Positions 1 through 45,459 of a stretch of DNA of 45,459 nucleotides are shown here, one piece after another. A model generated the notes under the pieces. That model was not told the origin of the DNA. It made no database searches and saw only the letters and a program-made list of their open reading frames with translations. The first letter of the stretch is position 1; each line of letters begins with the position of its first letter. Source of the DNA: Actinomycetes bacterium (lineage in GTDB: Bacteria > Actinomycetota > Acidimicrobiia > Acidimicrobiales > Acidimicrobiaceae); assembly GCA_021784785.1 (NCBI GenBank), contig JAJYHJ010000176.1, positions 1 to 45,459 of the forward strand, read 5' to 3'. A program made the translations under genes and the position numbers.

Positions 1-433
1 CACATAGTTGCATAGTCACCATTGGTTGTGATCTTTTATTCACACCTACATCTAAGAAGCAGAAGCTACACGACCAGAAGAGACATATACCACTATGAAA
101 TACCAGCTAAGAAGCTATGTGCCTATCCGCGCGGCCTCTAAGCTAGAGACGTTCAAAGATGTCACGGGCAATTTGCACATAGCTCGGCACACAATCATTT
201 GTTCGACCTCGCTTCGACCCTGATATCTCTTTCAAACCCCAAGGCTTCGCTACCAAGGACTCTGGCGTCTCCTCGGACCGGACTCACATCGGTTAGCTAT
301 CGCGAGCTCGACGCTCGGACTAGGTCATATCTGACCTCATTGTTTGCTATGACCTGCGCCCAAGTCTGTGGACGCACACGGGTGCAGGCTCAAAAGGATA
401 AGGTTGCTTGACCTCTCCCTTACGGAAGGGGGT

Positions 434-1480
434 TTACGGCGACGAAGTTGTTGTATAGATCAACATGACTTTAGAACCTGCTACACGATAATGTTCCGTA
501 ATCGTAAGGGTATGATCGCCAAAGGTCGCAGTAAAGGTTCCACTTCCACCATTCGCCTGATTACCTTTAACATCTTCAACGAGATTCGCCAGTGAATCAA
601 ACCTCGTAAGTCCAGCGGCCAGAGTCGTCGCCGTTTGAAGCGGCAGCTTTCCAACGTCTTCAATCTCGCTAGGGTTCTTAGTTGCGATCGCATGAAGCAG
701 CGCGATTAACCACGATACCTCCTTACCCGCCAGTAGATAAGGAGCGCTTGATCCTTCCCATCTTTGACTGGTTGTTCCCGAGATGTCGAATGAGCCCATT
801 GGAAGATAGTTATCAATCAGTGAAAGATTTTGGGAGGCAAACGGTTGTGGCATTCCCGATACTTGGTAGGACGTAGCTCTAGGAACAGGTGGAGGCGTTC
901 CGAGTTGAACGCTTGCAATTAGGTTAGCACCAACTAAGTATCGGTTCGGCGTTAGGTAAAGGGCATTCAGGGGCCAGCAAGCTTCGAGAACGACGCTTGG
1001 ACTCTGACTGTTTCTAAGCGCATATCCAACCGGTACGACCTTATGCCACGCGACACGGAAAACATCCTCATGAGACCGAGTATCGATCTCGAAGTAAGAA
1101 CCGATGGTAAGCTTGTTCAGATTTGAAAACCAACTCACATTGTGAGCCGCTAATACGGAGGTACCCGGAGAACCAACAGGCACACTGGCAGCCAAGTGGC
1201 CGATTGCTACGTTCAAAACAACATCCCCTGTTCCTTGTTCCACGGGAGCAACGAGGCTCAATTCTGGTATTTTTAGTAGCGCTATAACGTTACTAGGCCA
1301 CTGTCTCTTTAAACCAACATGTTCTACTTGAGTTGCTAATTGTTGCCCGACCTTATGATAGTCGTAGTAGAACCAAGCGATCCGGCCAAATATCACCAGT
1401 CCCATAACGACAAGCACGATTCCGGCAAACAAACTCATCTTCCGTACCCCACCTTGATGTGAAGTATGACGACCTCTCAT
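434..1480 (-). CDS. Sortase family protein with long C-terminal extension
   Basis: N-terminal TM; catalytic-like His (VLAAHNVSWF), Cys (VVLEACWPLN) and Arg (LTPNRYLVGA) in sortase order and spacing; about 150 extra residues after the catalytic domain. Confidence 0.8.
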   Translation of the reverse strand: MRGRHTSHQGGVRKMSLFAGIVLVVMGLVIFGRIAWFYYDYHKVGQQLATQVEHVGLKRQWPSNVIALLKIPELSLVAPVEQGTGDVVLNVAIGHLAASVPVGSPGTSVLAAHNVSWFSNLNKLTIGSYFEIDTRSHEDVFRVAWHKVVPVGYALRNSQSPSVVLEACWPLNALYLTPNRYLVGANLIASVQLGTPPPVPRATSYQVSGMPQPFASQNLSLIDNYLPMGSFDISGTTSQRWEGSSAPYLLAGKEVSWLIALLHAIATKNPSEIEDVGKLPLQTATTLAAGLTRFDSLANLVEDVKGNQANGGSGTFTATFGDHTLTITEHYRVAGSKVMLIYTTTSSP

Positions 1481-3465
1481 TAGGAGGGAACCTCACTTGG
1501 TACACCAACCCACAAAGACGTCACGGTAACGCTCGAATTGGACCCAATCGGAGACCAAACACGAACCTCTATAGGGTCTTCGAAATTTGGCGGATAAAAC
1601 CTCGTCACGAAGGGCCATATGCCCTCGTAAAATCCGCTAGGGTCCATGAACTTTGGCGCCTCGAAGGGCAAGGTGACCATCTCTGAGGCCCCCGTACCTC
1701 GCAGATATCTTCTTGCGAGCAACTGCCCTGTAGCATCGTCAAAAACCTGCACCTGAGCTACTCCACTTACCGAAATACGGACAACTGCTACACCGCGTCC
1801 GTTAGGCTTGATATATCCAACGACCCCTTGAGCTACCATGCCATCCTCCGGTCGATTTACAAGGGTACCACTCATAGAACCGGTGCCACTCAAACCTGTA
1901 GCAAAAGGAGAGCCGTGCAGCAATCCTGCCAATATAAAGTTGCTTGACGCTATGGACAAGACACCTCTTGCTGGGCCAGGGTTCCACCTCACCCAATACA
2001 CGCCACCAGGAAGTGGACCAACTACTTTAGCCCCAACCAAATTAGCTACATAAGACAAAGAGCCAAGAATCTCAGCCGGTGAACAGAGTTGGATCCCACG
2101 CCACGGGTCGGCGACTACGTCTACGACACGACCGTCTAAGGGAATTTTACTTAGATGACAGTTTAGTTGTTGCAGATGGCTTGAATGGCTAGCTAGCGCT
2201 CCAAGTGACGCATTTGGAGATACAACCTCGTCATTAGGGCCTATCGCCGCGCTCACGTAACGCAGAGACGCTCCCACCTCTAAGTTCGACGTATTCGTGA
2301 TAGATCCCACCATATGAGTCCCAAATAGACTCAACCACGCGACGGTACTCAATAAAGATCCCAAGGCAACCACGCGACTCAACCGCTGACTCCGCGCAAA
2401 GAGGAAGGAGAGTACGGGACCAGTCCCAAATACAATAAATGCGATCTCTGGAACTACTTGAAACGAGCCAGCGTAAGACACTAATATGCCCGAGAGAGTT
2501 ATAGGTGACGCTACTATAACAATAGCTGTAACTCCGATGAGAGAAAATGCTCCTATGATGCCGGATCCTCCTAGTATCGCCCACTGCTGAGGCCAACCAG
2601 AGATCAGAGCCTTAACGATAACCAAGGGATGAGTAATAGCACCTAGCGCTAAAGTTATAAAGGATCCATTCCTTAAACCAAGGAGGTGACTAATGTTTAA
2701 AAGGGCAAGCCTATCGCTTCGGTTGTCATGCAGTAATGCCGGAACGCCCAATACTAAAAGCGATACACCTATGACGATAGATGCAAGGCGAGTCTTTTTC
2801 CGTACAAACAGCCAAACTCCTATCAAGAGTAGAAGCAGAGCACTTGTATCTCCTGTGAGAGCAAGCAACGAGATAAACGTATACCCCCACCATATCTTGT
2901 CGTCGTCAAACATCAAAATCGCCAAAACGGCTAGAGATGCCTCCAATGCCTGGTAGTGAAAGTCAAAACTATCCGCTTTATATAACCAGACATCGCCAAG
3001 TGCTATGAACGACGGAGCTAGAATAACGATCACCCTATTACTTCCGTGAACCCCACCTCTATGTGCTGCTCTTTTAGCCCATATCGAAGCCAGAAAACCG
3101 ATCGATGCTGTCGGCAGCGCCTGTAGAAGATCCAACAGCACAACGTGAACTGGTAAACGCAAAATATCGACGAACATATAAGCAATGGGCCAGGTTATGA
3201 GCTCGAAATGGCTAGATATATATGGTATCGGGGTGCCAATTAATACCGTAGGGTTAGTAACACCACGAGCGATTTGCATTACCGCACCGGCGAAGCTCTC
3301 GTAATCGCTAGTTAATTCACCGCGAGCATACAGCATCTCACTCTCATATACAAGCACTACAAATTGAATCACGGAGATCGTTGCTGAAGCTAACATAGCC
3401 TTGTCAAAAGTCCTTTTAGCTATACGCTCAGTTTTATGCTCAGATTGCAGTTCAGTAATAGTCAC
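1480..3465 (-). CDS. Polytopic membrane protein, DUF2079-like / GT-C type putative glycosyltransferase
   Basis: 661 aa, many TM segments, early extracytoplasmic acidic motif (SDYESFAGAVMQIARG...SSHFELITWPIAYMF), C-terminal soluble domain. Confidence 0.6.
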   Translation of the reverse strand: MTITELQSEHKTERIAKRTFDKAMLASATISVIQFVVLVYESEMLYARGELTSDYESFAGAVMQIARGVTNPTVLIGTPIPYISSHFELITWPIAYMFVDILRLPVHVVLLDLLQALPTASIGFLASIWAKRAAHRGGVHGSNRVIVILAPSFIALGDVWLYKADSFDFHYQALEASLAVLAILMFDDDKIWWGYTFISLLALTGDTSALLLLLIGVWLFVRKKTRLASIVIGVSLLVLGVPALLHDNRSDRLALLNISHLLGLRNGSFITLALGAITHPLVIVKALISGWPQQWAILGGSGIIGAFSLIGVTAIVIVASPITLSGILVSYAGSFQVVPEIAFIVFGTGPVLSFLFARSQRLSRVVALGSLLSTVAWLSLFGTHMVGSITNTSNLEVGASLRYVSAAIGPNDEVVSPNASLGALASHSSHLQQLNCHLSKIPLDGRVVDVVADPWRGIQLCSPAEILGSLSYVANLVGAKVVGPLPGGVYWVRWNPGPARGVLSIASSNFILAGLLHGSPFATGLSGTGSMSGTLVNRPEDGMVAQGVVGYIKPNGRGVAVVRISVSGVAQVQVFDDATGQLLARRYLRGTGASEMVTLPFEAPKFMDPSGFYEGIWPFVTRFYPPNFEDPIEVRVWSPIGSNSSVTVTSLWVGVPSEVPS

Positions 3466-3509
3466 GATCTACTCTCATCTAAAACTCGCACGACGACCGA
3501 ACTTTCCCG

Positions 3510-5582
3510 CTACCTTTGAACGAAACGTACTGGTACTATCTGTGAGTACCCGTACGGATAGAATCCTGAACTCGAAACCAGGTTCGCTTCAAAGCTAACC
3601 GGGTTGCTCTCAGCAAAGCGATCAACGACTCTAAAGACTGCAACTCCTGTCGCATTAGTAAGTTCCTCGACAGGTGTCGCACCAGGCGATGACTTATTGA
3701 TGCTTGCACTGGAGTATACGAGTCCTCTTTGGGCGTAGATGACTTGTCCCAAAAATACTGGCACTCCCGCTACCTTGACTCTCTGGTCAAACCTATTCAA
3801 AAGCTCTGCCCTTATTTCTATCGGCGCATCCACCTTAATCGACTGATCTACTGCATCGGGAACGAGAGCAACGTGTAGAAGTTCCGGTTTGTAAACTGAG
3901 GTCACTGAAATAGTATGGGTCGAGAACGCTACCATCTGAAAACCTCCAAGTAGAGATGGTTGTGCTGGAAAGTTAGGAGATCCAAGCTTCACGTATCCCG
4001 TTGAACCAGGAGCGATTGTTCGAGGGCCCGAGAGCAAGGTCCAAGGTGAGGTAAAAGAACCTAAAAACTCAGAAGTGTACACAGGGGTGATCGGTCTACT
4101 ACCTGGATTAGCAACTTGTAGCGTCACACTATCAACCGTAGCTAACTGACCAGAGGTATGTATGCCAACAATTTTGAGTTGTTCAGGTGGCGCCGATAGC
4201 GCCCATACCCCAAGCGTTACGAGTAGGAGAGATGATGAGATAATCACCGCAGGAGCTACGATTCTCGACCTTCTTGCTATTTTGTATCTTGGCCACTGCG
4301 ACAGTACAACCATTGTAGCTGGTATCAGGCTTACGAAATAGGAGCCAAAGGATCGAGTTGCAAAAAATAGTGCAATTGACGGAAGCATGAACGACATCCA
4401 TGCCGAGGACTTCCAGTCAAACCAAAGAAATACACACCCACCGACCATAGCCAACACTGACATAACCGTGAGCCACTCTATGCCGCCACCGCCGACTCCA
4501 AAACTCAAGGTGAGAGCCACGAGACCCTGGCCGGATGGCACGATCGAGCCCCTAAGAGGAGTCATAATTCCCAGTATCCACGAGTGGAAATCAATCACCA
4601 TGAATGGAAGCTGCCATATACCGAATCCAAGCCCAGCTAAAGCCACGAAGCGCACTAGACATGTCCGCGCCTTCGCCCAACCAGCTGTGTCGGCGGACCA
4701 CCTTACTACAACTACAGCCAGAAACGGAGCTACTAACCACGGAGTTTGCTTAACCGCCATAGCTACTCCTAGCATCACGGGCGAAATAAAACCCCAGCGT
4801 TTTCCGTCTACGAATCTGCCTGTATAGGCGATCGAGCAGATGAGAAACGGAAGAAACAGTGCATCGGTAACACCTCCAACAGCGTACGCTATGTAAGCAG
4901 ACAGGCTTCCAAGTACTAGTACTAGAGTTCGCCACGAATCTTTTACATACACGACAGAGAGCACAATTGAAACAGCCCAAGCCGAGATATCCATAATTTC
5001 CCCGGCTTGAGCATGAAACCCCAAAAACATAAGCGGCACATAAAGAAGAAACGACAGCGACGGATACGACAGCATTGTCACCGGATGTCCTTGGAAAGTG
5101 AGAGTGTAGGCGTCTGGCGACACTTGATACCGTTGAAAGGCTGCGCCAAGGGAAACTCCATATGGATCTATCCCGTGCAGGAAAAGATGAGCCGCGAATT
5201 GATCGAAAGCTAACTCGTCTGTGGCATAGCTAGGACTCAACAAGATCTCTTGGTAACTCCATGCGCAAAAAGCAGCAACTACGATTCCAACAACCACCCA
5301 GAGTAAGGCTCCATCCCAACCCTTGCGAGCCAGGTAGGGCGCTCCTACTATAACCGTCAATCCTGATGCGATCGAGATCACATCCGCCACCGAGTACCAA
5401 GGGCTTAACTGCATAGCGACTCCGAAACGAAGCCCCCAAAGAATAAGTACTGCCCCTACTAAGATCCAACTCGCGACTTGAACTGGGTACCCATATCTCG
5501 AGGACTCCAAACTGGAAGCAACAACCTCTTCGGTCTCAGTATCAGATGGTAGGATTACCCCAGTACTCAATGTACTGGCCAC
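3510..5582 (-). CDS. Polytopic membrane protein, GT87/DUF2029-like putative glycosyltransferase with C-terminal soluble beta-rich domain
   Basis: 690 aa; DELAFDQFAAHLFLHGIDPYG motif in first loop typical of GT-C polyprenyl-sugar transferases; multiple TMs; C-terminal about 200 aa non-TM. Confidence 0.55.
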   Translation of the reverse strand: MASTLSTGVILPSDTETEEVVASSLESSRYGYPVQVASWILVGAVLILWGLRFGVAMQLSPWYSVADVISIASGLTVIVGAPYLARKGWDGALLWVVVGIVVAAFCAWSYQEILLSPSYATDELAFDQFAAHLFLHGIDPYGVSLGAAFQRYQVSPDAYTLTFQGHPVTMLSYPSLSFLLYVPLMFLGFHAQAGEIMDISAWAVSIVLSVVYVKDSWRTLVLVLGSLSAYIAYAVGGVTDALFLPFLICSIAYTGRFVDGKRWGFISPVMLGVAMAVKQTPWLVAPFLAVVVVRWSADTAGWAKARTCLVRFVALAGLGFGIWQLPFMVIDFHSWILGIMTPLRGSIVPSGQGLVALTLSFGVGGGGIEWLTVMSVLAMVGGCVFLWFDWKSSAWMSFMLPSIALFFATRSFGSYFVSLIPATMVVLSQWPRYKIARRSRIVAPAVIISSSLLLVTLGVWALSAPPEQLKIVGIHTSGQLATVDSVTLQVANPGSRPITPVYTSEFLGSFTSPWTLLSGPRTIAPGSTGYVKLGSPNFPAQPSLLGGFQMVAFSTHTISVTSVYKPELLHVALVPDAVDQSIKVDAPIEIRAELLNRFDQRVKVAGVPVFLGQVIYAQRGLVYSSASINKSSPGATPVEELTNATGVAVFRVVDRFAESNPVSFEANLVSSSGFYPYGYSQIVPVRFVQR

Positions 5583-6421
5583 TCCTGGAGGTTCGACTTA
5601 CCTGATTTAGTTGCCAGCTCTATAAGACTCTTTCCCGCAAGGTCGGTAGTCAAAGATACTGACCCTGTGGGAGCCGGTAATGCTCGAACATCTGACTCGG
5701 TATTTAGGTCAACAACAGCTACGTTACGAATGCCGTTTCGTCCCTTGAGCACAAACATCTGCGTCCCCGACGGTGACATTACAGTACTTATGCCCGAGTG
5801 TCCCACCCGGAACTGCCCCACCTTTTGAGCGGTCGATACCGCGTAAACGTCCATCATTCCTCCACTTTCCAAGCCATATAAGTAATTTCCACCGACAGAC
5901 ATGCAGACAGATACGGTGTTTGAGACTAGAGGTATCGAAGAAGTTGCTTGGTTGGTATTTGTATCCAAGAACGCGACAGCTCGAACATTCGCGCTACCCA
6001 CTAAGACTAGCATTGTAGATCCATTTCCATCGGCGCTCATGCCGATTACAGGGCCCGACATCGGAACCGTCGCTACCTTAGCCCCGCTAATTTGATAAAG
6101 ATCAACAGCACCAGCACTGCCGTTCGCTAGGCCAACTCCTATCACGCCGTTGGGAAGCTCCGTTATACTCGTCGCTGCATTCGACACCGAAAAACTAGAT
6201 AGTTCCTTGGAGTCGGCGAGATTAAATACGAAAACACCCATTGATTTTTCCGAGCCTGCCAAAAGCGCAATTTCACCATTAGACTGTAAAGGACCGAGGG
6301 AAAGGGAGTTTGCCGGGACTCCCAGAATCTTCTCCGGTTTTGCAGTTGCGTGCTTTGACTGCGGCGTCTTTGCAGACGTGGCTTGTGAACCGCAACTTGA
6401 AAGCACAGCAGTAACTGCCAA
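5567..6421 (-). CDS. Putative beta-propeller (YVTN/WD-like) lipoprotein
   Basis: Lipobox-like LSSC near N-terminus; repeated beta-strand motifs. Start uncertain: the reading frame continues upstream as TPKFILAFLAVTAVLSSC. Confidence 0.55.
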   Translation of the reverse strand: MAVTAVLSSCGSQATSAKTPQSKHATAKPEKILGVPANSLSLGPLQSNGEIALLAGSEKSMGVFVFNLADSKELSSFSVSNAATSITELPNGVIGVGLANGSAGAVDLYQISGAKVATVPMSGPVIGMSADGNGSTMLVLVGSANVRAVAFLDTNTNQATSSIPLVSNTVSVCMSVGGNYLYGLESGGMMDVYAVSTAQKVGQFRVGHSGISTVMSPSGTQMFVLKGRNGIRNVAVVDLNTESDVRALPAPTGSVSLTTDLAGKSLIELATKSGKSNLQEWPVH

Positions 6422-6453
6422 AAAAGCTAGGATAAATTTAGGCGTATGTATAG

Positions 6454-7176
6454 TTAGCGGACCGAAGATGTTCGTCTCCTCGCAGAGTAGATCACCGCCG
6501 CGCCGCCCAAAACCAAGATACCCGCGGTCACACCTTCAGGGAGAAAATTCTTACCAGTTACGGGGGAAGTGGCCCCAGGAACCGTAGCCGAAACGGGATT
6601 AGCCACTGCAAAACCAGGATCTGATGAAAATGTAATTACAGCCGATCCAGAACCTGTAGTCGCATTACTGTAAATTACCGGCGATCCGGATGTCGGAAAC
6701 TCGATCACTTTAGACTGTGATGTTATAGCACTTGCTTGAATCTTCACCGTTAGAGGATATGCAAAGTTTCCACTTAGTGCCGCACCGGTGGAAGGATCTA
6801 CGATCTCTATGCCAACTCCAGAACCGATCGAATAACTGCTCAGATTCAAAGCGGAAAGCGATCCTTGTAGCTGAGATAACGTCGGCTCAGTTACAACTAC
6901 CTGAACCGTTGTATTCCCAAAAGCACCCGCAGGAATCGATATAGTCACATTATTACCGTTTGCCGTCGTAGAGACAACTTGCACATTAGTCGAAGGCGCT
7001 ATCACCTGCGTGGCAACCACCGTAGAAAAACCGGGGGCCACTGGTGCGGTAGCAGAACTGGGCGGAGTTGACGACCCGCTCGCCCACGCAGCAGTACTAA
7101 AAAGAGAAACAGCGCCGACCAATCCAACGGCACCTACTGCAGCTCTAACACCAACGTACTTCGATGACTTTAGCAA
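6454..7176 (-). CDS. Secreted cell-surface protein with sorting-signal-like C-terminus
   Basis: Signal peptide (VGAVSLFSTAAWASG), Ser/Thr-rich body, C-terminal LPEGV + hydrophobic stretch + RRR; TTG start preceded by GGGAGG. Confidence 0.65.
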   Translation of the reverse strand: MLKSSKYVGVRAAVGAVGLVGAVSLFSTAAWASGSSTPPSSATAPVAPGFSTVVATQVIAPSTNVQVVSTTANGNNVTISIPAGAFGNTTVQVVVTEPTLSQLQGSLSALNLSSYSIGSGVGIEIVDPSTGAALSGNFAYPLTVKIQASAITSQSKVIEFPTSGSPVIYSNATTGSGSAVITFSSDPGFAVANPVSATVPGATSPVTGKNFLPEGVTAGILVLGGAAVIYSARRRTSSVR

Positions 7177-7261
7177 TTTAACCTCCCACGGAGTTAATGC
7201 TTGATTTTTGACTTACGTATCTATCGGCTTATACTCAGCATTAAATAAGTTATATCTTAAT

Positions 7262-7281
7262 ATAAGCCACTGATGGCTTAT
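7262..7281. repeat. Perfect inverted repeat ATAAGCCA-CTGA-TGGCTTAT upstream of surface-protein operon
   Basis: 8-bp perfect stem; further GGCTTATA copy at 7226-7233 and inverse TATAAGCC at 7261-7268. Confidence 0.6.
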
Positions 7282-7419
7282 CGAGATCACACTTCACGTT
7301 AGGTGTTTCAGGTAACTCTCAGAGTGCTAATCAAATGGCGGGGTTTATGGTTCGGTATTTGTCAGACGATCAAAACGAAACAACACGGCATTGCGATCAC
7401 GCCCTCAAGGTCAAAGGCA

Positions 7420-8466
7420 CTATTTCTGCAAGCCTCTACTGAACTCGGTTCTCGTCCTCGGCAAGGCATCAGGATAGTTCGACGCAATAAAGTCGATCAG
7501 TCTCTCTCGGACTTCGCACTGAAGATCCCAGGAGGTTGAACTGTCTCTTGCACTCATCAGCGCCCTAAGTTGCATAGTTGTAGAGCTAGAACTAACAACC
7601 TGCAATCTCGCCAAGTTTTTATCCCAGTTAGGTGACGTCGCCAAAATCTGCACAAAAGCTTGACGTATCTCTTCGATCGGGGCTTTGAAGTCCACATCGA
7701 GCAGCACCCACCCTAAGATATCCGAAGAGGACTTAGTCCAGTTCTCAAAAGGATTGGTTATGAGGTAAGAGATAGGGAGAACAAGTCTTCTCATGTCCCA
7801 AACTCGCACAACCACATATGTAAGGGCTATCTCCTCTATCCTGCCCCAATGACCGTCAACCACTACCACGTCGTCTATGCGAATAGGTTGAGATATTGCG
7901 ATCTGAATACCCGCTACAACGTTCGTGGCCGTAGGTTTAGCTGCTACCGCTGCTACGATACCGACTAGTCCAGCAGAAGCAAGAAGTCCGGTTCCTAAGG
8001 CTCTAACCTGTCCAAAAGTAAGTAGCACCATCCCGATCGCTATTACCGAGATGGCTGCCACCGCTACCCTTCTAAGTACGATGATCTGAGTGTGAATTCG
8101 CCTTGCCTTCAAGTTATCGGTAACATCGATGCGGTAACGTGCAAGCACAACGTCTTCAAAAACGTAGGTCATGACAACCGCAGTCCATGCCAAGATCACG
8201 ATTAATGCTATGCCACCAGCGTGTAGGAGTTCGGAGGTTAAATCTGAAGGGAGACGAAAAGTTGGAAGAAAAGCCTCCAAAAGTAGCAGCGGAATAAGGA
8301 CACGACTTGGCTTTTTCAGCCGTCTCAAGGCCGACCTCTCAAATACGGAGGAGTGAGACGCCTTAACCTTCGCCGCCAGTCGTCTAAAGCCGACTATATG
8401 GACAGATGTAGCTACAAGTACTATGAAAATGGCAGCAATAAGGTATAGATATGTCGAACTTTGCAT
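7420..8466 (-). CDS. MscS-family mechanosensitive ion channel protein
   Basis: TM region followed by VGIVAAVAAKPTATNVVAGIQIAISQPIRIDDVVVVDGHWGRIEEIALTYVVVR, classic MscS pore/beta domain. Confidence 0.85.
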   Translation of the reverse strand: MQSSTYLYLIAAIFIVLVATSVHIVGFRRLAAKVKASHSSVFERSALRRLKKPSRVLIPLLLLEAFLPTFRLPSDLTSELLHAGGIALIVILAWTAVVMTYVFEDVVLARYRIDVTDNLKARRIHTQIIVLRRVAVAAISVIAIGMVLLTFGQVRALGTGLLASAGLVGIVAAVAAKPTATNVVAGIQIAISQPIRIDDVVVVDGHWGRIEEIALTYVVVRVWDMRRLVLPISYLITNPFENWTKSSSDILGWVLLDVDFKAPIEEIRQAFVQILATSPNWDKNLARLQVVSSSSTTMQLRALMSARDSSTSWDLQCEVRERLIDFIASNYPDALPRTRTEFSRGLQK

Positions 8467-8555
8467 TCTTTTCCTTTCCGGCCTACGACGTCTTCAAGGT
8501 ATCGATCTAGCTATACAACCGTCCTCAGAGACTAATTGCATCTAGGCGATACTTT

Positions 8556-10421
8556 CTACAAGAACCCAACTCCTCGAGGTGAAAGTTCAAATCGCTTAAC
8601 CTTATATCTACTGTCGCGTTCAAAGGATCGAACTGCCTGGAGTAAATCTCTTCGAGAACCAGCACTTACGTAGACCTCTTGTTCATCGACATCCCCTACA
8701 AAGACGCCTAGATCGACTCCACTTTCCAACGAAGCGTCGATATAAGACTGAAAGCGTCTTGCACTCTCTTGATCTAACTTCGCGACGTCAGAGAACGGTG
8801 GAAGACCAAATCTTTCTCGCTCTTTATACAGTTCTCTAATATAGTCTACCCCTTTACCTCTATGGAGGGCCTGAACAAGTTCTGAGTTTAGATATCTTCC
8901 CTGGAGGTGAATCGACCCCTTAGAACCTTGCACAACACTAGAGGCTCGAGACAGGAGATACATTAGGTAAGTGCTTCCCTCAGAGTTAGGGTATATGAGC
9001 TGGTCAAAGTCTAAAAACAATACTGACGATGCTTTATAAGATCCAAGAAGTACCGACTCTGTCGCGACCAATACATCGAATCGAGACTTAGTATCTACAC
9101 TCTCTAAAGATTCAAGCTCTACCACTTTGACTTTGTCACCTAGTATCGTCTGCAACTCCTGTGAAACTTTCTGAGTTCCCTTAGATGCACTTCTAAGTTC
9201 AAAAGAGCGACATCTCGCGCAGATAGGTGGATATGTTACCTTGCAACTTGCGCAGTATAAACCACTTAATTTCGCCCTCTCTTTAGCCAGAGTTACGCGA
9301 CTAGAGTTCTCGGCCCCTGCATCAGACACACTGGTGACACCTACGAGCGGTTGGCTGCAGCTCTCACAGGCCTGGACTTCCTTACATGACTTGCACCTCA
9401 CTCGAAGAATGAAGCCCTTCTTGTTGAAGACTACAATCAACGTAGCGTCAAGGTCATCGCTCAGATATTGACTCTGTCTGTTTGAGATGTCGAACACCTT
9501 AGGAACGATCTCAAGATATGAGCCAAAGTCGTATGAGTTATGTAGATAGACACGTCCAAAGCCTTTAGCCATGGTAACTTTGGGCGCCTTCATCACCTTT
9601 ACAGATCGCAGCACACTAATTGGCGGCATCGTCGTCACTACCTCTAGCTCCAAGTTATCAAATTGAGCACGGTACTTTGCTATCTCCCAAAGCTCATAGA
9701 ACGGGGTTCGCTGTTCTCGCATTGAGCGATCAAGAGGATCCACTACTATCAGCGCGCGTAGATTCGCAACTGGTGCCATGACAGCACTTCGAGGGCCAAT
9801 TACCACCTGTTTTGTAGAACAAGCAGCTATATCTATCCAGTCGTTGTCGTAGACATGAAGTACGTACCCCTGCCCTTCAAGAACAGTCTCCACCTCACGA
9901 AGGCGTAAATAGTTTGGCACAACCACGACGATCGATCCACCGTTATAGAGGTGATGATCGACTCGCTGTCTTAACACATGAAGGAGTGAACTGTCAGAGG
10001 GTGTCCAGTAAAGAACTGGCTGGTTGGACATCTCGAGCAACTCTAAAGCGTCAGCACCACCATCATAGCCATAGCGCCTCACATAGGGAGGTTTCCGGTC
10101 GTATCTAAAATCTTTGGATCCATGATCCTTTGGGCTCGCCATCTGCAAAAAGTACGAAGGGGATACCCGATACAACTCACCCAGTGCAAGACAAAAATCC
10201 ACCAATGGAGCCGGCGGACCGGGGCTGATCTTTGACCGAACTGGTTTGAGATGAAAGTTTGAGGCTTCCGCTCCAACCTTTACTATCCAGCCTTCTTGTA
10301 CTAAAGAGCGCAAAGGCACCCTAACGCGCATCCCAACTTCAGGCACGCCTAAAGACTCTGGCCAAAGGTAAGTCAAAGCCTTACTACGCGGTCCGGTCTT
10401 GGGCAAGACGTCGACGTTCAA
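8556..10421 (-). CDS. priA: Primosomal protein N' (PriA), probably ATPase-deficient
   Basis: PriA zinc-binding Cys pairs (CKSCKEVQACESC, CASCKVTYPPICARC) and C-terminal ERERFGLPPFSDVAKL; no recognisable Walker A motif. Confidence 0.8.
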   Translation of the reverse strand: MNVDVLPKTGPRSKALTYLWPESLGVPEVGMRVRVPLRSLVQEGWIVKVGAEASNFHLKPVRSKISPGPPAPLVDFCLALGELYRVSPSYFLQMASPKDHGSKDFRYDRKPPYVRRYGYDGGADALELLEMSNQPVLYWTPSDSSLLHVLRQRVDHHLYNGGSIVVVVPNYLRLREVETVLEGQGYVLHVYDNDWIDIAACSTKQVVIGPRSAVMAPVANLRALIVVDPLDRSMREQRTPFYELWEIAKYRAQFDNLELEVVTTMPPISVLRSVKVMKAPKVTMAKGFGRVYLHNSYDFGSYLEIVPKVFDISNRQSQYLSDDLDATLIVVFNKKGFILRVRCKSCKEVQACESCSQPLVGVTSVSDAGAENSSRVTLAKERAKLSGLYCASCKVTYPPICARCRSFELRSASKGTQKVSQELQTILGDKVKVVELESLESVDTKSRFDVLVATESVLLGSYKASSVLFLDFDQLIYPNSEGSTYLMYLLSRASSVVQGSKGSIHLQGRYLNSELVQALHRGKGVDYIRELYKERERFGLPPFSDVAKLDQESARRFQSYIDASLESGVDLGVFVGDVDEQEVYVSAGSRRDLLQAVRSFERDSRYKVKRFELSPRGVGFL

Positions 10422-10469
10422 GGTGCCTTCCCGATCTATCTCGACCTCAGACCTAATGTCACTATGCGC

Positions 10470-11666
10470 TTACAATGAAAGAGCAGAGCGAAAATCTGCC
10501 AACTTCGAGGTTTCCTCCCAGGTAAAGCCCTTCTCGTTCCTACCAAAGTGGCCATAAGCTGCTGTCTTTTTGTAGATAGGTCTTCGGAGATTTAACTCCT
10601 GAATAATAGCTCCCGGTCGCAGATCAAATACGTCTCGTACCGCTTTTTCTATCTTGGATGGATCGACTGTCTCTGTGCCGAACGTCTCTACCATAATAGA
10701 TACAGGGTGAGCAACGCCTATTGCATAGGCCACCTGAATCTCACATCTTCGGGCAGCTCCCGATGCAACTACGTGCTTTGCAACCCACCTTGCGGCATAA
10801 GCAGCTGAGCGATCGACTTTCGATGGGTCCTTACCTGAAAACGCTCCCCCTCCGTGGCGAGCAGACCCTCCATAGGTATCAACGATAATCTTTCGGCCCG
10901 TCAGACCAGCATCTGCATGAGGTCCACCGATTTCAAACCTTCCCGTTGGATTTGTAAGGATCATCATATCTGATCTATCCAACGTGTCTGGAAGCATCGG
11001 AAGTATTACAGAGTCTCTAAGGTCTGGAAGCAAGAGTGTCTTTAGATCGATTCCTGGCTGGTGTTGCGTAGATACGAGTACTGTCTTTATCGCCTTAGGT
11101 TCATACCCTTCATACTCGACCGTTATCTGGGTCTTCCCATCTGGTCGAAGATACGGTAAAACGTTAGCCTTTCTAACCTCAGATAGCCTTTGAGCCATCC
11201 TGTGGGCTAGCCATATCGGAAGAGGCATTAGATCAGGAGTCTCATCACAAGCGAAGCCAAACATCATCCCTTGATCTCCAGCTCCAAGTTTAGAGAGCTC
11301 GTCTTCGGATTCTTCTTCTCGAGTCTCGTATGAGCCGTCTACACCTTGAGCGATATCGGGAGACTGCTCATCCAAAGAGACCACGACGCCACAGGTATTT
11401 CCGTCAAAACCGAAGTCCTCTCTGTCATACCCAATATTGCAGATCGTCTGGCGCACAATCTTTGGGATCTCGACGTATCCGGTCGTTGACACCTCACCTG
11501 CTACCACCACTAGACCTGTGGTCAAAAGGGTCTCACAAGCTACCCTTCCTTGAGGATCTTGCCGTATAATCGCATCCAAGATCGAGTCTGAGATCTGATC
11601 GGCCATCTTATCCGGATGACCTTCAGTAACAGACTCCGAAGTAAAGGTAAATCGTCGGTCTGACAT
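10470..11666 (-). CDS. metK: S-adenosylmethionine synthetase
   Basis: [53 protein letters not shown]. Confidence 0.98.
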
Positions 11667-11715
11667 CTCGTCTCCTGTCTTTCTTTTCTTATCTACAAAA
11701 CCTGTCGGATATACC

Positions 11716-12906
11716 CTAGGATCTTTCGAACATTGTGTGCGCCAAAGCTAAGACCTTTACAGCTACAGCCTCTTTGGAGACATCTTCAAGGGAAAAACGA
11801 TCACCCAACTTCGAAAGCACAGTGACTGAGTTGGTATCGGTATCAAATCCAGCTCCTGGCTTGGTCACGTCGTTGCCGACGATAATATCCACTCCTTTGG
11901 AGTGGAGTTTCTTTGTTAAGTTTTCCTCCAGTGCGTCGGTCTCTGCAGCAAAACCAATATAGATACAGTCGCCCGACTCCGACGAGGTCAGCGAAGTCAA
12001 AATATCAAGATTAGCCTCAAGTTCAAGAGTCATATTGGTCCGTACTTCCCGCTTGATCTTCGATGACGAGAAGCTTGCGACTCTGAAGTCTGAGACCGCT
12101 GCAGCCATAACGACTAGATCCGCGTGAGCTCGCTCTGAGTGCATAGCTTCAGACATCTCATCAGCCGAGCTGACTAACACCTGTCTCACTCTGGGAAACT
12201 CGCTTACGGAGTTCGTAGTAACCAAGACCACTTCCGCCCCCCAACAAGCCGCCACCTTCGCAAACGCCAATCCCTGTTTACCACTTGAACGATTTCCAAT
12301 AAAGCGAACTGGATCGATAGCCTCTCGAGTTCCACCGGCGCTTACTACAATCTTTTTCCCTGCTAGGTTGACACTCTCTTCAACTAAGGCAAAGCGGACG
12401 AACGTCGCAATTACCTCAGGCTCGGCCATTCTTCCGACTCCACTATCCCCTGCTGCTAAAGATCCATGAGCTGGAGGGACAATCATGTAACCCGCGTCAG
12501 AAAGGGCCTTTATATTTTTTTGAACGGCAAAGTTATCCCACATCTCCTCATGCATCGCTGGTGCTAATACCACTTGTGCCTTGGACGCCATAACCGTTGC
12601 GCTCAATATGTCATCAGCGACCCCGTTCGCCAGCTTAAAGATAATATCGGCCGTGGCTGGAGCGATGCATATGAGATCCGCAGATCGGCCGAGATGAGTG
12701 TGTGGAATTGCGTCCGAATCCTCAAAAAGTGATACTTTTGCCTTTTCCGAAGCCAAAGCTGAAAAAGTCACTGATCCAACGAACTTTGTGGCAGACTCCG
12801 TTAGTACAGGGGTTACAAAGTGACCTTCGCCCATCAGTGCTCTAAGTAGGTACACCGCTTTGTAAGCAGCTATACCCCCTCCCACTCCCAGCACTATCTT
12901 CGCCAA
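11716..12906 (-). CDS. coaBC: Bifunctional phosphopantothenoylcysteine decarboxylase / phosphopantothenate-cysteine ligase
   Basis: [53 protein letters not shown]. Confidence 0.97.
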
Positions 12907-12947
12907 AGCTTCCGATCCCCTAGATCAGTTGGCTCTCGTAGAAGGGG

Positions 12948-13217
12948 TCACTCTGCCTCTCCGGACTCCTCTTCAATCGGTTCAGGCACAATCTTTCCGG
13001 CCGCTATCTCATCAAACGCTATGGACAGCGACTTAGCAGAGGTCGACTCCACCTGAGGAGGAACGATAGAGCCTAGCCCCTCTCCAAGTTTTGAGTAGTA
13101 GTCGTTGATCTGTCGAGCTCGTTGCGAAGCCAACGAGACAAGCACAAACTTTGATCCAGCTCGCTCCAAAAGGGTCTCAATAGGAGGAACCATCATAGAA
13201 CGGTTAGATTCAGCCAC
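12948..13217 (-). CDS. rpoZ: RNA polymerase omega subunit
   Basis: 89 aa, between gmk and coaBC; MVPPIETLLERAGSKFVLVSLASQRARQINDYY. Confidence 0.9.
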   Translation of the reverse strand: MAESNRSMMVPPIETLLERAGSKFVLVSLASQRARQINDYYSKLGEGLGSIVPPQVESTSAKSLSIAFDEIAAGKIVPEPIEEESGEAE

Positions 13218-13234
13218 TTATATCTCCTTAGCCT

Positions 13235-13777
13235 TTAAAACTTTGACTCTCTAGCTTTATAGATCATAGACGCAATTTCTCTAACAGCACTATCTAGATC
13301 CGAGTTGACAACCTCGAAGTCAGCGATTTCTCTAGCAGCAGCTATCTCCTTCGCAGCCAAGCTCAAACGGGCCTGAATGTGAGACTCGTCGTCTCCACGA
13401 GACCTCATTCGATCTTCGAGCGACTCTTCCGATGGAGAAAGTATAAGAACAATAAGCGCATGAGAGAAAAGGCTTCTAATCGAGTGTGCTCCCTGAGAGT
13501 CGATCTCTAGTAGAAGGTCCTTGTCTTCCATATGCATTGGGATCGGGGTTCCGTACAGGTTCTCGTTGAACTCAGCCCATTCAAGAAACCTGCCCTCGTC
13601 AATCGCTTTACGAAACTCTTGCCGAGACACGAATGTATAAGCACTCTGATCTTCACCACTTCGCCTTGGCCTAGTGGTCCACGATCTAGAGAGCTCAAGG
13701 CCTTCAACTTCCTTCACAAGCCGGGCGGCGACGGTACCTTTACCTACCCCGCCCGGCCCACAAAGAACTACTATCAG
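13235..13777 (-). CDS. gmk: Guanylate kinase, probable CTG start
   Basis: The supplied ORF starts at GTG 13717 but the P-loop (LIVVLCGPGGVGKGTVAARLVKEVEG) lies in frame upstream; the only plausible initiator is CTG 13775-13777 overlapping the mihF TGA (CTGA). Confidence 0.85.
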   Translation of the reverse strand: MIVVLCGPGGVGKGTVAARLVKEVEGLELSRSWTTRPRRSGEDQSAYTFVSRQEFRKAIDEGRFLEWAEFNENLYGTPIPMHMEDKDLLLEIDSQGAHSIRSLFSHALIVLILSPSEESLEDRMRSRGDDESHIQARLSLAAKEIAAAREIADFEVVNSDLDSAVREIASMIYKARESKF

Positions 13778-14094
13778 GACTTCGATGTCTCTTGAATGAG
13801 ACGTTCTCTCTGGTTTGATCCAAGACCCTGGAGCCTTCGAGTTTCAGCGACTCCAATCTCGTCCATCAGTTTTCTCGCCTTTACCTTACCGATACCAGGC
13901 AAGGACTCCAAAACCGAGATAACCTTCATTTTCCCTACAAGATCGTCAGTCGACGCCTTTTCCAGCAAAGAGGCAAGGGTGATCTGACCCATCTTGAGCT
14001 TTTCTTTAAGTTCTGCCCTCGCTTTACGGGCTTGGGCTGCTTTTTCTAGTGCAGCTGCTCGCTGCTCTGGTGTTAATGATGGTGGCAATGGCAT
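13774..14094 (-). CDS. mihF: Integration host factor, actinobacterial type (mIHF)
   Basis: 106 aa; PPSLTPEQRAAALEKAAQARKARAELKEKLK...LESLPGIGKVKARKLMDEIGVAETRRLQGLG; upstream of gmk. Confidence 0.93.
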   Translation of the reverse strand: MPLPPSLTPEQRAAALEKAAQARKARAELKEKLKMGQITLASLLEKASTDDLVGKMKVISVLESLPGIGKVKARKLMDEIGVAETRRLQGLGSNQRERLIQETSKS

Positions 14095-14167
14095 GTACGC
14101 AACATAACCGATCTTGCGAGAGTTTGCTACGGTTTTCGAGAACTTTGCCTCAAAATCGCGAAAATAT

Positions 14168-14191
14168 CCTCAATTTTTTAGAGAATTGAGG
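14168..14191 (-). terminator. Hairpin at pyrF stop, possible weak terminator
   Basis: Perfect 8-bp stem CCTCAATT/AATTGAGG with 8-nt loop, followed on minus strand by ATATTTTC. Confidence 0.4.
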
Positions 14192-14870
14192 TAAAAAGCG
14201 CCTCAGCGGCCTTTATCGGATCGCTAGCCAAGGTGACAGGGCGACCCACGACAAGTAGGTCAGCACCGTTGGCAATCGCTTCCTCGGGAGTCGAAGATCT
14301 CCTCTGGTCGTGTCTATCCGCTCCTTTGGGTCTTATGCCGGGGACAGCCGCAAACAACTTCGGAGCGATGCCCTTTGCGATCGGAAGATCTACAGCTGCA
14401 CAGACATATCCCTGACATCCACCAGCCATAGCTAGTTCAAGTCTTTTTGGCAAAACATGCCCCGGCGCTTCGTCGTCAGAGGTCAAGATAGTAACAGCTA
14501 AAGCCTTTGGCACCGCAGCACCCGTCTCCGCAGCACCTTCTGCTAGGCCTTCTACACCTGCGCGCAACATGTCTACGCCGCCAAATGCGTGTAGCGTTAA
14601 ATACGAGGCTCCTAGGCCGCCTAAGACCTTCGCCGATTTACCAACGGTCGTTGGAATGTCATGAAGCTTTAGGTCTAAGAACACCTTGAAGCCTTGGTTT
14701 AAAAACACTGCAACAGACTCTGGTCCCGTAGCACTAAATAGCTCTAAACCGACCTTCACCGTGGAAAAGTACGGTGTCATGCTTCTAGCTAATCGTGACG
14801 CAACGACCAGGTCGTCAACGTCGAGAGCCAACGCAAGGCGTGACCTTGCCCTGTCTTCAGCTCCACTCAA
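14178..14870 (-). CDS. pyrF: Orotidine 5'-phosphate decarboxylase
   Basis: LALALDVDDL, VFLDLKLHDIPTTVGK, VPGIRPKGADRHDQRR, ADLLVVGRPV. Confidence 0.95.
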   Translation of the reverse strand: MSGAEDRARSRLALALDVDDLVVASRLARSMTPYFSTVKVGLELFSATGPESVAVFLNQGFKVFLDLKLHDIPTTVGKSAKVLGGLGASYLTLHAFGGVDMLRAGVEGLAEGAAETGAAVPKALAVTILTSDDEAPGHVLPKRLELAMAGGCQGYVCAAVDLPIAKGIAPKLFAAVPGIRPKGADRHDQRRSSTPEEAIANGADLLVVGRPVTLASDPIKAAEALFTSIL

Positions 14871-14907
14871 TTTAACCTTACTCCTCCCTGTAGGAACTCA
14901 CTTCGAT

Positions 14908-15873
14908 CTAAAAACTCAGGAACTCCCTTTTTATGCTGAGTAGATCTTTCAAGTTTGTAACTCCCTGCTCTTTGATCGTCTTTTTCAGTTCCTCAGAGAT
15001 CTTATGCAAAGAGCGCGGATCGATAAATGTCGCTGTTCCTACCTGTATCGCTGAGGCGCCTTCAAAGAGATACGCTAGGGCGTCACTAGCACTATAGACA
15101 CCTCCGACTCCGACAATATCACAACCAGGGAACGCCTTGTTCAACTCTTTCACAATCCTTAGCGAAAGTGGCAATACTCCGATCCCAGATACGCCACCCC
15201 CGCTTTTTGTCCCCAAGACTGGCTTCCTCGAACCCTCCCTAAGAACTTGACCGAGGTAGGTATTAGAGGCTACTAACGTGGAGGCTCCTACCTCTAACGC
15301 CGCCTCTGCCACCTTTATATATCTATCGGTATTTGGTGAGAGCTTCACTCCGATAGGAAGCGAACACGTCTGTGAGACAGCTCTTACGATCTCTTTAGTC
15401 TCTTTGGGGTCGTGACCAAACATCTCGCCACCTTTTTCCGTATTCGGGCACGATACATTGACCTCGACTGCCAGTAGATGCGACGCAACGGGTACCAGTT
15501 GTTCTACCGCTGTTATATAGTCGGCTCTCGTCCTTCCCCAAACACTTACGACAACGTTTGCACCTAAACGTATAAGATCGGGAAGGTACTCATCGATCCA
15601 ACGCCTTACGCCCGGTCCTGGTAGTCCAACAGAGTTGATCATCCCCGTGCTAATGACGCCGACTCTCGGAGCAGGATTACCGTCGTTTGGAAAGTGCGCT
15701 AGCGACTTTACCACCACTGCTCCGATCTGAGACAGATCAACAAAGGCAGCAAGCTCAGCACCGTGCCCAGAGGTCCCTGAAGCGCTCATAATAGGGGAAG
15801 GAAGCCTCCGACCATAGAGCCAAGTACTCAGATCTACCGAACGATCTTGCTGCCCTCTCCAACGTCGCTTCAT
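14908..15873 (-). CDS. pyrD: Dihydroorotate dehydrogenase, class 1B-like
   Basis: [16 protein letters not shown] catalytic Cys loop, [51 protein letters not shown]. Confidence 0.93.
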
Positions 15874-18800
15874 GTACCTTGCATCGCCTTATGAAACTCT
15901 TGGATAGAGCGAACCTCCAGCTCCCTACCGCGCAACTCTTTCAAAGCCATAAGGGCTGCTCTAGCCGCTGATATTGTAGTAAGTGCTGGAACCAAATGTC
16001 TTTGCGCTGCGCTTCTTATCCTGTACCCATCGGCACGAGGTCCTGAGCCTCTCGGTGTATTTATGACCAGAGAGACCCGTCCTGAGGATATGAGACGCAC
16101 TGCATCTACACGACCATCGAACTCTTCGAACTCTTTTAGGGCCGGCTGCCCCATTGAGGTAGGGCGCTCCTCTGAGACCTTAGCCACCTCTAGATCAACG
16201 TCAACCCCGTTTCGTCTCAGATGCTCAGCAGTACCTTGAGTAGCGCAGATCTCATACCCCAAGAGTTGAAAGCCTTGAGCCAGTTCGGCACCTGCGACCT
16301 TGTCCCTATCGGCCAGTGAGAGAAACACCGTTCCCGTAAGGGGAAGTCGAGTTCCTGCCCCCAACTGACTCTTTAAAAACGCTAAGGGGAACGATCGATC
16401 GATACCCATAACCTCACCCGTAGAGCGCATCTCAGGTCCCAACAACGTATCGGCATCAGGAAAGCGATTAAAGGGTAGTACAGCTTCTTTTACCGCTACA
16501 TGGAGGAGTCTTTCTCCGGTTCCTAGAACTCCCTTGGTTCTCAGTGTCTCCAGACGTTCTCCTACCATCACTAAGGAGGCGACCTTAGCTAGGGGCACAG
16601 CGGTTGCTTTGGCCACAAATGGAACCGTCCTTGAAGCTCTAGGGTTCGCTTCGATTACAAAGACCTGACCCGCCTTTACAGCAAACTGGATGTTGATGAG
16701 GCCCACAACGTTTAGTTCGTCTGCCAGAGATTTGGAGTACTCTTCAATCACCGCCAAAGTTTCCTCAGAGAGGGTCTGTGGTGGAAGCGCACATGCGGAG
16801 TCACCCGAGTGGACCCCGGCCTCTTCGACGTGTTCCATGATGCCTCCTATGAAGAAGTCGCCATCTAGGTCTCTAACTGCGTCCACGTCGACCTCAATAG
16901 CGTCTTCAAGGAACTTGTCCACCAATACAGGGCCGCTTTGCGACCTAGCACCTTCGCCTGAAAGCGTCAAAAGATGTTCAAAGGCGGTTTCGAGTTGTTT
17001 GTCATCGTAGACGATCTCCATAGCTCGGCCACCTAGTACGTAACTAGGACGAAGCAGAACCGGAAAACCTATTCTAGCTACAACTGCTTTAGCCTCGATG
17101 ATCGTATGCACGGTTGCGCCTCGAGGCTGAGGAATGTTGAGCCTCGCGCAAAGATCATTCCATCTCTCCCTGTCCTCAGCCAAGTCGATAGAGGTAGGTG
17201 ATGTGCCAAGAACGAGAGCGGGGTCGATATCACTTGCCAATCTCAAAGGAGTTTGACCGCCAAAGGACACCACCACTCCAACTAGCTGTCCGCTTTGGGA
17301 CTCCGTCTCGATAACGTCGTTAACCGCCTCTTTCGTCAGTGGTTCCACATAAAGCCTAGAAGAGGTGTCGTAATCGGTCGACACGGTTTCAGGGTTGCAG
17401 TTGATCATAACTGTTTCATATCCCGCCTCTCTAAGCGCAAAACTCGCGTGGACGCAGCAGTAGTCAAACTCCAGACCTTGCCCGATGCGATTTGGTCCGG
17501 AACCCAGGATTATTATCTTCTTAGCCTGAGATGGAACGACTTCAGTCTCAGACTCATAGGTGGCGTAGAAGTAAGGCGTAAAGGCTTCAAACTCCGCGGC
17601 GCATGTATCCACCGCCTTATAGGTGGTTACGAGATTCATACGACGACGTCTAGCTACAATCTCCTCCTCACTGAGACCGCTTATATATGCAAGCTGTGCA
17701 TCGGAGAACCCGAGCCTCTTGGCAGTGTACAACTCGTCATCTGATAAAGTATCAGAACCATCTCGATTCAGCCGGGCGCCTAATTGATTTCGAAACTGCG
17801 ATATACGACCTATCTGGTCTAAGAACCATGGGTCGATGCCGGTACGATCAGCAAGCTCCTTGGTCCTACATCCACGCCGGAGCAACGACTCCACTTTGAA
17901 GATTCGATCCGATGTAGGAACCGCTACCTCTTCTAGGAGTTGCACCGTATTTGTCTTATCATACTGACGCTCAAGGAGATCCGCGTTGAGACCGTCTCTG
18001 CCTCGTTCGATCGAGCGCAGGGCCTTTTGCAACGACTCACAGAAGTTACGGCCCACCCCCATAACCTCTCCCACCGACTGCATTGAGGTGCCGAGTCTGT
18101 CGATCGCTCCGGGAAACTTCTCAAAGACCCATCTAGGTACCTTCGTAACGACGTAGTCGATCGTCGGTTCAAAACTCGCAGGTGTAACCCGCGTGATATC
18201 GTTTTGTACCTCATCGAGTAGGTATCCAAGTGCCAACTTCGTTGCAATTTTCGCTATCGGAAACCCAGTAGCCTTAGAGGCCAGTGCGGATGATCTCGAC
18301 ACCCGAGGATTCATCTCAATTACGACCATCCTGCCATCATTAGGGTTGATAGCAAATTGAATATTAGATCCTCCAGTTTCCACTCCGATGCGACGAATGA
18401 CCTTGAACGCGGCGTCTCTCATCATCTGGTACTCGACATCACTTAGAGTCTGGGCCGGAGCGACAGTTATGGAGTCGCCCGTATGTACACCCATAGGATC
18501 AAAGTTCTCAATGGAACAGATCACGACGCAGTTATCTGCTTTGTCTCTCATCAGCTCAAGTTCGAACTCTTTCCAACCCTCAATCGACTCTTCAAGTAAG
18601 ACCTCATGTACCGGAGAGGCCTGAAGTCCCGCCCTTACCATCTCAGAGAAGCTTTCTATATCCTTGCAAATGCCGGTACCAGCACCGCCAAGAATAAATG
18701 ACGGCCTGAGCATAAGAGGAAAGCCAAGCTCAGAAGCGACGTTTAACGCCTCTTCATAGCTGTGTACCAAGTGAGATCTAGGCGTAGTAAGTCCAATCTC

Positions 18801-19211
18801 TGCCATCGCAACCTTGAACATCTCACGATTTTCTGCGGTCTTGATCGAAGTTTCATTCGCTCCAATCATCTCAACGCCGTAGCTCTCCAAGACTCCTCGT
18901 TCCGCGAGCGCAATAGCAAGATTCAGTGCAGTCTGGCCTCCAAGCGTAGGAAGCAGTGCACTAGGCCTCTCCTTTGCTATGATCTTCTCCAATATCTCAA
19001 CGTCTAACGGTTCGATATAGGTCGCGTCTGCGAACTCAGGATCAGTCATAATCGTCGCCGGGTTCGAGTTAGCTAGTACTACCCTGATCCCTTCAGACCT
19101 TAGAACACGACACGCTTGAACGCCCGAGTAGTCGAACTCGCATGCCTGTCCAATAACGATAGGCCCTGACCCAATCACTAACACAGAAGAGATATCTTGT
19201 CTTTTTGGCAC
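15870..19211 (-). CDS. carB: Carbamoyl-phosphate synthase large subunit
   Basis: 1113 aa; [21 protein letters not shown], duplicated ATP-grasp domains, MGS-like C-terminus. Confidence 0.98.
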
Positions 19212-20314
19212 TAAAGTTCACCCGTCCTAATGAGTTGTTCGAATCTGTCGAAGAGGTATAGAGAGTCATGCGGCCCTGGTCCTGCCTCTGGGTGGTACTG
19301 AACAGAAAATGCGGACCTTGTCGGATAGGACACACCTTCTACGACTGAGTCGTTTAGGTTCCGGTGCGATACGTTCACCTTTGAGTCGGCATCAAGTAGT
19401 GAACTCTCCTCTACCGCGTAGTTATGGTTCTGTGAAGTGATCTCCACCTTTTTGTTAGATATGTCAGAGACTGGATGATTAGCGCCATGGTGACCAAAGC
19501 GCATACGAATAGTTCGCGCTCCTTGTGCAGAGGCCATGATCTGGTGACCCAGACATATACCGAACATTGGAGACTGTCCCATGAGGTCTTGGATCTCAGA
19601 GGCGACATCGTCCAGCGCAGCTGGATCGCCCGGTCCATTCGATAAGAAGATACCATCTGGTTTCAGGTCCATCACCTCGTGGGCTTTTGTGTATGCCGGT
19701 ACCACCACTACCCTGAATCGCTGAGAGAGAAGACGCACCATCGACCTCTTGACTCCAAAGTCATAAGCCACCACTAAGGGTCCGCCTGATCCATACTCCA
19801 ATATCTCATTGGTAGTGACACCGGTTACGAGGTCTCTTCCTTCGGTTGTAAGAGCACGGCCTAACTCTGAGAAGCCAAGTTCTACCTCTTTGGAAACCAA
19901 TACCGCCCCTAGCGATCCGTGCGCCCGTATGTGTCGTGTGAGCGCTCTCGTATCAACGTCTGTAATGAGCGGTACGCCTTCTGCATTCAAGAGATCAATA
20001 AGAGAAGACTCTCCCCGCCAGTTGGAGTAAGTCGTCGAGATATCTCTTACGACTACAGCCTCAGCATGGATGTTGCCAGACTCATTATCATGATCTGTGA
20101 CGCCGTAGTTTCCAATATGGGGGTAGGTGAACGTCACCACCTGACCCGAGTATGAGGGGTCCGTAATCACTTCTTGATATCCAGTCATCGCGGTGTTAAA
20201 TACGACCTCGCCAACCGCAAGCACGCTTGGCTCGTCGGGTACGTTGGTAGCAACAGTCCCTTGAAATACAGTTCCATCGGCGAGAACTACATAGCCTTTG
20301 GTTCGTTTACTCAA
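19211..20314 (-). CDS. carA: Carbamoyl-phosphate synthase small subunit
   Basis: [53 protein letters not shown]. Confidence 0.98.
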
Positions 20315-20316
20315 CG

Positions 20317-21645
20317 TTATGCACCTTCTCCTTGCAACTCGCAGTTTTCCAACACTACTTTTCCTCCAAGAACAAGTGAAACTACCTGTCCATGCATCTT
20401 TCTATCTATGTACGGACTATTTTTTGACAACGACGCTATATCTGATTCACGCTGAGAGACCTCAAGAGTTGGATCCAGCACTACGTAAGAGTTAGGCAGC
20501 ATCTCGCTTTGCGTGACCTTTTGAAGGATCTCCCTCGGACGGATAGACATAGTTCGAAATATCAGCGAGATAACTGTATCTATAGAGTCCTCTTCCTCTT
20601 CGCCAAAGCTGACGTCTTGCATCATGGCAGTGAAAGTAGCTGCAAAAGCACTTTGGAGTCCAATCAGACCAAAGGGAGCTTCCTTTATAGAACGCTCCTT
20701 CAAATGCTTAGCGTGCGGAGCATGATCGGTTGCAACAGCATCAATCAAGCCTTCACGAAGGGCAGACCTAAGAGCCATCCGCGTATCTTTAGATCTTAGA
20801 GGCGGGTTTACCTTGTAGTTGGGATCAAAGGTCGCAAGTTCACTATCTGAGATTAGGAGGTGGTGAGGCGTTACTTCACTGCTAAAAGGTATGCCGCTAG
20901 CTTTTGCATATTTAAGTAGGTCCAACGAACCTAAAGCACTGAGGTGCATAAGATGAAGATTTCCGCGTATTTTACGATTCAACTCTAAGTCACGAGCAAC
21001 AACTATGCTCTCAGCATCTTCTCCAATTCCTTGTACTCCGAGAAGGTAAGATATCTCGCCCTCGTTCATCACTCCGCCTAATGCGAGTTCCGAGTCTTGA
21101 GCATGCTCAGCGACCAAGACATTGAGATCCCTTGAGTACTCAAGAGCCCTTCTCATTACTCGAGCGCTTGCAATGACATCTCCGTCGTCACTGAAGAACA
21201 CCGCTCCGTGTTCCTTTAGGGCTACCATATCCACCAGTCGCTCTCCTTGACGACCAATCGTAACCGAGGCACCTTGGATAACTTGGATCGGTAGTCCATC
21301 AAACCTCTTCTTAGTCTGTTCAAGGATCGCTACATGGTCAACTGGAGGATCGGTATTGGCCATTGCAACCACCGAACCGTAACCCCCTTTTATAGCTGCT
21401 CGAGAAAGCGACTCTGGAGATTCCGAACCATCTTTCCCAGGAATGCGACTATGGGTATGAAGATCCACAAAAGCTGGACCTACATAAAGTCCCCGAGCAT
21501 CAATAACGGCAGCGGTGGCTGGGGGATTGACACCTTCATTAGGAGTATGTGCGCCAACTTCAGTGACGACTAAGTCGGCCTTTTTAAGCCCTCCAACACC
21601 AAAAACCGTGCCTCCCCTTATCCAAGTCTCAGACACTTTATGCAC
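20317..21645 (-). CDS. pyrC: Dihydroorotase
   Basis: GPAFVDLHTHSRIPGKDGSE, VAEHAQD, DAVATDHAPH. Confidence 0.96.
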   Translation of the reverse strand: MHKVSETWIRGGTVFGVGGLKKADLVVTEVGAHTPNEGVNPPATAAVIDARGLYVGPAFVDLHTHSRIPGKDGSESPESLSRAAIKGGYGSVVAMANTDPPVDHVAILEQTKKRFDGLPIQVIQGASVTIGRQGERLVDMVALKEHGAVFFSDDGDVIASARVMRRALEYSRDLNVLVAEHAQDSELALGGVMNEGEISYLLGVQGIGEDAESIVVARDLELNRKIRGNLHLMHLSALGSLDLLKYAKASGIPFSSEVTPHHLLISDSELATFDPNYKVNPPLRSKDTRMALRSALREGLIDAVATDHAPHAKHLKERSIKEAPFGLIGLQSAFAATFTAMMQDVSFGEEEEDSIDTVISLIFRTMSIRPREILQKVTQSEMLPNSYVVLDPTLEVSQRESDIASLSKNSPYIDRKMHGQVVSLVLGGKVVLENCELQGEGA

Positions 21646-22582
21646 CTCCTAGCAGCTTTGAAAGTATCGACATCCGCGCAAATACGCCGTTTCTCACCTG
21701 TGCAGGTGCCAATAGATCGATAGCTTTCGAAACAGTTGAGTCAACCTCAACTCCAACGTTCATCGGACCTGGGTGCATTATTACCGCTTCCTTCTTCATT
21801 CGCGCAGCTCTAGCATCGTTCAATTGAAACCTTTTTGTGTAACTCACTACGTCTAGAGTCTCTCTCTCCATCAGTCGTTCTTTTTGAACTCGAAGCATGT
21901 AGGCTATGTCCACTTCGTCAACGACTTCGTCAAGCTCTCTAAAGGTCTCAACTTTGGTTGCCGCCGGTACCATCTCAGGAGGCCCAACAAAAATTGAGGT
22001 AGCGCCAAACATTGAAAGAGCCAAGGAGACCGAACGTGCTACTCGCGAGTGTCCAACGTCTCCAACAAAGGCCACTTTCATGCCATAAAGAGCGTCTAAC
22101 GATCCATAACGCTCTGCCAAAGTAACCAGGTCACCAACTGCTTGAGACGGGTGCTCATGGCATCCATCGCCGGCGTTTAGAACAGGAATCTCTAGCCATT
22201 TTGCTACCTGGTGCGGGACTCCTTCGCTAAAGTGCCTTACGACCACAGCTGAAAATCCAAGAGCTTCGAGTACTACCGCGGTATCTCGTATGGACTCGCC
22301 TTTAGCTACTGAGGACGACGCTATATCAAAGTAGGCGAACTCACCGCCTAAGAGCTTGGTCGCTCTCTCAAAAGACATCCTGGTCCTAGTTGAGTTCTCA
22401 TAGAACAACGAAACCACGGAGTGGCTCTCAAGTTCTTTGAAGGAGCGCTCACCATCTTTAAAGCGAGCTTGGTACACGAGAGCCTTATCCACCAAGTCTT
22501 GAAGGTCTCGTTTTGTAAGTTTGGAGATGGCTAGAAAGTCCTTAGATGTTGTAGATTGCAAATTATTATCGTCACTCACCAC
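21638..22582 (-). CDS. pyrB: Aspartate carbamoyltransferase catalytic subunit
   Basis: SLFYENSTRTRMSFE, AGDGCHEHPSQA, VAFVGDVGHSRVARS, VIMHPGPMNVGVE. Confidence 0.97.
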   Translation of the reverse strand: MVSDDNNLQSTTSKDFLAISKLTKRDLQDLVDKALVYQARFKDGERSFKELESHSVVSLFYENSTRTRMSFERATKLLGGEFAYFDIASSSVAKGESIRDTAVVLEALGFSAVVVRHFSEGVPHQVAKWLEIPVLNAGDGCHEHPSQAVGDLVTLAERYGSLDALYGMKVAFVGDVGHSRVARSVSLALSMFGATSIFVGPPEMVPAATKVETFRELDEVVDEVDIAYMLRVQKERLMERETLDVVSYTKRFQLNDARAARMKKEAVIMHPGPMNVGVEVDSTVSKAIDLLAPAQVRNGVFARMSILSKLLGGA

Positions 22583-23143
22583 CTACCGCTCCCTTCTTTC
22601 AATCTCCACTTGGTCCTCAAAGACTTTGACAAACTCGTCACGTGAGGTAGGTACGTTCTTTCCCACATAGTCCGCCCTAATTGGAAACTCCCGATGTCCT
22701 CTATCTACAAGAACTGCTAGCTGGACAGAGGCTGGGCGACCAAACTGTGCCAGTGCATCAAAGGCGGCGCGCACCGTTCGGCCGGTGTATAAGACGTCAT
22801 CACACAGTAGTATGGTTTTCCCTTCGACCATCTCCCATGGTCTAAAGTCCCGTTCAAATCGAGTTCTAGGGACGTCATCTCTAAAGTGGCCGACATCCAA
22901 AGGGAAGAAGGTCGTATCAGAGTTTTCAATCCTCGCAAGTTCCAAGGCTAGATCCCTTGCAATCCAGGTGCCGCCCTTTTCGATACCGACCACCACCAAG
23001 GCCTCCACTCCTCGGTTTTTCTCGACAACTTCATGTGCCATCCGCTTGATAGCACGCCTAATATCTTGTTGCTCTAAGATCAAAGTCTTAGTGGATGCTA
23101 AATGAGCCTCGTCTTCTCTAGGCCCGATAGTTCGCGCATTCAC
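22583..23143 (-). CDS. pyrR: Bifunctional pyr operon regulator / uracil phosphoribosyltransferase
   Basis: KTILLCDDVLYTGRTVRAAFDAL PRPP loop; GTG start at 23143 with AAGGAGG at 23149-23155 preferred over the longer ORF start at 23182. Confidence 0.95.
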   Translation of the reverse strand: MNARTIGPREDEAHLASTKTLILEQQDIRRAIKRMAHEVVEKNRGVEALVVVGIEKGGTWIARDLALELARIENSDTTFFPLDVGHFRDDVPRTRFERDFRPWEMVEGKTILLCDDVLYTGRTVRAAFDALAQFGRPASVQLAVLVDRGHREFPIRADYVGKNVPTSRDEFVKVFEDQVEIERRER

Positions 23144-23158
23144 GCTAACCTCCTTATA

Positions 23159-23194
23159 CCGTATGAGCCTCTCAGGACTCACTTCACGGAAGTG
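23159..23194 (-). promoter_or_regulatory. Putative PyrR-binding RNA hairpin overlapping the pyrR translation initiation region
   Basis: Minus-strand CCGT-GAA-GTGAG-TCCTGAGAGG-CTCAT-ACGG (23189-23159): two-part stem with purine bulge and AGAGG-containing loop, 3-4 nt before the SD; overlapping alternative hairpin CACTTC-CGT-GAAGTG (23194-23180). Confidence 0.6.
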
Positions 23195-23256
23195 CCTGTA
23201 GCATCATAGTAGCTTGATAAGACTTCAGGCGACTGAAAGGAAATAAACAAGTAAAA

Positions 23257-24786
23257 ATGACCTATCAAGAATCAGGCCAACCCACTCCAACAAGGCCAAC
23301 CCACTCCAACAAGGCCAGAAAGAGTCGAGCCAAAAGACTCCGCCGTAGTGGACTAATTATAGCTTTGGTCCTCATATTGCTGGGAGGGTCTTTCTACCTC
23401 TATGCGCTTTTCCGATTCAATCAGATCAATAAAGTGGGAGTGTCGAGTCTCTCAAAGACCATAGGATCTCAACCTTTCAATATCCTCCTTGTAGGCGACA
23501 ATACGCGAACGGGACTCAATCCAGCACAAGCCAAGTACTTTGGCACGGCTGCTCAAGTTGGAGGGGGAAGAAGCGACGTAACCATGATCGCTCACTTCAA
23601 CCCTGCCAACTCTACCGTATCGCTAGTTTCAATTCCTCGAGATCTTTTTATGCCGATACCCAACTCAACCACCGCAAATCGCGTCGATGACGCACTCAAT
23701 GTGTCACCAGAGCAGTTGGTAAAAACCATAGAAGACGATCTCGGAATTCCAATTCAACGCTACGTCGAGTTGAACTTTGACTCGTTTCAAAACGTCGTGA
23801 ACGCTTTAGGTGGGGTGAAGATGTACTTCCCTATGCCGGTAAAGGATGCCTACTCAGGATTAAATGTCAAGACACCAGGATGTAAGCTGTTGAATGGATT
23901 TCAAGCACTTGAACTTGTTAGAGCTCGCCACCTCTACTACTACGAAAACGGCGTCTGGACCGAAGATCCCCTCGGAGACCTAAGTCGCATTCGTCGAGAC
24001 CATGAGTTCCTAAAGGTTCTAGCGGCTCAGGTGAGGGCGAAGGGGCTATTAAATCCATTGGAGCTAAACTCACTCATAGGCGGTGTCACCAAGTATCTAA
24101 CCGTCGACTCCGGATTCACATTAACTGACATGATCTCCATCGCAGAACAGTTTCGAAACGTAAATCTCTCAAATACTCCAACGATCACCTTGCCAATCGC
24201 ACTTGAAAATAACTTCGTCTACGATAACGCAAACTATGGAGACGTAGTATTTCCGGCTCAGCCTCAAGATCAGCAAGTAATCGACAAGTATCTAGGTCTC
24301 ACAGTTCCCAATATTCCAACAAGTGCAATCACTGTCTCTGTAATGAATGGAAGTGGAACTTATGATCAAGCTACCCAGGTTTCACAGTCTCTTCGAGCTC
24401 TCGGATATAAGATTGGCACGGTTGGAAACGCAAAGGTTCGCTCCACCCCCGCTGAGACCATCATCCGATACACTCCTGGACACCAACAACAAGCCGAGGT
24501 CCTCTTGAACTCCCTATCCGGCGCGGTTATTATGGGAATGGTCCAACACACCGCAACCGGTACTCCCATCGAGTTAGTCACCGGAACCGGATTAGTTGTA
24601 GCTCCACCTCCGAGTGCATCATCTTCCTCACCAACTAGTGCGACTCCAACAACTGCCGCATCCACAACAACTGCCGCCAAAACCGCGCAACCAAGCACTA
24701 CAGCCGTGACGGCTCCAATCACGCTTCCCGCGACTCAGTCGAATCAACCACTGCAACCATGGGATCCTCGAGCATGTCCATCTTAA
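23257..24786 (+). CDS. LytR-CpsA-Psr (LCP) family wall-polymer ligase with LytR_C domain
   Basis: Cytoplasmic basic N-term + TM; FNILLVGDNTR, GGGRSDVTMIAHFNP, VSLVSIPRDLFMPIP, ELVRARHLYYYENG; C-terminal VSVMNGSGTYDQATQVSQSLRALGY; Ser/Thr/Pro tail. Confidence 0.92.
   Translation: MTYQESGQPTPTRPTHSNKARKSRAKRLRRSGLIIALVLILLGGSFYLYALFRFNQINKVGVSSLSKTIGSQPFNILLVGDNTRTGLNPAQAKYFGTAAQVGGGRSDVTMIAHFNPANSTVSLVSIPRDLFMPIPNSTTANRVDDALNVSPEQLVKTIEDDLGIPIQRYVELNFDSFQNVVNALGGVKMYFPMPVKDAYSGLNVKTPGCKLLNGFQALELVRARHLYYYENGVWTEDPLGDLSRIRRDHEFLKVLAAQVRAKGLLNPLELNSLIGGVTKYLTVDSGFTLTDMISIAEQFRNVNLSNTPTITLPIALENNFVYDNANYGDVVFPAQPQDQQVIDKYLGLTVPNIPTSAITVSVMNGSGTYDQATQVSQSLRALGYKIGTVGNAKVRSTPAETIIRYTPGHQQQAEVLLNSLSGAVIMGMVQHTATGTPIELVTGTGLVVAPPPSASSSSPTSATPTTAASTTTAAKTAQPSTTAVTAPITLPATQSNQPLQPWDPRACPS
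23274..23311 (+). repeat. Tandem 19-bp duplication within the 5' end of the LCP gene
   Basis: AGGCCAACCCACTCCAACA x2 (23274-23292, 23293-23311), followed by partial third AGGCCA. Confidence 0.95.
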
Positions 24787-24836
24787 AAATCGAACCAGTC
24801 AGAGCGGGTCTAGTGTTGATCAAACAGGAGCGCAAA

Positions 24837-24856
24837 CCCCGTCTGTAAGGGCGTGG
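24837..24856 (+). repeat. Left-end hairpin CCCCGTCT-GTAA-GGGCGTGG
   Basis: 17/20 identical to the right-end hairpin, same orientation; one mismatch in stem. Confidence 0.6.
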
Positions 24857-24896
24857 TCGAGCGACCTCCGTAATACCGTCTAGGTAAAATAGCATT

Positions 24897-26105
24897 ATGA
24901 GCATTCGCGAGCGCCTGTACCCACGAGAACAGGAGCTATCCGTTCTCGTGCGCCACTGCTCAGATGCTCGTTATGTCTGGAACTTAGCGCTCGAACAACG
25001 CAACTTATGGGTTAGAGGACGGTCACAGCATATTACCTACAACACACAAGCCAACGAACTTGCACAAGTCCGTAAAGTGACTTGGCTTAGTGAAGGTTCC
25101 TCTGCAATCTAGCAACAGGCTTTACGAGACTTAGACCGAGCCTTTCAAAACTGGTGGAAGCGACCGGATCACTTCGGACGACCCACGTGGCGTAAGAAGG
25201 ATATCAATGAAGGGTTTGCCATTAGAGACTTGTCCGTTCGACGATTAAATCGCAAGTGGGGTCAGGTCTTCATCCCCAAGTGTGGTTGGGTGAAGTTCCG
25301 TGTTACACGACAGTGGAATGACATAGAACATTCTTCCTCAGCCCGAGTCACTAAAGATAGATCTGGACGATGGTTTGTGAGCTTTACTTATCCAGCTCCA
25401 CAAATAGAACGTGTCTCAACCGGCGAGATAATTGGTTTAGATATGGGTGTTACTCACACCATAACTAAATCTAATGGACGGTTTCTCGACATGCCACAGT
25501 TGTTATCTGAAGCAGAACAACAACGTAAGCGAAGACTACAAAGAAAGCTTGCTCGACAGGTCAAAGGCTCTAATCGTCGTAAGGTTACCAAACTAGATCT
25601 AGCTAAGTTATCGGCTAAAGAGACAGATCGTCGTAAGGATTGGATTGAAAAGACGACGACTGATCTAGTGAGAAGCTATGACTTGATCGCACTAGAGAAT
25701 CTAAAGATTAAGAACATGACTAAATCAACTAAGGGCACAATCCAGAGTCCAGGCAAGAACGTCGCTCAGAAAGCCGGTCTAAACAGATCTATTCTCGAAC
25801 AAAGTTGGGGTATGTTTCGTCAACGGCTAACAGATAAAGCCAGCAGCGCCACGACTCCAGTTGAAATAATCACAATCAATCCTGCATATACAAGTCAACG
25901 TTGTTCCAAGTGTGGTCACACGAACAAAAGAAATCGCAAGAGCCAAGCTATCTTTTGTTGTAAAGTGTGCAGATACACAAACAACGCAGACGTAAATGCA
26001 GCTAAGAATATAATCTCAACCGCCGCAGGGCTTGCGGTCACAGAGCGTGGAGGGATATCGCACAGCGACCCAACGAAGCGCACCACCAATCCTAAAGCTG
26101 CGTAA
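24897..26105 (+). pseudogene. tnpB: RNA-guided endonuclease TnpB, interrupted by in-frame amber codon at 25110-25112
   Basis: Same frame reads ...WLSEGSSAI*QQALRDLDRAFQNWW...; RuvC residues (GLDMGVTHT, LIALENLKIKNM, TNNADVNAAKNI) and zinc ribbon (CSKC...CCKVC) are intact downstream. Confidence 0.9.
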
Positions 26106-26118
26106 GCAGCTTGGGAAG

Positions 26119-26138
26119 CCCCGTCCGTGAGGGCGGGG
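26119..26138 (+). ncRNA. Terminal hairpin of putative omegaRNA / right-end imperfect palindrome
   Basis: CCCCGTCC-GTGA-GGGCGGGG, 8-bp stem (one T-G wobble), GNRA tetraloop, just after the tnpB stop. Confidence 0.6.
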
Positions 26139-26164
26139 AGGATGTCACATACAAATAGCCCTTC

Positions 26165-26204
26165 ATAGGTTTGAGACCAAAGTCAGACTCGGTCTCAAAC
26201 CTAT
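26165..26204. repeat. 14-bp perfect inverted repeat with 12-nt spacer
   Basis: ATAGGTTTGAGACC (26165-26178) ... GGTCTCAAACCTAT (26191-26204). Confidence 0.9.
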
Positions 26205-26982
26205 CCACCACGACCAAAGCAAAGCGGTGTCTTTCCACGGCCATATAGAACGCGTTGCTGGATAAACATGGCTCAAAGCAAACCTTCCACTCACTGCATC
26301 TCGAACAGGTGACATCCCTCTTTCTACTGTCAGTGCAAGCCATCAACTGGGCGAAGCGTACGTTACACGAACCATGAAACCTTTGGCACTCCTGATATCG
26401 CCTGCACAGTCAGTCCAGCACTGACAAAGATTACCACGAAGAAGACAATCGGCATCGGATCGGTGAGGTCGGTCAGAACGCACTATAGTGCAGCGATTCC
26501 ACGTGTCTTGAATCGATCGCTTTGGCTGCATCTCGTGCTTGCGGGATCATGATGGCTCGATATCGGGGCCACGCCAACGCAAAGCCACGGACGATACTGA
26601 TGTACGCCCGTAGGCGACAACGGTGTTATGAGTCAATGGTTCCGACTCTCCTTCAGCATCGGAGCCCAAAACGTCGATGGCGGCATCAGTAGCGACGTTT
26701 CGTGCCAACGATCACAAAAGTTGCTCAAGACGTCTGTAATCTCGACGTTCACCTCCTACACAATCAGACATCCACATAATCAATACTGTCAAGATAATCA
26801 AGTATCGAACGAGCTGCAGCAGAGGTGTCAGTTCGAGTTGCCGCTCTCAGTCACCACGCACGATGAGGTCAGCCAGGCTCTCAAATGTAACCGCAACAAA
26901 CTCGGCAAAAATTGAGACTGAGGTGGGTAGCTGCCACATAAACGTCGATTCTCTGACTCAGGTCATGTTCGACTTCTCAATT

Positions 26983-27600
26983 TTACTGAAGTCGCGCGAC
27001 TTCAGTACTTGCATATATATTTGATCTAGGCAAGTCGCTATGATCAGCAATTGATGCCAACCACTCATCTGTTGAAGCGACAGCAGCAAACCGGGACTGC
27101 AGTGTCACGAGAATCGCCTCATGAAGTGCCTGTGCACTCACAGCGCCCGCTTGATTGCTCAACGCGAGAGTTCCGGTAGCGTCGGAAAGAAATTCCACGA
27201 AAAAGCCTCGATGCACGGCGTCACGTGCTGTCGATTCATCACAATTCTGCGTCATATAGCCAACTATCGTGATAGTATCGATTCCACGCTTATCCAACCA
27301 CTCCGCAAGGTCAGTGTTAGCAAAACAAGAAGGAAGCTTTTTTTCAATAAGATGGTCTCGAGCCCGAGATGCAACGAGTTCGTGTAGTTTCCACCCTTCA
27401 CCACCCTTCACGAAGATAGGCGAGCCCGGTGCTGCAACTTGTTGCACAATAACGATCGGAATGCTGGCTGCGCAAGCCGCGTCCATCGCTCGGACAATAT
27501 TTGGCAAGCTGATCTTCAGCGAAGGGAACTCAATAGGCAGACTCCCTGTCACATATTCATTCTGGACGTCAATTACCACGAGCGCACGCGACATTATCAT
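26983..27600 (-). CDS. Isochorismatase-like cysteine hydrolase
   Basis: ALVVIDVQNEYVTG (Asp), VGYMTQNCDESTARDAVHRGF (catalytic Cys), typical length. Confidence 0.9.
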   Translation of the reverse strand: MIMSRALVVIDVQNEYVTGSLPIEFPSLKISLPNIVRAMDAACAASIPIVIVQQVAAPGSPIFVKGGEGWKLHELVASRARDHLIEKKLPSCFANTDLAEWLDKRGIDTITIVGYMTQNCDESTARDAVHRGFFVEFLSDATGTLALSNQAGAVSAQALHEAILVTLQSRFAAVASTDEWLASIADHSDLPRSNIYASTEVARLQ

Positions 27601-27857
27601 TCCTTTCTCAGCCTATAAACGTCGCCCAAGTCCGTATTGTTCCTCTAAAAACAAACAACTCTGCCTTTGCATTGGTAGAACGATATGTTGTAGACGGTGA
27701 ACTCCAACAACCAACCGCAACACGTCATGTAAAACGCTATCTCCCATGCGCTAGGACACATCGAACACGCATCTGATGATTGCGTTAAAGGCTGTCAGTG
27801 CTGAACCTACCTTTGCAATCCACGCCCACCGGCCAAGCGTATAGGACTGCAACGTAG

Positions 27858-28361
27858 CTAGCCAGATCCATCTAACACGTCGTCTAAGTTGCACCAACCC
27901 GACAAGTGAGTCTTCGGCTCAAAGCAACCGACCAATTGAACCTCTACGCTGTTGAAATACTTACTCGCTCCCCAAGTAGATCTCCGGGCAATACTTATCA
28001 CCTTTATCACTTCCCAATCGCCGGTCGTATGCAGCAACCTGTAAGCCCTGAAGGGCTGGGCAAATAAGTCCATGCCATCTTCATTCGCTCCTAAGCATCC
28101 ACGCTGCACAAGTCCAATTGCCGCCTTAAAACTAAGCTTGTGGGACAGTTGAGGTGAAGTCGTCCTACGACAGGACGAGCTAGGCCGCACGAACATCGTT
28201 AGAGCCAAAACATCTCCGGATTGAGGGTCCGGATTCAGCGACATACTCGCACCACGACTTAGGTGAACGCTAGTAGGAAGTATTAATTGGATATCGACAA
28301 TAAACGACCTACGGGAGTAACCATCGATTCTTACAAGGAAATATGCCGGTTGGTGAGACAT
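27858..28361 (-). CDS. Hypothetical protein
   Basis: 167 aa ORF with no better competing frame; no recognised family. Confidence 0.4.
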   Translation of the reverse strand: MSHQPAYFLVRIDGYSRRSFIVDIQLILPTSVHLSRGASMSLNPDPQSGDVLALTMFVRPSSSCRRTTSPQLSHKLSFKAAIGLVQRGCLGANEDGMDLFAQPFRAYRLLHTTGDWEVIKVISIARRSTWGASKYFNSVEVQLVGCFEPKTHLSGWCNLDDVLDGSG

Positions 28362-28451
28362 CAGTTAATACTCTTCCTAAAGATACCAAAGGAAGTATCG
28401 ACCAACCACTAACGCGACTGTTAGGTTAAAGCGGCCTGAAGAATTAAAAAA

Positions 28452-28480
28452 ACGGACCGTCACCTAACGCAACGGTCCGT
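28452..28480 (-). terminator. Rho-independent terminator of the cytochrome oxidase operon
   Basis: ACGGACCGT/ACGGTCCGT 9-bp stem followed on minus strand by a T7 run (plus-strand A-run at 28446-28452). Confidence 0.85.
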
Positions 28481-28499
28481 CCATAATAACCAATCGCAA

Positions 28500-28628
28500 T
28501 CAAACCTTATTGGTTGGACGCTTTCTAACAAAAAAACCATAGATCAGTGCTGCGACAAAAACCCCAATAGGGATGATATAAGTCAAATCAGCACCTGCTT
28601 GACTGTTCGATCCGATAAAGCCAAACAC
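28500..28628 (-). CDS. Small single-TM protein (42 aa) at the end of the cox operon
   Basis: Not in ORF track. GTG start with AAGGAGGTG about 8 nt upstream; MFGFIGSNSQAGADLTYIIPIGVFVAALIYGFFVRKRPTNKV*; between subunit III gene and terminator. Confidence 0.7.
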   Translation of the reverse strand: MFGFIGSNSQAGADLTYIIPIGVFVAALIYGFFVRKRPTNKV

Positions 28629-28725
28629 GCTAACTGCACCTCCTTCTACGAACATCTCAACTTCTCACCCAATATCTTGCCGAGGTCAAAGCATAACGCT
28701 ACAACCTCAGCAAGATCACTTCGAC

Positions 28726-29376
28726 CTACGCAACCACGTAAAATATGACGTAGAAGACAACGGTAATTACAGCAAAGCTATTCAAAAAGAATGATATACC
28801 ATCCAGGTTAGCCCTGAACTGCTCAGCAATCGGAAGGCTCGAAAGACCGAGGCCACCATCTGCTATAGCCTTCTTCTTGATCTTCACCGACTTCATAACC
28901 TCTGTCTCTAACCCATATCCTGTGAGCAGTATCGCAAGCGCATTTACCGGCCCAAAGGCAACAAAGACGCTCGCGTAGCCAAAAGAGGATGGTTGGAAAG
29001 GAAGTCTCGTAAGCTCCCATATCTGAAGTCCACCAGCGACGATGACAAAGAGAGCAGCGAAGGCCCCAGCCACTTGCCAGTCGACTACCAGACCTCGCCG
29101 AAGCCTGCGAGCCCCAAAGTAGTTCACAAACGCTGCAGCAACGATAAGAACCATGATTGTCGTTCCTATAATCGTTGATGCCGTCATGTGATTTGGGTTC
29201 CACTGTCCATTTGAGTTCAACGACTGAAGGTAGAAGAAAGCAAACGCCAAGCCACCGTATAATGTCGCTACCATAGCTACGGCAGTTCTTGAAGCCGTCC
29301 ATGTCGCACCTAGTGATGCATCATGGTAGTACGCCTCTTCATCGATTACGGGCCTCTCATCAACATTAGATGCCAC
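28726..29376 (-). CDS. ctaE: Cytochrome c oxidase subunit III-like protein
   Basis: 216 aa, five-TM layout, directly downstream of subunit I; GATWTASRTAVAMVATLYGGLAFAFFYLQ. Confidence 0.75.
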   Translation of the reverse strand: MASNVDERPVIDEEAYYHDASLGATWTASRTAVAMVATLYGGLAFAFFYLQSLNSNGQWNPNHMTASTIIGTTIMVLIVAAAFVNYFGARRLRRGLVVDWQVAGAFAALFVIVAGGLQIWELTRLPFQPSSFGYASVFVAFGPVNALAILLTGYGLETEVMKSVKIKKKAIADGGLGLSSLPIAEQFRANLDGISFFLNSFAVITVVFYVIFYVVA

Positions 29377-31307
29377 TATACATCACTCCCAACTGAACTA
29401 ATCGATGGTGTAAGATCCGCCATTGGGCCAGCATTTGGGTTACCATACTCATACGGAGATGAAAGAATAACAGGGATACGCTCAAAGTTATCCTTCGGAA
29501 CCGGAATACCAACCTGCCACTCAAGACCACGAGAGTCCCAAGGATTCGGTTCGGACTTCGGTCTCGTCACCACCAACTGCCATATGAAGGTCACTACAAA
29601 GAACGCTAACGAAAGACCAAGACCATAGGCAGATATCGATACCCACTGATTCAAGGTTTGTAGTCTCGCCGCGTATTCAAATACTCTTCGTGGTTGACCT
29701 AGCCATCCGACGATAAACAGAGGCAGGAAGGTCGAGTTGAAGAACACAAACATCGTCCAGAAATGGATCTTTCCAAGCTTCTCAGAGAGCTTAATTCCAA
29801 AGAGTAATGGGGTGTAGTAATAGATAGCACCAAAGACGGCGAACATCAACTGCCCCATAATCGTAAAGTGGAAGTGAGCCATAACGAAGAAGCTTCCATG
29901 AACCAACGCATCTACAGGAACGTCGGAGTTATAGACCCCAGTAATTCCACCCCAGAGGAAGTTGAAGAACACGGCCAACATGAACAACATAGGCACATTG
30001 AAACGAAGTCTTCCTCGCCAAACCGTTCCCATACCTACTAGGTACAAGAAACCAGTTGGAATGGAGATTAACTCCGTTGACAACATGAACAGTGGACGCA
30101 TGTCTGGGTTCATTCCTGAAGCGAACAGATGGTGCTGCCAAACGAAGAAACTTAGCGTCGCCACTCCGATCATTCCAGCGACCGAGGTTTTGAAGGCAAA
30201 TATAGGTTTGCGCGCAAACACCGGAAGAATCTCCGTTGTCATTGCAAAGCCTGGAAGCGCCAACAGGTATACCTCAGGATGGCCGAAGAACCAAAAGAGG
30301 TTCTCCCATAAGAACGGAGATCCACCGTGCTGTCCATAGAGCATTGAGGTTTGAGCCGCTCGATCCATACCCATAACATAGAGTCCATCGATCAGAACTG
30401 GCACCGACAAGATCATGGTAAACGCCGTGGTTATCATTCCCCACGTGAGTATAGAGAGACGACTCCATCTCATACCTGGCGCTCGAAAGTTAATAATCGT
30501 TGCAACCATGTTTGTAGATGCCGCCAACATAGACATTGCCATCAGCGAAAAGCTAAAGAGATAGGCGTCTTGCCCCACTCCTCCTTGAATCGATAGAGGC
30601 GCGTAACCGGTCCAACCAGACTGAAATCCACCTTGCCAAAGTGCAGAGAGCAGGAAGAAGAACGCTGGAACAGTGAACCAGAACGACACTGCCTCTAGCC
30701 GAGGAAACGCCATCCTCTTGGATCCGATCATAAGTGGAATCAGAAAATTTCCAAAAGGTCCCATAATGACCGAAGTCATCATCATCATCATCATCGTGCC
30801 ATGTTCACCTACGATTTCAATGTAGGTGTCAGGACCCCAGATGTGATAAGTCGGCGATAGCAACTCAGTACGAATACCAAGCGCCAAGAGACCACCGACG
30901 AAGAAGTACAGCAACATCGCAAAAAGATACTGAATACCCACTACCTTATGGTCAGTTGAGTAAGAGAAGTACTCCCATAGCGAGTACTTATCCTTCTTCT
31001 CCGGCATAGGAGCTTCGCCACCCCAAAGCTTGGCTATCGGATGGTTTAATGCACCTAGTCCGATAAACCATGCCACGGTAGCGAAGATCGCACCAAGCAG
31101 CCAAGAGACGTCGTTTGTTCCGCTGTTTTGGACTGAGGCATAATGTCCTGCAATGACATTGCCCCACCAGTGACCAAAGAACCAGCCACCAGCGCCAAGT
31201 ATCGTCGCTGAGACTATGTTCCCACGGGCAAACCATCTGACTGCGGTTGATCCGCCAGCACCGCCAGACTGACCCACGCCAGTCGACTGCGACATATCAA
31301 TCGCCAT
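29376..31307 (-). CDS. ctaD: Cytochrome c oxidase subunit I
   Basis: FWFFGHPEVYLLALPGFA, FFVWQHHLFASGMNPD, VMAHFHFTIMG. Confidence 0.96.
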   Translation of the reverse strand: MAIDMSQSTGVGQSGGAGGSTAVRWFARGNIVSATILGAGGWFFGHWWGNVIAGHYASVQNSGTNDVSWLLGAIFATVAWFIGLGALNHPIAKLWGGEAPMPEKKDKYSLWEYFSYSTDHKVVGIQYLFAMLLYFFVGGLLALGIRTELLSPTYHIWGPDTYIEIVGEHGTMMMMMMTSVIMGPFGNFLIPLMIGSKRMAFPRLEAVSFWFTVPAFFFLLSALWQGGFQSGWTGYAPLSIQGGVGQDAYLFSFSLMAMSMLAASTNMVATIINFRAPGMRWSRLSILTWGMITTAFTMILSVPVLIDGLYVMGMDRAAQTSMLYGQHGGSPFLWENLFWFFGHPEVYLLALPGFAMTTEILPVFARKPIFAFKTSVAGMIGVATLSFFVWQHHLFASGMNPDMRPLFMLSTELISIPTGFLYLVGMGTVWRGRLRFNVPMLFMLAVFFNFLWGGITGVYNSDVPVDALVHGSFFVMAHFHFTIMGQLMFAVFGAIYYYTPLLFGIKLSEKLGKIHFWTMFVFFNSTFLPLFIVGWLGQPRRVFEYAARLQTLNQWVSISAYGLGLSLAFFVVTFIWQLVVTRPKSEPNPWDSRGLEWQVGIPVPKDNFERIPVILSSPYEYGNPNAGPMADLTPSISSVGSDV

Positions 31308-31390
31308 TAATATTTCCCTCCCATTCGTGAGATTGATTAACTTGGAGATCCAGAATAACTTCTGTCTCCACTACGAAACGAGTTACTCGC

Positions 31391-32275
31391 TTAACCATTG
31401 AAGTACTGTCCACCAGCGACGTTGTCATTTGGAACATATACGCTTGAGTACTTCGGCAAGAGCTTCGTCAAAGGCGCATTCTGCGTTTCCATACTGGTCG
31501 CCCACTGATAGAAAGCGCTCTGGGACACCACTTTGCCGTAGTTATACATTGCACCATGCCAAATACCACAGAGTTCGTCACAGCGCACTACGAACCTACC
31601 AGTCTGCTGAGTCTTGGTATAAGCGACGTTATTAACCTCAGGGTTAGCGTCAGCCTTCACACCAAGCTGATATGCCCAAAAGTCATGGATAACATCAAGA
31701 GACGTAACGTTGAACTGTATCTCGGTATTTACCGGTAGAACCAACGAAGTCGTCTCCATTCCACCAAACTGTGGCCAACGGTAAGTAAAGCGCCACTGCT
31801 GGGCTATTACCTGAACCTGAAGCATATGGGTCGTATCTGCTGGCTTCCAGATAGGTGAAGGGCCTTCACCAACACCTGCGCCAGCCGGTATAACCAACTC
31901 GTAGGTTCCAAACCCTGCTAGCGTAAGAACCAAGACGGCGGTAACTGCGTACCAGAGCGCTTGAGTCTTGCGATTGCCTTTCATGTAGTAGCCGTCTTCG
32001 TGATCGCCGCGATCGCGGAACTTGACTATTACATACGCTCCATATACCCAGACCATATACAGCACGGGCACTGACATAACAGTAAGAACTTTGAAGTCAA
32101 ACTGCTGTCCTGCTGCAGATGTCGTCATGGTACCAGGAGGCATGTGAGGTCCCCACACGAACCAAACCACCAGGTCTGTAATCAACGAAAGGATAAACCA
32201 TATCGCTACGATTCGAGAACCGTGCTTTCTGGCTATCGCTGCTGGAGAACCACTATCTTCTGTTTTTAGTGCCAC
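31391..32275 (-). CDS. ctaC: Cytochrome c oxidase subunit II with canonical CuA site
   Basis: DVIHDFWAYQLGVKADANP and CDELCGIWHGAM CuA ligand set. Confidence 0.93.
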   Translation of the reverse strand: MALKTEDSGSPAAIARKHGSRIVAIWFILSLITDLVVWFVWGPHMPPGTMTTSAAGQQFDFKVLTVMSVPVLYMVWVYGAYVIVKFRDRGDHEDGYYMKGNRKTQALWYAVTAVLVLTLAGFGTYELVIPAGAGVGEGPSPIWKPADTTHMLQVQVIAQQWRFTYRWPQFGGMETTSLVLPVNTEIQFNVTSLDVIHDFWAYQLGVKADANPEVNNVAYTKTQQTGRFVVRCDELCGIWHGAMYNYGKVVSQSAFYQWATSMETQNAPLTKLLPKYSSVYVPNDNVAGGQYFNG

Positions 32276-32955
32276 TACTTCACCACCTCAACAAATCCAG
32301 CCATGTAACCGATACTTTGCATAGGTCCGCCGTTCCCATTCAAGTACCCAAGACCACAGGGGATAAAGCACTGCCACCGATAGTTGTGCACAGTTTTACC
32401 TGAGTAAAAGGTGAACTCGATAAGGTTATGAGCCTCACTCGGATTGCATGGTCCGACTTCACAAAAGTTCTTGGCTTCGCCGTTTACACCAGGAAGCGCA
32501 ACGTTTACACCAAGACCCGGCACATCAAAGTTATGAGCAACGCCATTTCCTGCATAGGAGTTCACCAGACTTACTGACTGTCCATTTACAGTGATTGCAT
32601 TTCCAACGGTGCCAATCTCTTTACCCCAATACGGGTTTCGAAGTGCACCACCGCTGTCGTACTCATATAGTTTCACATGCACATACGTGTTTACGGGAAC
32701 CGTAAACAGCGTTGTCTGCTTGTACTGTCCATTAGCTCCCTGTATCCAATAACCCACCCATGTAGGATGAGGTCCAACGCCCACGGCACCGTCTACTTGC
32801 ATCGTCACGTTTACCGTGTTCGGCTGCGTAGCAGCTGGCACCGCCGATACCACTGGCGGACTTGTACGTAGATAACCAAATATGCCGAATAGAATAAGTC
32901 CTATAGCGGCTGCAAAGGCGACTAAGACGAGACCCGCTCGTGCTCCTTTCGACAA
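32275..32955 (-). CDS. Membrane-anchored COX-II-like cupredoxin with degenerate CuA motif
   Basis: N-terminal TM; GVAHNFDVPGLGVNVALPG resembles COX II HDFWxxxLGVKxDxxPG; CFIPCGLGYLNGNGGPM in CuA-loop position. Confidence 0.65.
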   Translation of the reverse strand: MSKGARAGLVLVAFAAAIGLILFGIFGYLRTSPPVVSAVPAATQPNTVNVTMQVDGAVGVGPHPTWVGYWIQGANGQYKQTTLFTVPVNTYVHVKLYEYDSGGALRNPYWGKEIGTVGNAITVNGQSVSLVNSYAGNGVAHNFDVPGLGVNVALPGVNGEAKNFCEVGPCNPSEAHNLIEFTFYSGKTVHNYRWQCFIPCGLGYLNGNGGPMQSIGYMAGFVEVVK

Positions 32956-32968
32956 CCTAACCCCCTTT

Positions 32969-33301
32969 TCAGTTAGTAGTTAGCGTCAACCAATAATTAC
33001 CATGCTTATACTGAACAACTTGAGCATCCATTGCTCGTGCGACCGAAGCACTGTCGAAAGATCCATCTGGATCCGTGACAGAGGCTTCTGGTCCTTCCCA
33101 TCGGTAGTCCACACCAAAGAGGATTTCACGATCCTCTAAGAGCGGTCTAACCGAAACCTTAAAGAGTTCACCAAGCCACTTGGCGTTCTGCTTTAAAACC
33201 TTCATCGTGTAGATCTTCGGCCCATCGCGCCCTTCAGACCTTATCACTGAGAAAAACCTTAGACTCGACTGAGGCTTAATGCGAAGCATCTGAGAACTCA
33301 T
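32969..33301 (-). CDS. Hypothetical protein in cox operon
   Basis: 110 aa ORF in tight operon context; no recognised family. Confidence 0.6.
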   Translation of the reverse strand: MSSQMLRIKPQSSLRFFSVIRSEGRDGPKIYTMKVLKQNAKWLGELFKVSVRPLLEDREILFGVDYRWEGPEASVTDPDGSFDSASVARAMDAQVVQYKHGNYWLTLTTN

Positions 33302-33955
33302 CTACTTAGAAACCTTTTCTAATGCTTTCAGGTTCTGCATTAAAACACTCTTACTCATGGTGCCAAGAATCTCTCGATAGATCTTGCCACTGGGCTCAAC
33401 AAACAAAGTGGTAGGTAGTCCCACCAACTTAAAGGCTCCCTGCAGAGACACCTTAGGATCGAAAGCAACCGGGTACGTAACACCGTACTTTGAAAGAAAC
33501 TTGGTCGCTGAAGATCTCACGTCGTTCTCGTCCACTCCCAAGAACGTAACGCGACTCGAGAATTCTTTAGAGGTCGTTGCCAGCGTCGACATCTCCGCTT
33601 GACAAGAGGTACACCACGACGCAAAGAAGTTGATAACCGCTGGTTTACCGGCCACAAAGCTCGAACCTATTTGCGCTGGTCCTTGAAGTCCAGCAAGCGA
33701 GAAGTTCGGTAGTTGTTTGCCCTGTAAAGGACCGGTCAAAGTGGTACCCGATTCACTAGCAATAAGATTGTTAGTTGCACCGTGTGCCTTTACCACGACT
33801 GTAGAAAGATACACTGCAAATACCACGACGAAGATTGCCGTCACCAGTAAGACCATTGCAAGAACTTTCTTTGGTGAATGCGGTAAAAAAGTACGAGTCT
33901 GCTCCGGGCCTCGAACCACTGAAGCCCGCTCTTTAAACGTGGTAGACAAGTACAT
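33302..33955 (-). CDS. TlpA/ResA-like membrane-anchored thioredoxin
   Basis: TM + PAVINFFASWCTSCQAEMSTLA; GLPTTLFVEPSGKIYREILG. Confidence 0.9.
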   Translation of the reverse strand: MYLSTTFKERASVVRGPEQTRTFLPHSPKKVLAMVLLVTAIFVVVFAVYLSTVVVKAHGATNNLIASESGTTLTGPLQGKQLPNFSLAGLQGPAQIGSSFVAGKPAVINFFASWCTSCQAEMSTLATTSKEFSSRVTFLGVDENDVRSSATKFLSKYGVTYPVAFDPKVSLQGAFKLVGLPTTLFVEPSGKIYREILGTMSKSVLMQNLKALEKVSK

Positions 33956-34838
33956 CCACCCCCATAAAGATAAACAGCAGCATGAGATAGGTGATGGAGT
34001 AAGAAAACACTCTCATAGCAACCTTGGGACTCTCGGTCTTGAATAGTCGGTATGAGTAACCAAAGAACCCAGCCCCTAAAGTCAACGCGGCCAAATCATA
34101 CAATAGACCCAGGTGAGCTACAGGGCCTAGCAACAGGGTCACCGCAGTCAATATCAGCGTATAAACCATAATCTGAATAGATGTAGAACGCATCGACGTT
34201 ACGGAGGGCATCATCGGCACATTCGCCTTTGAGTAGTCCTCTTTGTATCTAAAAGCCAAAGCCCAAAAGTGTGGCGGTGTCCACAGGAAGATTATCAGGA
34301 ACATAAGTAGAGAAGACAAAGTTATATTATTTTGAACTGCTGCCCACCCAACAAGCACCGGCACCGCTCCAGCCGCTCCACCAATCACAATGTTTTGAGA
34401 TGTCGACCGCTTTAGCCACAAAGTGTAGATAAAAATATAGAACAACGCCGCTGATAAGGCAAGCACAGCAGAAAGAAGGTTGTCGCCGCTGTAGAGCATC
34501 GCGAATGCGACGACCTCTAAAGCCGCTGCAAACACAAGTGCACCTGTTGGGGTTACATCTCCAGTCACCAGTGGTCGATGTTGTGTTCGCTTCATAACCG
34601 CATCTATGTCACGATCAAACCACATGTTCACAGCGTTTGCCCCACCCGCTGCCAAAGTTCCGCCGATCACAGTTATCACCATCTTCCAAAGAGATGGGAC
34701 TCCCCCTTTAGCCACCACCATCGCTGGAACGGTTGTAATGAGAAGCAGCTCGATTATCCGCGGCTTCGTAAGGGCCACGTAGCCCCGTAACTGCCGCGAG
34801 ATGGGAACTGCCTTTGACGCCGATATATACGAATCCAT
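33933..34838 (-). CDS. ctaB: Protoheme IX farnesyltransferase
   Basis: LTKPRIIELLLITTVPAM, NMWFDRDIDAVMKRTQHRPL, WTPPHFWALAFRYKEDY. Confidence 0.96.
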   Translation of the reverse strand: MDSYISASKAVPISRQLRGYVALTKPRIIELLLITTVPAMVVAKGGVPSLWKMVITVIGGTLAAGGANAVNMWFDRDIDAVMKRTQHRPLVTGDVTPTGALVFAAALEVVAFAMLYSGDNLLSAVLALSAALFYIFIYTLWLKRSTSQNIVIGGAAGAVPVLVGWAAVQNNITLSSLLMFLIIFLWTPPHFWALAFRYKEDYSKANVPMMPSVTSMRSTSIQIMVYTLILTAVTLLLGPVAHLGLLYDLAALTLGAGFFGYSYRLFKTESPKVAMRVFSYSITYLMLLFIFMGVDVLVYHV

Positions 34839-35004
34839 TCACCCTTCACTTTCAAACCAGCTACCGTAAACCGCTTACTGTCCGAGTAGAACTTTCTATA
34901 TTCTCCACCTTAGCCTATGAGTTAAGTTATGGAAAGGTAAAGAAACATTAGTCTGAGAGTAAAGCAACAACCTTACTTAGAAAGTTAACAGAAAAAACCA
35001 AGAA

Positions 35005-36123
35005 ATGGGACCGATTATCACAAAAAATCGCGTTGAAGATCTAAAAACTCTTCTTCGACATCGTAAAGATGAAGCTATTTTTATATCTAAGTTAGAAAAC
35101 GTTAGATATCTGACGGGATTCACTGGATCCAACGGCGCTCTCTTGGTCTTCACCCACCAAGACATATCGCCTATTTTCTTTACAGATAGCCGTTATGAAG
35201 AACAGTCGGCGATCCAACTGACCGCCTCGAACTGCGAAGACATCAAGGTCTTGGTAAGTCGTCCCAATGGGCCTAAGTTGCTCGAACAGGTCAGTTCAGA
35301 GGCGTTACGGCACGACATTCAAACTTTACTCATCGAGTCTTCAGATCTGAGAGTCTCCGCCCTCGAAGAGCTAGGCACCTTTCTTGCCACTCACATCGAC
35401 ACTAAATCTTCCATCGGAGTAGTGGAGTCGCTTCGGCGCAAAAAAGACGACGCAGAGTTGCAAGCGATAGAACGGGCCTCTGAGATCGCTGACCAGGCGC
35501 TTATACGAGTAAAGGGATTACTTCGCGAAGGTACGTCGGAGCGAGACTTCGCAGTTGAATTAGAGTACCAGATGATGAAGCTCGGTGCAGATGAGAGATC
35601 CTTTGCATCTATCGTCGCTAGTGGGCCGAGATCGTCTCTCCCTCATGGACATCCGACCGACAGGGTCATAGCCGAAGGCGACGTGGTGATAGTCGACTTT
35701 GGAGCAATCTACAACGGATATCACTCCGACTGCACTCGAACGTTTTCCATAGGCGAACCCACTCCTCAGGTGCAAGAGGTTTATGATCTTGTGCTTAGCG
35801 CTCAACTCGAGGTTATATCACATGTAAGGGCAGATAGCAGCTGCAAGTCTTTAGACGAAATCGCACGGGACGTTCTCAGAAAAAGTGGTGTAGAACACCT
35901 CTTCATCCATAGTCTCGGACATGGCGTTGGCCTTGAAGTACACGAAGAACCTTTCCTATCTGCTCGTAGCGAAACGGTGCTGAGCCCCAGATACGTTATC
36001 ACGGTTGAGCCCGGCGTGTATCTGCCTGAGCTCTTCGGAGTTCGCATTGAAGACACCTTGGTGGTGACAAAAGACGGATCAAAGGCGTTGACAAAGGTCG
36101 ATAAAGACTGGATCATCTCATGA
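35005..36123 (+). CDS. pepP: Xaa-Pro aminopeptidase (M24)
   Basis: VRYLTGFTGSNGALLV, VDFGAIYNGYHSDCTRTF, HSLGHGVGLEVHEEP, ITVEPGVYLP. Confidence 0.92.
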   Translation: MGPIITKNRVEDLKTLLRHRKDEAIFISKLENVRYLTGFTGSNGALLVFTHQDISPIFFTDSRYEEQSAIQLTASNCEDIKVLVSRPNGPKLLEQVSSEALRHDIQTLLIESSDLRVSALEELGTFLATHIDTKSSIGVVESLRRKKDDAELQAIERASEIADQALIRVKGLLREGTSERDFAVELEYQMMKLGADERSFASIVASGPRSSLPHGHPTDRVIAEGDVVIVDFGAIYNGYHSDCTRTFSIGEPTPQVQEVYDLVLSAQLEVISHVRADSSCKSLDEIARDVLRKSGVEHLFIHSLGHGVGLEVHEEPFLSARSETVLSPRYVITVEPGVYLPELFGVRIEDTLVVTKDGSKALTKVDKDWIIS

Positions 36124-36233
36124 CAATCATCTCTTATAACATCGCAATATCACTATGCGGTCAATAACTCTTCGTCATCACTAAACTGAAGGCCAAAACA
36201 TCAACGATCGACAATCGACTATACGAGGCAATT

Positions 36234-36800
36234 ATGGCTATCTCAACATCAACGAATGACTTCAAAAATGGAATGACGCTAGAGCTATCAGAAGGGTTGT
36301 TTACAATCGTTGAGTTTCAACATGTAAAACCTGGAAAAGGTGGGGCGTTTGTCCGCACAAAGCTAAAGAATCTTAGAACCGGACAGGTTCTTGAGCGCAC
36401 GTACCGCGCGGATGAGAAGATGGACCAAGCCATCATCGAAAAACGAGAGATGCAGTTCTTATACCGAGAAGGCGAACACTACGTATTCATGGACAACGTT
36501 AGCTACGATCAACTACAAGTAGACAAGTCGGTGATCGGCTCCGCCGTCTCTTACATGAAAGAAGGAGACTCGATCACCTTGTCAATGTACGAAGGGCAGG
36601 TAGTAGCGTCAGAGCTCCCCGCCTCCGTGGAACTATCTATTCAAGAGACTGAACCAGGGCTTCAAGGTGATCGAGTCTCTGGAGCCCGCAAGCCTGCAAC
36701 ATTAGAGACCGGACTAGTCATCCAAGTACCACTTTTTATCAACCCAGGAGACCGTGTAAAGGTAGACACTCGTACGGGTGACTACATCACGCGGGCATAA
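36234..36800 (+). CDS. efp: Elongation factor P
   Basis: FKNGMTLELSEGLFTIVEFQHVKPGKGGAFVRTKLKN; VQVPLFINPGDRVKVDTRTGDYITR-type C-terminus. Confidence 0.97.
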   Translation: MAISTSTNDFKNGMTLELSEGLFTIVEFQHVKPGKGGAFVRTKLKNLRTGQVLERTYRADEKMDQAIIEKREMQFLYREGEHYVFMDNVSYDQLQVDKSVIGSAVSYMKEGDSITLSMYEGQVVASELPASVELSIQETEPGLQGDRVSGARKPATLETGLVIQVPLFINPGDRVKVDTRTGDYITRA

Positions 36801-36803
36801 CGC

Positions 36804-37217
36804 TTGATGATGCGAAACGTCGAGATAAGACGATCCGAGCGAGAAAGAATAATGTCGCTTCTGTATCAAGCTGAAATACTGCAACTATCCATCAATGAGG
36901 TCTTAGAAAGATCCGAGGTGCCTGAGACAGACTTCGTCACACAAAGACTTCTAGGAGTAGCGCTCCACCTCGAAGAGATCGACTCTAGGTGTTCCAAGAA
37001 TCTCAACAACTGGGAACTTGACAGACTACCTACCATAGACAGAAGCATCCTTCGTTTGGCGGTATACGAACTCGTGTACGCCATCGACGTTACACCAGCA
37101 GTTGCGATCTCAGAGGCGGTCGAACTCGCCAAGACATTCTCCACCGAAGACTCTGGCCGATTCATAAATGGCGTCTTGGCCGAGGTCCAAAGAGGGTTAG
37201 AGTTACCAACCCTCTAA
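36804..37217 (+). CDS. nusB: Transcription antitermination protein NusB
   Basis: LPTIDRSILRLAVYEL, TPAVAISEAVELAKTFSTEDSGRFINGVLAEV. Confidence 0.95.
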   Translation: MMMRNVEIRRSERERIMSLLYQAEILQLSINEVLERSEVPETDFVTQRLLGVALHLEEIDSRCSKNLNNWELDRLPTIDRSILRLAVYELVYAIDVTPAVAISEAVELAKTFSTEDSGRFINGVLAEVQRGLELPTL

Positions 37218-37285
37218 AGAGATCTGCTCTGGAGTTCTAAGAAGTTCCTGTAGACTCTCTATCGGTAATCTTTGGCGCCGAAGCT

Positions 37286-37936
37286 TTACGGCAATACACC
37301 CTTTGGAATGCTCTTCAAACTAAAAAGCGATATAGATATTGGTGCAAGATGGATCTCATTGCATACCGAGGCTATGATCGAGTTGGCCGTACGAAGATCA
37401 TAAGCCATGACTTGAAAGCGGCTTTTTATCTTCGCGATGTAGACCGGATCGTTAGGATACTTGGTCAATTCAGTGACATAAGAGATAATAGCTGAAGCGT
37501 TAGGGAACGCCCAGTTGTAGTAGTCATTCAACGCCGGCTGCACATTAAGCCTTATTAAATCGCCCGTTGGAACGTAGTCCGCAAGGTTATTTAGGTCGGA
37601 GTTCACGATAGTGCACTCTGCAAGATCTTGAGAAAGAATCGTGTCAGCCGTCTTTATATTCGTCGCGGTGTGATTCTGCACTGCTTGTAACGCGTCGAAG
37701 GCGTCTAAAACAGCTTGATTGCAGCCAAGAAGGTCGAAGTGGACCTGACTCATCATCGTCTTCATATCTGCTTGTTTAGACGCGGTGGTAGACGCTTGGG
37801 GAAGGTTGCTCAATATGATAGCGATTAAAGCGATCGCCATCACGATAAAACCCCAGTTACGACGGAGCTTTTTACGTCTCTTGTCTGCGATCTCTGACGG
37901 ATCTTTCCCTTGATCTGCTTCTCTATACGTTTTCAA
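37286..37936 (-). CDS. Hypothetical membrane-anchored protein
   Basis: Basic N-term (KRRKKLRRNW) + one TM + 150 aa soluble domain. Confidence 0.6.
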   Translation of the reverse strand: MKTYREADQGKDPSEIADKRRKKLRRNWGFIVMAIALIAIILSNLPQASTTASKQADMKTMMSQVHFDLLGCNQAVLDAFDALQAVQNHTATNIKTADTILSQDLAECTIVNSDLNNLADYVPTGDLIRLNVQPALNDYYNWAFPNASAIISYVTELTKYPNDPVYIAKIKSRFQVMAYDLRTANSIIASVCNEIHLAPISISLFSLKSIPKGVLP

Positions 37937-37992
37937 AACCTACCAACCAACTTCCAAAGTCGATATCCAAACTCACTAAATACTATGACAGA

Positions 37993-38442
37993 CTAAGGGG
38001 CATTTGACAGCAAGTGTCCTATAGCTCTCATAGCAAGCTCATACCCAACCACGCCAAAACCCAGAATACTTCCGCTCACATACGGGGACAGCACCGAAGT
38101 GTGCCTCCAAGGTTCTCGAGCATAGGTATTCGTTATATGAACTTCCACTATTGGTCCTCCAAAATATGCCAGCGCATCAGCTAACGCCCAAGAGTAGTGA
38201 GTTAGTGCTCCCGCATTCACTATCAGTGCATCGTAGTTCCCTTTGGCTTGATGCACCTCTCGTACAAGACAGGATTCAGAGTTAGACTGCATGGCCACTA
38301 GAGACAACCCTAGCTCCGCAGCGACCTCTCCTGTCATCTTTTCAACATCCGCCAATGTGAAGCTTCCATAGAGCTCTGGCTGTCGCTTGCCCAAGGCATC
38401 TAAGTTGGGGCCATGCATAAGAAGCACCGAGTTAGAGCTCAT
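37993..38442 (-). CDS. aroQ: 3-dehydroquinate dehydratase, type II
   Basis: LLMHGPNLDALGKRQPELYG, SNSESCLVREVHQA, VNAGALTHYS, EVHITNTYAREPWRH. Confidence 0.95.
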   Translation of the reverse strand: MSSNSVLLMHGPNLDALGKRQPELYGSFTLADVEKMTGEVAAELGLSLVAMQSNSESCLVREVHQAKGNYDALIVNAGALTHYSWALADALAYFGGPIVEVHITNTYAREPWRHTSVLSPYVSGSILGFGVVGYELAMRAIGHLLSNAP

Positions 38443-39460
38443 GGATCACATCTTTGACCATCGACTCTTCAACGTCTCGAACGACCTCAAGACCGTCTCG
38501 TCCGTCTAGGACAAAGGTCAAGGTACCCATTGACTTTTTGTCCCGTTTCATGTACTCAAGAAGCGAGTCTTTATCAGCCCAGGAAGGTAGTCGATGATTC
38601 AGACCGTAGCTGTGAAGTACCTTTCGGTGTTCGTCTAATCGAGCTTCGTCTATTCGACCCATCTTGAAGGCAAGTTTGCCAGCGAAGTAGATTCCGACGG
38701 CGACAGCCTCACCATGGGTAAGCTGCTCGCCGAGAGAGCGTTCAAAGCCTTGCGCTTCAACTGCATGACCAAGAGTGTGCCCATAGTTCAAAAGAGCTCT
38801 CCGACCACCCTCGCGTTCGTCGCTAGCTACATACTCTGCCTTGATCTCAACACACCTTGCGACTTGTTCCAAGAGGCTCATGCCTTCTAAAGTATCATGT
38901 GATATAAATGAATACTTTGCCATCTCTCCGAGTCCAGACCTCTTTTGGTTCTCTGGGAGAGTCTCAAGCGTATTCAGATCGCAAAACACAGCCTTCGGTT
39001 GCCAAAAAGAGCCGACTAGGTTTTTTCCTTGTCTCAAGTTAACTGCCGTCTTTCCTCCAACTGCAGCGTCAACCATCCCAAGTAGGGTGGTCGCGACATT
39101 AATATAGTCTGTACCTCGGTAGTAGGTAGATGCGACAAAACCCCCTAGGTCAGTTACGACTCCGCCACCAAGTGCAACGATCAAATGGTTACGCTTTAAC
39201 CCAAATAAGGCAAGTTTGGAGCTAACCTCATCGACCACTCGCAAGCTTTTTGCTCTCTCGTCTTTTGGAACCGTAAATACCTCCGAATCTACTGAGAGTT
39301 GCAGGCTCCACGGTATCTCTTCTTGGGTAATGACGGCGACCTTTTCGTAGCGACTGGAGATGTACTGGTCAACATACTCAAACAAGCCTCGCCCAACTAC
39401 CACCGCGTAGCTGCGCTCTCCCAAGGACACTTCGATCGTCACAATTGCTTCTTGGTTCAC
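38432..39460 (-). CDS. aroB: 3-dehydroquinate synthase
   Basis: ALGGGVVTDLGGFVASTYYRGTDYINVATTLLGMVDAAVGGKTAVN, NYGHTLGHAVE. Confidence 0.97.
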   Translation of the reverse strand: MNQEAIVTIEVSLGERSYAVVVGRGLFEYVDQYISSRYEKVAVITQEEIPWSLQLSVDSEVFTVPKDERAKSLRVVDEVSSKLALFGLKRNHLIVALGGGVVTDLGGFVASTYYRGTDYINVATTLLGMVDAAVGGKTAVNLRQGKNLVGSFWQPKAVFCDLNTLETLPENQKRSGLGEMAKYSFISHDTLEGMSLLEQVARCVEIKAEYVASDEREGGRRALLNYGHTLGHAVEAQGFERSLGEQLTHGEAVAVGIYFAGKLAFKMGRIDEARLDEHRKVLHSYGLNHRLPSWADKDSLLEYMKRDKKSMGTLTFVLDGRDGLEVVRDVEESMVKDVIHEL

Positions 39461-40053
39461 CTATCTCCACTTCCTAGTCCAGCTAGTCGTTCCGATTTCA
39501 ACGCAGCATTCAACGCCTTGTCAACGATCTCATCTACCGATAGTGTTGAACACTCCAACCTAATATGGCTACAAAGCTGGTAGCCGGTGCGTCTTTGAAG
39601 CAGGCGCTCTTTTAGTGAATTATAGAGATCGTCCTTAGACAGAAACGGGCGTCTATCAATCTCTCTTTCTGTGTCTTTCATCAATCTGCCCAAGATTACA
39701 TCAAGATCAACGTCTAACCAAATAACCAACGACTCTTGCTGACGGATGAGTTCTTGGCTTTGAGTCGATATCAATGTACCTCCGCCAAGAGCGAGCACTA
39801 AAGGGCCGCCTTTTATCAAAACCCTCTCCAGAGTCCGCGCCTCAAGGTTTCTAAAAGGTTCCTCTCCAAATTTGGAGACGTAAGAGGCGATAGACGACCC
39901 GATCTCGACTTCTATAGCCCCGTCCAAGTCGATAAAATCCCAATTCAATCTCTTTGCCAACCGCATCGCTACCGTTGACTTCCCAGACCCCATCATCCCT
40001 GCAAAGATGATCAGATCTAGCTCAGGTGCTTTTATGCTCATACTCTCCGACAC
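39457..40053 (-). CDS. aroK: Shikimate kinase
   Basis: IIFAGMMGSGKSTVAMRLAKRLNWDFIDLDGAIE, FRNLEARTL, LALGGGTL. Confidence 0.95.
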   Translation of the reverse strand: MSESMSIKAPELDLIIFAGMMGSGKSTVAMRLAKRLNWDFIDLDGAIEVEIGSSIASYVSKFGEEPFRNLEARTLERVLIKGGPLVLALGGGTLISTQSQELIRQQESLVIWLDVDLDVILGRLMKDTEREIDRRPFLSKDDLYNSLKERLLQRRTGYQLCSHIRLECSTLSVDEIVDKALNAALKSERLAGLGSGDR

Positions 40054-41221
40054 TTGACTCAGTACTACCTAAGTTAGATTGAAACGAAGAGAGATTCCGT
40101 TTAAATTCACCAATTGAGTCGCCCCCAAACTTCCTAAGAGCCTCTCGTGCTAGGACAAACGCCATCATGTGTTCTGCAACCACGCCCATAGCAGGGACGG
40201 CGGTTACATCGGTTCTCTCTTTAAAAGAAAAGGACTTCTCTTTCGTAACCACATCAACCGTCTCAATAGAAGGACGGTTCAAAGATGCTAGCGGCTTCAT
40301 CCAAGCAGTAGCAGATATGAGATCTCCCGTGGAGATGCCACCTTCAATCCCGCCAGCACGATGTGTAGCTCTAACGTAACAGTTGTCCGATTCGTCCCAA
40401 TAGATCGCGTCATGTGCCTCGGATCCCTTTTTACGAGATACCTCTATCGCATCTCCTATGGAGATTGCTTTGACTGCTTGAATCGACATGAGCGCTTGGC
40501 CTATAAGGCCGTCTAACTTACGATCCCAGTGAACATGGCTCCCAAGGCCAACTGGTACTCCATACGCGAGCACCTGAGCTGCTCCACCTAAAGAGTCTCC
40601 AACTTTAGCGGCAGCTTTGATCTCTGCAATCATACGCTCTTCCACTTTATGGTCAAAACAGCGAACCTCTGACGAGTCAACGACCTCTAGATCATTAGGT
40701 AAGGGTATTTGCGAATTATCCGCGCTTACCGCTCCGATCTGCACTACATGACTCAATACCGTAACGCCAATCTCTCTGAGAAGAAGTTTGAAGATAGCGC
40801 CCGCGGCAACTCTCGCTGCTGTCTCTCGAGCGGAGGCTCTCTCTAATACGTCTCGTGCATCAGCAAACCCATACTTAAGCATTCCCGCCAAGTCAGCATG
40901 ACCGGGACGCGGTTGAGTGAGGATCTTGGACGGAACTCCTGGTTCGGGTGACATCTCGTCCGTCCACTTTTTCTCCCACTCGGAGTTGTATATGACCACC
41001 GCAATCGGTGAACCCAAGGTTCTCCCATGACGAACTCCTGAAAGTATCTCGATCTCGTCCGCTTCAAAGCGCATTCTTGGACCACGTCCATAACCTAGAC
41101 GTCGTCGAGCCAGCTCAGTTTGAATCTCCTTCTTTGTAACTGAAAGTCCCGATGGTACACCTTCAACGGTAACTACAAGTGCCTTGCCATGGGACTCCCC
41201 GGCCGTCATGAACCTCAACAT
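40022..41221 (-). CDS. aroC: Chorismate synthase
   Basis: MLRFMTAGESHGKALVVTVEGVPSGL, RRRLGYGRGPRMRFE, HRAGGIEGGISTG. Confidence 0.98.
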   Translation of the reverse strand: MLRFMTAGESHGKALVVTVEGVPSGLSVTKKEIQTELARRRLGYGRGPRMRFEADEIEILSGVRHGRTLGSPIAVVIYNSEWEKKWTDEMSPEPGVPSKILTQPRPGHADLAGMLKYGFADARDVLERASARETAARVAAGAIFKLLLREIGVTVLSHVVQIGAVSADNSQIPLPNDLEVVDSSEVRCFDHKVEERMIAEIKAAAKVGDSLGGAAQVLAYGVPVGLGSHVHWDRKLDGLIGQALMSIQAVKAISIGDAIEVSRKKGSEAHDAIYWDESDNCYVRATHRAGGIEGGISTGDLISATAWMKPLASLNRPSIETVDVVTKEKSFSFKERTDVTAVPAMGVVAEHMMAFVLAREALRKFGGDSIGEFKRNLSSFQSNLGSTESSVGEYEHKST

Positions 41222-41289
41222 AAAACCAGGATAGCCATAAATTCACTGATTTGAACCGAAGTAGAAGATCGATGCCCGTATCACTAGAA

Positions 41290-41724
41290 CTAGCCCGCTG
41301 ACGAAGTGCCAGGACTGTTTGATGTATTCACAATAGGAGTAAATGGATTCTTATTTGAAGTTGGAGTCGGTGCACTGGTCGTTGTTTTACTACCTGAGGA
41401 AGTACCAACCGGTTTTGACTTGGTTGCTGTAGTAAGTAGTCTATGGCCAGACGTCTTTGGGAAAGCTGGCAGGGAGGCCGGTAAATGTACATGCGACGAA
41501 GACAGACCCCCTTTATATATGTAAAGTGACGCTGCAGCCGATATAGCCACGATGCAAAGGATCACGATCAACCACCTTGCACTAGGTTCCCTTGAAAACC
41601 GCTTTGCCTTCTTGGTTTCGCTCTTTACGCCGACTTCTACCGCTGTCTCTTGCTCTTTTACTTCTCGTTCTGTTACCGACATAGACTCTCCTTGTAGACC
41701 TTTATGGAGCCCCTTGAGCTTCAA
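41290..41724 (-). CDS. Single-TM protein in type IV pilus cluster, possible PilP-like partner
   Basis: 144 aa; TM (WLIVILCIVAISAAASLYIY), Thr/Ser/Pro linker, NPFTPIV near C-terminus; immediately downstream of pilO. Confidence 0.55.
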   Translation of the reverse strand: MKLKGLHKGLQGESMSVTEREVKEQETAVEVGVKSETKKAKRFSREPSARWLIVILCIVAISAAASLYIYKGGLSSSHVHLPASLPAFPKTSGHRLLTTATKSKPVGTSSGSKTTTSAPTPTSNKNPFTPIVNTSNSPGTSSAG

Positions 41725-42304
41725 AGGCTTGACCTTTAATAGTCACATTTAGGATCTCGCCATCTGAGGTTGGGTAACCCGGTATGTGCGAACCCACTGA
41801 AGTTATAGTGACAGAATCCACGGTGACCAGACGGTTTAACGTATCTAAAGACTTAAGAAACGACTCGACCTGGAAGTAGCCACCTTCCGTTTGGATCGAA
41901 AAAGCTATCGAAGGACCTGAAGTCTTTGGCGCCACTTTGGAGGTCGTTGCTGAAGCCTGCGGTGTCGACGTCGGTGGCGTCGGTGTGACGTTAATTAGTG
42001 GGAGCCCAGAGGCAGCTGCCGCTTTGGTAAATGAGTTAAACAACGCAGGTAGGTCAGCAGTAGATGGAAGCGCACTTTGCAATGAAGACGCCTCTGTCTT
42101 CAGTGTTGGCAAGGTCTTTTTTGCCACAAGCAACGAGTTCAACCGACTTTGCAAGGTCATAATGTTGCTTTGATCCACAGTGACCGTCTGCGCGCTCTGC
42201 GCCACCTTAGTAGATAGTGGAGAAAAGTACAAAAAGTACCATCCCGCTATAAGTAGTACTAAAGCCACGGTGCCGACAACTAAACGAACCCTTTTATCAT
42301 GCAC
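41702..42304 (-). CDS. pilO: Type IV pilus inner-membrane alignment protein PilO
   Basis: N-terminal TM, coiled-coil, ferredoxin-like C-terminal half (FSIQTEGGYFQVESFLKSLDTLNRLVTVDSVTI); downstream of pilMN. Confidence 0.85.
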   Translation of the reverse strand: MHDKRVRLVVGTVALVLLIAGWYFLYFSPLSTKVAQSAQTVTVDQSNIMTLQSRLNSLLVAKKTLPTLKTEASSLQSALPSTADLPALFNSFTKAAAASGLPLINVTPTPPTSTPQASATTSKVAPKTSGPSIAFSIQTEGGYFQVESFLKSLDTLNRLVTVDSVTITSVGSHIPGYPTSDGEILNVTIKGQAFEAQGAP

Positions 42305-44067
42305 TACCTATTCACCACCTGGTTTAGATAGCTCAACGCTCTACCTGAACTAAAGCCAGCTGGCAAGGTCGCAGTCGAGGAGAATGTCGTAATTCCGTCT
42401 TCAACTCCAAGTCCAGGACCACCAGAGTAACCGGGGCATGCCTGCCCTGAAGCGAAAGCTGGAGCCAAGTTTGACGACGAGACCCACTCATTTTGCACAA
42501 AACTCAATGAAGATAGAGCCAAGAGCCAGTTCTTTGGTGCCTGTTGAGAGCAACCTGTAAGTGAAAAGGTCAAAGACGCCGGAGCACCAACCGCCGCTTG
42601 AGTAGTTTGAAGTTGCGTCCACCATGAATCCGAAGGCGTAACGGATGCGATCTCTGCTATCACGGCACTCCACGATATGGATCCCTGAAGATCGGACTTG
42701 ACCTCTCCCTTTAGGGTGCTCACAACGCTCTCTAGCTTTGAGACGTTAGAGAGTGAGTCGATCTTTTGCTGAAGTGAACTGCTCTGACTGGCCAATGCAT
42801 CGGCTGCTGCCTGGTTTGCATCTAGTGCGTGACTTTCTTGTACCGACGCTACGCCCAAGCCAACCCCTACAAGTAGAGCCGCCAAGACAAAGACTGAGAC
42901 CTCTTTACGGATAGACTCCCTATAAGCCGTTCGCTTAGGAATCAAGTTAATTCGATGAGAACCTTTAGTTGCACTTGGAGCCTTCCAAAGAGCAAGCCCT
43001 AAGGCGGTAAGGCCAGAGACGGTCAGAAGTTTGCGATCTGAATCCGACACTGCATCATCACAGACAAGATCTAAGTACCTTGACGTCGGTATGAGTTCGA
43101 CGTTTAGAGATAAGCGGTTGCACAAAGACTCTGCCAACCCGTCTATAAGTCCAGCTCCACCTCCCAAGAAGATCTTCTCTATAGCAAGGTCGTCTGACTG
43201 CAAGAGGTAGTACTCTAAAGAGTTCGCCACCTCTTGTGTGAGCTGCTCGACAGCTTCACGAATCGCAGATGAGACCCCATCACGAACCTCTGTTGTTACA
43301 TTTCTTTCCTCTAAGTGGCCACCTCGCTTATACCACTCAGCCGTCGACTCATCGCACCCAGTTATCTCTTGAATTCTTTTGGTTATCTCCCCCCCGCCGA
43401 CTTGCAGTGTTCGTACGAACCTAACACCATCTGCCCCTGCAAGTACAACATCGGTAACGTCCGAACCCACCTCGACAACAGCGAATCTTTCGGGTCTCGG
43501 GTTCTTACCGTCACCTAAGACCTCTGCCGAAGCCTCTCCTAAGATATTTTGAAGTGCACGTGCGCTGGCTAAGGAGTTGACGTCTACACCAACTACAGAC
43601 AGTCCGGCTCTTTTTACAACCTCAATAGATCGTTTAACTACACTCTCGTGTGCTCCGGCAAGAAGAACCCTGATGAACTTCGAATCGTCTGTCTCAACCG
43701 CTCCAAGTCTCTCAAAGTCGCTCACTAACTCCGAAGCCGGTATCGGTAAGGACTCGATAACCTGAAAAGCGATCGCGTCCCGAAGTTCGGAGTCTGACAT
43801 ATCAGGATTGACGAGCGATCTAACCACTACCCTAGTTCCACCTAGTCCGACAACACATCGTTTAGTATGCACGTCAGCGGAGGCCAAAAGCTCCTTCAAA
43901 GTAGCAGCAACCAAATCGGCATCTACCACCTCACCTGAGATAACGGCGCCCCGAGGAAGAGTTCGTTGTCCAAGTTTTGTTAGAGTGAGTGAAGACCCTT
44001 TGAGTTCAACCTCGACAAATTTTATAGCAAAGCTTCCTATATCTAGACCTATCACTCTTTCGGTCAT
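42304..44067 (-). CDS. Fused PilM-PilN type IV pilus assembly protein
   Basis: PilM actin-like domain (VIGLDIGSFAIKFVEVE...VLAGADGVRFVRTLQVGGGEITKRI), then HRINLIPKR + TM + coiled-coil PilN domain in one 587-aa ORF. Confidence 0.9.
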   Translation of the reverse strand: MTERVIGLDIGSFAIKFVEVELKGSSLTLTKLGQRTLPRGAVISGEVVDADLVAATLKELLASADVHTKRCVVGLGGTRVVVRSLVNPDMSDSELRDAIAFQVIESLPIPASELVSDFERLGAVETDDSKFIRVLLAGAHESVVKRSIEVVKRAGLSVVGVDVNSLASARALQNILGEASAEVLGDGKNPRPERFAVVEVGSDVTDVVLAGADGVRFVRTLQVGGGEITKRIQEITGCDESTAEWYKRGGHLEERNVTTEVRDGVSSAIREAVEQLTQEVANSLEYYLLQSDDLAIEKIFLGGGAGLIDGLAESLCNRLSLNVELIPTSRYLDLVCDDAVSDSDRKLLTVSGLTALGLALWKAPSATKGSHRINLIPKRTAYRESIRKEVSVFVLAALLVGVGLGVASVQESHALDANQAAADALASQSSSLQQKIDSLSNVSKLESVVSTLKGEVKSDLQGSISWSAVIAEIASVTPSDSWWTQLQTTQAAVGAPASLTFSLTGCSQQAPKNWLLALSSLSFVQNEWVSSSNLAPAFASGQACPGYSGGPGLGVEDGITTFSSTATLPAGFSSGRALSYLNQVVNR

Positions 44068-44192
44068 ACCAATCTCTCCGTCATACTCGAGCCAATAAGG
44101 TGGAGATCAAAACACACTTCACACTAAAGTGCTCGACATCTGCGCACAAACCTTGAGCACTTTATCTTCCATTTCCAAAAGATCTATCTGAA

Positions 44193-44942
44193 TCAGAGCT
44201 TTGCAACAAGTAGCGCTATTAGAAAGCTCAAGGTTATAAAAGGGCCAAACGGAATGGCGCTTTTCCTACTGGCTCGGCCAGTCACCATCAGTGCAACTCC
44301 TACCAACGATCCCAGAGCAAAAGAGCCCAAAATGACGTAGAAAATGAAGTAAAGGCCGAAAGACGACAAAGCTAAAGCGATCACACCCACCAACTTGGCA
44401 TCGCCTAGACCCATGCCCTTGGTCAAGATACCTATAACAAAGAGAGACCCACCAAATATGATTAGAGCGATGAGTGCCGGCAAAATAGGTGCTAGAGAGT
44501 GACTCTCAATCGATCGCCCTACTACGAGCAAGGCCTCCGCAAGCATCCCAAAGTAGGTTAGTACATTGGGTATCTTGCGCACCTTTAGATCAACTATCGC
44601 TCCAGTCACCGCGATGAACACGGCTAAATAGATTCCAACTTCGGTAATGCCCCATCGATAAAGAGGAACAAGAACGGCGTACAAAAGTGCCATTGAACCT
44701 TCAAGGACAATATAAGAGGCTGCTATTTGAACATGGCAACTCCTACATCTTCCTTTTAGCAAAATATAAGAGATGATCGGAATATTGTCATATGCTGCTA
44801 TTTGAACATGGCAACTCGGGCACTCAGATCGAGCAACAGCAATATTCATACCCGCTGGAATTCGATATGCAAGTGCACTCATAGTTGAGCCCAACACCGC
44901 CCCCACAAGTGCGCCAAAGATAGCAAGGGTGACAGACGCCAT
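44193..44942 (-). CDS. pilD: Prepilin peptidase (A24), bifunctional type with zinc-binding Cys pairs
   Basis: CPSCHVQIAAYDNIPIISYILLKGRCRSCHVQIAASYIVLEG; VDLKVRKIPN and GMGLGDAKL catalytic motifs. Confidence 0.95.
   Translation of the reverse strand: MASVTLAIFGALVGAVLGSTMSALAYRIPAGMNIAVARSECPSCHVQIAAYDNIPIISYILLKGRCRSCHVQIAASYIVLEGSMALLYAVLVPLYRWGITEVGIYLAVFIAVTGAIVDLKVRKIPNVLTYFGMLAEALLVVGRSIESHSLAPILPALIALIIFGGSLFVIGILTKGMGLGDAKLVGVIALALSSFGLYFIFYVILGSFALGSLVGVALMVTGRASRKSAIPFGPFITLSFLIALLVAKL
44719..44817. repeat. Two exact 24-bp direct repeats inside pilD
   Basis: GCTGCTATTTGAACATGGCAACTC at 44719-44742 and 44794-44817; encodes the SCHVQIAA segment twice. Confidence 0.95.
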
Positions 44943-44943
44943 C

Positions 44944-45459
44944 TCAAAACCCTGCGCTCTGAGCGTTTAACGACCATATGCCCGCGCTTATCGAGCCACC
45001 TACCGATGGAGGAACGCTACATGAAGTTGGAACAGTGGCCGAACTTGCCTCGTCCGCATAGAAGTAGTTTCCCATAGAACCACCGATCGCCACAGATTCA
45101 ACCCCATAGACCGAGCCGCCGCTTGAGTACTCAAAAGCGCAAAACGCCTGGGCCGACTGACCGCTAGCTGCGGCCAGGACCACATATATCGGGTTAGTCA
45201 CAGCTGAAGAGGTAGGTGCCGTCGCGCTGAGCAGCGGTGCAAACTCAGGGTCTGACTCCCCTAAGGTCCCAGGACCTGATCCAGCTCCGGCATATGCACC
45301 GTGCGAGTCATAAAAAGCGATCTCGGCAGTTAGAACGGCCTTTAGATTGCTCTGAGCAGACCGATCCTGCGCTGACTTCTGTGCACCTAGGAAGGTTGGA
45401 ATGGCAATAGCCATCAAGATTCCGATTATGAGCACGACCACCATAAGCTCAATAAGGGT
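44944..45459 (-). CDS. Type IV pilin (prepilin), N-terminus truncated by window edge
   Basis: TLIELMVVVLIIGILMAIAIPTFLGAQKSAQDRSAQSNLKAVLTAEIAFY; reading frame continues past 45459. Confidence 0.92.
   Translation of the reverse strand, partial: TLIELMVVVLIIGILMAIAIPTFLGAQKSAQDRSAQSNLKAVLTAEIAFYDSHGAYAGAGSGPGTLGESDPEFAPLLSATAPTSSAVTNPIYVVLAAASGQSAQAFCAFEYSSGGSVYGVESVAIGGSMGNYFYADEASSATVPTSCSVPPSVGGSISAGIWSLNAQSAGF

What the first reader, a model, noticed from the sequence alone, without database searches (positions are those of the whole stretch)
434..7176. Five-gene locus coupling a sortase, two GT-C-like membrane enzymes, a lipoprotein and a surface protein
Sequence: five co-directional genes, several overlapping or nearly so (1480/1480, 5567-5582), run from a secreted protein with a C-terminal sorting-like tail to a sortase. 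Knowledge: sortases often sit beside their substrates, and GT-C enzymes use polyprenyl-sugar donors on the outer face. Inference: this may be a dedicated pathway that exports, O-glycosylates and wall-anchors the 240-aa protein, a candidate undescribed surface module.
Basis: partly seen in the sequence, partly recalled or inferred. Interest (0 to 1): 0.7.

Follow-up and report, generated by a model that had tools for sequence, protein, structure and literature searches.

The report
Sortase–glycosyltransferase surface-protein cassette of acidophiles
Five neighbouring genes form a real, evolutionarily conserved kit, shared by distantly related Gram-positive bacteria that mostly live in acid, which very likely anchors one small surface protein to the cell wall with its own unusual sortase and probably decorates it with sugars first.

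Summary
The five-gene locus is real and conserved. The order surface protein (SURF) – beta-propeller lipoprotein (LIPO) – membrane enzyme (GT690) – DUF2079 membrane enzyme (GT661) – sortase (SRT) recurs in the window's family, including Acidimicrobium ferrooxidans. Related cassettes occur in other Actinomycetota and in Bacillota (Sulfobacillus, Alicyclobacillus). Both membrane enzymes are GT-C-like: GT661 matches EmbC, STT3, ArnT and PglB by predicted fold; GT690 matches GT87 by profile (97%; controls 2% or less). Many cassettes add a polyprenyl-phosphate-sugar-synthase-like GT2, and Sulfobacillus-type ones an ArnE/ArnF-like flippase. SURF ends in a sorting signal that is not LPxTG: AT[STA][PVA]xTG[KE]P[FLVI]. 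Genomes whose SURF has this tail nearly always encode the SRT-type sortase (21 of 22); those with a tail-less SURF nearly never do (1 of 10). This ties sortase to substrate, though only about five contrasts are phylogenetically independent. SRT falls below every class-specific NCBIfam sortase cut-off and carries an unassigned ~150-aa C-terminal domain. Wall anchoring of SURF is well supported; its O-glycosylation is a reasonable inference, not shown. I found no description of the cassette in the papers searched. Closest known: the Streptococcus mutans Pgf system. Verdict: new variant of a known kind.

The parts
6454..7176 (-). SURF: secreted, Ser/Thr-rich (29%) 240-aa surface protein, presumed sortase substrate and possible glycan acceptor
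   Evidence: ORF; homologues in 9 of 79 genomes searched, own included; alignment; S+T content
6541..6573 (-). Non-LPxTG sorting signal ATSPVTGKNFL (aa 202-212), followed by a hydrophobic segment and RRR tail
   Evidence: TGK invariant in 8; T at -4, T and G invariant in 24 of 24 cassette tails, Leu at -3 in 0 of 24
5567..6421 (-). LIPO: beta-propeller protein with lipobox LSSC; true start uncertain, probably upstream of TTG 6421
   Evidence: Cys10, Gly11 invariant in 6; profile matches PDB 1l0q surface-layer protein, E 5e-19
3510..5570 (-). GT690: GT87-like GT-C membrane glycosyltransferase with extracytoplasmic Ig-like C-terminal region
   Evidence: hhalign to GT87 97.3%, E 2e-11, controls <=1.9%; model pLDDT 88.5; Ig-like fold hits
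5214..5219 (-). Asp118-Glu119 of GT690 (YxTDE motif in the first long extracytoplasmic loop), putative catalytic acid pair
   Evidence: Invariant in 35 homologues
1480..3465 (-). GT661: DUF2079-family GT-C glycosyltransferase with CBM-like C-terminal domain
   Evidence: DUF2079 matched by 17 of 20 homologues, best E 1e-20; fold hits EmbC, STT3, ArnT, PglB and CBM4/6/29
434..1480 (-). SRT: unclassified sortase with N-terminal anchor, catalytic domain (H113, C168, R180) and ~150-aa C-terminal domain (about 437-898)
   Evidence: (below every class-specific NCBIfam cut-off)

Best explanation
The locus is a dedicated surface-display cassette. SURF is exported by its own signal peptide. GT690 and GT661, acting outside the membrane on polyprenyl-phosphate sugars, glycosylate it (most likely O-linked in its Ser/Thr-rich part). 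The donor is made by a polyprenyl-phosphate-sugar synthase and flipped by an ArnE/F-type flippase: both lie inside Sulfobacillus-type cassettes, the synthase also in several actinobacterial ones, and neither in the window's cassette, whose genome has GT2 candidates elsewhere. SRT then cleaves SURF between T and G of the ATSPVTG-K signal and joins it to the wall. LIPO, on the outer membrane face, probably binds or scaffolds SURF or the glycan. Shown by computation: gene set and order, GT-C membership, sorting tail, tail/sortase coupling. Inferred: acceptor, sugar, cleavage site, role of LIPO.
For: Same gene order in several genera of the family and related cassettes across Actinomycetota and Bacillota, including complete isolate genomes. 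A smaller SURF-GT690-SRT version occurs (L050/L092, L091, L093). GT2 resembling PpgS/AglJ and, in Sulfobacillus-type cassettes, an ArnE/F-like protein lie between GT690 and GT661. GT-C assignment. Tail and SRT family co-vary, 21/22 vs 1/10, Fisher p 3e-6 ignoring relatedness; 3-4 of 5 independent pairs agree, none disagree. SRT paralogues elsewhere sit beside unrelated proteins with similar xxxTG[KER][PF]W tails.
Against: No direct evidence for glycosylation of SURF or for its glycan. GT661's fold and CBM-like C-terminus also recall wall-polysaccharide polymerases (Emb). Some cassettes have no sortase, so the glycosyltransferases do not need anchoring. The tree-aware test cannot reach significance with 5 pairs. 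One tailed genome (L069, a MAG) lacks SRT and one tail-less genome (L096) has it. The fold search with the GT690 model returned only its Ig-like region among the top 50, so its GT-C assignment rests on profiles, conserved motif and topology.
Confidence: 0.58

Rival explanations
1. The two GT-C enzymes build a wall or lipid-linked glycan (as Emb enzymes build arabinan), and SURF with LIPO only binds or organises that glycan; SRT anchors SURF but SURF is not itself glycosylated.
For: GT661's best PDB fold hit is EmbC and it has a CBM-like C-terminal domain; tail-less SURFs often end in basic residues, which could bind the wall non-covalently; cassettes without sortase exist.
Against: SURF is beside GT690 in 36 of 41 evaluable loci, and reduced cassettes keep SURF-GT690-SRT and drop GT661 and LIPO, which points to GT690 acting on SURF.
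Confidence: 0.27
2. SRT is a general sortase that happens to sit in the cassette, and SURF is not its substrate.
For: SRT paralogues occur away from the cassette with other likely substrates; the window's genome has two further sortases.
Against: Presence of the SRT family follows presence of the SURF tail across phyla.
Confidence: 0.08
3. The genes are neighbours by chance or hitch-hiking on transferred DNA and have no joint function.
For: Patchy, cross-phylum distribution.
Against: Order and content kept at protein identities down to about 28-35% over several genera and two phyla.
Confidence: 0.03

Closest known systems
Pgf system of Streptococcus mutans (pgfS-pgfM1-pgfE-pgfM2, next to cnm; PMC5856776)
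   Same: A GT2 gene and two polytopic membrane proteins lie beside a wall-anchored (LPXTG) surface protein that they modify; anchoring follows modification.
   Different: The window cassette includes its own sortase and a beta-propeller lipoprotein, lacks an epimerase, uses a non-LPxTG signal, and its proteins were not matched to Pgf beyond weak GT2 similarity in related cassettes (NF047588, E 3e-6 to 1e-5).
LcpA-GspA-SrtA glycoprotein anchoring in Actinomyces oris (PMC6381275)
   Same: Glycosylation of an actinobacterial surface protein followed by sortase anchoring; glycosylation gene linked to the substrate gene.
   Different: The glycan is attached by an LCP phosphotransferase and anchoring is by a housekeeping sortase; no GT-C enzymes in the linked pair.
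Arn pathway ArnC-ArnE/F-ArnT (polyprenyl-phosphate-sugar to lipid A)
   Same: Same logic in Sulfobacillus-type cassettes: GT2, ArnE/F-like flippase, GT-C transferase.
   Different: No outer membrane or lipid A expected in these Gram-positives; matches are below the equivalog cut-offs.
Class E sortases (SrtE1, LAXTG signal; PMC5148588) and class D sortases
   Same: Sortase fold, membrane anchor, non-canonical signal in actinobacteria.
   Different: SRT scores 33-49 bits against class cut-offs of 160-165, has an extra ~150-aa C-terminal domain, and its signals lack the leucine.

Membership tests
Sortase (Pfam PF04203) | Profile match over curated cut-off with catalytic His-Cys-Arg | tested here: met
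   47.6 vs 26.6 bits; H113, C168, R180 invariant in 10
Sortase classes C, D, E, GN (NCBIfam) | Score over the class cut-off | tested here: not met
   Best is class D, 49.1 vs 165 bits; the other listed classes also fail
LPxTG-type sorting signal | L-P-x-T-G, hydrophobic stretch, basic tail | tested here: not met
   TG, hydrophobic stretch and basic tail present; Leu absent in 24 of 24, Pro present in 13 of 24
GT-C glycosyltransferase: GT661 | DUF2079/GT-C profile or fold, conserved acidic residue in first outer loop | tested here: met
   17 of 20 homologues hit DUF2079 (the window copy itself is just under cut-off, 26.5 vs 28.2); fold hits EmbC, STT3, ArnT, PglB; D54 invariant
GT-C glycosyltransferase: GT690 as GT87-like | Profile similarity to GT87 and conserved DE motif in the first outer loop | tested here: met
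   hhalign 97.3%, controls MFS 0.5% and reversed GT87 1.9%; D118 E119 invariant; no Pfam hit over cut-off
GT-C glycosyltransferase: GT690 by fold | GT-C fold match in the PDB | tested here: inconclusive
   Top 50 matches are dominated by the Ig-like C-terminal region; membrane part could not be searched alone
Pgf-type surface-protein glycosylation | Glycan on the surface protein that depends on the GT genes | not testable with these tools
   Needs glycoproteomics
Pgf-type surface-protein glycosylation | GT2 + two membrane GT proteins linked to a sorted surface protein | tested here: inconclusive
   Met in Sulfobacillus-type cassettes and genus g5; the window cassette itself lacks the GT2
Bacterial lipoprotein (LIPO) | Signal peptide with lipobox Cys | tested here: inconclusive
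   Cys invariant in 6 homologues; no canonical start giving a full signal peptide in the window or in G002

The most novel reading that the evidence does not exclude
SRT defines an undescribed sortase class, with a C-terminal accessory domain and a leucine-free AT[STA][PVA]xTG[KE]P[FW]-type signal. It works with two GT-C enzymes as a self-contained system that glycosylates and wall-anchors one protein, and the cassette has moved between acid-living Actinomycetota and Bacillota.
Probability: 0.45. Interest if true: 0.72.

Novelty: new variant of a known kind. Interest (0 to 1): 0.58.

Why it matters
How Gram-positive bacteria display and protect surface proteins at very low pH is largely unknown. 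This cassette offers one conserved surface protein, one dedicated sortase with a new recognition motif and a defined glycosylation gene set, in cultured acidophiles used in biomining. It makes sortase specificity without the usual leucine, and coupling of glycosylation to anchoring, directly testable, and could supply a new orthogonal sortase for protein ligation.

Tried and rejected
Apparent GT690-sortase and GT690-GT661 fusions (L074, L086, L089, L091, L093) looked like strong evidence but were spurious long open frames overlapping in another frame. PDB sequence searches with GT690, GT661 and SURF profiles found nothing. The fold search with GT690 was swamped by antibody-like matches to its Ig-like domain. 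Cry-toxin matches of GT661 were rejected: short matches (about 190 columns) with TM-scores under 0.2. No plasmid record encodes GT690. Literature searches for sortase with DUF2079, Sulfobacillus, Acidimicrobi* or GT-C found no description. Considered and rejected: pilus-polymerising sortase as the main role (no pilin-like repeat proteins in the cassette).

Full report
What is there. The window starts at the beginning of a contig (G000:C22) of a 2.39-Mb, 88% complete genome. Five minus-strand ORFs follow one another with short gaps or overlaps: SURF 7176-6454, LIPO 6421-5567, GT690 (likely start TTG 5570) to 3510, GT661 3465-1480 and SRT 1480-434. Upstream genes (mscS-like, priA-like, metK) read as ordinary housekeeping genes, and the mscS-SURF junction is kept in a same-genus genome whose contig ends inside LIPO (L048).

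Conservation in the family. The five-gene order is present in genomes G004, G007, G010, G013 and G029, from three genera besides the window's own (g2, g5, g8). G010 is 2,158,157 bp, the published length of the Acidimicrobium ferrooxidans type strain (PMC3035218). In genus g5 a GT2 gene sits between GT661 and SRT. G005 (a further genus, g3) has a reduced SURF-GT690-SRT version. The distribution is patchy: 9 of 79 genomes searched, own included, have SURF.

Conservation beyond the family. A profile scan of GTDB genomes with GT690 returned 40 loci in Actinomycetota and Bacillota, including complete genomes of Sulfobacillus thermotolerans Kr1, Alicyclobacillus sp. ALC3 and Conexibacter sp. DBS9H8, which argues against MAG contamination. 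With iterated profiles, my count over these loci plus the window and four near relatives is SURF beside GT690 in 36 of 41 evaluable loci. LIPO is in 31, GT661 in 26 and SRT in 17 of 45 loci, many of which are cut by contig ends. Two of the 45 (L067, L092) are re-finds of G004 and G005. Sulfobacillus-type cassettes read SURF-LIPO-GT690-flippase-GT2-GT661, then SRT (on the other strand) where present. The small protein is EamA/SMR-like and nearest to ArnE and ArnF (E 1e-15 to 2e-12, below the equivalog cut-offs); the GT2 is nearest to AglJ and PpgS, polyprenyl/dolichyl-phosphate-sugar synthases.

The membrane enzymes. GT661: 17 of 20 homologues hit DUF2079, and its model (pLDDT 80) finds EmbC, human STT3, ArnT and PglB among the top PDB hits, with CBM4/6/29 matches to its C-terminal domain. 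GT690: no Pfam hit over cut-off, but its profile aligns with GT87 at 97.3% probability over 279 columns, against 0.5% for MFS transporters and 1.9% for a reversed GT87 control. The GT690 of G004 was also hit weakly by the GT87 model. A TDE motif is invariant in 35 homologues. Its model (pLDDT 88.5) has an Ig-like C-terminal region that dominated the fold search, so its fold class was not confirmed structurally. That DUF2079 and GT87 belong to the GT-C superfamily is from my own knowledge of Pfam and CAZy.

The sorting signal and the sortase. In 24 cassette tails the pattern is A-T-[STA]-[PVA]-x-T-G-[KEV]-P-[FLVI]; T at -4 and TG are invariant, and leucine at the LPxTG leucine position never occurs. 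Sortase paralogues of the same family elsewhere sit beside unrelated proteins with tails such as VPASHTGEPWSG. SRT is below every class-specific NCBIfam cut-off and all 10 aligned members have a ~150-aa C-terminal extension with no Pfam assignment.

A natural experiment. Some cassettes encode a SURF without any sorting tail. I asked whether those genomes have an SRT-family sortase (at least 100 bits with the SRT profile). Tailed SURF: 21 of 22 yes. Tail-less SURF: 1 of 10 yes. Fisher p is 3e-6, but sequences are related: on the GT690 tree both traits change six times, and of 5 independent pairs 3-4 agree and none disagree (p 0.125-0.25, and fewer than 6 pairs cannot reach 0.05). Both states occur within Bacillota and within Actinomycetota. 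This is the best evidence that SRT acts on SURF.

Mechanism. See the best explanation. Anchoring of SURF by SRT I put at about 0.85. That SURF is the acceptor of the glycan I put at about 0.6, on the SURF-GT690 pairing, the reduced cassettes and the 29% Ser+Thr in mature SURF against a mean of 15% for window ORFs. The window genome has no GT2 in the cassette but four GT2 hits elsewhere, best 87 bits. The role of LIPO is a guess from its beta-propeller similarity to a surface-layer protein.

Compared with what is known. The closest functional parallel is the S. mutans Pgf operon, followed by A. oris LcpA-GspA. No paper found links sortases to DUF2079 or to acidophiles in this way, but only open-access text was searchable. 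The parts are of known kinds; the combination, the leucine-free signal and the sortase extension are new here, hence 'new variant of a known kind'. That most hosts live in acid rests on the named isolates and on my reading of record titles; a few loci come from soil, bog, permafrost or freshwater records.

Noticed in passing
window 6421-6456 (minus strand): LIPO has no ATG/GTG/TTG that would give a full-length signal peptide; the frame is open upstream of TTG 6421 and the same is true in same-genus G002 (L048). A rare start codon or another device may be used.
   Followed up: partly
L063, L064, L068, L071, L076, L078, L096: Several tail-less SURF proteins end in basic residues or a lysine-rich tail (e.g. 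HKKSRKR, PAPKKHKK), perhaps a non-covalent way of holding on to the wall.
   Followed up: no
L022, L024, L028, L030, L031, L056, L057, L059, L060, L126, L128: Paralogues of the SRT sortase sit near unrelated secreted proteins with xxxTG[KER][PF]W tails: a second substrate set of the same sortase family.
   Followed up: partly
L051 (G000:C143) 6510-8223; L052 (G000:C19) 7386-8453: The window genome has two more sortases: one beside a 340-aa protein with an STG tail, the other (SRT family) with no tailed neighbour found.
   Followed up: partly
L066 15893-17470; L065 20859-21953; L069 9299-10648: A second GT661-like (DUF2079-type) protein lies near some Bacillota cassettes, in L066 between GT661 and SRT.
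   Followed up: no
window 23257-24786: LytR-CpsA-Psr-like protein; LCP proteins attach glycans to a sorted protein in Actinomyces oris, so it is a possible partner. Identified by eye only.
   Followed up: no
window 25230-26105: TnpB-like ORF of an insertion element, identified by eye from its zinc-finger-like cysteine motif.
   Followed up: no
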